A stretch of DNA of 45,895 nucleotides from Candidatus Saccharimonadota bacterium (GTDB taxonomy: Bacteria; Patescibacteriota; Saccharimonadia; Saccharimonadales; JAGPDM01). The stretch lies in NCBI GenBank assembly GCA_018057585.1, contig JAGPDM010000003.1, forward strand, positions 1 to 45,895, written 5' to 3'. A program made the translations under genes and the position numbers. Positions 1 through 45,895 of this stretch are shown piece by piece. The notes under the pieces are model-generated. The model was not told the origin of the DNA. It saw only the letters and a program-made list of their open reading frames with translations, and ran no database searches. Position 1 is the first letter of the stretch. Every line of letters starts with the position of its first letter.

Positions 1-474
1 ATAAACTAGCCCGAAAGAGTGAGCTAGATCTTCGATCAGAAGCAGTCCATTCTTCTTACAAATAGCCTCAATACCAACGATATCGCATGGATAGCCAAGA
101 GTATTCTGGATGATGACAGCTTTTATTTTTGGATTGCTTTTGACTGCTTTTTCCAAGGTTTTGGCAGTAAAATGCAGTTGATCTTTATCAATGTCCAAAT
201 ATTCAGATTTTAAGCCGGCTTCGGTCACAGCCTCGTCAACAACAAAGCAAGTGAAGCCGTTAATAGCTACGGCAGAGCCCTTCTTAAGATCAGCTGCTAA
301 CATTGCTTGCCGTAAAGCCTCGCGACCTTTATAAAACAAGTAGACTGAACCGTCATAACGTCCATCCAACAGGCTTTCTAGTTTCATATAGTCTCTACAC
401 TTACCACGAACAAACAGATGTCTTATGGACGAGCTAAGGCTATAGTTTGAACCGAGTGAGTTAAATATACTCAT
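1..474 (-). CDS. DegT/DnrJ/EryC1/StrS-family aminotransferase, 3' part cut by window edge
   Basis: An open frame runs from an ATG at 474 to the left edge (158 codons), so the C-terminal part lies outside. Seen: a conserved GFTCFVV stretch, then KAVIIQNTLGYPCDI, and near the edge IEDLAHSFG, which matches the EDxAxxxG segment of the PLP-dependent DegT/DnrJ/EryC1/StrS sugar aminotransferases. The Schiff-base lysine would lie beyond the edge and cannot be checked. Members of this family transaminate nucleotide-linked keto-sugars for cell-surface glycans; the substrate here is unknown. The gene lies upstream of nothing visible and ends outside, with the hydrolase at 512-1189 on the same strand behind it. 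Confidence 0.75.
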   Translation of the reverse strand, partial: MSIFNSLGSNYSLSSSIRHLFVRGKCRDYMKLESLLDGRYDGSVYLFYKGREALRQAMLAADLKKGSAVAINGFTCFVVDEAVTEAGLKSEYLDIDKDQLHFTAKTLEKAVKSNPKIKAVIIQNTLGYPCDIVGIEAICKKNGLLLIEDLAHSFGLVY

Positions 475-511
475 ACAAGCCCGACTTCTTTTTCATTATT
501 TATCTGCATAT

Positions 512-1189
512 TTACCTCAAAGCTCTAGTCACAATATCAGCCACCTCATCAACATGCGTAAACTGCGGGCTGTGCCTGGCATCATCTACGACCTTAAAAC
601 TACTATCTGCTATCTGCCTATGCATCTGAACACCATCTGTCAGTGGTGTAATTTTATCCATACCACCCCATATTATGTTAGTTTTATTCTGGATTTCGCT
701 TAAAGATAGACCCTTGTCACTATCGATCATGTTTTGCATTGTAATCTTCATATGTTCTGGCGCTTCTTTATAGTCACTCACTCTAGCTAGCTTATATAAC
801 ACCTTCTTGGCACCCTCTGATTTAGTGATCTTCTTACCCAACTTGGCAGTTTTCTTAAAGACATTGCGTTTAATTCTAGCAAGGCCACCATGATAGATTC
901 CAGCCGAATCTAAGAGAATCAACTGCTTGACTCGATCAGGGTAGACGTAGGCATAATTCAGCGCTAACCTACCACCATTACTGTGACCAAGTAGGATTAC
1001 AGGCTCATTCGGTAGTGTTTCAGCTAGCCATTTTATATAGTTATCAATGTCCCACGCCTCATCCAACTCATCTGTTAAACCTGGGATATATAGCATTTTA
1101 GAGTCTATCTTGCGATCTTTTAATGCCAACAAGAAGGGTTGCCATTTTTCGGTGGAATACGCCCAACCATGTAAGATGTATATTTTCAC
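512..1189 (-). CDS. alpha/beta hydrolase
   Basis: This 225-residue protein has the alpha/beta hydrolase layout: an oxyanion-type HGWA near residue 7, the nucleophile elbow GHSNGG with Ser70, a likely acid Asp178 (GGMDKITP) and His206 (DARHSPQF). It is a soluble enzyme of the esterase/lipase/haloperoxidase type; the substrate cannot be told from sequence. The start is GTG at 1189. There is no Shine-Dalgarno, but a TATAAT box (1196-1201) lies 6 nt upstream, so the message is probably leaderless. It reads in the same direction as murF, which lies upstream. Confidence 0.85.
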   Translation of the reverse strand: MKIYILHGWAYSTEKWQPFLLALKDRKIDSKMLYIPGLTDELDEAWDIDNYIKWLAETLPNEPVILLGHSNGGRLALNYAYVYPDRVKQLILLDSAGIYHGGLARIKRNVFKKTAKLGKKITKSEGAKKVLYKLARVSDYKEAPEHMKITMQNMIDSDKGLSLSEIQNKTNIIWGGMDKITPLTDGVQMHRQIADSSFKVVDDARHSPQFTHVDEVADIVTRALR

Positions 1190-1195
1190 AGTCTA

Positions 1196-1201
1196 ATTAT
1201 A
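1196..1201 (-). promoter_or_regulatory. -10 box of hydrolase gene, leaderless arrangement
   Basis: TATAAT on the minus strand sits 6 nt before the GTG start at 1189. A transcript starting the usual 6-8 nt after the box would begin at or next to the start codon. Confidence 0.6.
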
Positions 1202-1230
1202 CAACAGGTTGGACTCAGAACTGCTAGCGT

Positions 1231-2505
1231 TTAACCTACGAACCAGTTTTTGCGGACTTGTTGATAATGCTCTTCTTGGCGACATAGTTTTTCAGCGTCT
1301 TTAGGATCGGCTAACAGATTCTTTATTACGCCTTCAAGATATCTTGCTCCTTTAAAGAAAACTACTTCCTTGCCTGTAAGTTCTTGTTGTAGATAATCAA
1401 GCACTGGCTTAGGCTCTTCGAATGCGACTAATTCTGTCTGTTTACTAAGCAGTTTCCTGAGTTTTGGCTTAGTGTATTTCTTAACCCTCGGCCCCATTAA
1501 TACGACATGATCGAATTTCTCTCTAGCTATTAGATCAGCAAGTTTTTCATGTTCTTGCTTTTCGTTCTGACCCAGCTCGATCATATCGCCGACTACCGCC
1601 CATTTATCTTTACCCGGGTAGGCGGCAAAGGTGGTAAGTGCCGCCTCTACGCTGGCTAAATTTGCGTTATAACTACTGTCGAATAATGTTGCACCATTCT
1701 TAGCTTTTAGAACACTGCTTCTACCTGGTGGCTGTTTATAGTCTATAAATTCTGGATCAAAGTCTTTGTTCAGCAACTTCATTAGCATATGCGTCATGCC
1801 GATCTGGATAAAGCTAACTTTTGGCATGATCTCTGGCAAAGTGTAAATATTGCCTTTTTGAGTTTCAAAGATTGATTTAGTTTTGGTTAGTTTGTAGGTT
1901 TTCAGTTGGTCGAGACTGATCGTCTTTGAACGAGCTTGAGTTCGATTAAGTTGATCGGTCATACGTTGTTCATCCTTAAGAATTACTAGCTTCTGCGTAG
2001 TTTGCACCAACCAGCCAAATTCGTGGGCTATGGCAAGCTCGAGACTATCAAAAGTCTTATCATTAACTTGTGAGTCGTAGTTCATACTGTGCGTCAAGTC
2101 ACTACTAACCCATAAAGTAATTTCTGGTCTAAGCAGCTCACCGAGAAACTTCCCTTCATTCGGACGATCACAATCGACTTCAACGATATAAATATCCTGC
2201 TTTGGAGTTTTACGAAATGCTCTGATCGGAGCTTTGATAAACAGACCCAACCACTCGCTTTTAGCTAATGTCTTACGTTCTAATCCGAGTATATGAAATG
2301 GAACTCCAAAAGCTGAATTGGCTTTGTGTGAATAGATGGCTTGATCTTTGAGCTGTGATTCAATCAGGTGAAGTAGAGTGGTTTTGCCATTGCTACCAGT
2401 CACTACAATTATTTGTGGCTGCCAACGTTCTAAGACAAATCGTGCAAAGAAGCGGAAGTAGTTCGCAACAATAAAATATAATTTTTTCTTTAGCGTTTGA
2501 ACCAT
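1231..2505 (-). CDS. murF: Mur ligase, MurF type (UDP-MurNAc-tripeptide--D-Ala-D-Ala ligase)
   Basis: This 424-residue cytoplasmic ATP-dependent ligase adds the terminal dipeptide to the peptidoglycan precursor. The ATP loop GSNGKTT lies at residues 37-43 (Lys41). DSSYNANLASVEAAL and GDMIELGQNEKQEH are typical of MurF rather than MurC/D/E, and a KGAR motif lies near the C terminus. The N-terminal UDP-binding domain of classical MurF is largely missing: the ATP loop comes within 40 residues, with a hydrophobic helix before it. The protein may therefore be a MurF-like ligase with altered substrate handling. A TACAAT box 8 nt before the ATG suggests a leaderless mRNA. Confidence 0.75.
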   Translation of the reverse strand: MVQTLKKKLYFIVANYFRFFARFVLERWQPQIIVVTGSNGKTTLLHLIESQLKDQAIYSHKANSAFGVPFHILGLERKTLAKSEWLGLFIKAPIRAFRKTPKQDIYIVEVDCDRPNEGKFLGELLRPEITLWVSSDLTHSMNYDSQVNDKTFDSLELAIAHEFGWLVQTTQKLVILKDEQRMTDQLNRTQARSKTISLDQLKTYKLTKTKSIFETQKGNIYTLPEIMPKVSFIQIGMTHMLMKLLNKDFDPEFIDYKQPPGRSSVLKAKNGATLFDSSYNANLASVEAALTTFAAYPGKDKWAVVGDMIELGQNEKQEHEKLADLIAREKFDHVVLMGPRVKKYTKPKLRKLLSKQTELVAFEEPKPVLDYLQQELTGKEVVFFKGARYLEGVIKNLLADPKDAEKLCRQEEHYQQVRKNWFVG

Positions 2506-2526
2506 ATCAGTTTATTGTACTCGTGT

Positions 2527-3342
2527 TCATGCCTTAGCGTTAATGCTAGCAGCCTGAAGCGTATTTTCAAACAGTGCACTGACAGTTAGTGGTCCAACAC
2601 CACCTTTTAATGGAGTTAAGGCTTTTATATCATCACGTGCTCTGACTTCGTCAGAGACATCACCAACCACTTTTCCATCCTCACCGGCCGTACCGGCGTC
2701 AACGATCACTGCATCTTTGCCGATCCAGTTATTTTTTATAAGTCCGGCGACGCCGGTTGCCGTAACAACGATCTGGCATCCAGCTACCTTTTCTGCCGGA
2801 TTGCCTGTATGCTCATCGATCTTAAGTACGTCGTTGCCACCAGATTCCAACATTTTCGTTAGTGGCTCACCAACCAACCTGCCCTGCCCTATGACAGCGA
2901 TCTTTTTACCTCTAAAATCTACGTTGTAGCCAGATAAAAGCCAAAGTATGGCAGTAGCGGTAGCCGGCTCAAAATCTGGATTATCACCTAAGCCATCAAC
3001 ATCTTTTTCTGGAGCAACTAATGCTAAGGCTTCGTCAGTTTCAGACTCATCTGCTAGAGGTAGTTGAATAATCATTGCGTGGACATCTGGATTATGATTA
3101 TTACCTATAATTGTTGCCTTAAGATCTTTTTGATCAATTTTCTGAATATCAACCTCTACACCGATGTCTCGACCATAGCGACGCTTCATCTTTACATAGC
3201 TGTCTATGACAGGATTCTCTGTCGTCATGACGACGGCCAGCTTCGGTTTTACGCCCTCGGCTTGAAGACGTCTGCCCTGCTTTTCTTGTCTTTGCTTAAT
3301 GTAAGCTGCTAGGTCTTTACCATTTAGTTCTTTAACTGCCAC
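2527..3342 (-). CDS. folD: FolD: methylenetetrahydrofolate dehydrogenase / cyclohydrolase
   Basis: This 271-residue bifunctional enzyme interconverts 5,10-methylene- and 10-formyl-tetrahydrofolate with NADP. Seen: the YVKMK motif with Tyr49 and the catalytic Lys53, QLPLAD, PEKDVDGL, the nucleotide-binding GQGRLVGEP and the C-terminal GGVGPLT. The start is GTG at 3342, preceded by AGGAAA as a ribosome site, so this gene is not leaderless. Length and motif order are normal. It works with GlyA (12618-13910), which supplies one-carbon units from serine. Confidence 0.95.
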   Translation of the reverse strand: MAVKELNGKDLAAYIKQRQEKQGRRLQAEGVKPKLAVVMTTENPVIDSYVKMKRRYGRDIGVEVDIQKIDQKDLKATIIGNNHNPDVHAMIIQLPLADESETDEALALVAPEKDVDGLGDNPDFEPATATAILWLLSGYNVDFRGKKIAVIGQGRLVGEPLTKMLESGGNDVLKIDEHTGNPAEKVAGCQIVVTATGVAGLIKNNWIGKDAVIVDAGTAGEDGKVVGDVSDEVRARDDIKALTPLKGGVGPLTVSALFENTLQAASINAKA

Positions 3343-3498
3343 AGAGTGTTTCCTGCTTAATTATTATGATGTTATTTCTAAAAGACTTAGTATACTCGAC
3401 TTACGCACAATACCACCAACATCTGATCCGGCTTAACTGTCCATAATAAGGTTTTCTTCTTTCGATGTAGCCTTGGCTACCTCTCCTTTAGAAAAATC

Positions 3499-4110
3499 TT
3501 ATTCTGAAGTAGTTAAATCAGAATCAGCTGAAGACGCTATTTTGCGTAAGTCGAGTATATCAGACAGCTGATCTTTTCCGTTTAGCAGTAGTTTATTTAT
3601 CGGTCCAGTCCAATTGATCTCTTCAGATTTAATAAGTTCAACGAGCTTAGAATACTCAACTTCATGAACTGTTATCTTTTCACCATTATCCAAATTTTGC
3701 GAGCCTCTTTTCACTAGACCGGTCGCTACATAAAAGTAGCTAAACCATTCTAGCTTGGCGTGGTCTTGGCGAATGTCGATTAACTTCCAGTTGGAAAATT
3801 TGTAGCCGGTTTCCTCTAGGGTCTCTCGTTTCGCCGCTGCTAGTGGCTCTTCGCCGACTTCTATGCGGCCTGCTGGCAAGGCCCAATGTTCTGGTCGATC
3901 AGGCTGTGACTGTCGTAAGATTAGAACTTTTTGGTCATCAAGGACTGCCAACACCAAGACTGTATTTGGCCTTTTTAGCATTTCAAAGGTGGCAGTCGAA
4001 CCATCGTACATGAGCTGTGGCCACTGATAAACATCATGGATTACGCCATCAAACACCTTTTCGGCTTGTTTGGGCACTAACTTAGCATTGTCGGGTAGTA
4101 AGTTATTCAT
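3499..4110 (-). CDS. Nudix hydrolase (ADP-ribose pyrophosphatase-like)
   Basis: The protein has 203 residues with a full Nudix box at residues 81-103 (G-x5-E-x7-REx2EExGY), including the metal-binding RETLEE. The upstream beta-strand region and the LPAGRIEVGEE start resemble ADP-sugar pyrophosphatases (NudF type), but the substrate is not fixed by this. It is transcribed divergently from the heliorhodopsin gene, with only 47 bp between start codons. A TATAAT box at 4120-4125 lies 9 nt before its ATG, again without a Shine-Dalgarno. Confidence 0.9.
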   Translation of the reverse strand: MNNLLPDNAKLVPKQAEKVFDGVIHDVYQWPQLMYDGSTATFEMLKRPNTVLVLAVLDDQKVLILRQSQPDRPEHWALPAGRIEVGEEPLAAAKRETLEETGYKFSNWKLIDIRQDHAKLEWFSYFYVATGLVKRGSQNLDNGEKITVHEVEYSKLVELIKSEEINWTGPINKLLLNGKDQLSDILDLRKIASSADSDLTTSE

Positions 4111-4157
4111 TCACCCATGATTATAGCAATTTATTAATTATGTGTTAGCATAAAAAT
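4111..4157. promoter_or_regulatory. divergent promoter region between Nudix gene and heliorhodopsin
   Basis: This 47-bp AT-rich gap holds TATAAT on the minus strand (4120-4125) for the Nudix gene and a weaker TAGCAT on the plus strand (4146-4151), exactly 6 nt before the heliorhodopsin ATG. Both starts lack a Shine-Dalgarno. The two genes therefore share one small control region. Confidence 0.5.
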
Positions 4158-4952
4158 ATGATAAATATATTCAAAAAACAAAAGAATCAAGACAAACAAA
4201 TAGAAAAACTTAGAAAATTTAATTTAGTCATGGCTGTCCTGCATGCCTTGCAGGGATTAGCAGTGCTCGTGCTTAGTAATGATTCGTCAAGAACCATAAC
4301 TACTAGTTTCCTAGAGTTCAATAAAACTACGCAAAGCCTCGAACCGGCCAGCCGAGCCTTATTCGATGTTAGAATCGGACTTCTCGTGGCTTTGTTCTTC
4401 TTCTTATCTGCTATCGCCCATCTATATGTTGCTACAACTGGCTACAAGAAATATAAGGACGGCTTAAAGAACAAAATTAACCAGGTTCGCTGGTACGAAT
4501 ACTCGCTATCTGCTTCAATCATGATTGTTCTAATTGCTATGCTTTCAGGCATCTTCGATTTTGGCAGCCTACTTGCACTGTTCGCACTGACTGCAGTTAT
4601 GAATTTGCTCGGGCTTGTTATGGAAGTCCAGAACAAGACTACAAAAAAAACTAGTTGGCTCTCCTTCAATATCGGTTCACTAGCTGGTATCGTGCCGTGG
4701 ATTGCAATAGTCGTCGCTTTAATCTCAAGTGAAACCGCTACAGACGGCGATGTCCCAACGTTTGTTTATTGGATATTCGTATCTCTATTCATTATGTTCA
4801 ATAGCTTTGCTATCAACATGTACCTGCAGTACAAGCGTGTTGGTAAGTGGAAAGATTATCTCTACGGTGAGCGAATGTATATTATTTTGAGCTTAGTAGC
4901 TAAATCACTACTTGCTTGGCAAATATTCGCTGGAACCTTACAGCCGTCATAG
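4158..4952 (+). CDS. heliorhodopsin
   Basis: The protein has 264 residues and seven hydrophobic segments. Seen: RWYEYSLSAS in the third helix, where Glu114 is the expected Schiff-base counterion, and YGERMYIILSLVAKSLLAWQ in the seventh helix, where Lys249 is the retinal-binding lysine. These two motifs (RWxEYS, SLxxKSxLAWQ) are the family signatures of heliorhodopsins and differ from type-1 pumps. Heliorhodopsins have an inverted topology, with the N terminus inside; the basic, lysine-rich N terminus fits. Their role is generally viewed as light-sensing or regulatory, not pumping. No retinal synthesis gene is visible in the window, so retinal would have to come from elsewhere. The gene converges with the sortase, 3 nt apart. 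Confidence 0.95.
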   Translation: MINIFKKQKNQDKQIEKLRKFNLVMAVLHALQGLAVLVLSNDSSRTITTSFLEFNKTTQSLEPASRALFDVRIGLLVALFFFLSAIAHLYVATTGYKKYKDGLKNKINQVRWYEYSLSASIMIVLIAMLSGIFDFGSLLALFALTAVMNLLGLVMEVQNKTTKKTSWLSFNIGSLAGIVPWIAIVVALISSETATDGDVPTFVYWIFVSLFIMFNSFAINMYLQYKRVGKWKDYLYGERMYIILSLVAKSLLAWQIFAGTLQPS

Positions 4953-4955
4953 GAT

Positions 4956-5555
4956 TTATTTAGATTTCTTTACTTCAAACTTAGGTTTAGCTTCGACGAC
5001 TATTCGTCCATCATATCTGCCACCTAGCGTGCAGCTATACATTGTTAAAACATGATCTTCTCTAGGATCCTCAACTTCAACTGCGTCTGGGTCAACTTGG
5101 AACTTTTTAGTGACTTCGTATTCATAAGATTTGCCGTCCCAGTGGATGACAATCTTGTCACCTTCGCTTAACTGTTCGATATTATAGAAAGCTGAGTTAA
5201 TGCGAGTCTCTTTCGGCGTAGCACCAAGTCCGAACCTATGTGCACTAACTATGAAATTGCCACCTCTGACTGGATTACCTCGTTCAGGGTATCGATGCCA
5301 AGCTCCTTTATCTAGAGCCTCTTCACCACCTTCAAAAATACCAATATCAATCTTAGCACTAGGAATTATTATCCTATTATCACCAACCTCAGCTTGTTTC
5401 AGTTCTGGCGTTTTAGATAGAAATGTCAATTTTGGTGCCTGAGTTAAAAACAACAAATAAGCACCGGATACAAAAGCAATTACGGCAACAAACAGCACTA
5501 ATCTGGATAATATTTTGCCATTTCTGTTTGGACCTTTTTCTGCATCATATTTCAT
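4956..5555 (-). CDS. sortase (class D/E-like transpeptidase)
   Basis: This 199-residue protein has one N-terminal membrane helix (about residues 17-38) and an extracellular sortase domain. Catalytic residues seen: His106 in VSAHRFG, Cys175 in TMYSCTLGG, and an arginine at 180 or 184. Sortases cleave LPxTG-like signals and attach proteins to the cell wall. A candidate substrate with IPTTG and a C-terminal membrane anchor is encoded at 33567-34049. A TATAAT box at 5563-5568 lies 7 nt before the ATG. Confidence 0.9.
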   Translation of the reverse strand: MKYDAEKGPNRNGKILSRLVLFVAVIAFVSGAYLLFLTQAPKLTFLSKTPELKQAEVGDNRIIIPSAKIDIGIFEGGEEALDKGAWHRYPERGNPVRGGNFIVSAHRFGLGATPKETRINSAFYNIEQLSEGDKIVIHWDGKSYEYEVTKKFQVDPDAVEVEDPREDHVLTMYSCTLGGRYDGRIVVEAKPKFEVKKSK

Positions 5556-5562
5556 GCTAATG

Positions 5563-5568
5563 ATTATA
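5563..5568 (-). promoter_or_regulatory. -10 box of sortase gene, leaderless arrangement
   Basis: TATAAT on the minus strand lies 7 nt before the ATG at 5555, with no ribosome-binding site between. Confidence 0.6.
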
Positions 5569-5638
5569 CAGTAGCAAGCTAGTAATTACTTATAACCAAA
5601 ATCCTTAATCTGTTGTGTATCATTTGTATGATAGTTGT

Positions 5639-5644
5639 TATAAT
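5639..5644 (+). promoter_or_regulatory. -10 box of tRNA-Arg(TCG)
   Basis: TATAAT lies 10 nt before the first base of the tRNA, a normal distance for a tRNA promoter. Confidence 0.55.
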
Positions 5645-5654
5645 CTTTAATTAC

Positions 5655-5731
5655 GCACCGATAGCTCAGCTGGATAGAGCGCCTGACTTCGGATCAGGAG
5701 GCCGGGGGTTCGAATCCCTCTCGGTGTACCA
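5655..5731 (+). tRNA. tRNA-Arg (anticodon TCG), CCA encoded
   Basis: A 77-nt cloverleaf: acceptor GCACCGA/TCGGTGT with a G1-U72 pair, D-arm AGCTCAGCTGGATAGAGC, anticodon stem CCTGA/TCAGG with loop CTTCGGA, T-arm GGGGGTTCGAATCCCT, discriminator A and an encoded CCA. It reads arginine CGA/CGN codons. The last 18 nt (5714-5731) are repeated exactly at 5893-5910 and imperfectly at 6053-6069. Confidence 0.97.
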
Positions 5732-5769
5732 GTACTAACAAGCCTGCTTTATGCAGGTTTTTTAGTACT
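5731..5769 (+). terminator. hairpin terminator after tRNA-Arg(TCG)
   Basis: CCTGC (5743-5747) and GCAGG (5753-5757) pair around a TTTAT loop and are followed by a run of six T. The outer arms AGTACTA/TAGTACT extend the inverted repeat to 5731-5769. Confidence 0.85.
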
Positions 5770-5773
5770 GATA

Positions 5774-5910
5774 ATTCGCTAAGAGCGAATACGAAACTCC
5801 GGAGGGGGTTCAGAATTCTGTCAAATCTATTCGATTTGTACAGAATATAGTTAGGTGGCGGAATAACGAAGTTAGTCTGTCATCGTGCGTCCATCCCTCT
5901 CGGTGTACCA
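5774..5910 (+). repeat. tRNA-tail element, copy 1, ending in an 18-nt copy of the tRNA-Arg 3' end
   Basis: Non-coding. It begins with hairpin ATTCGCT/AGCGAAT (5774-5790). The core 5801-5910 has a long stem, ATTCTGT-CAAATC (5815-5827) pairing with GATTTG-T-ACAGAAT (5833-5846), then a segment ending GTCTGTCATCGTGCGTCC, then 5893-5910, identical to the last 18 nt of the tRNA including CCA. The core aligns with the element behind tRNA-Pro (33199-33301), where the stem differs by compensatory changes. The distance from the tRNA CCA to the copied CCA is 179 bp. Confidence 0.7.
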
Positions 5911-5918
5911 GGTAAAAC

Positions 5919-5943
5919 GGTCAACCCTTTGGTTGGCCTTTTT
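5919..5943 (+). terminator. hairpin terminator after the copied tRNA end
   Basis: GGTCAACC (5919-5926) pairs with GGTTGGCC (5931-5938) around CTTT, followed by TTTTT. A relative of this hairpin follows tRNA-Arg(TCT) at 24325-24364. It is probably the original terminator of the tRNA before element copy 1 separated them. Confidence 0.8.
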
Positions 5944-5966
5944 ACTTGCTGTTTTCCGAAAGAGAA

Positions 5967-6069
5967 CTCGAATCCTAGGGTTCGCAAGGAGCGAGACTCG
6001 TCGAGTTTGCTCGTAAGACTCGCAGCGACGGAATAGCAGCTATGTTACGTCCATCCCTAGCGGTGTACA
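5967..6069 (+). repeat. tRNA-tail element, copy 2 (tandem), degenerate tRNA-Arg 3' end
   Basis: Non-coding. It holds a T-arm-like palindrome CGAATCCTAGGGTTCG, then a block (5985-6005) identical over 21 nt to 24402-24422 behind tRNA-Arg(TCT), then CGTCCATCCCT and a copy of the tRNA-Arg end with substitutions (6053-6069, ATCCCTAGCGGTGTACA). The spacing from the previous copied end is 159 bp. The stretch 6070-6213 after it shows nothing further that I can identify. Confidence 0.6.
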
Positions 6070-6213
6070 AAAACTGATTCGTTGAAACTCGATTGCACGG
6101 CGTCCTGTTGCGACAAACGGAGTCATTCATAAAGAATACTGGAAATTGCAAACCGCAATTTTCTAACCAATAGTTAAAATACCTGTTCTATCTAAATCAA
6201 AAGCTAAAGCTAC

Positions 6214-7209
6214 CTACTCAATCGCTTTAATCTCTTCCCACAACCCATCAGGCAACTCAACTTCATCTTTCTCGTAAGCTTCCGCTTCTAACTCGCCTGC
6301 CTTTTCACCGGGAATGCGGATTGATTGACCTTCGAGCGATGAGCTAGCTTTAATACGCTCTATTAAATCAGCATTATTTTGTGAGAACGCTTCTAGGCCG
6401 ACAGTCTGACTCGGATCGATTACAAATATCACACCGACCCTGTCGGCTGGCTGCGAAACAAAACTATTTTTAACAGAGTCCGTTACCATCATCGCTTTGC
6501 CGATTAATGAACCACAAAGGACTTCTATAAGCAGTGCTAAAGCGTAGCCTTTATGGTCTCCAAACGGCTTTATTGAATGGGCTTTTTTGGGATCTAGCGT
6601 AATATTACCTTCGTTATCATAAAAAGTATCGGCCGGTAAATCAGTTCCGTATTTATTAGCCAAGCGAACCTGGCCCCAGGCCATTTTTGATGTTGCAAGA
6701 TCTACAACTAGTGGCTTATCGCCCATGGGTAGACCGTAGGCTATTGGGTTTGTACCAAGAGTCGGATCGTAGCCGCCCGGAGGTGCAATCGCAGCACCAG
6801 CCGCATCGTTAATAACGATCGCAAGGTAACCTTGATTAGCAATGTACTTAGCAATTCCGCCAGGCCTTAACCAAATCTCCATGTTCTTTACAATCGCTAT
6901 GCCGATAACTTCGGTTTTGGCTCTTTTTATAGCCTCGTCGGCTGCTTGCCGACCTACAGCTACACCTGGATTGGACTTTGCGTCGAGTAGATATAGTGCC
7001 GAGGTTTGTTTTATCACTTCTGGATTTTCAAGATTAGACCAGTCTTTATTAACAAAGTTGGCAAAGGTTGCTAATCCGTGTGTGATGTGACCACTAAGTT
7101 CACCACCTAAAAACATGTCGATGATAAAATCTATATCTAGCTGAGAATATTCTCTAGCCGTCAATACATCGTGCATCTGCTGACGAATTTGTTTAACGGA
7201 TACTTTCAT
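6214..7209 (-). CDS. malate/L-lactate dehydrogenase, Ldh2 family
   Basis: The protein has 331 residues from the ATG at 7209; a TTG two codons upstream is also in frame, but the ATG sits 7 nt after a TATAAT box (7217-7222). Ldh2-family NAD(P)-dependent 2-hydroxyacid dehydrogenases show a SGHITHGL motif, NPIAYGLP, DLATSKMAWG and GDHKGYALALLIEVLCG, all present. The family includes malate, L-lactate, ureidoglycolate and sulfolactate dehydrogenases, so the substrate is open. With PEP carboxylase at 41342-42850, oxaloacetate to malate is a plausible role, but this is inference. Confidence 0.85.
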   Translation of the reverse strand: MKVSVKQIRQQMHDVLTAREYSQLDIDFIIDMFLGGELSGHITHGLATFANFVNKDWSNLENPEVIKQTSALYLLDAKSNPGVAVGRQAADEAIKRAKTEVIGIAIVKNMEIWLRPGGIAKYIANQGYLAIVINDAAGAAIAPPGGYDPTLGTNPIAYGLPMGDKPLVVDLATSKMAWGQVRLANKYGTDLPADTFYDNEGNITLDPKKAHSIKPFGDHKGYALALLIEVLCGSLIGKAMMVTDSVKNSFVSQPADRVGVIFVIDPSQTVGLEAFSQNNADLIERIKASSSLEGQSIRIPGEKAGELEAEAYEKDEVELPDGLWEEIKAIE

Positions 7210-7216
7210 TAACAAT

Positions 7217-7222
7217 ATTATA
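7217..7222 (-). promoter_or_regulatory. -10 box of Ldh2-type dehydrogenase, leaderless arrangement
   Basis: TATAAT on the minus strand lies 7 nt before the ATG at 7209. Confidence 0.6.
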
Positions 7223-7247
7223 ACAGAGCCTTAAGCTTAGTAATTCC

Positions 7248-8039
7248 CTAGATACCGGTGTCTCGATTGATGAAAGCAATGTGTGCAATCATGTAGAACA
7301 CTACTGACAGACCGATCATAATTACGAAGTTAATTAGCTTACCATTACCATTTATAACTTTTTCCATATCCATATAGTAAAAAGGTGATACGTATTTAAG
7401 ATTATCTAGATTATCAACGAGCTTAGAAACAATATCTGCGAAATACGTCAGCGTTAGTAGCCCTGCTCCGAGACCGATACCGGCACTACGCTTGCCTGTT
7501 ATCGACTGCCCAGCGAACGCGACCATAGCATAGGTTAGTCCGAGTAAATAAACCGAAAGAGACGCCAGTGCTACTTGGGCTAAGTTAGCATCAAAGACGA
7601 ATAGATGCTTACCGACCAGAACGCCAATCCATGCCGAAAACGAAATTACCAGCAGTGTTAATTTGATTGCAGTTAACTTCTCAATAATTATCTTGCTCCG
7701 ACTTATTGGGCTTGCTAGCAGTAGTTCGAGCGTTCCAGATTCCTCTTCCTTGCCTATGGCATTTACGGCAAATACTATTCCAGTTATAGCCAGGGTAAAA
7801 GGCAGGAACAAAGAGTAAAGCTCCAAGTTCAAAAAGCCTTCCGGGCTAGCACCCGCTGCAATATCACCGAACACAGCACTTAGTGCTTCAGGGTAAGAGT
7901 CTGCTAACAGTGTGATTTTACTTGCAGAATCGACGTGCAGAGCAGCAAACATTAGGGCAAAAATAAACATGACTAAACAAGTTACAGCAATGCTAATCTT
8001 GCGATCCCAAATAGCTTTTCCAAAAATTATTCTAGACAT
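7248..8039 (-). CDS. ABC transporter permease (ABC-2 type)
   Basis: This 263-residue membrane protein has about six hydrophobic segments, with a cytoplasmic loop GKEEESGTLELLLASPISRSK between the second and third. That loop is the typical coupling region of ABC-2 exporters of the NosY/EcsB type. The gene overlaps the ATPase gene by 8 nt (8032-8039, ATG inside the end of the previous frame), so the two are translationally coupled and form one exporter. The substrate is unknown. Confidence 0.88.
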   Translation of the reverse strand: MSRIIFGKAIWDRKISIAVTCLVMFIFALMFAALHVDSASKITLLADSYPEALSAVFGDIAAGASPEGFLNLELYSLFLPFTLAITGIVFAVNAIGKEEESGTLELLLASPISRSKIIIEKLTAIKLTLLVISFSAWIGVLVGKHLFVFDANLAQVALASLSVYLLGLTYAMVAFAGQSITGKRSAGIGLGAGLLTLTYFADIVSKLVDNLDNLKYVSPFYYMDMEKVINGNGKLINFVIMIGLSVVFYMIAHIAFINRDTGI

Positions 8040-8931
8040 CTTTATCTTTCTTGTAATAATGCATAAAAAGATCTTCGGTATCTGTTTCTTGCTCGTCTAG
8101 ATCAATTGGTTCGTGCCTCGCTAGCTCACTAATAAATTCTGTCACACTACCTGTAATCGTTGCCGTCAACTCATTGTCCTTAACCTCTACGTCTTTGACG
8201 CTTTTGAGTTTTCTGAAAGCAGCTTTGTCTGGTTTTGCACTGAAGGTTGCTCGGTAACGGTGTAAATTAAGTGATTTTGCATTCTTAATATCTTCGATAG
8301 CAATTAGTTTTCCTTGACGGATAAAGGCAGCACGATCACAAATTTTTTGAACTTCTGTTAGGTCGTGGGATGAAACGAAGATCGTCTTACCCTGATTCTT
8401 CATCTCAAGAACCATGTCGTAAAATACCTGTTTTATAAGTGGATCAAGGCCACTGGCTGGCTCGTCGAGTATTAATAACTGTGGTTTGTGCATAAAGGCC
8501 TGAATCAAACCAATCTTCTGAACATTTCCCTTTGATAAAGTACGAATTGGACGATCAAGTGTTGCATCAAGTCGACCGGTTAACTCGTCAACATATCCCC
8601 AATCAGTCTTTTTACCAAGATTGGTTAGGAACTTCAGTAGATCACGACCCTTCAAGTTTTCATAAAGAGCAATTTCGCCAGCCAAATACCCGATATTATT
8701 TTTAATATCGACGCTATCTCTGACGCTATCGAGACCAAAAACTGTCGCGGACCCTGAAGTTGGTTTTATGAAGTTCAAAATCGTTCGGATAGCCGTACTT
8801 TTGCCGGCGCCATTCGGACCCAAGAAACCAAATACCTCGCCATGCCGTAGCTCGAAACTAACATCTTCGATACCACGATATTTTCCGTAGGTTTTCGTAA
8901 GTTCATTTAGTTTTAGTGGTATTTCATTCAC
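8032..8931 (-). CDS. ABC transporter ATP-binding protein
   Basis: This is the ATPase partner of the permease. I place the start at GTG 8931 (299 residues, beginning MNEIPLKLN), because the family's first beta-strand begins there and GGAATTCTC lies just upstream. An upstream in-frame extension to 9024 has no family match. Seen: Walker A GPNGAGKST (residues 38-46), the signature LSKGNVQKIGL, Walker B LLILDEPASGLDP and the H-loop SSHD. The C-terminal about 80 residues form a small regulatory domain common in CcmA/NatA-like ATPases. Confidence 0.92.
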   Translation of the reverse strand: MNEIPLKLNELTKTYGKYRGIEDVSFELRHGEVFGFLGPNGAGKSTAIRTILNFIKPTSGSATVFGLDSVRDSVDIKNNIGYLAGEIALYENLKGRDLLKFLTNLGKKTDWGYVDELTGRLDATLDRPIRTLSKGNVQKIGLIQAFMHKPQLLILDEPASGLDPLIKQVFYDMVLEMKNQGKTIFVSSHDLTEVQKICDRAAFIRQGKLIAIEDIKNAKSLNLHRYRATFSAKPDKAAFRKLKSVKDVEVKDNELTATITGSVTEFISELARHEPIDLDEQETDTEDLFMHYYKKDKDV

Positions 8932-9085
8932 GAGAATTCCTTTGTTGGCTATTCTATCTTGTAGTGTAGTTGGTCCGACAACAACTGAATCGCAGATGAA
9001 GAACAATTGCACTACTGCCTTCAATGCTCATTTATTGAGTATGTGACGACCAGTGTCCATCTGTATTATACTCCCTGTTTTTGAA

Positions 9086-9787
9086 TTACTTCTTTTTCTT
9101 AACTCTAAGTTTCGGCTTAGGAAAGTCAATCTCTTTAGTTATCACTTCACATAATGATGCTGCAACGTCTTCTATTTGAAAATATAGACCACTTTGGTCT
9201 TTAAGGTCGTTGCGAAGACGCTTGACTATCTCTTCTGAATATAACATCTTTGCTAAATTGTCGGTGTTTAATGCAGTCGTTCTTTTCCAAAAATTTTCTA
9301 ATTCACCTCTCTCAACTGCGGTTTTAGTTAGGTTCCAAATAAGCTCTGGAGATTTTTTTAGATCTTCCGCGTTAAGTAGGTCAATCTTATATATTAGCGT
9401 GGTTGTAATTGGTTTTCCAAAATTCAAACGATAAAGCTGTATTTCACGGCCGTTGAGCAACAGTATCCAGTCTATACCTTCATTTGCAGCGTAACTTACG
9501 CTCTGTCTAAGATGCTTTTCATTGATATCAATTGATATAGCTTTAACCTCGACTACAAAATGTTTTTTTCGCTTAATTTGAATCACATAATCAGCATATT
9601 CGGACTTGATGCGAAACTCTGTTTTTATCTCTTCTAGCTCAGTGTAGCCTAGGACCTCAGTAAGAAAGCTGTTTGTCATAATCCTTGTAGCAGCTTCATC
9701 AAGATTAGAAAACTCTTTCTTCAAGTATTTTCTTTTGTATATTTTTATCTTATCTTTCAAGATTTTTAATTGATTTTCGGTTGCCAT
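9086..9787 (-). CDS. stand-alone HsdR_N-like nuclease-fold protein
   Basis: The 233-residue protein resembles the N-terminal nuclease domain of type I restriction HsdR subunits. It carries a PD-(D/E)xK-like core: Asp66 in EYADYVI, then Glu80-x-Lys82 in FVVEVKAIS, followed by HLRQSVSYAANEGIDWILLLNG. There is no helicase domain, methylase or specificity gene nearby, so it is not a complete restriction system. Such solitary proteins are common in bacteria and mostly uncharacterised. The C terminus ends in a basic KPKLRVKKKK tail. Confidence 0.75.
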   Translation of the reverse strand: MATENQLKILKDKIKIYKRKYLKKEFSNLDEAATRIMTNSFLTEVLGYTELEEIKTEFRIKSEYADYVIQIKRKKHFVVEVKAISIDINEKHLRQSVSYAANEGIDWILLLNGREIQLYRLNFGKPITTTLIYKIDLLNAEDLKKSPELIWNLTKTAVERGELENFWKRTTALNTDNLAKMLYSEEIVKRLRNDLKDQSGLYFQIEDVAASLCEVITKEIDFPKPKLRVKKKK

Positions 9788-9904
9788 TTTATTTCCTTTA
9801 CTTATTTAATTAATACTAGTTTAGCAAACAAGAGATTTCGACATTAGTATTTAAGAATTAACCTCTACACTAAATAATTATGTTACAATTTATTCTGTTC
9901 TTAT

Positions 9905-9981
9905 GGGCCAGTAGCTCAGCTGGTTAGAGCACCTGCCTCTTAAGCAGGGTGTCCGGGGTTCAAGTCCCCGCTGGCCCTCCA
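9905..9981 (+). tRNA. tRNA-Lys (anticodon CTT), CCA encoded
   Basis: A 77-nt cloverleaf: acceptor GGGCCAG/CTGGCCC, D-arm AGCTCAGCTGGTTAGAGC, anticodon stem CCTGC/GCAGG with loop CTCTTAA, T-arm CCGGGGTTCAAGTCCCCG, discriminator T and encoded CCA. It reads AAG. A TACAAT box lies just upstream. No tRNA-tail element follows it. Confidence 0.96.
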
Positions 9982-10051
9982 CGTTATTCTTATCCGCTAT
10001 GTAAATATGATAGTTAGTGAATCATCTTTACTTACTACGATTAACATAACT

Positions 10052-10228
10052 ATGACAAATTTTAAATTCAAAATTATCCGAATGCTTATCATAGTTACTG
10101 CTATGATAGCTATCGCTCTAAGCACAATATACATAAACCGTTCAGTGCGATGTCAGGACATTATCGGTGATGGCTACGCTATGGGAATAGACCCTAAACC
10201 AGTAGTAATTGGGAATACCTGTGACTAA
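10052..10228 (+). CDS. small membrane-anchored protein, unknown function
   Basis: The protein has 58 residues from the ATG at 10052, chosen because TAACAT lies 4 nt upstream in the leaderless pattern of this genome; an in-frame ATG at 10007 would add 15 residues. A hydrophobic N-terminal helix (about residues 8-27) is followed by a short outside tail with two cysteines (RCQDIIGDGYAMG, NTCD) that could form a disulfide. I do not recognise a family. It stands between tRNA-Lys and a methyltransferase gene. Confidence 0.5.
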   Translation: MTNFKFKIIRMLIIVTAMIAIALSTIYINRSVRCQDIIGDGYAMGIDPKPVVIGNTCD

Positions 10229-10286
10229 TAATTTGGCAGTCAAAAGTAGTTAGATAACGTTAACCTATACTGTTACTATTTAAACT

Positions 10287-10775
10287 ATGATTGTACTATT
10301 TATGATCCTGCTTATTGTAATTACTGTGCCATTTCTGATTGGCGGGCTTTTAGGTGCAGTTTGGGTTCCGGCATTTTCTGAAGATACGACAGCTATTTTG
10401 AAACACCTAAAACTTAGACCTGGAATGACTCTGTACGAATTCGGCTGCGGCGATGGCAGATTTCTAAGAAAAGCATCCAAGTACAAAGTAAACTCAGTCG
10501 GATATGAAGTTAATCCCTACCTATGCAAGTTAGCTCAGATTAGATCAATCCATAATAAGAACACGAGGATCAAACAGGCTAACGCTTGGAATAAGTCATT
10601 TGCAGAGGCTGATGTTGTCTTTACGTTTTTAATGCCTAAGTTTATGGAGAAATTTGGTACTAAAATGCAGAGGGAATTAAAGTCTGGCTCAATTGTCGTT
10701 AGTTACATATTCGAGATACCAAACATGGAGCATTATCGGCACGCCAACAACAGCTACTTCTACAAAATTAAGTAA
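10287..10775 (+). CDS. membrane-anchored SAM-dependent methyltransferase, class I
   Basis: This 162-residue protein has an N-terminal hydrophobic segment (residues 1-26) and then a compact Rossmann methyltransferase domain. SAM-binding motif I is EFGCGDGRF (residues 51-59), followed by GYEVNPYLC, where the acidic residue would bind the ribose. The domain is short and ends soon after motif IV-like ADVVFTFLMP, so the substrate-binding part is minimal. Similar small proteins occur widely in CPR genomes and have no known substrate. Confidence 0.75.
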   Translation: MIVLFMILLIVITVPFLIGGLLGAVWVPAFSEDTTAILKHLKLRPGMTLYEFGCGDGRFLRKASKYKVNSVGYEVNPYLCKLAQIRSIHNKNTRIKQANAWNKSFAEADVVFTFLMPKFMEKFGTKMQRELKSGSIVVSYIFEIPNMEHYRHANNSYFYKIK

Positions 10776-10783
10776 AGCTGGGG

Positions 10784-10987
10784 CTACTCTCGCCCAGCTC
10801 TGATCTTCTTAAGCTCTTGCTCTTGTTTATCGACCTTATCCCTGAGTCGACTAACGTCCTTCTCTACAATCTTGAGGCCGGTCAATAAACCGAGAGCGAA
10901 TAGAATAATAATAGAGCCAAAAATTAAAATAATCTTCTGTTTTTTATTCATCCTGGATTGCTCTTGTTCCGTTTCTTTATTTTGCAT
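10784..10987 (-). CDS. small membrane protein with coiled coil
   Basis: The protein has 67 residues: a charged N terminus, one membrane helix (about residues 19-41) and a charged heptad-like C-terminal tail (EKDVSRLRDKVDKQEQELKKIRAG) that should form a coiled coil. An inner ATG (residue 13) is also possible as start. It resembles small FtsL/FtsB-like or Lpp-like proteins only in architecture, so no function is assigned. It converges with the methyltransferase gene, 8 nt apart. Confidence 0.6.
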   Translation of the reverse strand: MQNKETEQEQSRMNKKQKIILIFGSIIILFALGLLTGLKIVEKDVSRLRDKVDKQEQELKKIRAGRE

Positions 10988-11076
10988 GATTTAAGGATAC
11001 TACTAATGGTTCACTTCTAGAAATAATACAGCACCTTGGCTTGTGACTTACGCTATGTAGTGACATCATAGACAGG

Positions 11077-12105
11077 ATGGATATAAAAAACAACGTAGAT
11101 CTAGGTCAGTATTCAACGATGGGTCTTGGCGGCATCTGCCAAGAGTTTGTGACTGTCCAGAATGAATCCCAGCTACAGGATATTATCGACTATGCGAATA
11201 GCAAATCACTAAAAATCCATATTTTGGGTGGTGGTAGTAATTCGATCTTCAAAGATGGAATATTTGAGGGTTTAATTATTAAAAACGAAATATCTGGATT
11301 TGAACTAGATAACCAGGGCATCCTAACAGCGGGTGGTGGCGAAAACTGGGACGAGATAGTTGGGAAAGCTACCGATGAGAATTGGAGTGGCATAGAAACA
11401 ATGAGCCTAATACCTGGAACAGTTGGTGCTGCGCCAGTCCAGAACATAGGTGCCTACGGACAAGAGTTATCAGATTGCTTTATTGAACTAAAGGCATTAG
11501 AAATATCGACGAATCAGTTTCAGTCTTTTTATAAGCCTGATTGTATGTTCGGCTACAGGACTAGCTGGTTTAAGTTGAATCCAGGCAAGTTTATTGTTAC
11601 TGAAATAAAATTACAGCTCAGTAACCATCAATTAGAACCACCTTTTTATACAACCCTGCAGAAGTATCTAGATTCATCAAATATAACTGATTACTCTCCT
11701 AGGTCAATTAGACAAGCGGTCGTCCATTGGCGTAGCCACTATCTGCCCAATATAAAGAACTACAAAACGGCTGGCTCGTTTTTCACTAACCCAATTATCA
11801 GCAAACAGGATTTAGATAAATTAATTGCAATTAGCCCAGAGCTGGCTAATTGGCCGACTAAATGGTTCTGGCCGCTTGATAGAGATATGTACAAGGTTGC
11901 TGCTGGAAGGCTGGCTGAAATTGCTGGCCTAAAGGACTGGCACGATACAGAGACTGGCATGGCAACTTGGAACAACTCAGCACTGGTTTTAATTAACGAA
12001 AACGCTAAAAGTTACGCTGATCTAGATAAGTTTAGGCAAAAGTACTTAGATAAGATACAGTCAGTTTACGGAATAAAGTTCGAACAAGAACCAATTGAGA
12101 TTTAG
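11077..12105 (+). CDS. murB: MurB: UDP-N-acetylenolpyruvoylglucosamine reductase
   Basis: This 342-residue FAD enzyme reduces the enolpyruvyl product of MurA to UDP-MurNAc with NADPH. Seen: the FAD-binding segments LGGGSNSIF and IPGTVGAAPVQNIGAYGQEL, active-site Arg161 (FGYRTSWF), the proton donor Ser234 in AGSFFTNP, and a C-terminal glutamate region (INENAKSYADL). The length and the Tyr-rich insert match type I (E. coli-like) MurB. The start ATG is preceded by GACAGG. Confidence 0.95.
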   Translation: MDIKNNVDLGQYSTMGLGGICQEFVTVQNESQLQDIIDYANSKSLKIHILGGGSNSIFKDGIFEGLIIKNEISGFELDNQGILTAGGGENWDEIVGKATDENWSGIETMSLIPGTVGAAPVQNIGAYGQELSDCFIELKALEISTNQFQSFYKPDCMFGYRTSWFKLNPGKFIVTEIKLQLSNHQLEPPFYTTLQKYLDSSNITDYSPRSIRQAVVHWRSHYLPNIKNYKTAGSFFTNPIISKQDLDKLIAISPELANWPTKWFWPLDRDMYKVAAGRLAEIAGLKDWHDTETGMATWNNSALVLINENAKSYADLDKFRQKYLDKIQSVYGIKFEQEPIEI

Positions 12106-12138
12106 AATAGTTATTGATAACCACGATTTTAATATGTC

Positions 12139-12621
12139 ATGAGACCAGAAAGACTACGCCCCAGGATTGCAAGCGCAGAATATAATGCACAAGAACAGGT
12201 AGGTGCATTAGCTCTTGTAGCAGATAGAGTTTCGATGTTTGTGTGGGAAATAGCGATTAAACATTCCAGAAGGCAATTATTAGAATCTCTTGCCGATGAA
12301 AGCTGCAGCGATGAACTGAAGCTAGAAAAAGCTACAGCTTTCGGACGACACTTGGTCGGCCTAAGCAATTCTGCAGAACACTATACAAGATACAGACACA
12401 ACGGTGGCGGATTAATGCCAAAAAGTGAACAATTCCTACATCGAATAGATGTTGCCAGGGGACAGATTAGTCATATGTTTGACGCAGGCGATGAGAAAAT
12501 TGATACTGCTCTAATTAAAGCAACTGTGGATTTCGCCAATGCAGATGGCGATAATCAGACTGAAGATCCAGTCGTCGCAGCAAATATTGTTCTAGACGTA
12601 ATTGATCAACTAAATGACTAG
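12139..12621 (+). CDS. helical protein, unknown function
   Basis: The protein has 160 residues, is predicted to be almost wholly alpha-helical, is acidic at the C terminus and has no signal peptide or membrane segment. Recognisable features are limited to a central H-x3-RQLLESLADE stretch and GRHLVGLSNSAEHYTRYR. I find no family. It starts with TTTAAT-like sequence just before the ATG and follows murB by 33 nt on the same strand. Its stop codon overlaps the glyA stop on the other strand by 4 nt. Confidence 0.65.
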   Translation: MRPERLRPRIASAEYNAQEQVGALALVADRVSMFVWEIAIKHSRRQLLESLADESCSDELKLEKATAFGRHLVGLSNSAEHYTRYRHNGGGLMPKSEQFLHRIDVARGQISHMFDAGDEKIDTALIKATVDFANADGDNQTEDPVVAANIVLDVIDQLND

Positions 12622-13910
12622 TCGTCTGATGGGATTGGGAATCCTAGACAGTAATCTTTGACTTCGGCGTGTAGCGATTCTAATTTTTTATCGTCTCTAC
12701 GGTTTTCGATTGCCGACTTCATCCAAATAGCGATCTGTTCCATATCTTCTTCCATAAAACCACGCGTGGTTATTGCCGGCGTACCTAACCGAATACCGCT
12801 TGGGTCAAATGGCTTACGAGTATCCCCGGCAATTGAGTTCTTATTTAGGGTAAGACCAATTTTGTCTAACGTTTGTTCGGCCTCTTTACCGCCAACACCG
12901 AAGCTGCTCCAAACGTCAGCCAACATCAAGTGATTGTCGGTGCCGTTAGTAATCAGCCTGAAATCGCGCTCCATCAATGCGCTTGCTAGAGCTTTAGCGT
13001 TATCGACTACCTGTTGTGCGTAAACTTTAAATTCTGGCTTCTGTGCTTCACCAAGAGCAACACCAATTGCTAGAGTCTGGTGCATGTGTGGGCCACCTTG
13101 AAGACCAGGGAATACTGAACGATCGATTAAAGTTGGCAGATTCTCGATAGTTTTTTCCGGCGCTCTAAGTGGGTTGCCAGCGACACCCTTACTCATAACC
13201 ATTGCGCCACGCGGACCGCGTAGTGATTTATGGGTTGTGGTCGTGATAATGTGGAAACCGTGATCAAACGGGTTAGCAAGAACCCCGCCAGCAATTAGGC
13301 CAGCGATGTGAGCCATATCAGCCATAGCGACAGCACCAACCTCATCCGCAATGTTGGCTATCTTGGCGTAGTCAAGTTCGCGAGGATAGGCGCTAAAACC
13401 AGCAATTATGATCTTTGGCTTGTGTTCTTTAGCAAGTGTTCTGAGTGCATCGTAGTCAATTTCACCTGTTTCGATATCTTTCATACCGTAACGCACAAAA
13501 TTAAATAGTTTAGCCATGTAAGTAACTGGGCTACCGTGGGTCAAGTGACCACCGTGGTTTAGATCCATTCCAAGTACTGTGTCTCCGGGCTCGAGCCACG
13601 CAAAAAAGGTGGCAACATTAGCTGCAGCACCGCTGGATACTTGAACGTTAGCATGATCAGCACCGAAGATCGCTTTGGCACGTTCGATAGTTTCAGTCTC
13701 TACCTTGTCAGTAAACTCTTGGCCGCCGTAGTACCGACGCCCTGGATAGCCTTCAGAGTACTTGTTAGTAAACTCGCTGCCGAGGGCCTCAAGCACAGGG
13801 CGAGATACGTAGTTTTCGCTCGGGATCAGCTCTAGGCCTTCGCGCTGACGCCTGCACTCCCCTTCTAAGTAACCAAATAATGTTGGATCACTGGTCTTCA
13901 AATCAGCCAT
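12618..13910 (-). CDS. glyA: GlyA: serine hydroxymethyltransferase
   Basis: This 430-residue PLP enzyme converts serine and tetrahydrofolate to glycine and 5,10-methylene-THF. The PLP lysine is Lys228 in TTTTHKSLRGPRGA. ELIPSENYVS, the YSEGYPGRRYYGG substrate loop and ADMAHIAGL are all present, and length and motifs are standard. It has a real ribosome site, AGGGGAG, about 8 nt before the ATG, unlike many neighbours. It feeds one-carbon units to FolD. Confidence 0.97.
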   Translation of the reverse strand: MADLKTSDPTLFGYLEGECRRQREGLELIPSENYVSRPVLEALGSEFTNKYSEGYPGRRYYGGQEFTDKVETETIERAKAIFGADHANVQVSSGAAANVATFFAWLEPGDTVLGMDLNHGGHLTHGSPVTYMAKLFNFVRYGMKDIETGEIDYDALRTLAKEHKPKIIIAGFSAYPRELDYAKIANIADEVGAVAMADMAHIAGLIAGGVLANPFDHGFHIITTTTHKSLRGPRGAMVMSKGVAGNPLRAPEKTIENLPTLIDRSVFPGLQGGPHMHQTLAIGVALGEAQKPEFKVYAQQVVDNAKALASALMERDFRLITNGTDNHLMLADVWSSFGVGGKEAEQTLDKIGLTLNKNSIAGDTRKPFDPSGIRLGTPAITTRGFMEEDMEQIAIWMKSAIENRRDDKKLESLHAEVKDYCLGFPIPSDD

Positions 13911-13990
13911 TCAAGTCTCCCCTTTTATTTATAATAAGAATAAAGTCTACTTCATTATACCGTGAATTTTATGTTGTTGCTATTAGAGCA

Positions 13991-14380
13991 TAATGTGGTT
14001 TTTACAAACCTGCCGAATCCTTTCTTTTGAAAAGAAACAAACTAATGACAATTGCGCCGACAAGTGTCGCAAGCTCCTGGACTATCGTCGCTCCTGAGAT
14101 GTTCGTTGTTATGCACTACAACGGTCTAGACTACTCACTTAGCTAAAGCTAAGTTCAAACAAGCCTAGCCCTTGAGCTGTAGAGATAACACTCACATATC
14201 AGGAAGCTCCTCCTTATGCCCAGACTGAAGGAAGATAATAAATCCCCTCTGGTAGGATTTGGAATTAAAATTGTCGTGAGATTAGGTCATAAGCCATATT
14301 TATATCTGTTGTGTATTGACAAATCCTTCCTATATATATATTAGCTTTTCGCATTGGTGAAAGATGGTTTTTTGACAAAC
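13991..14380 (+). ncRNA. candidate structured RNA, copy A (about 380 nt, family not recognised)
   Basis: This stretch aligns with 45156-45568. Shared parts in order: a closing stem AAACC/GGTTT (14005-14009 with 14365-14369); a small hairpin (14021-14037); a stem-loop TGACAATTG/CAAGTGTCG with loop CGCCGA (14046-14069); a long interrupted hairpin from TCCTGAGAT (14092-14100) to ATATCAGGA (14196-14204); the segment TTATGCCCAGA (14214-14224); hairpin AAATCC/GGATTT with loop CCTCTGGTA (14240-14260); hairpin CTTTTC/GAAAG; and the tail GTTTTTTGACAAAC. Stems are preserved while their bases differ from copy B. No ORF fits. Known large RNAs (tmRNA, RNase P, SRP, 6S) do not match. Confidence 0.65.
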
Positions 14381-14401
14381 ACGAGAAGTTTTAATTCAAG
14401 G

Positions 14402-14449
14402 CGAGACTTTGGGTTAAATAATGTTTAATTTAAATTGAAGTCTCGTTTT
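14402..14449 (+). terminator. hairpin after structured RNA A (terminator or attenuator)
   Basis: CGAGACTT (14402-14409) pairs with AAGTCTCG (14438-14445) around a 28-nt AT-rich loop and is followed by TTTT. It lies between the RNA and the small ORF at 14515. Copy B has a corresponding but different hairpin at 45581-45638. Confidence 0.6.
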
Positions 14450-14514
14450 GCGTGAGACACACGCCTTCGACAGAGAAGATTAGTCGATGTTGCGAGGGAA
14501 TTGAGAAATCTATC

Positions 14515-14784
14515 ATGCCAGATTATCCACACCAGTTTGCTGGTCACAGTGGAAGATTCAGGCGAGTTAAGACGCCTAGGGATGTGCCCTGGAGCGAAGA
14601 GTATGCTTGGAGGTTTGACTCTAATTCCGGTCAACTGACAGCACTCGACGCAATCAAGACATCTGGTAGGCCGACCTTCACCATTGTGTATGACCCCACT
14701 GGTACCTATTACGCCAGCGCAAAGCCACAAACGCTTCCTGCTGCGAGAAAGCACAACTGTCCTAATTGTACATGCACCGACTGA
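14515..14784 (+). CDS. small Cys-tailed protein behind structured RNA A
   Basis: The protein has 89 residues from ATG 14515; a GTG at 14452 would add 21 residues that overlap the hairpin region. No clear Shine-Dalgarno precedes either start. The sequence is polar, rich in Arg, Pro and aromatic residues, with FTIVYDPTGTYYAS near the middle and a C-terminal CPNCTC motif that may bind metal or form disulfides. GC content is visibly higher than in neighbouring genes. No family is recognised, and it is not similar to the ORF behind RNA copy B. Confidence 0.45.
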   Translation: MPDYPHQFAGHSGRFRRVKTPRDVPWSEEYAWRFDSNSGQLTALDAIKTSGRPTFTIVYDPTGTYYASAKPQTLPAARKHNCPNCTCTD

Positions 14785-15060
14785 GCTGAGGTCTTCTCAG
14801 AACATTCGGCATCGACAACTGGAACCGAAAGCAAAACCGAGGGCTCGAGGGCGCTAAGACAGACCGGTAGCTTGATTGCACACTCCGTCTTTTTCTCTCT
14901 TGCCTCGGTCGCTTCGACATACCTACCTCTTTTTTTGCCTCCGTTTTCTTCGGCCACTTTTTTTGTCCCTGTTTTCTTCTCGTGTTTGTTTTTATTTTCT
15001 TAGTTTATTTAACGATTTGTTACATTCATATAATATATAGACTTTTGTTTGACTTTATCC
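14785..15060. other. intergenic, pyrimidine-rich tract on the plus strand
   Basis: No convincing gene. From about 14880 to 15005 the plus strand is strongly pyrimidine-rich, with T runs of 5-7. An open frame on the minus strand (14709-14957) is Lys/Glu/Arg-rich simply because of this purine bias. The tract ends just before the murA promoter. Confidence 0.5.
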
Positions 15061-15075
15061 ATTCAGTGATATAAT
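15048..15075 (+). promoter_or_regulatory. promoter of HTH-murA
   Basis: TTTGAC (15048-15053) and TATAAT (15070-15075), spaced 16 nt, end 4 nt before the first ATG at 15080. A transcript would start at or near that ATG, so the mRNA is probably leaderless. Confidence 0.6.
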
Positions 15076-15079
15076 ATTC

Positions 15080-16603
15080 ATGACTTACATGGCAGTTAAT
15101 CAAAAATCAATCGCTAAATATATCGTAACCTTAAGAAAACGGCGAGGTTGGACTCAGGCTGATCTGGCGACAAGCCTCGGCACCAGTCAAAGCGCGGTTA
15201 CCCGTATGGAAGCAGGTCAACAAAACTTTAGCCTCGACATGCTAAATCGCCTCAGTGAGGTCTTCGGACAAGAGATAATCACCCCTGCAAGTAGCACGGG
15301 AATGACCTTGAAGATTAATGGTGGCAAGCCACTCTCAGGCAATGTCGAGGTTAACACTTCTAAGAACGCCGCTGTCTGTCTATTGCTGGCCAGCTTACTC
15401 AATAAAGGCGTTACGACCCTACAACACGTGCCAATGATCGAAGAAGTCTATCGCATAATCGAGGTCTTACGCTCTATCGGTGTCAAGGTCGAGTGGCAAG
15501 ATCATGACGTAGTCATCACACCGCCCAAGAGACTGAAACTTGATGACATGGACGCTAAGGCAGCAAGAAGAACACGTAGTGTAATAATGTTGATGGGCGT
15601 CTTGATGCATAGCAAGAAGGACTTCATCATCCCTCACGCTGGCGGCTGTAAATTAGGTGCTCGGACAGTTGAGCCACACCTATATGGCTTAGAAAGTTTC
15701 GGTGTTCACGTCGCTAGCCGTAATAAACGATACGAAGTCACAGTAAAGAAGCGTTCCGCAAACGAAATCGTGTTGTATGAGGCTGGTGACACGGTCACAG
15801 AGAATGTTCTTATGGCTGCAGCACTAACCCCTGGCAAAACTATTATAAAATTTGCCAGCGCCAACTACATGGTCCAAGATTTATGCTTCATGCTTGAGAA
15901 GTTTGGCGTGGAAATTGAAGGCATAGGCACGACAACGATGACCGTCCACGGTATTAAAGAAATCAATAAAGACGTCAGCTATCAAATCAGCGAAGACCCA
16001 ATTGAAGCCATGTTCTTTATCAGCCTAGCCGCAGTCACTAAATCCGAATTAGTCATCAAAAGAAGTCCGATCGATTTCCTAGAAATTGAGCTGCTGAAAC
16101 TAGAAAAAATGGGCTTCGAACACAAACGGAGCAAAGTCTATAAAGCTAAGAATGGCCGTACTAATCTAGTTGATATAACGACTATCCCGACCTCTAAGCT
16201 ACATGCGCCAGAAGAAAAGATAGCACCACGGCCCTACCCAGGTCTTAATATCGACAACCTGCCATTCTTTGTGCCGATCGCAGCCGTCGCTCGTGGTCGA
16301 ACCCTAATCCATGATTGGGTTTACGAGAATCGAGCCATCTATTACACGGAACTTAACAAGCTTGGAGCTCAGATTGATCTAGCTGACGTACATAGAGTCT
16401 TCATTACCGGGCCGACCAAATTTGTAGCCGGCGAGATCGTCTCACCGCCAGCCTTACGTCCTGCTGTAATTATCCTGATTGCTATGCTTGCAGCACCAGG
16501 CACAAGCACCTTAAGAAACGTCTACTCAATCAATCGTGGCTACGAAGACCTACCTGGACGCCTACTAGAAATCGGTGCTGAAATCACTGTGATCGACAGC
16601 TAA
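15080..16603 (+). CDS. murA: MurA with N-terminal XRE-type HTH domain (UDP-GlcNAc enolpyruvyl transferase)
   Basis: The protein has 507 residues. Residues 9-66 form a Cro/C1-type helix-turn-helix (TLRKRRGWTQADLA...TSQSAVTRMEAG). Residues 75-507 form the EPSP/MurA fold, with the SKNAA motif (Lys95-Asn96), catalytic Cys190 in HAGGCKLGAR and PYPGLNIDNL near the substrate loop. It transfers enolpyruvate from PEP to UDP-GlcNAc, the first committed step of peptidoglycan synthesis. The usual family length is about 420, so the HTH is a true extra domain in one reading frame. The enzyme may also bind DNA or be regulated through this domain; that is inference. Confidence 0.9.
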   Translation: MTYMAVNQKSIAKYIVTLRKRRGWTQADLATSLGTSQSAVTRMEAGQQNFSLDMLNRLSEVFGQEIITPASSTGMTLKINGGKPLSGNVEVNTSKNAAVCLLLASLLNKGVTTLQHVPMIEEVYRIIEVLRSIGVKVEWQDHDVVITPPKRLKLDDMDAKAARRTRSVIMLMGVLMHSKKDFIIPHAGGCKLGARTVEPHLYGLESFGVHVASRNKRYEVTVKKRSANEIVLYEAGDTVTENVLMAAALTPGKTIIKFASANYMVQDLCFMLEKFGVEIEGIGTTTMTVHGIKEINKDVSYQISEDPIEAMFFISLAAVTKSELVIKRSPIDFLEIELLKLEKMGFEHKRSKVYKAKNGRTNLVDITTIPTSKLHAPEEKIAPRPYPGLNIDNLPFFVPIAAVARGRTLIHDWVYENRAIYYTELNKLGAQIDLADVHRVFITGPTKFVAGEIVSPPALRPAVIILIAMLAAPGTSTLRNVYSINRGYEDLPGRLLEIGAEITVIDS

Positions 16604-17302
16604 GACTTTTGAATCTTGCCTGCTCGCAATAAAAAATAATACAAACAGACCGGCATTCGCACAGAAGCTAACTAGGACCGCCAGATAGATCCATAGGGCG
16701 TTCCAATCACTAGCGAATAAACCATAATTATAAGCCGAGTGCAGTCCAGTAGCGATGACAAGGCCCAAAGCGACGACCAGCCAGGACTGCCTATTAGTCT
16801 TCTTGATCGCTAGCGAGTAGCCTGCGATGCTAGTCAACGCTCCGTGGAAGAACCAGCCGAACATTATCCGAACTAGTGCATTACCAGCTCCATCACTCGA
16901 TAGATAAAGTAAGTTTTCTATCACTCCAAAGCTCAGACCGACAATTGCAAGATACAGGACACCGTCGCTGCGATGATTAAAATATTTCTTAGAGTAGAGA
17001 AACATAGCCGCTGGAACAAACTTAGCTAGCTCTTCAATGGCTGCGAACACTACTACTCCCAGTAGCAGATTGTCAGGCTTAGTGATACTGACTGATTCGC
17101 TATCTAATAAATTGCCAGTTTCTGGAAGGATTATCTCAAATGGCGTGCTAATAATAAAAGTTAAATAGACCGCTAAGACGCCAAACGCGACCATTAGACC
17201 TAAGCCAGATTTTGACTCTCTATCTGCTCTGCCTCTTCGCAACATGAACCAGACTGGCACAAGTGCTACTAGTATAAATAACTGGATCATGAACAATGAC
17301 AT
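16565..17302 (-). CDS. PrsW-family intramembrane metalloprotease
   Basis: This 245-residue protein has about seven or eight membrane segments and the PrsW motifs: EELAK (Glu90-Glu91), FGVIEN (Glu129-Asn130) and FHG (His153). These supply the zinc and catalytic residues. PrsW proteases perform site-1 cleavage of anti-sigma factors in Bacillus; related CPAAX-like proteins have other roles. The target here is unknown. The 3' end overlaps the convergent murA 3' end by 39 nt. Confidence 0.85.
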   Translation of the reverse strand: MSLFMIQLFILVALVPVWFMLRRGRADRESKSGLGLMVAFGVLAVYLTFIISTPFEIILPETGNLLDSESVSITKPDNLLLGVVVFAAIEELAKFVPAAMFLYSKKYFNHRSDGVLYLAIVGLSFGVIENLLYLSSDGAGNALVRIMFGWFFHGALTSIAGYSLAIKKTNRQSWLVVALGLVIATGLHSAYNYGLFASDWNALWIYLAVLVSFCANAGLFVLFFIASRQDSKVLAVDHSDFSTDF

Positions 17303-17345
17303 AGATTAGTATTTTATGAGATTACGCTTCCCTAGTAAATAAAGT

Positions 17346-17351
17346 TATAAT
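17346..17351 (+). promoter_or_regulatory. -10 box of smpB, leaderless arrangement
   Basis: TATAAT lies 6 nt before the ATG at 17358, with no Shine-Dalgarno. Confidence 0.65.
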
Positions 17352-17357
17352 ATTAAA

Positions 17358-17801
17358 ATGAAGATTGTTAGTAAAAACCGTCGAGCTACTTTTGACTATG
17401 ACATCCAACAAAAAATAATCGCTGGCCTGGTTCTGCTTGGAACCGAAGTCAAATCAGCCAAGGCCGGCCATGTCCAACTTAAGGGCAGCTATATAAAAGC
17501 TCGACCAAATGAAGCAGTATTAGTTAATTCGCACATTTCCCACTACAAACAAGGCGGCCAGAAGCAGCATGACTTAAACCGTGAACGCAATTTGTTGCTT
17601 ACTAAAAAACAGCTAGATGAGCTGTTCACAGCCAAGCAGAATAGCCTGCAAATTATTCCTCTAGCTATGGGCATAGAGCATGGCTACCTCAAGTTAGAAA
17701 TTGGTATCGGCAAAAGCCAAGTGCATCGAGACAAACGCCAAGTAATTAAAAAACGCGAATCAGATATCGAAGCTCAGCGTATCGCCAAGAAATATAGCTG
17801 A
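17358..17801 (+). CDS. smpB: SmpB: tmRNA-binding protein
   Basis: The 147-residue OB-fold protein carries tmRNA to stalled ribosomes for trans-translation. Seen: the N-terminal NRRATFDY, GTEVKSAKAG, the GSYIKARPNEAVLVNSHISHY segment and a basic C-terminal tail (HRDKRQVIKKRESDIEAQRIAKKY) that becomes helical in the mRNA channel. Length is normal. The tmRNA itself is not in this window. Confidence 0.97.
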   Translation: MKIVSKNRRATFDYDIQQKIIAGLVLLGTEVKSAKAGHVQLKGSYIKARPNEAVLVNSHISHYKQGGQKQHDLNRERNLLLTKKQLDELFTAKQNSLQIIPLAMGIEHGYLKLEIGIGKSQVHRDKRQVIKKRESDIEAQRIAKKYS

Positions 17802-17858
17802 ACCTGGTTGTCACAGTAGTAATTAGGTAAGATTTATGTTAAATTATCTCTGTTACAT

Positions 17859-17936
17859 GGCGAATGTAGCTCAGTTGGTTAGAGCATCGGTTTGTGGTAC
17901 CGAGGGCCGTGGGTTCAAGTCCCATCATTCGCCCCA
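17859..17936 (+). tRNA. tRNA-His (anticodon GTG), with encoded G-1 and CCA
   Basis: The cloverleaf has acceptor GCGAATG/CATTCGC, an extra G at 17859 pairing with C73 (17933) as required for His identity, anticodon stem CGGT/ACCG with loop TTGTGGT, T-arm CGTGGGTTCAAGTCCCAT and encoded CCA. No tRNA-tail element follows; the next gene starts 32 nt downstream. Confidence 0.97.
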
Positions 17937-17967
17937 AGCAACCCTAGACAATTGATCTATACTTCTA

Positions 17968-20199
17968 ATGATGAAAGTTATTACGAAAAAACCAATAATA
18001 GTCCGAGCACTAAGTGCACTCGTAGGATTTACTGGTCTTCAGGCCATACTGTCGACCTCAACAAATAGAATCTTAACTTTCGCATCACAATCTCTGTTTC
18101 TGGGTGTTGAGACCGATAAATTGTCCCATAGCTTATCGATTATTTTCGGATTTGTGCTTGTTTACTTAAGCTTTCAGTTACTAGCCCAAAAAAGATCAGC
18201 CTGGATTCTCAGCGTATTTGGACTGTTAGGACTACTCACGTCAGAGCTCTTGTTCTTCCAGAATGCCTGGCAAGTATTTGGTATCCAACTAGCTCTCTTC
18301 ATAGTCATAATCTATCGATCCAATTTTAACGTTAAATCTGATCTCTACAGCTTTAGAAAAGGGTTAACCAGCTCGGCTATTTTACTTTTACTGATATTTG
18401 CTTACGCCACGGTCGGATTCTTCTTTCTAGATAAGCGAGATTTTTCAAATGATTTTGATCTTATTGAATCAGCACGAAACACATTTACGATCCTACTTAG
18501 GACACACGGTTCGGGTCTAAGCCCAAATAACCGACAGGCGGTATGGTTCTTACGATCAGTAGATATTGCCGGTCTATCTGCAATGACACTAATCTTCGTT
18601 TCACTATTCAAGCCTGTAAGATTTGCAATCAACGATAATGGTGACGACCTAAAGCTTGCCGAGAAGATTCTGACCGAACATTCAACTTCTGTTGAGGATT
18701 ATTTTAAACTCTGGCCTAATGACAAGCACTACTATTTCCATAAAAGTAGCGATGCTTTTCTTGCTTATGGCCTACATGCTAACACCGCACTGATATTGGA
18801 TGGGCCGAGCGGTAATCCTAAGTACTTCTTCAGAATGCTCAAAGACTTCCAGGCACTGGCATTTAATAATGGTTGGCAGACTTCTATAATCCACGGCTCG
18901 AATGAGATCGAAAAATACACTAAGCGACTAGGCCTATCAAAGTTGTTTATTGGAAATGAAGCCATGGTTAAATTGAAGACATTTAAAGAAGAAACAATTA
19001 AAAGCAAACACTTTAGATATGTAATAAATAAAGCCAAAAAGGAAAAGCTTACAGTTAGTTTTTGGGATGCACCACATAGCGAAGATCAGTTGAAGCAACT
19101 CGAAAATATCTCAAAACAGTGGCTCTATCATGGGGGCCGCCAAGAATACACTTTCGTAATGGGATATTTTGATCAAAGCTACCTAAACAAGAGCCAGATC
19201 GCAGTGCTATACCAAAATGAACTTCCTGTTGCCTACGTGAATACAGTTCCTAGTTTTGTTAAGGACGGTTCATCTATAGATCAAATGCGCTTTATTCCAG
19301 ACCTAAACCAAGTCGGTATGCACTTCCTGCTAATGAAGACACTGCTCAATGCTGAGCTTCTAGGCAAAAGGTACTTCAACCTTGGCCTGGTGCCGTTGTC
19401 TGGTGTTGAAAACACAAAGAATCCACAGTCCTTGGATAACTTGCTAAAAGTAGTCAAAAAATACGGTCGTAGAGTCTACTCATTTGGTGGCTTGGAGCAG
19501 TTCAAAAATAAATTTAAGCCAGATTGGCAGCCAAGATATATTTACTACCAAAAACCTAGTATTCAAGCACTGATAAATATCTCGAGAGGTTTAAATAAGG
19601 CAACTGAATTTAAAACAAACTCGGCCAGGCTTAATATTATGCCTTTTGCGATCTTAGCAGCACTTTTATATTCAGGTTTTATCGTAGCCCCATTAGTCGG
19701 CGTGGACCTATCCAAAGTTGAGCTACTCAGTCAATTGGGTGGCTCGGGCAGACCTTTCGCACCCTTATTTAATAGTTTTGATATCTTGGCCGGTATTCTA
19801 CTCATTGGACTATCTATTAAGTTAATCAGTATTACTGCTCAAAATTCTAGAGTGCTAAAACTTAACTTAAGATTCATGGCTCTGTTTGGTCTTTCCATAG
19901 CAATGGCTGCTATGTTTCCAGATAATCACGAGGGGCTAATTGGTCTTGCCCTCCAATTAGTGCATTTTATTTTTAGTTCGATTGGCCTAGTCGCACTTTT
20001 GGTATCAGCATTTATCTTTGTAAAATCAGATCCAGAACCTAAGTTACAAAAAATACTATTCTCAGCACTTGTAATTAGCTCAGTCGTCTCTTCTGTGATG
20101 CTGAAGAGTAGCTGGTCTCTCTACTCACAAATTGCCGAGACTGTAATCTCAAGCCTTTGGTTGATATTTTATTTTAGCAAAATCAATTCCAAATTATAG
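17968..20199 (+). CDS. MprF-like membrane protein with DUF2156 aminoacyltransferase domain
   Basis: The protein has 743 residues: about six membrane segments (residues 10-215), a large soluble region (about 225-535) and a second block of membrane segments (about 555-740). The soluble part matches the DUF2156/phosphatidylglycerol lysyltransferase tandem GNAT fold (WPNDKHYYFHKSSDAFLAYG, LRxHFRYVINKAKKE-like helix, GMHFLLMKTLLNAE, YFNLGLVPLSGVE). MprF adds lysine or another amino acid from tRNA to membrane lipid, lowering surface charge. Here the catalytic domain is sandwiched between membrane blocks rather than placed at the C terminus. ATG 17968 follows TATACT closely. Confidence 0.75.
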   Translation: MMKVITKKPIIVRALSALVGFTGLQAILSTSTNRILTFASQSLFLGVETDKLSHSLSIIFGFVLVYLSFQLLAQKRSAWILSVFGLLGLLTSELLFFQNAWQVFGIQLALFIVIIYRSNFNVKSDLYSFRKGLTSSAILLLLIFAYATVGFFFLDKRDFSNDFDLIESARNTFTILLRTHGSGLSPNNRQAVWFLRSVDIAGLSAMTLIFVSLFKPVRFAINDNGDDLKLAEKILTEHSTSVEDYFKLWPNDKHYYFHKSSDAFLAYGLHANTALILDGPSGNPKYFFRMLKDFQALAFNNGWQTSIIHGSNEIEKYTKRLGLSKLFIGNEAMVKLKTFKEETIKSKHFRYVINKAKKEKLTVSFWDAPHSEDQLKQLENISKQWLYHGGRQEYTFVMGYFDQSYLNKSQIAVLYQNELPVAYVNTVPSFVKDGSSIDQMRFIPDLNQVGMHFLLMKTLLNAELLGKRYFNLGLVPLSGVENTKNPQSLDNLLKVVKKYGRRVYSFGGLEQFKNKFKPDWQPRYIYYQKPSIQALINISRGLNKATEFKTNSARLNIMPFAILAALLYSGFIVAPLVGVDLSKVELLSQLGGSGRPFAPLFNSFDILAGILLIGLSIKLISITAQNSRVLKLNLRFMALFGLSIAMAAMFPDNHEGLIGLALQLVHFIFSSIGLVALLVSAFIFVKSDPEPKLQKILFSALVISSVVSSVMLKSSWSLYSQIAETVISSLWLIFYFSKINSKL

Positions 20200-20220
20200 C
20201 TGATAGCTTACTTGTTTATG

Positions 20221-20226
20221 TATACT
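20221..20226 (+). promoter_or_regulatory. -10 box deciding the start at 20233
   Basis: TATACT lies 6 nt before the ATG at 20233, favouring this start over the in-frame ATG at 20212, which lies upstream of the box. Confidence 0.5.
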
Positions 20227-20232
20227 TATATT

Positions 20233-20547
20233 ATGAATAACTTCTGGATAATACTTGCTCATGCCGGCGAAGATCACGAGGTCGCTACCGAAGGAATCTG
20301 GCACAGCTTAACTAGCCAATGGTATGTTTTGCTTTTAGTCGTCTTAAATATTTCCTTGATTCTAGTTATAGCCGTTTATTTTTTAAGCAAGAAATCTACC
20401 TCCGCCACTGTTGTGGCGTTAGAACTTGTTTTACTAGTTAGTGCTATCTTAACTTTTGAAAAGCTACCGCACTATGCAACTCTAGCGATTATAATTGGCT
20501 TTGGATTGTCCTTTTTTACAGTCTGGAACGGACTCAGAAAGACTTAG
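20233..20547 (+). CDS. small membrane protein, unknown function
   Basis: The protein has 104 residues from ATG 20233. A short N terminus with HAGEDHE is followed by three membrane helices (about residues 24-47, 55-73 and 78-98) and a basic end. His, Glu and Asp in the N terminus might face outside and bind metal, but this is speculative. No family is recognised. Its stop overlaps the aquaporin stop on the other strand by 4 nt. Confidence 0.6.
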   Translation: MNNFWIILAHAGEDHEVATEGIWHSLTSQWYVLLLVVLNISLILVIAVYFLSKKSTSATVVALELVLLVSAILTFEKLPHYATLAIIIGFGLSFFTVWNGLRKT

Positions 20548-21188
20548 AGCTTACCTTTTTCGGTTAGTAACATAGTATAAAAATTCGCACCTAGTATAGC
20601 GCCGAGGATTGGACCGATTACGTATGTCCAGTTAAAAGCATTTAGAGTTAAAGCTATTGCTGGATTTAGAATACCAAGGCTTCCACCGGCTGCCGCCATG
20701 ATGATCCCCAGGAACAAAGAGCCGCCGATCAAAGCTGCCGCTGTAAAATCTTCCAATTTGTTGTGTATTGCAGCTGCAATTCCGAACAAAAAGAAGGCTG
20801 TTCCGAATAGCTCGGCCAACATAATCCTCACATCCAAGCTACTAGAAATCTCTGTACCGACTCTTGTTACATTGCCATCAACAAAGCCGTTAAGAACAAA
20901 GATTGCTGCTGCAGCTCCAATCATTTGAACTATGACATAGCCAATTGCCTCATTTAACTCTATCTTTTTAACAGACAGTAGTCCTGCTGTGACTGCTGGG
21001 TTAATATGCGTTCCCGATACCGCACCGATGCTCATAACTAGCAAGACTAAAACTCCACCTGCTAGAGCTGGAGTTGAGATAAAATCTCCAAAAACACCAC
21101 CCGTGCTGGCTAGCACAACAAAACTCAAAACAAACGTTCCAATGAGCTCTGCCACGAGCTTATTAACTTTAATATTTGCTATCTTCAC
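20544..21188 (-). CDS. aquaporin / MIP family channel
   Basis: This 214-residue protein has six membrane helices and both half-helix motifs: HINPAV in the first half and ILNPAI in the second, so it is a MIP-family water or small-solute channel. The arginine that normally follows the second NPA and forms the selectivity filter is replaced by isoleucine, so selectivity may be unusual. The start is GTG at 21188 with a strong GGAGGG ribosome site 8 nt upstream. The conserved NKL...GTFVLSFVV opening supports this start. Confidence 0.92.
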   Translation of the reverse strand: MKIANIKVNKLVAELIGTFVLSFVVLASTGGVFGDFISTPALAGGVLVLLVMSIGAVSGTHINPAVTAGLLSVKKIELNEAIGYVIVQMIGAAAAIFVLNGFVDGNVTRVGTEISSSLDVRIMLAELFGTAFFLFGIAAAIHNKLEDFTAAALIGGSLFLGIIMAAAGGSLGILNPAIALTLNAFNWTYVIGPILGAILGANFYTMLLTEKGKL

Positions 21189-21325
21189 AGTCTCACCCTC
21201 CGCTTAATATACTTAAATATATACAAGTATTGGTCATATTTAACAAGCCCTGGTTTGAGGTTGGAGTGGAATAATAAGTATTTCGTTTAGAATAATAGCT
21301 TAATATAAACTAAGTTATTTAATAT

Positions 21326-21925
21326 TTAATATCTAATTAAACCATTATTGTTTTGAACATTATCCATTTTGTTTACTGACACAGAGGTTGCCAATGCCAG
21401 CAGGCAGCAAGCTGTGATTGCTGCGGTCAGAATTAATACGATCTTGCTTATTTTAACTTTATTATCATCTGAGATCTCTACGCCTGCGGTTAGTTCATCA
21501 ATCTCTGCCTCAAGATCTCGTTTGGCTATAGTCGCCTGTTTAGCCTTACTAAACCCTTCTGAGCTTTCCAGGTTCTGCTTGGGTGCCTTTTTTACAGTCT
21601 GGACACCTACGAAGCTGATCGGTACCGACGCTTTATTAAAAGCAGAAGATACCGCCCTATTGAAGTTATGTCTGCTAGTAGCGACAGAGATAGCCGATTC
21701 AGGCCTGCGTTTTAGATCTGATATTACGACCGGCCTTGTTGTGCTTTTCTTTTGGCTTTCAGCAATTTGCTTAAGATCGGTATGATTAGATTTGCGTCTT
21801 AATTCGGCCCGATTGAGCCCACCGTGCCTATTGGCCGATCGCAGTTTTTGCCCATGCTCCAGCTTTCGTTTATTAGTGAAGTCGTTTATCGTTTGATTAT
21901 TTTTGATTATATAAGATGACGACAT
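21326..21925 (-). CDS. basic protein with C-terminal membrane anchor, unknown function
   Basis: The protein has 199 residues: a long polar, Lys/Arg/Ser/Asn-rich region (1-130) with probable disorder, a short acidic helix (RDLEAEIDELTAG) and one membrane helix near 162-183 with a short tail outside. The shape fits a tail-anchored or type II-like cytoplasmic membrane protein. No domain is recognised. Codon use resembles the neighbours. Confidence 0.6.
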   Translation of the reverse strand: MSSSYIIKNNQTINDFTNKRKLEHGQKLRSANRHGGLNRAELRRKSNHTDLKQIAESQKKSTTRPVVISDLKRRPESAISVATSRHNFNRAVSSAFNKASVPISFVGVQTVKKAPKQNLESSEGFSKAKQATIAKRDLEAEIDELTAGVEISDDNKVKISKIVLILTAAITACCLLALATSVSVNKMDNVQNNNGLIRY

Positions 21926-22041
21926 GATGTCCTGTTAATAACTACCTAATTAGCTATTCTAGCATGATTTACAAGTTGATTTTAAACGCAACTGCAATCT
22001 AGCAATCTTCTCAGATTGAGCTTTTGCTGTACTATTATTTA

Positions 22042-22200
22042 ATGAGCATCGAGCACGATCAAAAACTCAGCTTCGATAATGAAAGACTGGCTAAGTCTGC
22101 AGTTACAACTGCCAACTTCCAACATGGAAGCAAGAATCTCAAAGTTTACCGTTGCAGGCAGTGTTCACTTTGGCACATTGCCACAGATCACGAGATCTAG
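22042..22200 (+). CDS. small zinc-finger-like protein, 52 residues
   Basis: The open frame starts at ATG 22042, 6 nt after a TACTAT box (leaderless pattern), and ends at TAG 22198-22200. Its end reads VYRCRQCSLWHIATDHEI: Cys-x2-Cys-x3-His-x4-His, a likely zinc site. Small bacterial proteins with RCxxCxxWHxT are common, so this is probably real despite its size. The stop overlaps the end of the convergent subtilase gene by 4 nt. Confidence 0.6.
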   Translation: MSIEHDQKLSFDNERLAKSAVTTANFQHGSKNLKVYRCRQCSLWHIATDHEI

Positions 22201-23987
22201 AACTCTCGGTTCGGATCCAACATCCTAACAGTGCTTGGTGTGTCGTGCGGAAATAAAACACAAGTATGTGCTAAGAATTTTGATCTTGCACCGAGCTGGA
22301 TTGCCTTAGCACGCTCAGCGAAGCTGCTAGTGTAGTAGCTGTTGTCCCCACCACTTGGACTGATTTTATACAGTGGCGTCGTTCCGTATTCACCGTAGAC
22401 ATTGCAATCATAGACTCGAACCGCGTGATTGTCTGAAGTTGTTTCAATATCCAAAGTGTTACCATAGCTAACAGGTGCGAACTCGTAAGTTAATGGTGGT
22501 GTGTAGGCGTTCAACAGCCGATTTATTGATCGACTCACCTGAACCCTGCCAAAACCATTAGTATTCGAGCGTGGCTGTGCACTGCCTATACCGGTGCGGT
22601 TGGTATTTTCGGTTAAAGCTGCAACTAGCTCTGTCGGCGAGGCCGTTGGCATGTGCGTCTTAAGAACTGCTAGCTGCCCGCTAACTACTGGTGTGGCTAG
22701 TGAAGTACCCGCTATATTACTAGCATAGGCACTAACGCCATCACCTGGCGACCAGGTGGCAGTATAGAAGCCAGCTCCAGGTGCCATCACATCCAAGTTG
22801 GCACCATAGTTACTAAACGAATATCGGTTATTATTACTATCACTAGCGCCAACGGCAACTACCTCTTCATAATTCGCTGGATAGCTGATGCAGTCACAGC
22901 CATCATTGCCCGAGGCAGCGACAATTATACTGCCCTTTTTGATTGCATACAAAATTGAGTCTTGCAGATAATCATCTGACTGATCGCTACCGAGACTCAT
23001 GCTTATAACATCAGCACCTCTATTAGCAGCGTATCTTACGGCCATACCAACACTAGTCGTATAGCCGTAACCCTGATCGCTCAAACCCTGGATTGGTAGA
23101 ATTTTGCTACTACTACTAACGCCAGCAATACCTTTACCATTGCCCCGATTAGCTGCCGCCACACCAGTAACATAACTAGCATGATGGGTGCCCTCACCGT
23201 CAGGATCAACCTCACCTGCTTGTGGGCTACGATCGCCATTTACAAAATCCCAGCCCCGATAATCATCAACAAAGCCGTTATTATCATCATCGACCATATT
23301 ACAACTTTTATCCAACGGGACGGCTTGGTCGGTACAATTTAGGGTCGATATATGCTCTTCTGTTGTCGGTCCTTGTTCGTTATCGCTCACACCATCAGCG
23401 TTATCATCAATATTATTGCATGACTGGTTGAGTGGGACGGCCTGATCTGTACAGTTTAAATCACTAGGGTTTTCATTAGCAGTGGCACCAGATTCACCAC
23501 CGTTGACTGCGAAGCGTCCGGAGAGCTCTTCGTGCTGCAAGGCAAAACCAGTATCAATTACGGCAAGCGTGGTTTGGTGGTTGCCTTCTGGAGTATCCCA
23601 AGCATCATCTAAATCAATATTTCGCACCCACCACTGATCTGCTTGCGGATCATTAGGTATCGACATCGTCCTATACACTCTCTGGGGGTAGCGCTTGCCG
23701 TCTATTGTTACAAACTCATCAATCTTTAGGTCTTTTGGTGTTGGCTTATTCGAGCTAGCTAGCTTTTTGACTTGAGTCTTTGCGGTCTTTCCATCGGGCG
23801 ACTTACTATCTGGTTTATTGGGTTGGCTATTAGAACTATCTGATTTGAATATGGTTTTTAGCCAATTATCTTTATTTGATTTTTCGGCAACGACAGGCCC
23901 ATTAACTGGTTGCTCAGAAACAAGTTGCAAACCAAAAACAAACATAGCAATCGGCAGAATCGTAGCGAGTATTAATAGTTTTTTCAT
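22197..23987 (-). CDS. secreted subtilisin-like serine protease (S8)
   Basis: The protein has 596 residues with an N-terminal signal/anchor (4-22), a Ser/Lys-rich linker and pro-region (to about 115), and an S8 domain with Asp145 (VIDTGF), His268 (GEGTHHASYVTG), oxyanion Asn361 (AASGND) and Ser429 (AGTSLATPVVSG). A C-terminal beta-type region of about 110 residues follows. Between Asp and His lies a duplicated insert (about 177-205 and 216-243) of Cys- and Asp-rich calcium-loop-like repeats. It probably degrades extracellular or host-surface proteins. Confidence 0.93.
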   Translation of the reverse strand: MKKLLILATILPIAMFVFGLQLVSEQPVNGPVVAEKSNKDNWLKTIFKSDSSNSQPNKPDSKSPDGKTAKTQVKKLASSNKPTPKDLKIDEFVTIDGKRYPQRVYRTMSIPNDPQADQWWVRNIDLDDAWDTPEGNHQTTLAVIDTGFALQHEELSGRFAVNGGESGATANENPSDLNCTDQAVPLNQSCNNIDDNADGVSDNEQGPTTEEHISTLNCTDQAVPLDKSCNMVDDDNNGFVDDYRGWDFVNGDRSPQAGEVDPDGEGTHHASYVTGVAAANRGNGKGIAGVSSSSKILPIQGLSDQGYGYTTSVGMAVRYAANRGADVISMSLGSDQSDDYLQDSILYAIKKGSIIVAASGNDGCDCISYPANYEEVVAVGASDSNNNRYSFSNYGANLDVMAPGAGFYTATWSPGDGVSAYASNIAGTSLATPVVSGQLAVLKTHMPTASPTELVAALTENTNRTGIGSAQPRSNTNGFGRVQVSRSINRLLNAYTPPLTYEFAPVSYGNTLDIETTSDNHAVRVYDCNVYGEYGTTPLYKISPSGGDNSYYTSSFAERAKAIQLGARSKFLAHTCVLFPHDTPSTVRMLDPNREF

Positions 23988-24062
23988 TTTGTTTTTTTAG
24001 TGGATTTAACGTAAGAATTATAACATCAGTCAGACTATAGAACAATCTGTCGCAAGTTTTGC

Positions 24063-24068
24063 TATAAT
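24063..24068 (+). promoter_or_regulatory. -10 box of tRNA-Gly
   Basis: TATAAT lies 14 nt before the tRNA, preceded by TTGCTA-type sequence at a looser distance. Confidence 0.45.
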
Positions 24069-24082
24069 ATCTGAGCACTCAT

Positions 24083-24157
24083 GCGGGTGTCGTATAAAGG
24101 CTAGTATACCTGCCTTCCAAGCAGGTGATGAGGGTTCGATTCCCTCCACCCGCACCA
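24083..24157 (+). tRNA. tRNA-Gly (anticodon TCC), CCA encoded
   Basis: A 75-nt cloverleaf: acceptor GCGGGTG/CACCCGC, anticodon stem CCTGC/GCAGG with loop CTTCCAA, T-arm GAGGGTTCGATTCCCTC, discriminator A and encoded CCA. It reads GGA and GGG. tRNA-Arg(TCT) follows after 91 nt. Confidence 0.96.
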
Positions 24158-24194
24158 ATTATATTTAAATCTATAAACAGATTTAAATATAATT
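24157..24194 (+). terminator. AT-rich hairpin after tRNA-Gly
   Basis: AATTATATTTAAATCT (24157-24172) pairs perfectly with AGATTTAAATATAATT (24179-24194) around ATAAAC. It has no long T run, so it may act as a processing or weak termination hairpin. The following 24195-24248 contains GGAGG, hairpin GTCGC/GCGAC and ATTCCCTGCA, perhaps a decayed tRNA-tail element. Confidence 0.55.
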
Positions 24195-24248
24195 ATTACG
24201 AAGCGGAGGTCGCATTAGCGACATTCCCTGCAAAACTAAACATGGTAT

Positions 24249-24325
24249 GCCCCGGTAGCTCAGTGGATTAGAGCAATGGGTTTCTATCCCACAGGCCGGG
24301 GGTTCGAATCCCTCCCGGGGTACCA
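24249..24325 (+). tRNA. tRNA-Arg (anticodon TCT), CCA encoded
   Basis: A 77-nt cloverleaf: acceptor GCCCCGG/CCGGGGT with a G1-U72 pair as in the other tRNA-Arg, D-arm AGCTCAGTGGATTAGAGC, anticodon stem TGGG/CCCA with loop TTTCTAT, T-arm GGGGGTTCGAATCCCT, discriminator A and encoded CCA. It reads AGA and AGG. Confidence 0.96.
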
Positions 24326-24364
24326 ATTAAATACGGTCAGTCTTTAGGTTGGCCTTATTTAATT
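24325..24364 (+). terminator. hairpin terminator after tRNA-Arg(TCT)
   Basis: Outer arms AATTAAATA/TATTTAATT enclose an inner GGTCA/TTGGCC stem. The inner part resembles the terminator at 5919-5943 behind the other tRNA-Arg. Confidence 0.7.
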
Positions 24365-24382
24365 GGTAGCTCGCGCAGCATG

Positions 24383-24472
24383 CTTAACCCTAGGGTTAGC
24401 ACAAGGAGCGAGACTCGTCGAGCCTGATCATAGGACTCGTAGCTCCGCTGCGTCATGCCTCCCAATATGCAC
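24383..24472 (+). repeat. tRNA-tail element, copy 3, behind tRNA-Arg(TCT)
   Basis: Non-coding. Palindrome TAACCCTAGGGTTA is followed by 24402-24422, identical over 21 nt to 5985-6005 in copy 2, then similar spaced blocks (GACTCGTAGC, CTGCGTCATGCCTCCC). The end resembles a decayed tRNA 3' end but does not match it well. The remaining 24473-24622 shows no gene or structure that I can support. Confidence 0.55.
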
Positions 24473-24622
24473 TATTTAACAAATCAGCGAGTCTAGCTAT
24501 TAAATTGTCGATTTGCCTATCAAAAATCTAAATTATATCTATCGCAGCAAAGAAACTAACTAGCACGTATGCTCAACAAATTGATATATTCTATGTTAAT
24601 ACAAATAACTATGGAGACAAAA

Positions 24623-25114
24623 ATGAACAAAAAAGTATTAATAGCAGTTTTTATATCTTTCTCTGTTGGATTCTTAGCTGCCACCATAATGCACGACAGC
24701 TATGGACACAAATACGAAAATAACAATGGAGTCACCAGCGAAATGGCCGAAAATCACGGTCACAGTGACGGCCACGAGATGCACGAAACAAAAGATGCTG
24801 ATGCTCAAAATGCACCAGAAGTATCAATCCAAGTCACAGAAGATAAAGAAGCTGGATACAATTTAGCGTTAAAGATCAAGAACTTTAAGTTCACACCTGA
24901 AAATGCCAGCTCAGATCATGTCAACGGCACAGGTCACGCCCATGTCTATATTGATGGTAAAAAGATAAGCAGACTTTATAGTCCTAATTATTATATCGGC
25001 GAGCTACCTAAAGGTGAGCATCAAATACGCGTCACGCTTAATACTAACGACCACAAAGACTATGCAGTTGATGGTAGTATGATCGAAGACACGCTGACAG
25101 TCGTAACCGAGTAA
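24623..25114 (+). CDS. membrane-anchored His-rich protein of a metal-associated family
   Basis: The protein has 163 residues from ATG 24623, chosen because GGAG lies 7 nt upstream and the hydrophobic anchor (VLIAVFISFSVGFLAATI) then starts at residue 4; an ATG at 24569 would add 18 residues. A His-rich linker (HGHSDGHEMHE) precedes a beta domain with FKFTPENA, GTGHAHVYIDGKK and GEHQIRVTLNTNDHKDYAVDG. This domain is shared by periplasmic proteins often found with copper or other metal genes. Function is not established; extracytoplasmic metal binding is likely. Confidence 0.7.
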   Translation: MNKKVLIAVFISFSVGFLAATIMHDSYGHKYENNNGVTSEMAENHGHSDGHEMHETKDADAQNAPEVSIQVTEDKEAGYNLALKIKNFKFTPENASSDHVNGTGHAHVYIDGKKISRLYSPNYYIGELPKGEHQIRVTLNTNDHKDYAVDGSMIEDTLTVVTE

Positions 25115-25140
25115 GTCGCAACTTCAAAACCGCAGTTTGC

Positions 25141-25146
25141 TATAAT
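25141..25146 (+). promoter_or_regulatory. -10 box of PEBP gene, leaderless arrangement
   Basis: TATAAT lies exactly 6 nt before the ATG at 25153, with no ribosome site between. Confidence 0.65.
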
Positions 25147-25152
25147 GCTAGT

Positions 25153-25749
25153 ATGAAAAGAATATTACTACTCGTCCTAGCTGTAGTTTTTGTATCAACA
25201 ATCATGACAAGTGGCTACTTGCTCTATCAAAAGGTTATCAATCAGGACCAAGCCCAGAAGCAGATTGAAGAAAACAAGAATCAAAATAAACAGATGAGCC
25301 TGAGCTCCATCGCTTTTGCTGACGATTCAAATATCCCTGACAAATATACCTGTAACGGAGAAAACATTAGCCCACCGCTGACGATTAGCCACTCACCTTC
25401 AAATGCTAAAAGTTTAGCGATTATAATGGACGACCCAGACGCTGCTAAAGAACCCTCCGGAAACGGCCAGACTTTTGATCACTGGGTTGTTTTCAATATC
25501 TCACCAGCCATAGCAAAGATTACCGAGAACAGCTCCCTGTCTGGCTCAAATTTAGGCAACAACAGCTTTGGACGAACTAAATACGGTGGTCCTTGCCCGC
25601 CAACTATGGAGCATACCTATGTTTTTAAGCTCTACGCCCTAGATAAGAATCTAGACCTCAAAGACGGTGCCTCAAGAACAGAGGTGGAGCAAGCCATCTC
25701 TGGCCACATACTATCGCAGGCTCAATTAACTGGCAGATACACTAAATAA
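25153..25749 (+). CDS. YbhB/YbcL-family PEBP protein, membrane-anchored
   Basis: The protein has 198 residues with an N-terminal membrane helix (4-25), a Gln/Asn/Lys linker and a phosphatidylethanolamine-binding-protein domain. Seen: IPDKYTCNGENISPPL, the ligand-pocket MDDPDA, FDHWVVFNI and GPCPPTMEHTYVFKLYALD. Bacterial PEBPs are of uncertain function; some inhibit proteases or bind small anions. It lies 38 nt behind the His-rich protein on the same strand but has its own promoter. Confidence 0.9.
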   Translation: MKRILLLVLAVVFVSTIMTSGYLLYQKVINQDQAQKQIEENKNQNKQMSLSSIAFADDSNIPDKYTCNGENISPPLTISHSPSNAKSLAIIMDDPDAAKEPSGNGQTFDHWVVFNISPAIAKITENSSLSGSNLGNNSFGRTKYGGPCPPTMEHTYVFKLYALDKNLDLKDGASRTEVEQAISGHILSQAQLTGRYTK

Positions 25750-25922
25750 CAAAGAAGTCTTCAGCTATGCTGCTAACAGTGCGAGCCTAAGTGTGGCTTG
25801 TCAGATTCAATTATCGTTAATAGTGACTCATCAGGCTGGAACATCAATGCTCTTATTAACCCATTTTGAATACGCGACTATTAAGAAACGCTGAGTCTGC
25901 CCATCTTTGCAGGCCGTTTCGT

Positions 25923-28307
25923 TTAAGCCACCTTCTCAAAATCATCGATCGTTATCTGTATTACGCTACCGGGACTGGCCTGAGAGCTCAGAACTTTGTT
26001 AGCAACAATATCTTCGACGTAACGCTGAACCATTCGCCTCATTGGACGAGCACCGAGCCTCGGATCATTGCCTCTCTTTACTAGCCAAATCTGAGCCTGC
26101 TCATCAAGCGACACGCTAATCTTCTGTTGAGCCAGGGTTTTGTTAACATCCCCGATCATTAAACTAACTACCTGTAAAAGCTCGCTTTCGTTGAGTGGTC
26201 GGAAGATGACCATTTCGTCAAAACGGTTCAAGAATTCCGGTCGGAATAAGTTCAATTCAACTAGTTCATCGAGGAACCTTTCCTCGAAGTCGGCTACATT
26301 CTGACCTTCTGTCACATATTGCCTGATCCTCTCAGCTCCTGCGTTGCTTGTAGCTATAATTATGGCATCGCGAAAGCTAACAACACGCCCTTCAGTGTCA
26401 GACATCCTACCCTCATCTAACAATTGCAAAAATGCGTTGACGACATCTGGATGCGCCTTTTCAATCTCATCTAGCAAGACCACACTGAAGGGTTGCTGCC
26501 TGATGCCGCTCATCAGCACACCAGAAGCATCAAGCATTTTATTAACATCACTGCTCAGAACATACTCGTTCATATCCAGCCTGACCATTTGATCTTTGCC
26601 ACCAAAATAGACGCTCGCTAATGCCTTAGCAAGCTGCGTTTTACCGACTCCAGTTGGCCCTAGGAACAGGAATGTGCCGATTGGGCGGTCTTTATTGCGG
26701 ACACCAGCTCTAGCCCGACGCAAGGCATTGGAAACAGCTTTTACAGCACGTTCTTGGTTGATCATCTGTGCATGGATTTCATCTTCTAGATTCAGCAGCT
26801 TCTGACCCTCTTCGACGGTAGCAGTTTGAATTTTGATACCCTTGGATTGTTCCATCGTCTTCTGGACGATCTGCGGCGTGACGATATTATTAGCTCCGGC
26901 TGCTACGGCCGCATCCTCAAGCACCTTCAAAGCTTTACCAGGAAATGCTTCCTCGGAAATGTAGTGATCGGCTAAATGATAGGCTTCTCGAAGTGCTTGA
27001 TAAGTCAGTAGAACCTTGTGCTGATTTTCGATCACTAACGTCTGATCCTCCATGACTTTAAAAGTATCAATTTCGTCTGTCGGCTTAACTACCTGATAAT
27101 TCAGCAGCCCTACAAGTGCAGGATTCTCGAGTGTCAATCGTTGCCAATGCTTAGGATTAAGTGCCATGATAAAACGCACATTGGAACGTTGTATCAGTGG
27201 CAAAAGTATATTGGTCAGATCAACTGAGCCTGTGCCTTCTTGTAAGAATAGCTGAGCTTCGTCAAGGAATAGAATTATATTCTTGGCATGGTGTGCCTCG
27301 CCAACAACCCTAAGTATCAGATCTTCAAGCTGACCTTTCTCTCTAGCTTGAGCCAGTAAGGTTGCTGCATTTAGTTCAAAAATCTGATTATAACGAAGCT
27401 TAGGCTCGTCGCCTTGGATTAAGCGATTTGCGACAGCATAAACAGCTGTCGTCTTACCAACACCAGACTCGCCAACCAGGGCTACGTTTGCCTTACCGGA
27501 CTGGGCTAGGGTTTGTATGACTCTGTCTAAAAGCTCCCTGTGAGAATCAATGTCTCGATGTAGGACCCCTACAGATTCAACCTCGAGCGATATGTTATTT
27601 GCTACCCTGTTTAGAATTGGCGTGTATCCATAGCTCCAGTCGCGAGCCAGACCGCCACCCTTCTCTCTATTTTTATAGGCCCACAAGGTTCTTTTTATAT
27701 GTGCAACCCAGTCATTGCCAGCCTCTAGTTCTTCAAGGCTCAGTTTAAATGCATCGAGTAGTCCCTGGCTGCCTGGCGTGCTAGAAAATAATGCTACGAA
27801 CAAACTACCAGCATTAAGTGGAGTGGTTTTACTCCGGACCCGATACTCCATAGCTCTTTCCCAAACCGCCTCCATATCAACCTCAACCTCTTCGTAGAGC
27901 TGATCTAGAAGCCGCATCGGGATCGTATAACGCAGCGCAAAAAACTGGACCTGGTTATGGTCACGTATTATCTGCCACAATTGCTTTGTGTTAATTTCTG
28001 AAGTTTTAATTTTGGAAAGCACTCGCCACTCCAACAACTCTTCTGGTTTTTGAGAATTTGCTACAACCGGTAACTTTCGTAAGTAGTTAGTACTCCACAA
28101 AGGAATCATAATCAGCCAAAAGACTGGTGCAATCACAAGCAGACCCTCTTTGTCCTTGGTCAGCAGTAGAAGCAGTCCGCAGAATAAAAGAAATCCGATC
28201 AGAAACTTTATTCCGTAAATAACAATTTTAGACTCTAAGTGATGAGTAGCTCTAGCCTCACGAGCTCTCTTTGAATGAATATTGAACGTGGTCTTTTGTG
28301 GTTTCAT
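25923..28307 (-). CDS. membrane-anchored Clp-type AAA+ ATPase
   Basis: The protein has 794 residues from ATG 28307; the ATG overlaps the TGA of the upstream gene (ATGA), so translation is coupled. Two membrane helices (about 28-49 and 55-72) are followed by a Clp-N-like helical region, AAA domain 1 (GESGVGKT 279-286; LFLDEAQLF) and AAA domain 2 (GPTGVGKT from 550; VVLLDEIEKAH; sensor-2 GARPMRR). This order matches ClpB/ClpC-class unfoldases, but with a membrane tether instead of a free N-domain. No obvious ClpP-binding IGF loop or long coiled middle domain is seen. Confidence 0.85.
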   Translation of the reverse strand: MKPQKTTFNIHSKRAREARATHHLESKIVIYGIKFLIGFLLFCGLLLLLTKDKEGLLVIAPVFWLIMIPLWSTNYLRKLPVVANSQKPEELLEWRVLSKIKTSEINTKQLWQIIRDHNQVQFFALRYTIPMRLLDQLYEEVEVDMEAVWERAMEYRVRSKTTPLNAGSLFVALFSSTPGSQGLLDAFKLSLEELEAGNDWVAHIKRTLWAYKNREKGGGLARDWSYGYTPILNRVANNISLEVESVGVLHRDIDSHRELLDRVIQTLAQSGKANVALVGESGVGKTTAVYAVANRLIQGDEPKLRYNQIFELNAATLLAQAREKGQLEDLILRVVGEAHHAKNIILFLDEAQLFLQEGTGSVDLTNILLPLIQRSNVRFIMALNPKHWQRLTLENPALVGLLNYQVVKPTDEIDTFKVMEDQTLVIENQHKVLLTYQALREAYHLADHYISEEAFPGKALKVLEDAAVAAGANNIVTPQIVQKTMEQSKGIKIQTATVEEGQKLLNLEDEIHAQMINQERAVKAVSNALRRARAGVRNKDRPIGTFLFLGPTGVGKTQLAKALASVYFGGKDQMVRLDMNEYVLSSDVNKMLDASGVLMSGIRQQPFSVVLLDEIEKAHPDVVNAFLQLLDEGRMSDTEGRVVSFRDAIIIATSNAGAERIRQYVTEGQNVADFEERFLDELVELNLFRPEFLNRFDEMVIFRPLNESELLQVVSLMIGDVNKTLAQQKISVSLDEQAQIWLVKRGNDPRLGARPMRRMVQRYVEDIVANKVLSSQASPGSVIQITIDDFEKVA

Positions 28308-28672
28308 AGCAATAACCATCCAATCAGACAGAGAATTGGTGCAAATGGCACAACTGGCCACAAGATCAAAATAATAATATTTGCGATGAATATAATGACT
28401 ATTGTCAGCGATGCTGTTAAGAGTGTGATGGAACGAACCATAAAGCCAACAAAACGGCTAACAACATTATCTAGAGCCGCTCTAAGCTTGTCGCCCAGTG
28501 TTGAATTTCTATCCGTACCTGTGACCAAACGCTTCCACGGACTAAATAGGGTCTTAATTAATATGCCGCCAGAGAATGCCTTGCCGACTCTTTTGACCCG
28601 GACAGAAACCAGCCCGACCTGTCGCCGCCAGCCTGCTCCGTACCACCATTGCAGCAGATAAATAAGAGCCAT
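28304..28672 (-). CDS. membrane protein coupled to the Clp-type ATPase
   Basis: The protein has 122 residues: an N-terminal amphipathic aromatic stretch (LIYLLQWWYGAGW), a basic region and two hydrophobic segments at the C terminus (about 80-120) ending LCLIGWLLL. The stop overlaps the start of the AAA+ gene. No domain is recognised; the coupling suggests a partner or adaptor in the same membrane complex. Confidence 0.7.
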   Translation of the reverse strand: MALIYLLQWWYGAGWRRQVGLVSVRVKRVGKAFSGGILIKTLFSPWKRLVTGTDRNSTLGDKLRAALDNVVSRFVGFMVRSITLLTASLTIVIIFIANIIILILWPVVPFAPILCLIGWLLL

Positions 28673-28848
28673 GGCTACTTACTATCCAGCCAATTTTGGC
28701 TAAGGTATAATTCGGGTTTTTTACAATACTTAGAATAAAGGTCTACAACCATAAGCTTTATTGTAGCTAATTGAGGTCAGTTTAGAAAATTAAAACTATA
28801 ATAAGCTCGAGGATACGGCACCGCGACTCTTAAGTCTAAGCATCAAAC

Positions 28849-30501
28849 TCAGAAGCTTTTTCGTAAGTGGTCCATACTAAACTCCCACTCAGCATCAGTC
28901 TTCTTATGAGGATTAAATATAATCTTAGGATCAAAAATATGTTTTGTCTTTTTAAATAAATTAAACATTTCCTGACCATACATGTCGCTCAACCAAGGTC
29001 CGCGGATCATGCCATCATTATGCTCGCCAGATAATGAGCCGTTATATTTTAATACTAGCTTATTGATCTCTTTCATGGCAGGTTGCAATTTCGCTCTCTC
29101 GGCTTTATCTTCAATCTTCATGAGCGGAATAATGTGGAAATTACCATCTCCCATATGGCCAGCAATGGTTGCCAACAATTTATACTTTTTAATAATCTGT
29201 CTTATTTGTGGCAAGAACTCCGGCAAATACTCTGGCTTGACAATCAAATCATCCATGAATGGGGCCGTGTGCTTATCTTTGACTTTTTGCCTAAGTAAAT
29301 TGAAGCTTTCGCGTCTCATAATCCAGAATTTCTTACTTTTCGCCTCGTTCTCGTCCTCCTCAAATAGCGTCTCGTGTTTGTAGGCTGACAGGTCTTGCCT
29401 CAGTCCATGGACCTTACTAGCTATGTCGACAGGATCATCGCCGTCAAACTCTACAAGCAAGACCATTTTTGGTATACCTCTTGCTAGTAATAGCAAGTCG
29501 GGCAACAACTGTAAGCCTAGCTTAAATAAACCCAGCCAGCCAAGGTTTTTATGGAAGAAAAAGAATAGCTTGAAGCTCAACATAAGGGTGTAATTATCAA
29601 AGCCTTCATAAGCAGCGGGCTTATGTTTTAGTACGTCCTGCGTTAACTCAGCAAGATCATCAAGGCTCTTTAAGAATATAACCAACGTACCTGAATGCTT
29701 AGGTGCGGGTACTAGTCTAAAATCTATATCTGTCACAATGCCTAGTGTGCCTTGCGATCCAACGATTAACTGGGTCAGGTCGAAACTACCTGTCTTTTTA
29801 TCCCAAACATTCCAGAGATGATAACCCGTCGAATCCTTACTCACTTGAGGCTTAGCCGCCATTATCGCTTCGTAGTTTTTAGTGATCAGTTCATAGGTTT
29901 TGCTATAAAGCCCGCCTTCGAAATCCGTCTGTCGCATCTTTTCGTCTAGCTGATTTTTATTTAGTGGTCTAACTACGTACTCGTTACCATCGGCAAAAAC
30001 TACTTTCAGGCTATTAACAAATTTCTCAGTTTTACCGAACTGAAGAGACTTCTCGCCGCCAGCATTATTGCTGACCATACCACCGACCGTACACAGTTCA
30101 CGACTAGCGGGATAGCTGGGCATAATAACGTTTTGTTTGAGAGTCTCTGGCTCAAAATCACGATAAAATACGCCTGGTTGGACATTGCCGGTTGTGCTGG
30201 TTATTTTGCCGATTTTGTTTAAGTATTTAGCAATATCAATCACAATCGACTGGCCAATAGCACCGCCAGACATGCACGTGCCACCACTACGAACTACGAT
30301 CGATAATTCAGGATCATTATGCTTGTTGCTTGCCACGAAATTAACCACTGCCCTAATATCTTCGACAGACCTCGGTGAAACTACGAGCTCAGGAACTAGC
30401 TCAAACATACTGGCGTCATGACTGTAGAGCTTTCTCTTTTCCATGTCGTCATCGACTTCACCAGTTATTAAATTACTAATTTGTTTTTCGTTTGTTTCCA
30501 T
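28849..30501 (-). CDS. FAD-linked oxidase (D-lactate/glycolate dehydrogenase type)
   Basis: This 550-residue protein has an N-terminal PCMH FAD-binding domain (SGGTCMSGGAIGQSIVID; TVGGMVSNNAGGEKSLQFG) and a C-terminal FAD-oxidase domain (AGHMGDGNFHIIPLM, where the histidines would bind FAD or metal, and SGEHNDGMIRGPW). The family oxidises D-lactate, glycolate or 2-hydroxyglutarate; the Fe-S domain of the longest members is absent. It is divergent from the NDH-2 gene (43 nt apart), suggesting linked electron transfer. The substrate cannot be fixed. Confidence 0.88.
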   Translation of the reverse strand: METNEKQISNLITGEVDDDMEKRKLYSHDASMFELVPELVVSPRSVEDIRAVVNFVASNKHNDPELSIVVRSGGTCMSGGAIGQSIVIDIAKYLNKIGKITSTTGNVQPGVFYRDFEPETLKQNVIMPSYPASRELCTVGGMVSNNAGGEKSLQFGKTEKFVNSLKVVFADGNEYVVRPLNKNQLDEKMRQTDFEGGLYSKTYELITKNYEAIMAAKPQVSKDSTGYHLWNVWDKKTGSFDLTQLIVGSQGTLGIVTDIDFRLVPAPKHSGTLVIFLKSLDDLAELTQDVLKHKPAAYEGFDNYTLMLSFKLFFFFHKNLGWLGLFKLGLQLLPDLLLLARGIPKMVLLVEFDGDDPVDIASKVHGLRQDLSAYKHETLFEEDENEAKSKKFWIMRRESFNLLRQKVKDKHTAPFMDDLIVKPEYLPEFLPQIRQIIKKYKLLATIAGHMGDGNFHIIPLMKIEDKAERAKLQPAMKEINKLVLKYNGSLSGEHNDGMIRGPWLSDMYGQEMFNLFKKTKHIFDPKIIFNPHKKTDAEWEFSMDHLRKSF

Positions 30502-30544
30502 TTATTATTATCTTAGCACTAACATTTTAAAGTCGTAAGGCATA

Positions 30545-31726
30545 ATGAAAAAAATTCTTATAGTTGGCGGTGGTTTTGGCGGTTTGGTTGCAGCTCGCAA
30601 GTTGTCTAAAAGCACTCGGGTAAATGTAACTCTGGTTAGTGAGCTAGATCATTTTAGGTACAGCCCAGCACTTTACAGGGTTGCTACCGGTCAGAAACAG
30701 CGTATAGCTATAATTCCTCTTGCTGAGATCCTACCCTCTAAAATTAATTTTGTTAAAGGCGAGGCTGAAAGGATCAACCGCAAAAACAAAGTGCTGATAC
30801 TCAAAGATGGAACCAGGCTAAAATATGACGCGATCATATTGTCGCTTGGCGTCGTTACCAGCTATTTTGGCATACCAGGCCTAGAAGAGCTTTCGTATGG
30901 GATCAAAACCCTAGAAGAACTAGAAGATCTCCATCGGCATCTGCATCATGATCTGATAAAAGACCAGTCTTTCGATGCAAATTACATCATCGTCGGAGGC
31001 GGTCCGACAGGAGTTGAGTTAGCTGCCAGCCTTGGTCATTACATGCGCAAGCTCGCCAGACAGCACAAAATCCGTAAGCGTAAAGTTAATTTGAAGCTAA
31101 TTGAGGCTCAACCTAGAATACTACCTAGCATGAGTAAGAAGGCGGCCCTGAGGGTCAGCAGAAAGCTCAACGATCTAGGTGTTGATATAGAAATTGATAG
31201 TGAAGTACTGTATGAAACTACACGTACATTACGTGTTGACCAACAAAGCATACCAACTAAATCAGTCATCTGGACTGCAGGAACCGTCAATAATCCATTT
31301 TATGAAATGAATTCGAGCGAGTTTGATATAAATAGTCGACATAAAATTGTTGTTGATGACAGGTTGCAGGTCGACAAACACACTTATGTGATCGGTGATA
31401 ACGCGGCAACCACCTACTCCGGACTTGCCCAGACTGCCATCCATCAGGCGAACTATGTTTCTAGAAACATAGTTCGAGAGATATCAGGTAAAGAGCATAA
31501 ATCCTACAAGTCTAGTCGTCCAACCAGCGTAATTCCGGTTGGACGAGACTGGGCAGTTCTACAATACGGGTCTCTAGTAATAACTGGCAGAATAGCTAGT
31601 TTAGTGCGATACTTGGCAGATCTTATTGGCTACGCTGATGTCATGGGCTGGCGTGAATCTATCAAGATTTGGCGATCTGAGACTAAGTCGATCGAATGTA
31701 AATTCTGTCAGGACTCAGAGCAATAG
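30545..31726 (+). CDS. type II NADH dehydrogenase-like FAD/NAD(P) oxidoreductase
   Basis: The 393-residue protein has two Rossmann folds: VGGGFGGLVAARKL for FAD at the N terminus and IVGGGPTGVELAASL for NAD(P)H near residue 150, then YVIGDNAATTYSGLAQTAIHQANYV. This is the NDH-2 layout, which passes electrons from NADH to quinone at the inner membrane face without pumping. The C-terminal membrane-association helix is short. It converges with the DoxX-like gene, 1 nt apart. Confidence 0.88.
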   Translation: MKKILIVGGGFGGLVAARKLSKSTRVNVTLVSELDHFRYSPALYRVATGQKQRIAIIPLAEILPSKINFVKGEAERINRKNKVLILKDGTRLKYDAIILSLGVVTSYFGIPGLEELSYGIKTLEELEDLHRHLHHDLIKDQSFDANYIIVGGGPTGVELAASLGHYMRKLARQHKIRKRKVNLKLIEAQPRILPSMSKKAALRVSRKLNDLGVDIEIDSEVLYETTRTLRVDQQSIPTKSVIWTAGTVNNPFYEMNSSEFDINSRHKIVVDDRLQVDKHTYVIGDNAATTYSGLAQTAIHQANYVSRNIVREISGKEHKSYKSSRPTSVIPVGRDWAVLQYGSLVITGRIASLVRYLADLIGYADVMGWRESIKIWRSETKSIECKFCQDSEQ

Positions 31727-31727
31727 A

Positions 31728-32267
31728 CTATTGAAGTATCGGATACTGCTTAACGAGACCCTGTTTTGACCAACGACCACCTAGACCTAGTCTTTGATTG
31801 TCGTTTCCAAATCCAATCGCTAGCAAAGTAAAGATATAGATTATATGGTCGTCTAGAATGGGATTATTTTCAGGTGGCAAGACGGAACTCCACATCATCA
31901 AGAACAATATTGTTCCACTGGCAACAGCAATCTTCACTCCTATTCCTAATATCAATGCCATACCGATAAGCAGCAGTCCCACCATAAACAAAATAGATAC
32001 GAACTGATTACCCACCATACCATTGTAAATATCTTGCATCGGACCTTTGGCGGCAAATTTAAGAAAACCATCAGTTGGCGAACCGCCGTTTACCCAAGCG
32101 TCGCTGCAGGCTTTGGCTACTTGGTTAGTTCGAGGGTCACGACATGTCGCAAAGCCTAGACCAAATAGCTTATCTACAAATGCCCAAAGCAACATAAATC
32201 CTAGTCCGATCCTAGCAAGTGCCAGACTATACCATAGACCATCACTACTTTTGCTTTTTTTAACCAT
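31728..32267 (-). CDS. DoxX-family membrane protein
   Basis: The protein has 179 residues from ATG 32267; GGGAGG lies 5 nt upstream, so the GTG at 32279 (within the ribosome site) is not used. There are four membrane segments. SLALARIGLGFMLLWAFVDKLFGLGFAT and the later GIGVKIAVASGTILFLMMWSS match DoxX/DoxD proteins, linked to quinone or thiosulfate redox chemistry and to oxidative-stress complexes. Together with NDH-2 and the FAD oxidase it forms a redox group. Confidence 0.85.
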   Translation of the reverse strand: MVKKSKSSDGLWYSLALARIGLGFMLLWAFVDKLFGLGFATCRDPRTNQVAKACSDAWVNGGSPTDGFLKFAAKGPMQDIYNGMVGNQFVSILFMVGLLLIGMALILGIGVKIAVASGTILFLMMWSSVLPPENNPILDDHIIYIFTLLAIGFGNDNQRLGLGGRWSKQGLVKQYPILQ

Positions 32268-32573
32268 AATACCTCCCACATTATTTATGCCCTATTTATA
32301 AACCTACTAACGTGCGAAGGCAAGGGCATGATTATATACTAGAATGAACCTTTGTATTTATATCGTTATTATATTCAAACCTATTTAAGGCTTAAAGCAG
32401 TCAAACTCAACTAAACATATTATTCAGTCTTGGATTGCACGCTTACTTCAGTCTGTTGCAGCTTGCATACCTAATTCTGTTAAATATGAGTAAATAATCA
32501 AATGTTATTATTAAAGCGTCCGACATGAAGACGTAAACAATATCCTTTGGATAGCTAACAAGAAGGAGATGAT

Positions 32574-33116
32574 ATGAGTCTAACTACGCCAGAAGCTTTG
32601 GATGATGGACGAAGCGCTATAAAAAACCGCCTAAGCTCTATAGATCCTGAAGCTGCTAGTCAAATGCTTGATGCACATGCCGCTAGCGGAGACGTCGATT
32701 CTGCTGCAGGTATATATATTCTGCCACTAGGTGATGTCGAACCAGTTGATTATCAAGGACAGCGATACCGCTTTTATCTCGCCCGAGTTATGCCAGGTAA
32801 GCTCGTAAATCCGCATGTTCATAGCATTGGCGATGAGCCGTATCACTTTCTATCAGGTGGAGGTAAGATGAACTTAGGCGCCATTAGCGAAGATCGTGTC
32901 GAATGGAAGCCACCAGTGGAAGTTGGTCCGGGTGATACTATTATAGTTGGAGAGGGCCAAGTACACAGCTTCGTAAATAATGGGGGTGTCGTACCAAGCG
33001 ATTTCGCCTTTGCCTGTCCCGACGCTCACTTAACAGACAGAACACCCGACAAACCCGAAGGTGATAGAATTTTTACTGCTGACCTTGTGAGTGGAATGCC
33101 GCCATCCACTAATTAG
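32574..33116 (+). CDS. cupin-domain protein
   Basis: The protein has 180 residues with one cupin beta-barrel. Metal ligands expected at His81 and His83 (PHVHSIGDEPYHF), Glu88 and His131 (GEGQVHSFVNN) are present. It is soluble and of unknown substrate; cupins of this size include isomerases, dioxygenases and sugar-binding proteins. A strong ribosome site AAGGAGATGAT precedes the ATG. The preceding 32268-32573 has no gene that I can support. Confidence 0.8.
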   Translation: MSLTTPEALDDGRSAIKNRLSSIDPEAASQMLDAHAASGDVDSAAGIYILPLGDVEPVDYQGQRYRFYLARVMPGKLVNPHVHSIGDEPYHFLSGGGKMNLGAISEDRVEWKPPVEVGPGDTIIVGEGQVHSFVNNGGVVPSDFAFACPDAHLTDRTPDKPEGDRIFTADLVSGMPPSTN

Positions 33117-33157
33117 CTGATCAATTATAGGTATTCCGTCTAAGCCTCGACTTGCGG

Positions 33158-33202
33158 ACCAAGTAAAAAGAACTCTCTTTCGGAAAGTTCTTTTTACTTG
33201 GT
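33158..33202 (-). terminator. strong hairpin after the copied tRNA-Pro end
   Basis: ACCAAGTAAAAAGAACT (33158-33174) pairs over 17 bp with AGTTCTTTTTACTTGGT (33186-33202). Read on the minus strand it directly follows the copied tRNA end and carries T runs inside the stem, so it can act in both directions. Confidence 0.7.
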
Positions 33203-33301
33203 CGGGGACGCCGGACGAACGCACGATGACAGACTAGCTTCGCTATTCCATCATCTACTATATTTCGTAAAATCAGAGATTTGACGAAATTCTGAACCTC
33301 C
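33199..33301 (-). repeat. tRNA-tail element, copy 4, ending in an 18-nt copy of the tRNA-Pro 3' end
   Basis: Non-coding. Read on the minus strand it begins GGAGG, then TTCAG and a stem ATTTCGT-x-AAATC / GATTT-x-ACGAAAT (33262-33290), then a segment ending GTCTGTCATCGTGCGTTC, then 33216-33199, identical to the last 18 nt of tRNA-Pro. It aligns along its length with 5801-5910 behind tRNA-Arg. Relative to that copy the outer stem has two swapped base pairs that keep pairing. The spacing from tRNA CCA to copied CCA is 167 bp. Confidence 0.7.
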
Positions 33302-33332
33302 AGTTCGAACCACGATATCTCGTGGCCATATA

Positions 33333-33355
33333 AAAAAGAACCACACAAGGTGATT
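33333..33355 (-). terminator. hairpin terminator after tRNA-Pro
   Basis: On the minus strand GAATCAC and GTGGTTC pair around a short loop, followed by a T run; outer ATATAAAAA/TTTTTATAT arms extend it. Confidence 0.65.
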
Positions 33356-33365
33356 CGTTTTTATA

Positions 33366-33442
33366 TGGTCGGGGACGCCGGACTCGAACCGGCGACCTCA
33401 CGGTCCCAAACCGCGCGCGCTAGCCAACTGCGCCAGTCCCCG
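33366..33442 (-). tRNA. tRNA-Pro (anticodon TGG), CCA encoded
   Basis: A 77-nt cloverleaf on the minus strand: acceptor CGGGGAC/GTCCCCG, D-arm GCGCAGTTGGCTAGCGC, anticodon loop TTTGGGA, T-arm GCCGGTTCGAGTCCGGC, discriminator A and encoded CCA. The C1-G72 pair is a normal tRNA-Pro feature. The last 18 nt are repeated at 33199-33216. Confidence 0.97.
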
Positions 33443-33547
33443 ATAGGTTTAACTACAATAACAGATTATAGCGCACCTTAACAACGTAAGTAAATTCAAT
33501 TATAAACTTAAGCTTGACTTTTATTAATTTATGTTATAGTATTAATT

Positions 33548-33565
33548 ATGAAAATTAGGAAATAG
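33548..33565 (+). other. five-codon leader ORF before the IPTTG surface protein
   Basis: ATGAAAATTAGGAAATAG encodes MKIRK and ends one base before the ATG of the surface protein. TATAGT lies about 7 nt before the leader ATG, and the AGGA inside the leader serves as ribosome site for the next gene. Leader translation could couple to the downstream start. Confidence 0.4.
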
Positions 33566-33566
33566 A

Positions 33567-34049
33567 ATGTACGAATATTTAAAAGACATCCGAATCCCAT
33601 TAGCCAAAATCAAGCTTACTGCAATCGTGCTGGTTGCTGCCCTGGTATTTGCAGGCTCGCAGTTAGTGGTTAAAGCCGTTTCCGAAGATGAAGGATCATC
33701 TAACCCGGTCACTAATCAAACCGTCGAAATAATTAAAGGTATCCAAACCGGTAGCACAACTACTGAAACCGAAAAGCCAGCTGAGGAAAAACCAGAAGAA
33801 GAAACTCCCGCCCCAGCACCAGTACAGCCGGAGGAGCAGCCAGTCGTAGAAGATGTAACCACAGAAGAAACCACCGAGGCAGTGCCTAATACACCCGCAC
33901 CTGATACCCAGAATGGCTCGATACCTACAACAGGACCTAAAGAAACATTGATAGCTGTCGTAGCCATCGTTGCCATTGGATTCACTGCAAAATACTTTAT
34001 AAAATCTAAACTTGAACTTCGTAGTTCGGCTTTACGATCTAAGAACTAA
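33567..34049 (+). CDS. sortase-substrate-like surface protein (IPTTG motif)
   Basis: The 160-residue protein has a signal-type hydrophobic segment (17-37), a long Pro/Glu/Thr-rich spacer (60-115), the sorting motif IPTTG (119-123), a membrane helix (about 126-145) and a basic tail (KSKLELRSS). This is the classic sortase cell-wall sorting layout with Ile in place of Leu. The spacer is low-complexity, with no binding domain, so it may be a stalk. The likely enzyme is the sortase at 4956-5555. Confidence 0.8.
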   Translation: MYEYLKDIRIPLAKIKLTAIVLVAALVFAGSQLVVKAVSEDEGSSNPVTNQTVEIIKGIQTGSTTTETEKPAEEKPEEETPAPAPVQPEEQPVVEDVTTEETTEAVPNTPAPDTQNGSIPTTGPKETLIAVVAIVAIGFTAKYFIKSKLELRSSALRSKN

Positions 34050-34055
34050 TAGCTC

Positions 34056-34649
34056 CTAAAAGAGTTGGGTCAACTGATTAAATTCAGTGTAACCTGATGC
34101 AGTATTAAAATGACCAGCATTTTCGATTATATATATTTTCGAGTCTGTCTTATCTGCGAAGCTCATCGAGTAGTCTAATGGAACATATGGATCGTTATCA
34201 GACATAAAGACGTGTGAATCACCTAATCGAACAGATGAATCTTTAAAATCAAAGCTGTCATCACAAAAGCTCTGATTGGCTTTTTTGAACTGCCAGACAT
34301 CATTTAAGTGTTGATAAAATGGTGCGACTAATATCGATTTCTTGGCTTCAAGGTTAAACTCAATCAACATACGGACCAGAAATATTGGACCAAGTGAATG
34401 AGCTATATAGTTTACTGGCTCATCATTAACAAACGGAACGATTTGCTGTCTAAATATCATTCGCCAGCTGTCCAAATTCTGTTTTTGCACGCTGTATTCC
34501 TGACCGGCTTTTGTGAATATATCGTAGTTATCGACTGGAAAACTCGGCACAATCACCTTATGACCACGCACCTCAAGATTGGTTTTCAACCAGGGAAACC
34601 AATTATCCGTAGGAGCTCCGAACGAGCCATGGATTATTACATGTTTCAT
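34056..34649 (-). CDS. RBBP9/YdeN-like serine hydrolase
   Basis: This 197-residue alpha/beta hydrolase opens with VIIHGSFG, the RBBP9/YdeN signature. The nucleophile is Ser85 in YIAHSLG, an acid lies in SDNDPYVP and a histidine in NAGHFN. It is cytoplasmic with unknown substrate. One base separates it from the aldo/keto reductase upstream on the same strand, so the two are probably co-transcribed. Confidence 0.88.
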   Translation of the reverse strand: MKHVIIHGSFGAPTDNWFPWLKTNLEVRGHKVIVPSFPVDNYDIFTKAGQEYSVQKQNLDSWRMIFRQQIVPFVNDEPVNYIAHSLGPIFLVRMLIEFNLEAKKSILVAPFYQHLNDVWQFKKANQSFCDDSFDFKDSSVRLGDSHVFMSDNDPYVPLDYSMSFADKTDSKIYIIENAGHFNTASGYTEFNQLTQLF

Positions 34650-34650
34650 T

Positions 34651-35541
34651 TTATGAAAAGGCCGTTAAGTTTAGCGGTACTGAGCCAGACTCCTCAAGCT
34701 GATCTGGATAATCTGCTCTAACTTCCTCAATATCAGAATCATCCATTATAAAATCAAGAGCACCGAGGTTCTCGTCTATATGCTCTGGAGTCGAGGTTTT
34801 AGCCAGGGTAATAACCTTATCCTGAGAAACTAGCCAATTCAGAGCGATTTGAACGGCTGACTTATTATATTTAGTCATCATCTTTTTAATTATATCTGGT
34901 GGGTTATTTGCTAATTCGCCATAGTGGAGCGGACGCCACGCTGTCAGTAAAATATCGTTCTTCTGGGCATAATCGAGCACACCTTTTTGTTCTATCTCTC
35001 GGACCTTTATGCTGTAGTGAACCTGATTGCAGACCAGCTTATGACCAGCTAAGTCCTGGGCTTTTGCAAATGCCTGCCAGCTAAAATCACTCAGACCAAT
35101 ATTCCTGACAATACCTTCGTCAACTAGTCGACCCATAGCCTTCATAGAAGCTTGTAATGGGTATTCTGGCTTCATGAAATGGATTAAATACAGATCCAAA
35201 TAATCTGTCTGCAGGCGTTTAAGTGAGTTTTCGGCAGCTCGCAAAATTCCGTCATAGCTAAAGTCAAATGATGCTTTAGAGGTCAAGAATAATTTTGATC
35301 GGCTGTGCTTAGAAACAACACGACCGATCAGTTCCTCGGAATGGCCTTCTCCATAGACTTCTGCTGTATCAATATGGGTAACACCCTTCTCGATAGCTGC
35401 TTCGATACCCGCCGTATCTTGAGCGTCTCTCTCACCGCTGCGCTGTTTTGTGCCACCCATCTTCCATGTACCTAAACCATAGACTGGCATTTCAAAACCA
35501 GAGGCAAGCTTCTTGGTTGGAATCTTAATCACGTTACTCAC
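34651..35541 (-). CDS. aldo/keto reductase
   Basis: The 296-residue TIM-barrel NADPH-dependent reductase has the full catalytic tetrad: Asp58 and Tyr63 (HIDTAEVYG), Lys89 (LTSKAS) and His121 (YLIHFMKP). It reduces carbonyl compounds; the sequence gives no substrate. The end of the protein lacks the usual long C-terminal loop, which fits small bacterial AKRs. It lies directly upstream of the RBBP9-like hydrolase. Confidence 0.92.
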   Translation of the reverse strand: MSNVIKIPTKKLASGFEMPVYGLGTWKMGGTKQRSGERDAQDTAGIEAAIEKGVTHIDTAEVYGEGHSEELIGRVVSKHSRSKLFLTSKASFDFSYDGILRAAENSLKRLQTDYLDLYLIHFMKPEYPLQASMKAMGRLVDEGIVRNIGLSDFSWQAFAKAQDLAGHKLVCNQVHYSIKVREIEQKGVLDYAQKNDILLTAWRPLHYGELANNPPDIIKKMMTKYNKSAVQIALNWLVSQDKVITLAKTSTPEHIDENLGALDFIMDDSDIEEVRADYPDQLEESGSVPLNLTAFS

Positions 35542-35550
35542 AAGGCTGAA

Positions 35551-37062
35551 CTACTTGGCGTATTCAATGGCTCGAGTTTCACGAATCACATTGACCTTGA
35601 TCGTGCCAGGGAAGCTCAACGTGGCCTCGATCTTATTAGCAACATCACGGGCTAGTTTGATCGCAGCAAGATCATCGATGCTTTCTGGACGGACGAAGAC
35701 TCGAATCTCACGACCAGCACTGATAGCAAAGCTCTTCTCGATACCTGGGAAGGTATTGGCGACATTCTCCAGATCCTTCATGCGCTTGACGAAGTCTTCG
35801 GCACTAACGCTTCTTGCACCAGGCCTTGCAGCACTAATGGCATCAACCACACGTATAAGCATAGCTTCGGGCGTTGTTGCCTCAACGTCGTCATGATGAG
35901 CGTTAATTGCGTGCACAACCTCTTCACGCATCCCGGCCTTTTGGGCTAGCTCTGCGCCGATGTGGTGATGTTTGCCTTCGATTTTATGGGTGACAGCCTT
36001 GCCAATATCATGGAGCAATGCTGCGGTTTTAGTTATCTGAACATCGGCACCGATCTCGCTTGCTAGCATTCCAGCAAGATGAGCCATTTCTGTTGAGTGC
36101 TTGAGCACATTCTGACCATAGCTAGTTCGGAATTTTAGCTCACCAAGTAGTCGCTTCATTTCCTTCGGAAGTGACGGTACGCCGACCTCACGCATAGCTT
36201 CTTCAGCGGCTTTATCGATTTCTTTATCTAGCTGTTTCTCAGCTTTCTCAACAACTTCTTCGATACGACCTGGGTGGACGCGTCCATCCTTGATTAGCGT
36301 TTCCATGACAATCCGAGCTTGCTGACGACGGATTGGATCGAAACAGCTTAATATGGCCATGCCTGGAGTCTCATCAACCATTACGTCAACGCCAGTCAAA
36401 CGCTGTATCGCCTGAATATTCCTACCCTCTTTACCGATAATTCTACCCTTCATATCCTCTGGCATTGGCACGGCAGTCACGGTTCGCTCAGTCGTAACAT
36501 CACTGGCAAGTCTTTCCATCGATTCAACGATAATTAGCTTGGCAGTTTCCTCGGCATTTTCTTTGGCTTCTTCCTGAAGCTTAGCTACTAGGCCGGTCAG
36601 GTCATTTTTAATATCACGTTCGGTCATTTGCATGATCTTTTCTTTGGCTTCATCTTTTTTAAGCTTTCCAATCTTTTCAAGATTTGCCATTTGCTTATCT
36701 TTGATCTCGTGGATCTGGGTTTTTAAATCTTCAATATCTTTTTCTGATTTCTCTAGATGAGTTTTACGTCTATCTATATCTTCGAGCTTTGAGTCTAGAT
36801 TTTCTTCTCGTTTGATAAGTCGCTTTTCGGTATCGTTTATTTCTCTACGCAAATTCTTTTCTTCGTTACGAGCCTCGTCAGCCAACCTGTCGGCATCTGC
36901 CCTAGCCTTGCTGACTAGCTCTTCTGCCTCTTTTTTTGCTTTACTGAGTTTTTCCTCAGTTTTGGCATCAATATCACCATGCTTCTTTTTATTAACTGTT
37001 GTCGCAGCTCCATAGCCGGCCCCTAGGCCAACAATAGCAGCTACAATGGCAAATAGTTCCAT
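35551..37062 (-). CDS. rny: RNase Y
   Basis: The protein has 503 residues from ATG 37062, chosen because AAGGAG lies 7 nt upstream; an ATG at 37089 would add nine residues across the ribosome site. An N-terminal membrane helix (ELFAIVAAIVGLGAGYG) is followed by a long Lys/Glu coiled coil (about 25-170), a KH domain (GRIIGKEGRNIQAIQ) and an HD domain (LLHDIGKAVTH). It is the membrane-bound endoribonuclease that starts mRNA decay in bacteria lacking RNase E. Length is normal. Confidence 0.97.
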   Translation of the reverse strand: MELFAIVAAIVGLGAGYGAATTVNKKKHGDIDAKTEEKLSKAKKEAEELVSKARADADRLADEARNEEKNLRREINDTEKRLIKREENLDSKLEDIDRRKTHLEKSEKDIEDLKTQIHEIKDKQMANLEKIGKLKKDEAKEKIMQMTERDIKNDLTGLVAKLQEEAKENAEETAKLIIVESMERLASDVTTERTVTAVPMPEDMKGRIIGKEGRNIQAIQRLTGVDVMVDETPGMAILSCFDPIRRQQARIVMETLIKDGRVHPGRIEEVVEKAEKQLDKEIDKAAEEAMREVGVPSLPKEMKRLLGELKFRTSYGQNVLKHSTEMAHLAGMLASEIGADVQITKTAALLHDIGKAVTHKIEGKHHHIGAELAQKAGMREEVVHAINAHHDDVEATTPEAMLIRVVDAISAARPGARSVSAEDFVKRMKDLENVANTFPGIEKSFAISAGREIRVFVRPESIDDLAAIKLARDVANKIEATLSFPGTIKVNVIRETRAIEYAK

Positions 37063-37273
37063 TGTTTTTCTCCTTTTATTGATGCTCACCTGTATGAAGT
37101 CTATTTTGGTCTGTTCGCTGATAGTTTGTCAGACTATAAGCGGATGATCGAAGGCGACTTGGTTTACATCAGTTTCATTAAATAAATTTCATATAACGAC
37201 AAAAATCGTTCACTTGGAATTATACGCCGAATAAGCATGTAATTCTAGCTTTAAAGTTAAGACAGGCTGAAGG

Positions 37274-37666
37274 TTATTTCTTTGGCTCGGTTATATTGGC
37301 CTCGCCGCCGTAGTCTGGCAATAAGATTTGTGGATTTTCTAGGTCCTTCAATTGATCGATACCATCGGTAACCCACGCATCGCCACCTGCTTTCGTGTTA
37401 GGGATATTTAGGCTAGCCGATAAAGTATTAGCGACAGCAAAGCCGATTCGAAGCCCTGTAAAGCTACCAGGGCCGGCAAAAATTACTAAGCCAGATAGCG
37501 ATCGATAACTAGCATCTAGACGTGCTAATAGATTTTCTATCTCTGAAAGGATAGTTATTTCTAGCTCTCTGTGGGCTAGCCAGCTTTTACTAGCTAGCAT
37601 TTTGCCAGACTTGTCGTAAATCGCTAGTTCGGCATCTGGTTGGTCGGTTTTAATTGTTAGTATCAC
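37274..37666 (-). CDS. tsaB: TsaB-like protein, shortened (t6A tRNA modification)
   Basis: The 130-residue protein keeps only the N-terminal ASKHA half of TsaB: VIFAGPGSFTGLRIGFAVANTLS is the conserved GPGSFTGLR motif. The usual length is about 220-230. The second half is missing without a visible frameshift (sequence after the stop at 37274 shows no continuation), so this is a short form rather than a fresh pseudogene. It overlaps tsaE by 4 nt. TsaB forms a complex with TsaD and TsaE to make threonylcarbamoyl-adenosine at tRNA position 37. Confidence 0.85.
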   Translation of the reverse strand: MILTIKTDQPDAELAIYDKSGKMLASKSWLAHRELEITILSEIENLLARLDASYRSLSGLVIFAGPGSFTGLRIGFAVANTLSASLNIPNTKAGGDAWVTDGIDQLKDLENPQILLPDYGGEANITEPKK

Positions 37667-38133
37667 CTAATCATCTCCACTAAATGAGCGTCTGCTCGGA
37701 TTTTTATATTCCTACTTTGCTCATCTTTATGGTGGCTGATAATTATTTTTATTCTATTTTTAGGCAGAAAGCCAATAACTGAATCTGCCCATTCAATAAC
37801 TGTTATAACCTTAGGATCATCGATTGATTCCTGAAGCTCTGATTGAATTATCCCTGGTTCATCACCTAACCGATACAAGTCGTAATGATGGATTGTTATA
37901 TCATTGCCATTATATTGGCGAGAAATAGTAAAACTTGGGCTTTGCACAACATCCTGCGAATTGATACCGCGAGCCAAACCTCGTACCAGCTGAGTCTTAC
38001 CAGTGCCTAGATCGCCGATCAATTCGATAAATCTAACATCACTGGTTTTAAGGATCTCTGCCAGACGTTGTCCTAGAGCCGATGTATCCTCGGGCCTTTT
38101 TGAAGTTATTTCTAATGTCGTAACGGAACTCAT
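37663..38133 (-). CDS. tsaE: TsaE: ATPase for t6A tRNA modification
   Basis: The 156-residue P-loop ATPase has GDLGTGKTQLVRGLARG, then SPSFTISRQY, YDLYRL and VIEWAD, which are standard TsaE motifs. I use ATG 38133 because TAATCT lies 9 nt upstream and the ATG at 38142 abuts that box. The N-terminal strand LEITSKRPEDTSALG is needed for the fold, so the gene truly overlaps the end of the lamin-tail gene by about 86 nt in another frame. Confidence 0.92.
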   Translation of the reverse strand: MSSVTTLEITSKRPEDTSALGQRLAEILKTSDVRFIELIGDLGTGKTQLVRGLARGINSQDVVQSPSFTISRQYNGNDITIHHYDLYRLGDEPGIIQSELQESIDDPKVITVIEWADSVIGFLPKNRIKIIISHHKDEQSRNIKIRADAHLVEMIR

Positions 38134-39595
38134 ATAGTGCATAGATTACGCTACCACCCCCAATTACTGCAATCAGTGGTAGGTTTTGTTTGACCTTATC
38201 GGTCGACAAAACAGCAGCCGCATCAGTCATATCAGCAGCACCTGCACTAACCTTTCGGCACCTATTTGTGTCCCTGCTTCTTTCTTGGCCCTCATCGCAG
38301 GCTTTTAGGCTAGATGATGCTGAGCTTAATTTCTTACAGCGATTAGTTTCTGGATTACGGAACTGATCAGCCGCACATGGCTTTGCAGAACTGCCAGAGC
38401 TAGTGCTTGCTCTACAGCGATTTGTTTCAACACTCCTGACCTGACCCGGTTTACAAGGCGTCAAGCTGCCCGTGCTAGACGATTTTAACTTACATCTGTT
38501 GGTTTCAGGATTTCTAAATTGATCTGATCTACAAGCCGTAATCGACTTTGAGTCACCACTTGGCAGGCTGGCTTCATCAATACTAACAACTAGTTCATTT
38601 GTCGCACCTGGAGTGCTCTTTTCAGTCCAGGCCCAACCTTCATTAAATTTCGCCCAGGCTTCTGCAGGTTTAGCGTTTGAATATTCTTCTGCAATACCTT
38701 TTTGCTTGCCGTCAGGATCAAGTATCCGAGCGTTGCCGCCACTGTTAGATAGCGTCAAATGACTATCGCTACTAGCTATCGCCAAATACTGGCCTACGGC
38801 CAACTCAATATCAGGCAAAGTGAAGTTATAGTTAAAACTACTGCCAGTCTGGAGAACATATCCTCCCAAATTAACCGGCTCAAGATTCGGATTATACAGT
38901 TCCACGAACTCATCGCTAGCATCTGACTGTGGGCTAACTGGGTCGGCGAAAATTTCCGTTATATCAATTGGAAGATAAGTTTTAACAGGATCTACTGGTA
39001 CTTCTGAATCATCTGACTCATCAATTGGATCGCTTGCGTTCGGTGACGGGATATCGCTTAGGAAGAAATCTGTAGCATTATTGTCGCTGTCAACCAACTT
39101 TGCGTCCTCGTCGACGTGTCTTTTTGAACTTTGATTACTGGATGGAGCTAAAGCGGAACCCCCTTCCGACTGAAGAGCACTGCCCCAGCCAACAAGATCA
39201 TTTTGTATCCAGGCTTCCGTACCTACTCCTGGGCTTGCTATACGGATATGTCCACCGGCAGCAGCAAGACCTGAACCCATTTTGGCCGAACTTATGCCGT
39301 CTAAATAGCCACCTGTTGCGATAAGATAGTAGCCGCGGGGCTCTATCTTGCCAGTCAAGTTGGCTTTATTGTTCCAAGTCTCTCCACTCGCAGCTTTGTA
39401 TTGAAGTGCCCATCCATCTAGCCGAATCGGCTGATCGCTAGGGTTATGCAACTCAACAAATTCCTGACTGGCTGAATCGATCGTGGCAGTGCTAAATTCG
39501 CTAATAACTATATGATTAAATGTCAGTGCTGAAGCTTTTTGGGGTATAAGGAACATCGCAAGAAAGATAAGTACTATCGATACTCTGCGTGTCAT
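38048..39595 (-). CDS. surface protein with two lamin-tail domains and a Cys repeat region
   Basis: The protein has 515 residues from ATG 39595 (a TATATT box at 39603-39608 lies 7 nt upstream; a longer in-frame start at 39634 lies upstream of the box). A signal peptide (VSIVLIFLAMFLIPQKASA) precedes two lamin-tail (LTD) domains: VISEFSTATIDSASQEFVEL and DITEIFADPVSPQSDASDEF open them, each with a WALQ/GYVLQ turn. Then come four 26-residue repeats with cysteines exactly 13 residues apart and ETNRC motifs, a C-terminal membrane helix and a basic tail. It is probably surface-exposed and involved in contacts, with function unknown. Confidence 0.85.
   Translation of the reverse strand: MTRRVSIVLIFLAMFLIPQKASALTFNHIVISEFSTATIDSASQEFVELHNPSDQPIRLDGWALQYKAASGETWNNKANLTGKIEPRGYYLIATGGYLDGISSAKMGSGLAAAGGHIRIASPGVGTEAWIQNDLVGWGSALQSEGGSALAPSSNQSSKRHVDEDAKLVDSDNNATDFFLSDIPSPNASDPIDESDDSEVPVDPVKTYLPIDITEIFADPVSPQSDASDEFVELYNPNLEPVNLGGYVLQTGSSFNYNFTLPDIELAVGQYLAIASSDSHLTLSNSGGNARILDPDGKQKGIAEEYSNAKPAEAWAKFNEGWAWTEKSTPGATNELVVSIDEASLPSGDSKSITACRSDQFRNPETNRCKLKSSSTGSLTPCKPGQVRSVETNRCRASTSSGSSAKPCAADQFRNPETNRCKKLSSASSSLKACDEGQERSRDTNRCRKVSAGAADMTDAAAVLSTDKVKQNLPLIAVIGGGSVIYALYEFRYDIRNNFKKARGYIGSRTTSGRDP
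38255..38548 (-). repeat. four tandem 26-codon repeats within the lamin-tail gene
   Basis: Each unit has the pattern C-x3-Q-x-R-x3-E/D-TNRC. The eight cysteines are spaced exactly 13 residues apart throughout. Units differ in DNA sequence, so the array is not a recent duplication. Confidence 0.85.
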
Positions 39596-39657
39596 AACAT
39601 TAATATAATAAACACAACTAGTTTGAGCTGGCAAGTCTACCGCTGTACAATGTTGTT

Positions 39658-40200
39658 ATGTTAAGAATAGGTTCTAGTTTCAAAAATCTGACTGTGCTTA
39701 GTCTCCACGCTGGTTACCCGATAGCTACGCTAACTGAAATGATTATAAATCCACATAATCTATCAATCGAAGCATTTTACACGGCCAACACTAACAAATC
39801 TAAATCAGATAAAGAACGTTCAGCGCTACTGGTTCAAGATATTCGTGAGGCTTCAGGTAACAGAGCGATTGTCGACCATGCTGACGACATCAGACCAGTC
39901 GAAGATTTAATTCGGCTACAAGAGATGATTGCGATTGATTACCATCTAATTGGGAAGAAAGTAATGACCGAAAGTAAGCACAATTTAGGTAAAGTCGAAG
40001 AATTCATAGTGAATGACGATGATTTCAAAATAGAGAAACTCCATGTTGGCAAATCTAGCATGCTAGGTATCATGAATAATAAATTAATCATTAATCGCAG
40101 CCAGGTAGTGTCGATGAATGACGACACAATAATCGTCAAAGACGGAACGGAAAAGATCACTGCCGCCAAGCCAAGTTTTGTTGCTAGTCCAGCTGGTTAG
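39658..40200 (+). CDS. PRC-barrel domain protein
   Basis: The 180-residue protein carries two PRC-barrel-like halves: residues 1-85 (YPIATLTEMIINPHNLSIEAFYT) and 90-165 (IGKKVMTESKHNLGKVEEFIVNDDDFKIEKLHVG). PRC barrels occur in RimM and photosynthetic H subunits and as free small proteins; they are generally protein- or RNA-interaction modules. The role is unknown. It is divergent from the lamin-tail gene, and its 3' end overlaps the recX 3' end by 17 nt. Confidence 0.8.
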   Translation: MLRIGSSFKNLTVLSLHAGYPIATLTEMIINPHNLSIEAFYTANTNKSKSDKERSALLVQDIREASGNRAIVDHADDIRPVEDLIRLQEMIAIDYHLIGKKVMTESKHNLGKVEEFIVNDDDFKIEKLHVGKSSMLGIMNNKLIINRSQVVSMNDDTIIVKDGTEKITAAKPSFVASPAG

Positions 40201-40804
40201 TCTCTTCATAGCCCTCTAAGGCCTGTTTGATGTCCGAATAGCTAAAACCTTGCCGAGACAAATAGGCCATGAACTTCTGCTCATCTTTGAACTTGGTTGT
40301 GTGGCTTTTCTTTTCGATTAGCTCTCTTAATGTGTCTGAATCGTCTTTCTCGTCTTCTTCCAAAACTTGATCGATTATGTCTCTGTCGATTCTTTTTTGG
40401 GCTAGTTCTTGCCTTAAACGTCTGACGCTAACATTCTTCAATAATCGTCGATTGCGTACCCAGTTTTCAGCAAAGGCTTGATCATCCAGATAGCCAAAAC
40501 TTTCTAGTTGCTCGGTTATTTTAAGTGCCGCGTCTTCATCTATCTGTTTTTTGCGAAAATAATCATTTAGCTCACCATAACTACGCGACCTTATCGCTAG
40601 CCAACGCAATGTCATATCGAACAGCTTACCGTCGGTTGACTCACGCTTCCATTTAGCTATTTCCGGTTCCGTTATTTCCTGCTTTAGTTTTAGCCCACTA
40701 GATCTAATCTGTGAATCACTCAAACTAAAGCTATATTTTTTATCAACAAAGATCGAATAGCGCGACTTCTGCTTAACCTGTTGTTTGATGTCCGTAATCT
40801 GCAT
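40184..40804 (-). CDS. recX: RecX: regulator of RecA
   Basis: The 206-residue helical protein shows the three-repeat RecX pattern: SYGELNDYFRKKQID, FGYLDDQAFAENWVRNR and the C-terminal RQGFSYSDIKQAL. The N-terminal FVDKKYSFSLSDSQI is the extension typical of Firmicute-like RecX. RecX limits RecA filament growth. recA lies 3.2 kb away on the same strand with unrelated genes between. Confidence 0.93.
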   Translation of the reverse strand: MQITDIKQQVKQKSRYSIFVDKKYSFSLSDSQIRSSGLKLKQEITEPEIAKWKRESTDGKLFDMTLRWLAIRSRSYGELNDYFRKKQIDEDAALKITEQLESFGYLDDQAFAENWVRNRRLLKNVSVRRLRQELAQKRIDRDIIDQVLEEDEKDDSDTLRELIEKKSHTTKFKDEQKFMAYLSRQGFSYSDIKQALEGYEETNQLD

Positions 40805-40826
40805 GGCTTTATGCTAACATGACCAT

Positions 40827-41345
40827 ATGAATGTTGTAGTCTTTTGTTCAGCCCAAGATTTGCCAGATAAATATACCAAGCCAGCTAGAGAGTTTGCTCA
40901 ACTACTAGCAAAGGAGGGACACACTTTAGTTTGGGGTGGTTCTAATTTTGGCATAATGAAAGTTATAGCCGATGCGGCCCAGGAGGCTGGAGGCAAAATA
41001 ATCGGTGTTAGCATGGAGGATTTTAAACATAAGCTTCGACCAAAAACAGATGAAGTTTATGTCATGAAGGACCTACTAGCCAGAAAAGCTAAACTAACGA
41101 AGCTTGGCGACGTATTCGTAGCTCTACCTGGAGGAGTAGGCACACTTGATGAGATGGCCAATATTGCAGCACAAATCACTCATGAACAGATTAGCTCTAG
41201 ATTACTGCTGCTTAACATTGACAATTTTTATGATTCAATTTTTGCACAACTAACTAAGATGACTGAAGAGGGTTTTATTAAGAAACCACTATCTAGCATT
41301 ATCAATCTTGTCGACACTCCAGAGGAATTGATTAATCAGCTTTAG
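40827..41345 (+). CDS. LOG-family protein (TIGR00730-like phosphoribohydrolase)
   Basis: The 172-residue Rossmann-fold protein has VWGGSNFGIMKVIADAA and the catalytic PGGVGTLDE (residues 101-109). These are hallmarks of LOG/YvdD proteins, which cleave the ribose phosphate from nucleoside 5'-monophosphates. It is divergent from recX, 22 nt apart, and its stop overlaps the PEP carboxylase stop by 4 nt. Confidence 0.9.
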   Translation: MNVVVFCSAQDLPDKYTKPAREFAQLLAKEGHTLVWGGSNFGIMKVIADAAQEAGGKIIGVSMEDFKHKLRPKTDEVYVMKDLLARKAKLTKLGDVFVALPGGVGTLDEMANIAAQITHEQISSRLLLLNIDNFYDSIFAQLTKMTEEGFIKKPLSSIINLVDTPEELINQL

Positions 41346-42850
41346 CCGAGGCTTTTTCTTATCCGGGCAGCGCGGAGCAGATCGACAGTTATGTCGTGCT
41401 CAGTTTCCATATCGTAGAAGGTGTTCGAGCTGAGGTTGCGATGGATCATGTGCTTATTTGTGATAGGACCAATCTTAATGTCTAGAATTTCTTCAATCAG
41501 CTTAATGTCTTTATCGATATCTTTCCATGCATCATCCTTTTTTATAAGCATATTTAGATTTTCTCTGTTGAAGTAATGCCCTGCGTGCTCTAGGTCGCGT
41601 CTCAAACCTAAATATAGCTCCTCTATTAGTTCGAGCATTCCAGTTTTGCGAGCGTGCTCTAGGGCCCGACCCATGCCGATTAGTTCTGGTGGAATACCAA
41701 TACTGTAAAGAGAACCAGTAAATTTGATTGCTCTTGGTAACTTGACCTTGCCCATGCCACGGAAATAGCCAGATATACCGACGTGCTGGACACGTTCACG
41801 ATTGCCAGGTATTTGCGATGCGATATTGTTTATTACTGGCGCGATAGATTCGACTGTCTGTTGATACATCTTCTTAGCGTCAACATTGAACTTCTTTATC
41901 TGCTCAGCCTCTTTCTTGGTTATTCTACGGTATGAATTAAGATTTTCAGGTAGAAGCTTGTTTATCTTCTGAATAGCCGTTTTGACCATAGGTAACTTGT
42001 AGTCATAGCGGAATGAGCTCTGAACAGTCATCGAGGCTGAACCTTTATACTCTTCTATTGCGTTATCAATATTTTCTGGGTTTATAGCTCCACGGAATGG
42101 CAAGCTACCACCACCAATCCAAGGGTAGATTTTGATTCCATTGGCCTCACCAAATTCATGGTAAGAAGAGATGGCCGATTTTACAGCCAGCATAGTCGGC
42201 AAAAGTCCAGCATTCATTGCTGGGTCGGAACGAGCTAGGAAAACTCGCATATATTCCGGTTTGTAATTATAGTCTTTTTGTAAAAAATCAGCGTAAGTTT
42301 TAAGGATCGTGTCGGCCTCGGCCATTGTTTCTACTTCTTCAAAAAGAGGGATGACATCTAATAACTTTAAAGATGATTTTTCATCAAAGAAATCTTCGCT
42401 GGCAGTTAATATCTTCTGGAACTTATCTTGCAGATGACACAGCTGATCAGCTCGCCTCGCCATGGGTAGAATGACCTCAAACAAAGGCGGTTGGTTGAAT
42501 TTAAAGCGCTTAGCGGCATGATCGGCCGATATTAGATTCATGTAAGCTCGTGGTAGTCTGTGCGATGGTTCTTCCCAAATATTCGGGATACGGAAAGTTA
42601 GAAATTTATCTTTGCCGAGCTGGTTTTTCTTAAAATAATCATAATAATCCTGGAAAAGCCGATCGATAACCGCCTCGTCAACAAACTTACCTTCCCAGTC
42701 CCACATGTATTCTTCAACACCAAGGTTTGAAAAACATTCGTAACATTCAGCTATCTCGTCAGCAGCAGAAACGTAAGGTTGATTCAAAAAATAAGCCGCA
42801 TGGGCGTTATCTGGATGCTGAGTAGCCATTGTGGCAGGAATATGTCTCAC
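41342..42850 (-). CDS. ppcA: archaeal-type phosphoenolpyruvate carboxylase
   Basis: This 502-residue protein matches the small archaeal-type PEPC (about 500 residues) and not the 900-residue bacterial form. Seen: the start IPATMATQHPDNA, FLARSDPAMNAGLLP, YPWIGGGSLPFRG and GISGYFRGMGKVKLPRAIKFTGSLYSIGIPPELIG, which hold the PEP and bicarbonate sites. It converts PEP and bicarbonate to oxaloacetate. The start is GTG at 42850 with TAGAAT (42859-42864) 8 nt upstream, so it is probably leaderless. This form is rare in bacteria and was probably acquired by transfer. Confidence 0.94.
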   Translation of the reverse strand: MRHIPATMATQHPDNAHAAYFLNQPYVSAADEIAECYECFSNLGVEEYMWDWEGKFVDEAVIDRLFQDYYDYFKKNQLGKDKFLTFRIPNIWEEPSHRLPRAYMNLISADHAAKRFKFNQPPLFEVILPMARRADQLCHLQDKFQKILTASEDFFDEKSSLKLLDVIPLFEEVETMAEADTILKTYADFLQKDYNYKPEYMRVFLARSDPAMNAGLLPTMLAVKSAISSYHEFGEANGIKIYPWIGGGSLPFRGAINPENIDNAIEEYKGSASMTVQSSFRYDYKLPMVKTAIQKINKLLPENLNSYRRITKKEAEQIKKFNVDAKKMYQQTVESIAPVINNIASQIPGNRERVQHVGISGYFRGMGKVKLPRAIKFTGSLYSIGIPPELIGMGRALEHARKTGMLELIEELYLGLRRDLEHAGHYFNRENLNMLIKKDDAWKDIDKDIKLIEEILDIKIGPITNKHMIHRNLSSNTFYDMETEHDITVDLLRAARIRKSLG

Positions 42851-42858
42851 AATTAACT

Positions 42859-42864
42859 ATTCTA
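42859..42864 (-). promoter_or_regulatory. -10 box of PEP carboxylase, leaderless GTG start
   Basis: TAGAAT on the minus strand lies 8 nt before the GTG at 42850, with no Shine-Dalgarno. Confidence 0.5.
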
Positions 42865-42940
42865 CCACCAACCCTAATAATCTATAAGCATAATAACCTC
42901 AAAAGCTTCCACTATGATACTGGCGGTAAAACTAGCTCGG

Positions 42941-42968
42941 TTGACTTTAATGTAGTAAGCGATATAGA
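42941..42968 (+). promoter_or_regulatory. promoter of membrane protein gene at 42996
   Basis: TTGACT (42941-42946) and TATAGA (42963-42968) are spaced 16 nt. The leader is about 20 nt and carries AAGGGA before the ATG, so this gene is translated in the ordinary way. Confidence 0.55.
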
Positions 42969-42995
42969 CTCGTCGCAAACAAGGGAAAATAAAAA

Positions 42996-43610
42996 ATGAA
43001 AAAACTAATCAGTAAAATCAAACATAATAAATTTAATATATTCATATCAATAACGCTACTAATACTCACTGTGAGTAGCGTTGGGCTATGGCTCGTTACA
43101 TTGCAAAATAAAAGCGGAATAGAGTCTACGCTCGAGGCTTCGATGTTAGATATGGCGCGGGCCAGCACTGATCCAAAGCGGAATGCAGAATTTAAAATTG
43201 TCGACGAAGACAAAAAACTAGTTAGAATTCCAATGCATAGAATAAGCCTGCCAATGAATGATGCGATTATAGATTCAGATTTTGTCTCTTACGAAGATGT
43301 AGAAAATAAAGATCAGATTGGCATTCATGTTACCCATCCTAGAATTTGGAAAGCCGGCACAGCACCTCACGAAAAATACGGAGATAGCGATGAAGCACCT
43401 TTGTTCGCTAAATTTGATTGCTCAACAGTCCGTGCAACACTTAGACCGTCAGAACCTGGCTATGATGTGGACGTATTCGAATTAGCCAACGGTGACAAGC
43501 TTGAAATAGATAAGGTCACCAAAGACTGTAAAGAATGGTACAAACTTCATAATTTCGATGAGTTAATTAAACAGACCATTGAATCGTTGAAACAGATGAA
43601 GCCATATTAA
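42996..43610 (+). CDS. membrane-anchored protein, unknown function
   Basis: The protein has 204 residues with a basic N terminus, one membrane helix (about 14-36) and an extracytoplasmic domain of about 165 residues that is acidic and has two cysteines (KFDCSTVRATLR and VTKDCKEWYKL), perhaps disulfide-linked. No domain is recognised. It has its own promoter (42941-42968) and stands alone between two minus-strand genes. Confidence 0.7.
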   Translation: MKKLISKIKHNKFNIFISITLLILTVSSVGLWLVTLQNKSGIESTLEASMLDMARASTDPKRNAEFKIVDEDKKLVRIPMHRISLPMNDAIIDSDFVSYEDVENKDQIGIHVTHPRIWKAGTAPHEKYGDSDEAPLFAKFDCSTVRATLRPSEPGYDVDVFELANGDKLEIDKVTKDCKEWYKLHNFDELIKQTIESLKQMKPY

Positions 43611-43626
43611 AAAACTGCAGTTCTTG

Positions 43627-44022
43627 TTACTTGATTTCTAATTTAACTTTAATATTATCATCTCGTAACTTCTGCATGATCTCTGTAATATCACCAACTA
43701 ACTTGAAAAAGGTTATTGACTCTTCTTTGAACGGATTGGCGTGAATGTGCCATTGACCTTTGTTCATTTGGACTAAATCACCTGGTGACATCTCAACTTC
43801 TTTCTCGATAGATTCTGGATCGTCCTCTTCGAAAACAATTGTTTGGCATTTGCCACTGATCTGCATAAGATTTTCAAATCCTAACGGTCGATTGTGTTTA
43901 GCCAGTATTGAACCAGGCTTCATTATTAATAAACCAGTCGTTAGCTTGTCATCGGAATAGCTGAAGACGAATCTCGCAGATTTATCTGGCGTTTCGTAGA
44001 TCTCGAACTGCTCTTCCTGCAC
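43627..44022 (-). CDS. cupin-like protein
   Basis: The 131-residue protein has a single small cupin barrel (GLLIMKPGSILAKHNRPLGFENLMQISG, then VEMSPGDLVQMNKGQWHIHANP). Only some of the usual metal ligands are clear (His43, Glu50 region, His in QWHIHANP). The function is unknown. It lies 5 nt behind recA on the same strand and may be co-transcribed. Confidence 0.75.
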   Translation of the reverse strand: MQEEQFEIYETPDKSARFVFSYSDDKLTTGLLIMKPGSILAKHNRPLGFENLMQISGKCQTIVFEEDDPESIEKEVEMSPGDLVQMNKGQWHIHANPFKEESITFFKLVGDITEIMQKLRDDNIKVKLEIK

Positions 44023-44027
44023 CCTAT

Positions 44028-45065
44028 TTATTTCTTGTTTTCTTCGGCATCACGAACAGCTTTTTCAATTGTTTTCATCTCTTTTGGATGATCAACTAGC
44101 CACTGCTTAGCTGCTTCTTTGCCTTGACCAATTTTTTCCTCGCCATAATCAAACCATGAACCGGCTTTGCCGATAATGTCGTGCTTGACGGCTAAGTTAA
44201 GTAGATCGCCCTCTGTACTAATGCCTTGGTTGTACATGATCTCAAATTCGGCAACCTTGAACGGTGCAGCAACTTTATTCTTAACAACCTTAACACGGAC
44301 ACTGTTACCGATAATATCTTCGCCAGCTTTGATCTGGCCGGTTCGTCGAATATCCAAACGCACAGAGCTATAAAACTTCAGTGCATTACCACCAGTAGTG
44401 GTTTCTGGATTACCGAACATAACACCAATCTTCATGCGGATTTGGTTAATAAAGATAACTGTGCAGTTTGTGCGGCTAATAATACTGGTTAATTTACGCA
44501 GTGCCTGGCTCATTAGCCTCGCTTGCAAACCCATATGGGAATCACCCATCTCGCCTTCGATTTCTGCTCGTGGAGTCAGGGCTGCAACCGAGTCAACGAC
44601 AAGAATATCGACAGCATTGCTTCTAACCAAAGTTTCAACAATTTCTAGAGCTTGCTCGCCTGTGTCTGGTTGGCTGACTAGAAGTTCGGCAATGTTTACG
44701 CCGATTCGCTTAGCGTATTCAGGGTCAAGGGCGTGCTCGGCGTCAACAAAGGCTGCTTGACCGCCAAGTTTCTGCATTTCGGCAATGGCGTGGAGAGTAA
44801 GAGTCGTTTTACCAGAACTTTCTGGGCCGTAGACTTCGATAACTCGGCCTTTGGGTAAGCCGCCGCCAAGCGCCATGTCTAGGCTAATACTACCAGTTGG
44901 GAAGGTTTCGATGTTGGCCTTATGATCATCGCCAAGTCGCATGACACTACCAGTCCCAAATTGTTTTTCTATTTGGTCAAGTGCTAGCTTTAAAGCCTGC
45001 TCTTTACCACTAGCTCCGCTGGTGTCTTGAATCTTCTTTTCTTCGCCCTTTTTAACTTTAGCCAT
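44028..45065 (-). CDS. recA: RecA recombinase
   Basis: The 345-residue recombinase has Walker A GPESSGKT (80-87), [16 protein letters not shown], Walker [11 protein letters not shown], loop L1/L2 residues ([24 protein letters not shown] and [22 protein letters not shown], given in part) and the C-terminal acidic tail. It catalyses strand exchange and LexA-type cleavage. A ribosome site AAGGGG precedes the ATG, and TATAAT lies at 45107-45112. No clear LexA box is visible. Confidence 0.98.
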
Positions 45066-45106
45066 TTATCTACCCCTTATTTCCACCCGTTTTGTAATTC
45101 ATAACC

Positions 45107-45112
45107 ATTATA
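45107..45112 (-). promoter_or_regulatory. -10 box of recA
   Basis: TATAAT on the minus strand lies about 41 nt before the ATG, leaving room for the AAGGGG ribosome site, so recA is a leadered gene. Confidence 0.5.
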
Positions 45113-45155
45113 ACAAACTAGTTGATAAGTTTTCCAAAACTAATAAAAATATTTT

Positions 45156-45568
45156 AATGTTTTTTGAAAAACACAAACTCTAGTGTTCTTCTGAACGAAG
45201 AACTGTTAAATGCTACTTGCGCCGACAAGTAGCACAACCGGCTGGGCTATCCCTCGTCTTGATTAGTGAATGTTATTAACACAATGGATGCAACAACTCC
45301 CTATGGTCGGCCTAAAGGCTGAGTTGAATCCTAGTATTGTGTCAATAACATTCACTAATCAGGAGCTCGGTCTTTTATGCCCAGAGGAAAGTAAGTTAAC
45401 AAATCCCCGTTGGTAGGATTTGGATTTAATTAATAATCTGCTACAAGCAGATTATGTATATGCTCGGAATTTATTTGTTTCAAGTTGAATTATTTACAAA
45501 TATATTGCTAAGTAGTATGATTAGTGCAGTTTTTCTCTCGTGAGAGTGAAGGATGTTTTTTGACAAAC
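45156..45568 (+). ncRNA. candidate structured RNA, copy B (about 390 nt, family not recognised)
   Basis: This copy aligns with 13991-14380. Elements in order: closing stem GAAAAACA/TGTTTTTT; hairpin GTTCTTC/GAAGAAC (45185-45203); TGCTACTTG/CAAGTAGCA with loop CGCCGA (45211-45234); a long hairpin whose outer 17 bp (45261-45277 with 45344-45360) are perfect; CTGGGC/GCCCAG across its base; AAATCC/GGATTT with loop CCGTTGGTA (45401-45421); hairpin ATAATCTGC/GCAGATTAT; hairpin CTCTC/GAGAG; and the tail GTTTTTTGACAAAC. The stem bases differ from copy A but still pair, while the loops CGCCGA and TGGTA are kept. Confidence 0.7.
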
Positions 45569-45580
45569 AGAACTTTTATT

Positions 45581-45638
45581 AACATGGCGAGACTAGAAAT
45601 TATATTACTAAAATCTAGTTTCTAGCCTCGCCATGTTT
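45581..45638 (+). terminator. strong hairpin after structured RNA B (terminator or attenuator)
   Basis: AACATGGCGAG (45581-45591) pairs with CTCGCCATGTT (45627-45637), with inner TAGAAA/TTTCTA (45594-45599 with 45619-45624), then TTT overlaps the end. It sits at the same place relative to the RNA as 14402-14449 in copy A but has a different stem. Confidence 0.65.
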
Positions 45639-45718
45639 CCGCAGCCGGAAGCAACAAGTCTAAAAGATCGACCGTCGACCACTTGTAGAGGAACCCAAAT
45701 CGTCCAAAGGAGGACACA

Positions 45719-45895
45719 ATGCCCGCCACAACCCACAAACTAGGCACAGTCAATGCAGGAATCCACGCAGCGTGCACAGCGCAGCGCATCAAAGCCCACC
45801 GAAAGGCTTTCGTTAGCCTCTATAGGCAGACACCAGACTCGATTCTCGCTATCGAGATGGCCATCACCCGCTGGTGGATGATGCTCCGCCAGAAT
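45719..45895 (+). CDS. start of an unknown ORF behind structured RNA B, cut by window edge
   Basis: ATG 45719 is preceded by AAAGGAGGACACA, the strongest ribosome site in the window, and the frame stays open for 59 codons to the edge. The visible protein starts MPATTHKLGTVNAG and continues with a basic helical stretch (QRIKAHRKAFVSLYRQ) and EMAITRWWMMLRQN. GC content is clearly above that of recA and other neighbours. GTCC and GGAC flank the ribosome site and could fold over it. No family is recognised from this fragment. Confidence 0.6.
   Translation, partial: MPATTHKLGTVNAGIHAACTAQRIKAHRKAFVSLYRQTPDSILAIEMAITRWWMMLRQN

What the first reader, a model, noticed from the sequence alone, without database searches (positions are those of the whole stretch)
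13991..14449. Large structured RNA, copy A, upstream of a small GC-richer ORF
Aligned with 45156-45638, this region keeps loop sequences (CGCCGA, the TGCCCAGA strand, CC-x2-TGGTAGGATTTGG) while stems change on both sides: TGACAATTG/CAAGTGTCG here against TGCTACTTG/CAAGTAGCA in copy B. The closing stem AAACC/GGTTT here corresponds to AAACA/TGTTT there. Preserved loops with compensated stems are the signature of a functional folded RNA. The order RNA, hairpin, ORF occurs in both places. I cannot match it to tmRNA, RNase P, SRP, 6S, group I/II introns or the common riboswitches.
Basis: partly seen in the sequence, partly recalled or inferred. Interest (0 to 1): 0.87.

Follow-up and report, generated by a model that had tools for sequence, protein, structure and literature searches.

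The report
Dispersed foldable repeat behind genes
The folded stretch is real, but it is one of about twenty copies of a large self-complementary repeat scattered through this tiny bacterial genome and its relatives, mostly right behind genes; it behaves more like a spreading palindromic DNA repeat than like a dedicated RNA molecule.

Summary
The structure is real. RNA1 (copy A, about 14021-14263) covaries strongly: 26 of 53 pairs changed on both sides, score 0.325 against 0.134 +/- 0.011 in shuffles. Rfam has no match. But RNA1 is not a two-copy leader of a small ORF. About 21 divergent copies lie in this 834-kb genome, plus about 9 of a homologous arm (RNA2) facing RNA1 3'-to-3'. The element is in at least 13 other genera of the order and nearly absent outside it. 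It has sharp ends, sits mostly 0-60 nt behind stop codons, and two loci share one internal insertion, so it is copied as a unit. Stems show no strand preference (G-U:A-C 57:73; tRNAs 18:1). Best fit: a large BIME/REP-like, non-autonomous palindromic repeat acting as DNA; no mobiliser found. The 'hairpin + ORF' is a separate unit: promoter, long-range terminal stem, palindrome, small GC-rich orphan ORF and, in 7 of 12 units (not A or B), a canonical type-I hammerhead. Five other genomes have a small orphan ORF followed by a hammerhead, an association already described for prokaryotes. A 3'-UTR RNA role remains open.

The parts
14021..14263 (+). RNA1 repeat, copy A (hairpin a, hairpin b, long irregular rod, hairpin c)
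   Evidence: alignment of 15 own copies, covariance model R1 (230 bits, hit 14021-14277), similarity between copies starts and ends near these limits
14021..14037 (+). hairpin a (TTTCTTTTGAAAAGAAA)
   Evidence: direct sequence; present with other sequences in most copies and in G072
14046..14069 (+). hairpin b (TGACAATTG-CGCCGA-CAAGTGTCG)
   Evidence: helix 1: 5 of 10 pairs with double changes
14077..14082 (+). 5' strand of the base stem of the rod (CTGGAC), pairs with 14218-14223 (GCCCAG)
   Evidence: helix 2; CTGGGC/GCCCAG in this genome corresponds to TTGGGC/GCCCAA in G072
14090..14204 (+). rod: long irregular hairpin with conserved internal loops
   Evidence: helices 3-4: 17 of 31 pairs with double changes
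14218..14223 (+). 3' strand of the base stem of the rod (GCCCAG)
   Evidence: helix 2
14240..14260 (+). hairpin c (AAATCC-CCTCTGGTA-GGATTT)
   Evidence: helix 5: 4 of 7 pairs with double changes
14316..14344 (+). sigma-70-like promoter TTGACA-N17-TATTAG of the small-ORF unit
   Evidence: sequence; similar promoters precede most other units
14374..14392 (+). 5' strand of the terminal stem of small-ORF unit A
   Evidence: GACAAACACGAGAAGTTTT complements 14972-14989; other units have their own matching pair
14515..14784 (+). small GC-rich orphan ORF (89 aa from ATG)
   Evidence: no Pfam family above cut-off
14972..14989 (+). 3' strand of the terminal stem of unit A; no hammerhead follows here
45185..45424 (+). 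RNA1 repeat, copy B
   Evidence: R1 hit 45186-45438, 230 bits; fold z -8.4
45562..45577 (+). 5' strand of the terminal stem of small-ORF unit B; its partner lies in contig C10, followed by an inverted RNA1 copy (C10a)
   Evidence: contigs C11 and C10 overlap by 127 bases; joined sequence
45583..45635 (+). palindrome of unit B
45719..45895 (+). small GC-rich ORF of unit B (158 aa, runs on into C10)

Best explanation
Copy A is one copy of a large (about 240-280 bp per arm) quasi-palindromic, interspersed, non-autonomous repeat family of this order, organised like a BIME: single arms (RNA1) or two homologous arms in inverted orientation (RNA1 -> <- RNA2). Shown: copy number, fold with covariation, sharp ends, preference for positions right behind stop codons, inverted pairs, and a shared internal insertion in two copies. 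Inferred: hairpins a/b and the rod are read as single-stranded or extruded DNA by an unidentified transposase or nuclease, which copies the unit into gene-end spacers; some copies are then transcribed as 3' UTRs of the gene in front. The small GC-rich ORF behind copies A and B belongs to a different element, a hammerhead-type small-ORF unit.
For: 28 blastn pieces and 32 model hits in the own genome; about 21 RNA1 and 9 RNA2 after joining contigs, nearly all RNA2 convergent with an RNA1. Same element in 24 of 392 other order genomes in a five-candidate look, 18 hits in G072, 11 in G110, 9 in G035; outside the order only three weak hits in the phylum sample. Convergent pairs also in G072 (L144, L148). 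Similarity between copies starts at hairpin a (never more than 42 nt upstream) and ends at the model end, running on in a minority of pairs, mostly where an RNA2 arm follows. The C24 and C29 copies share the same ~77-nt insertion inside the rod with unrelated flanks. Gene ends within 60 nt: 31 3' against 8 5' in relatives (p = 3e-4), 15 against 2 in the own genome (p = 0.002). No strand asymmetry: G-U:A-C 57:73 against tRNA 18:1; fold z-scores own RNA1 -3.87 (+) and -3.75 (-), RNA2 -4.78 and -4.94. Location and inverted pairing match REP biology as described in PMC3733652 and PMC2817692.
Against: No cognate transposase: no Y1_Tnp or RVT_1 hit in the own genome, which is only 68.5% complete, and no IS110 hit in ten genomes. 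RAYT-type genes in relatives are flanked by their own short palindromes, not by RNA1. No target-site duplication or empty site was shown. Single copies prefer the sense orientation behind the gene, 24:8 (p = 0.007), which an RNA role would also predict. In 40 relative copies the + strand folds slightly better against its shuffles (mean dz -0.67, p = 0.017). Neutral decay of old copies would also remove a wobble asymmetry.
Confidence: 0.6

Rival explanations
1. Sense-strand 3'-UTR RNA element: the arm is transcribed with the gene in front and folds to stabilise or process the mRNA 3' end; inverted pairs serve two convergent genes.
For: Single copies lie sense to the gene in front in 24 of 32 cases, often starting within 0-30 nt of the stop; hammerheads lie directly 5' of RNA2 or RNA1 in 7 places; in relatives the + strand z-score is slightly better.
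Against: No G-U excess on the sense strand (57:73, tRNA control 18:1); antisense and promoter-side copies exist, including A and B themselves; no U-tract terminator seen; within-genome homogeneity points to spread.
Confidence: 0.23
2. Stand-alone large non-coding RNA of the GOLLD/ROOL/OLE type with a small ORF partner.
For: Size, conserved loops, covariation, no Rfam match.
Against: About 21 copies per genome, both strands equally structured, only 3 copies followed by the ORF unit, and ORF units exist without RNA1 upstream.
Confidence: 0.07
3. The compensatory changes are made by mutation itself (template switching that perfects palindromes), not by selection for a fold.
For: Long near-perfect arms; rods nearly identical between loci while flanking hairpins differ (C10b and C65, 95% over 182 bp), as expected of conversion tracts.
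Against: Internal loops and a U-G mismatch (columns 79/198, 14 of 15 copies) are kept, and unpaired motifs persist in other families; pure palindrome correction would remove them.
Confidence: 0.08

Closest known systems
REP/BIME (GTAG- and CGTC-tagged repetitive extragenic palindromes; PMC3733652, PMC2817692)
   Same: Interspersed palindromes, inverted pairs, mostly downstream of coding regions, lineage-specific sequence, probably non-autonomous
   Different: Arms are 240-280 nt with hairpins and a rod, against 20-40 bp; about 20 rather than >100 copies; no conserved GTAG/CGTC tag; no RAYT flanked by it
Prokaryotic hammerhead ribozymes beside small orphan ORFs (review PMC6155905)
   Same: The small-ORF unit next to RNA1: type-I hammerhead behind a small, non-conserved ORF
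   Different: Here seven in one genome, each after a long-range terminal stem and directly 5' of RNA2 or RNA1; A and B have lost or lack the hammerhead
MITE-like non-autonomous elements (general knowledge)
   Same: Discrete copied units, inverted arms, gene-free
   Different: No short fixed terminal inverted repeat and no target duplication shown; the structure of the arms is conserved more than their sequence

Membership tests
REP/BIME | interspersed palindromes predominantly downstream of coding regions | tested here: met
   gene ends within 60 nt are 3' ends 31:8 (relatives) and 15:2 (own)
REP/BIME | units in alternating (inverted) orientation | tested here: met
   RNA1/RNA2 convergent in nearly all RNA2 cases and in G072; single arms also occur
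REP/BIME | 20-40 bp units with unpaired GTAG or CGTC tag | tested here: not met
   240-280 nt arms; no conserved tag in A2 or A4
REP/BIME | cognate RAYT gene flanked by the repeat | tested here: not met
   no Y1_Tnp in own genome; RAYT-type genes of relatives flanked by other palindromes
Known Rfam RNA family | match above gathering score | tested here: not met
Functional structured RNA (one strand) | covariation beyond shuffles | tested here: met
Functional structured RNA (one strand) | wobble pairs favoured on the transcribed strand | tested here: not met
   57:73 against 18:1 in tRNAs
Functional structured RNA (one strand) | transcript with defined ends | not testable with these tools
   no RNA-seq held
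Type-I hammerhead (neighbouring units) | CUGAUGA, stem II, GAAA, NUH cleavage site, stems I and III | tested here: met
   12 of 12 sequences fit; RF00008 39 bits, E 1.4e-6 for C25, below gathering 48.5
Type-I hammerhead (neighbouring units) | self-cleavage | not testable with these tools
   needs in-vitro transcription
Retroelement (retrozyme/group II type) | reverse transcriptase available | tested here: not met
   no RVT_1 in own genome, 68.5% complete
Integron attC array | RYYYAAC/GTTRRRY boxes and integron integrase | not tested
   boxes only looked for by eye, not found; integrase not searched

The most novel reading that the evidence does not exclude
The arms and the hammerhead-ended small-ORF units form one mobile system of this lineage: transcripts of the units are cut by the hammerhead directly in front of RNA2/RNA1, and the structured arm is recognised as nucleic-acid structure by a still unknown enzyme that inserts copies behind stop codons.
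Probability: 0.12. Interest if true: 0.8.

Novelty: new variant of a known kind. Interest (0 to 1): 0.5.

Why it matters
If right, a lineage with sub-megabase genomes carries an undescribed family of very large structured repeats behind its genes, with no known mobiliser. It also gives a worked case in which textbook covariation does not prove an RNA: a simple wobble-asymmetry test with tRNAs as control separates the two readings.

Tried and rejected
Rfam at gathering and relaxed thresholds (no family for RNA1). Near-exact motif search in 60 relatives (only own genome): the element is too divergent for motif searches; the covariance model was needed. ATG in TTATGCCCAGA as a conserved start codon: reading frames differ between copies (5 to 41 codons), rejected by reading the copies. 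RAYT as mobiliser: Y1_Tnp genes present in 11 of 25 model-positive against 71 of 368 model-negative genomes, but those examined are flanked by other palindromes, so rejected as cognate. IS110 bridge RNA: no transposase. Reverse transcriptase: none. RNA1 as leader of the ORF: contradicted by copies and units that occur apart. Literature searches for hammerheads in Saccharibacteria, REPs in Patescibacteria and structured ncRNAs in CPR: no papers.

Full report
What was checked first. Copies A and B align as described, with loops kept and stems exchanged. Rfam gives nothing for copy A even at E <= 5 except one chance microRNA match. The own genome (G000, 834 kb, 67 contigs, 68.5% complete) holds 28 blastn pieces similar to copy A and 32 matches of a covariance model. 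So the two copies in the window are part of a family. I read the assembly by stretches; four small contigs are withheld as N. Contigs that overlap by 127 or 122 bases were joined.

Anatomy. An arm called RNA1 (copy A: about 14021-14263) has hairpin a, hairpin b, a long irregular rod closed by CTGGGC/GCCCAG, and hairpin c. On 15 copies 26 of 53 pairs have changes on both sides; the covariation score is 0.325 against 0.134 +/- 0.011 for shuffles and at most 0.076 for slid structures. A homologous arm, RNA2, has its own sequence and the same plan. There are about 21 RNA1 and 9 RNA2 in the genome, and nearly all RNA2 face an RNA1 3'-to-3' with roughly 60-170 nt between them. Copy A has z = -2.5 and copy B z = -8.4 as folded RNA.

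Distribution. The model finds 24 of 392 other genomes of the same order in a shallow look; some of these are weak or cover only the rod. A deeper look at 14 of them confirms matches in all, with 18 in G072, 11 in G110 and 9 in G035. The CTGGGC/GCCCAG pairing is TTGGGC/GCCCAA in G072, so pairing is kept across families. Outside the order only three weak matches turned up in the phylum sample.

It is copied as a unit. Similarity between copies begins at hairpin a, never more than 42 nt upstream, and ends at the model end, running on in a minority of pairs, mostly where an RNA2 arm follows. Two copies (C24, C29) share one ~77-nt insertion in the rod although their flanks differ. Gene ends within 60 nt are 3' ends 31:8 in relatives and 15:2 in the own genome. 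Often the element starts a few bases behind a stop codon. Single copies lie sense to the gene in front 24:8. Copies A and B are exceptions: they lie beyond the 5' ends of genes on the opposite strand, which I read as glyA and recA.

RNA or DNA? If an RNA were selected on one strand, deviations from Watson-Crick pairs should be G-U far more often than A-C. In tRNAs of this genome they are 18:1. In the repeat they are 14:35 (own RNA1), 12:12 (own RNA2), 17:10 (G072), 14:16 (G110), in all 57:73, Fisher p = 3e-5 against tRNA. Fold z-scores are equal on both strands in the own genome and differ slightly in relatives. This argues for pairing at the DNA level, or for decayed copies of anything; it does not exclude an RNA role for some copies.

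The neighbouring unit. The hairpin and ORF of the finding are a second element. Twelve such units were found, some incomplete at contig ends: sigma-70-like promoter, leader of the type TTTTTCAC..GTGAAGGATNGTTTTTTGACARRCAG, palindrome, GC-rich small ORF, and a 3' strand complementary to the leader's end. The terminal strands differ between units but match within each. In seven units a hammerhead follows, each directly 5' of RNA2 or RNA1. Rfam Hammerhead_3 scores 39 bits, E 1.4e-6, for the C25 copy, below its gathering score of 48.5, so default scans miss it; the C63 copy was not listed even at E <= 5. The same order, small orphan ORF then hammerhead, occurs in five other genomes. That prokaryotic hammerheads flank small non-conserved ORFs is already in the literature (PMC6155905). 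Pfam knows none of nine such proteins above its cut-offs. Units A and B have no hammerhead.

Mobiliser. None found: no Y1_Tnp or RVT_1 in the incomplete own genome, no IS110 in ten genomes. RAYT-type genes in relatives carry their own short flanking palindromes.

Verdict. A large BIME/REP-like quasi-palindromic repeat family of this order, new as a variant of a known kind, acting most likely at the DNA level (0.6). A 3'-UTR RNA role is the main rival (0.23).

Noticed in passing
G000 contigs C17:396+, C25:802+, C56:253-, C58:778+, C60:17958-, C63:9635+, C67:11060+: Seven canonical type-I hammerhead ribozymes behind small GC-rich orphan ORFs; Rfam default thresholds miss them.
   Followed up: yes
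L160, L161, L162, L164, L165: Same anatomy (small orphan ORF, mostly GC-richer than its flanks, then hammerhead) in a Gottesmanbacteria contig and four other genomes of the phylum.
   Followed up: partly
window 14374-14392 / 14972-14989; joined C11-C10 for unit B: Each small-ORF unit has its own long-range complementary ends; sequences differ between units but match within a unit.
   Followed up: partly
L177, L181, L182, L185 and others: RAYT-type Y1 transposase genes of relatives flanked by short perfect palindromes such as GCTACAAGGATTATCCTTGTAGC, unrelated to RNA1.
   Followed up: partly
C25 ORF (unit at 137+) against C67 ORF (unit at 10374+): Weakly similar small proteins by eye; the C25 version carries an in-frame TAA and looks decayed.
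   Followed up: no
C10b (C10:14029-14210) and C65:1-182: Rods 95% identical while hairpins a and b differ: conversion or modular exchange between copies.
   Followed up: no
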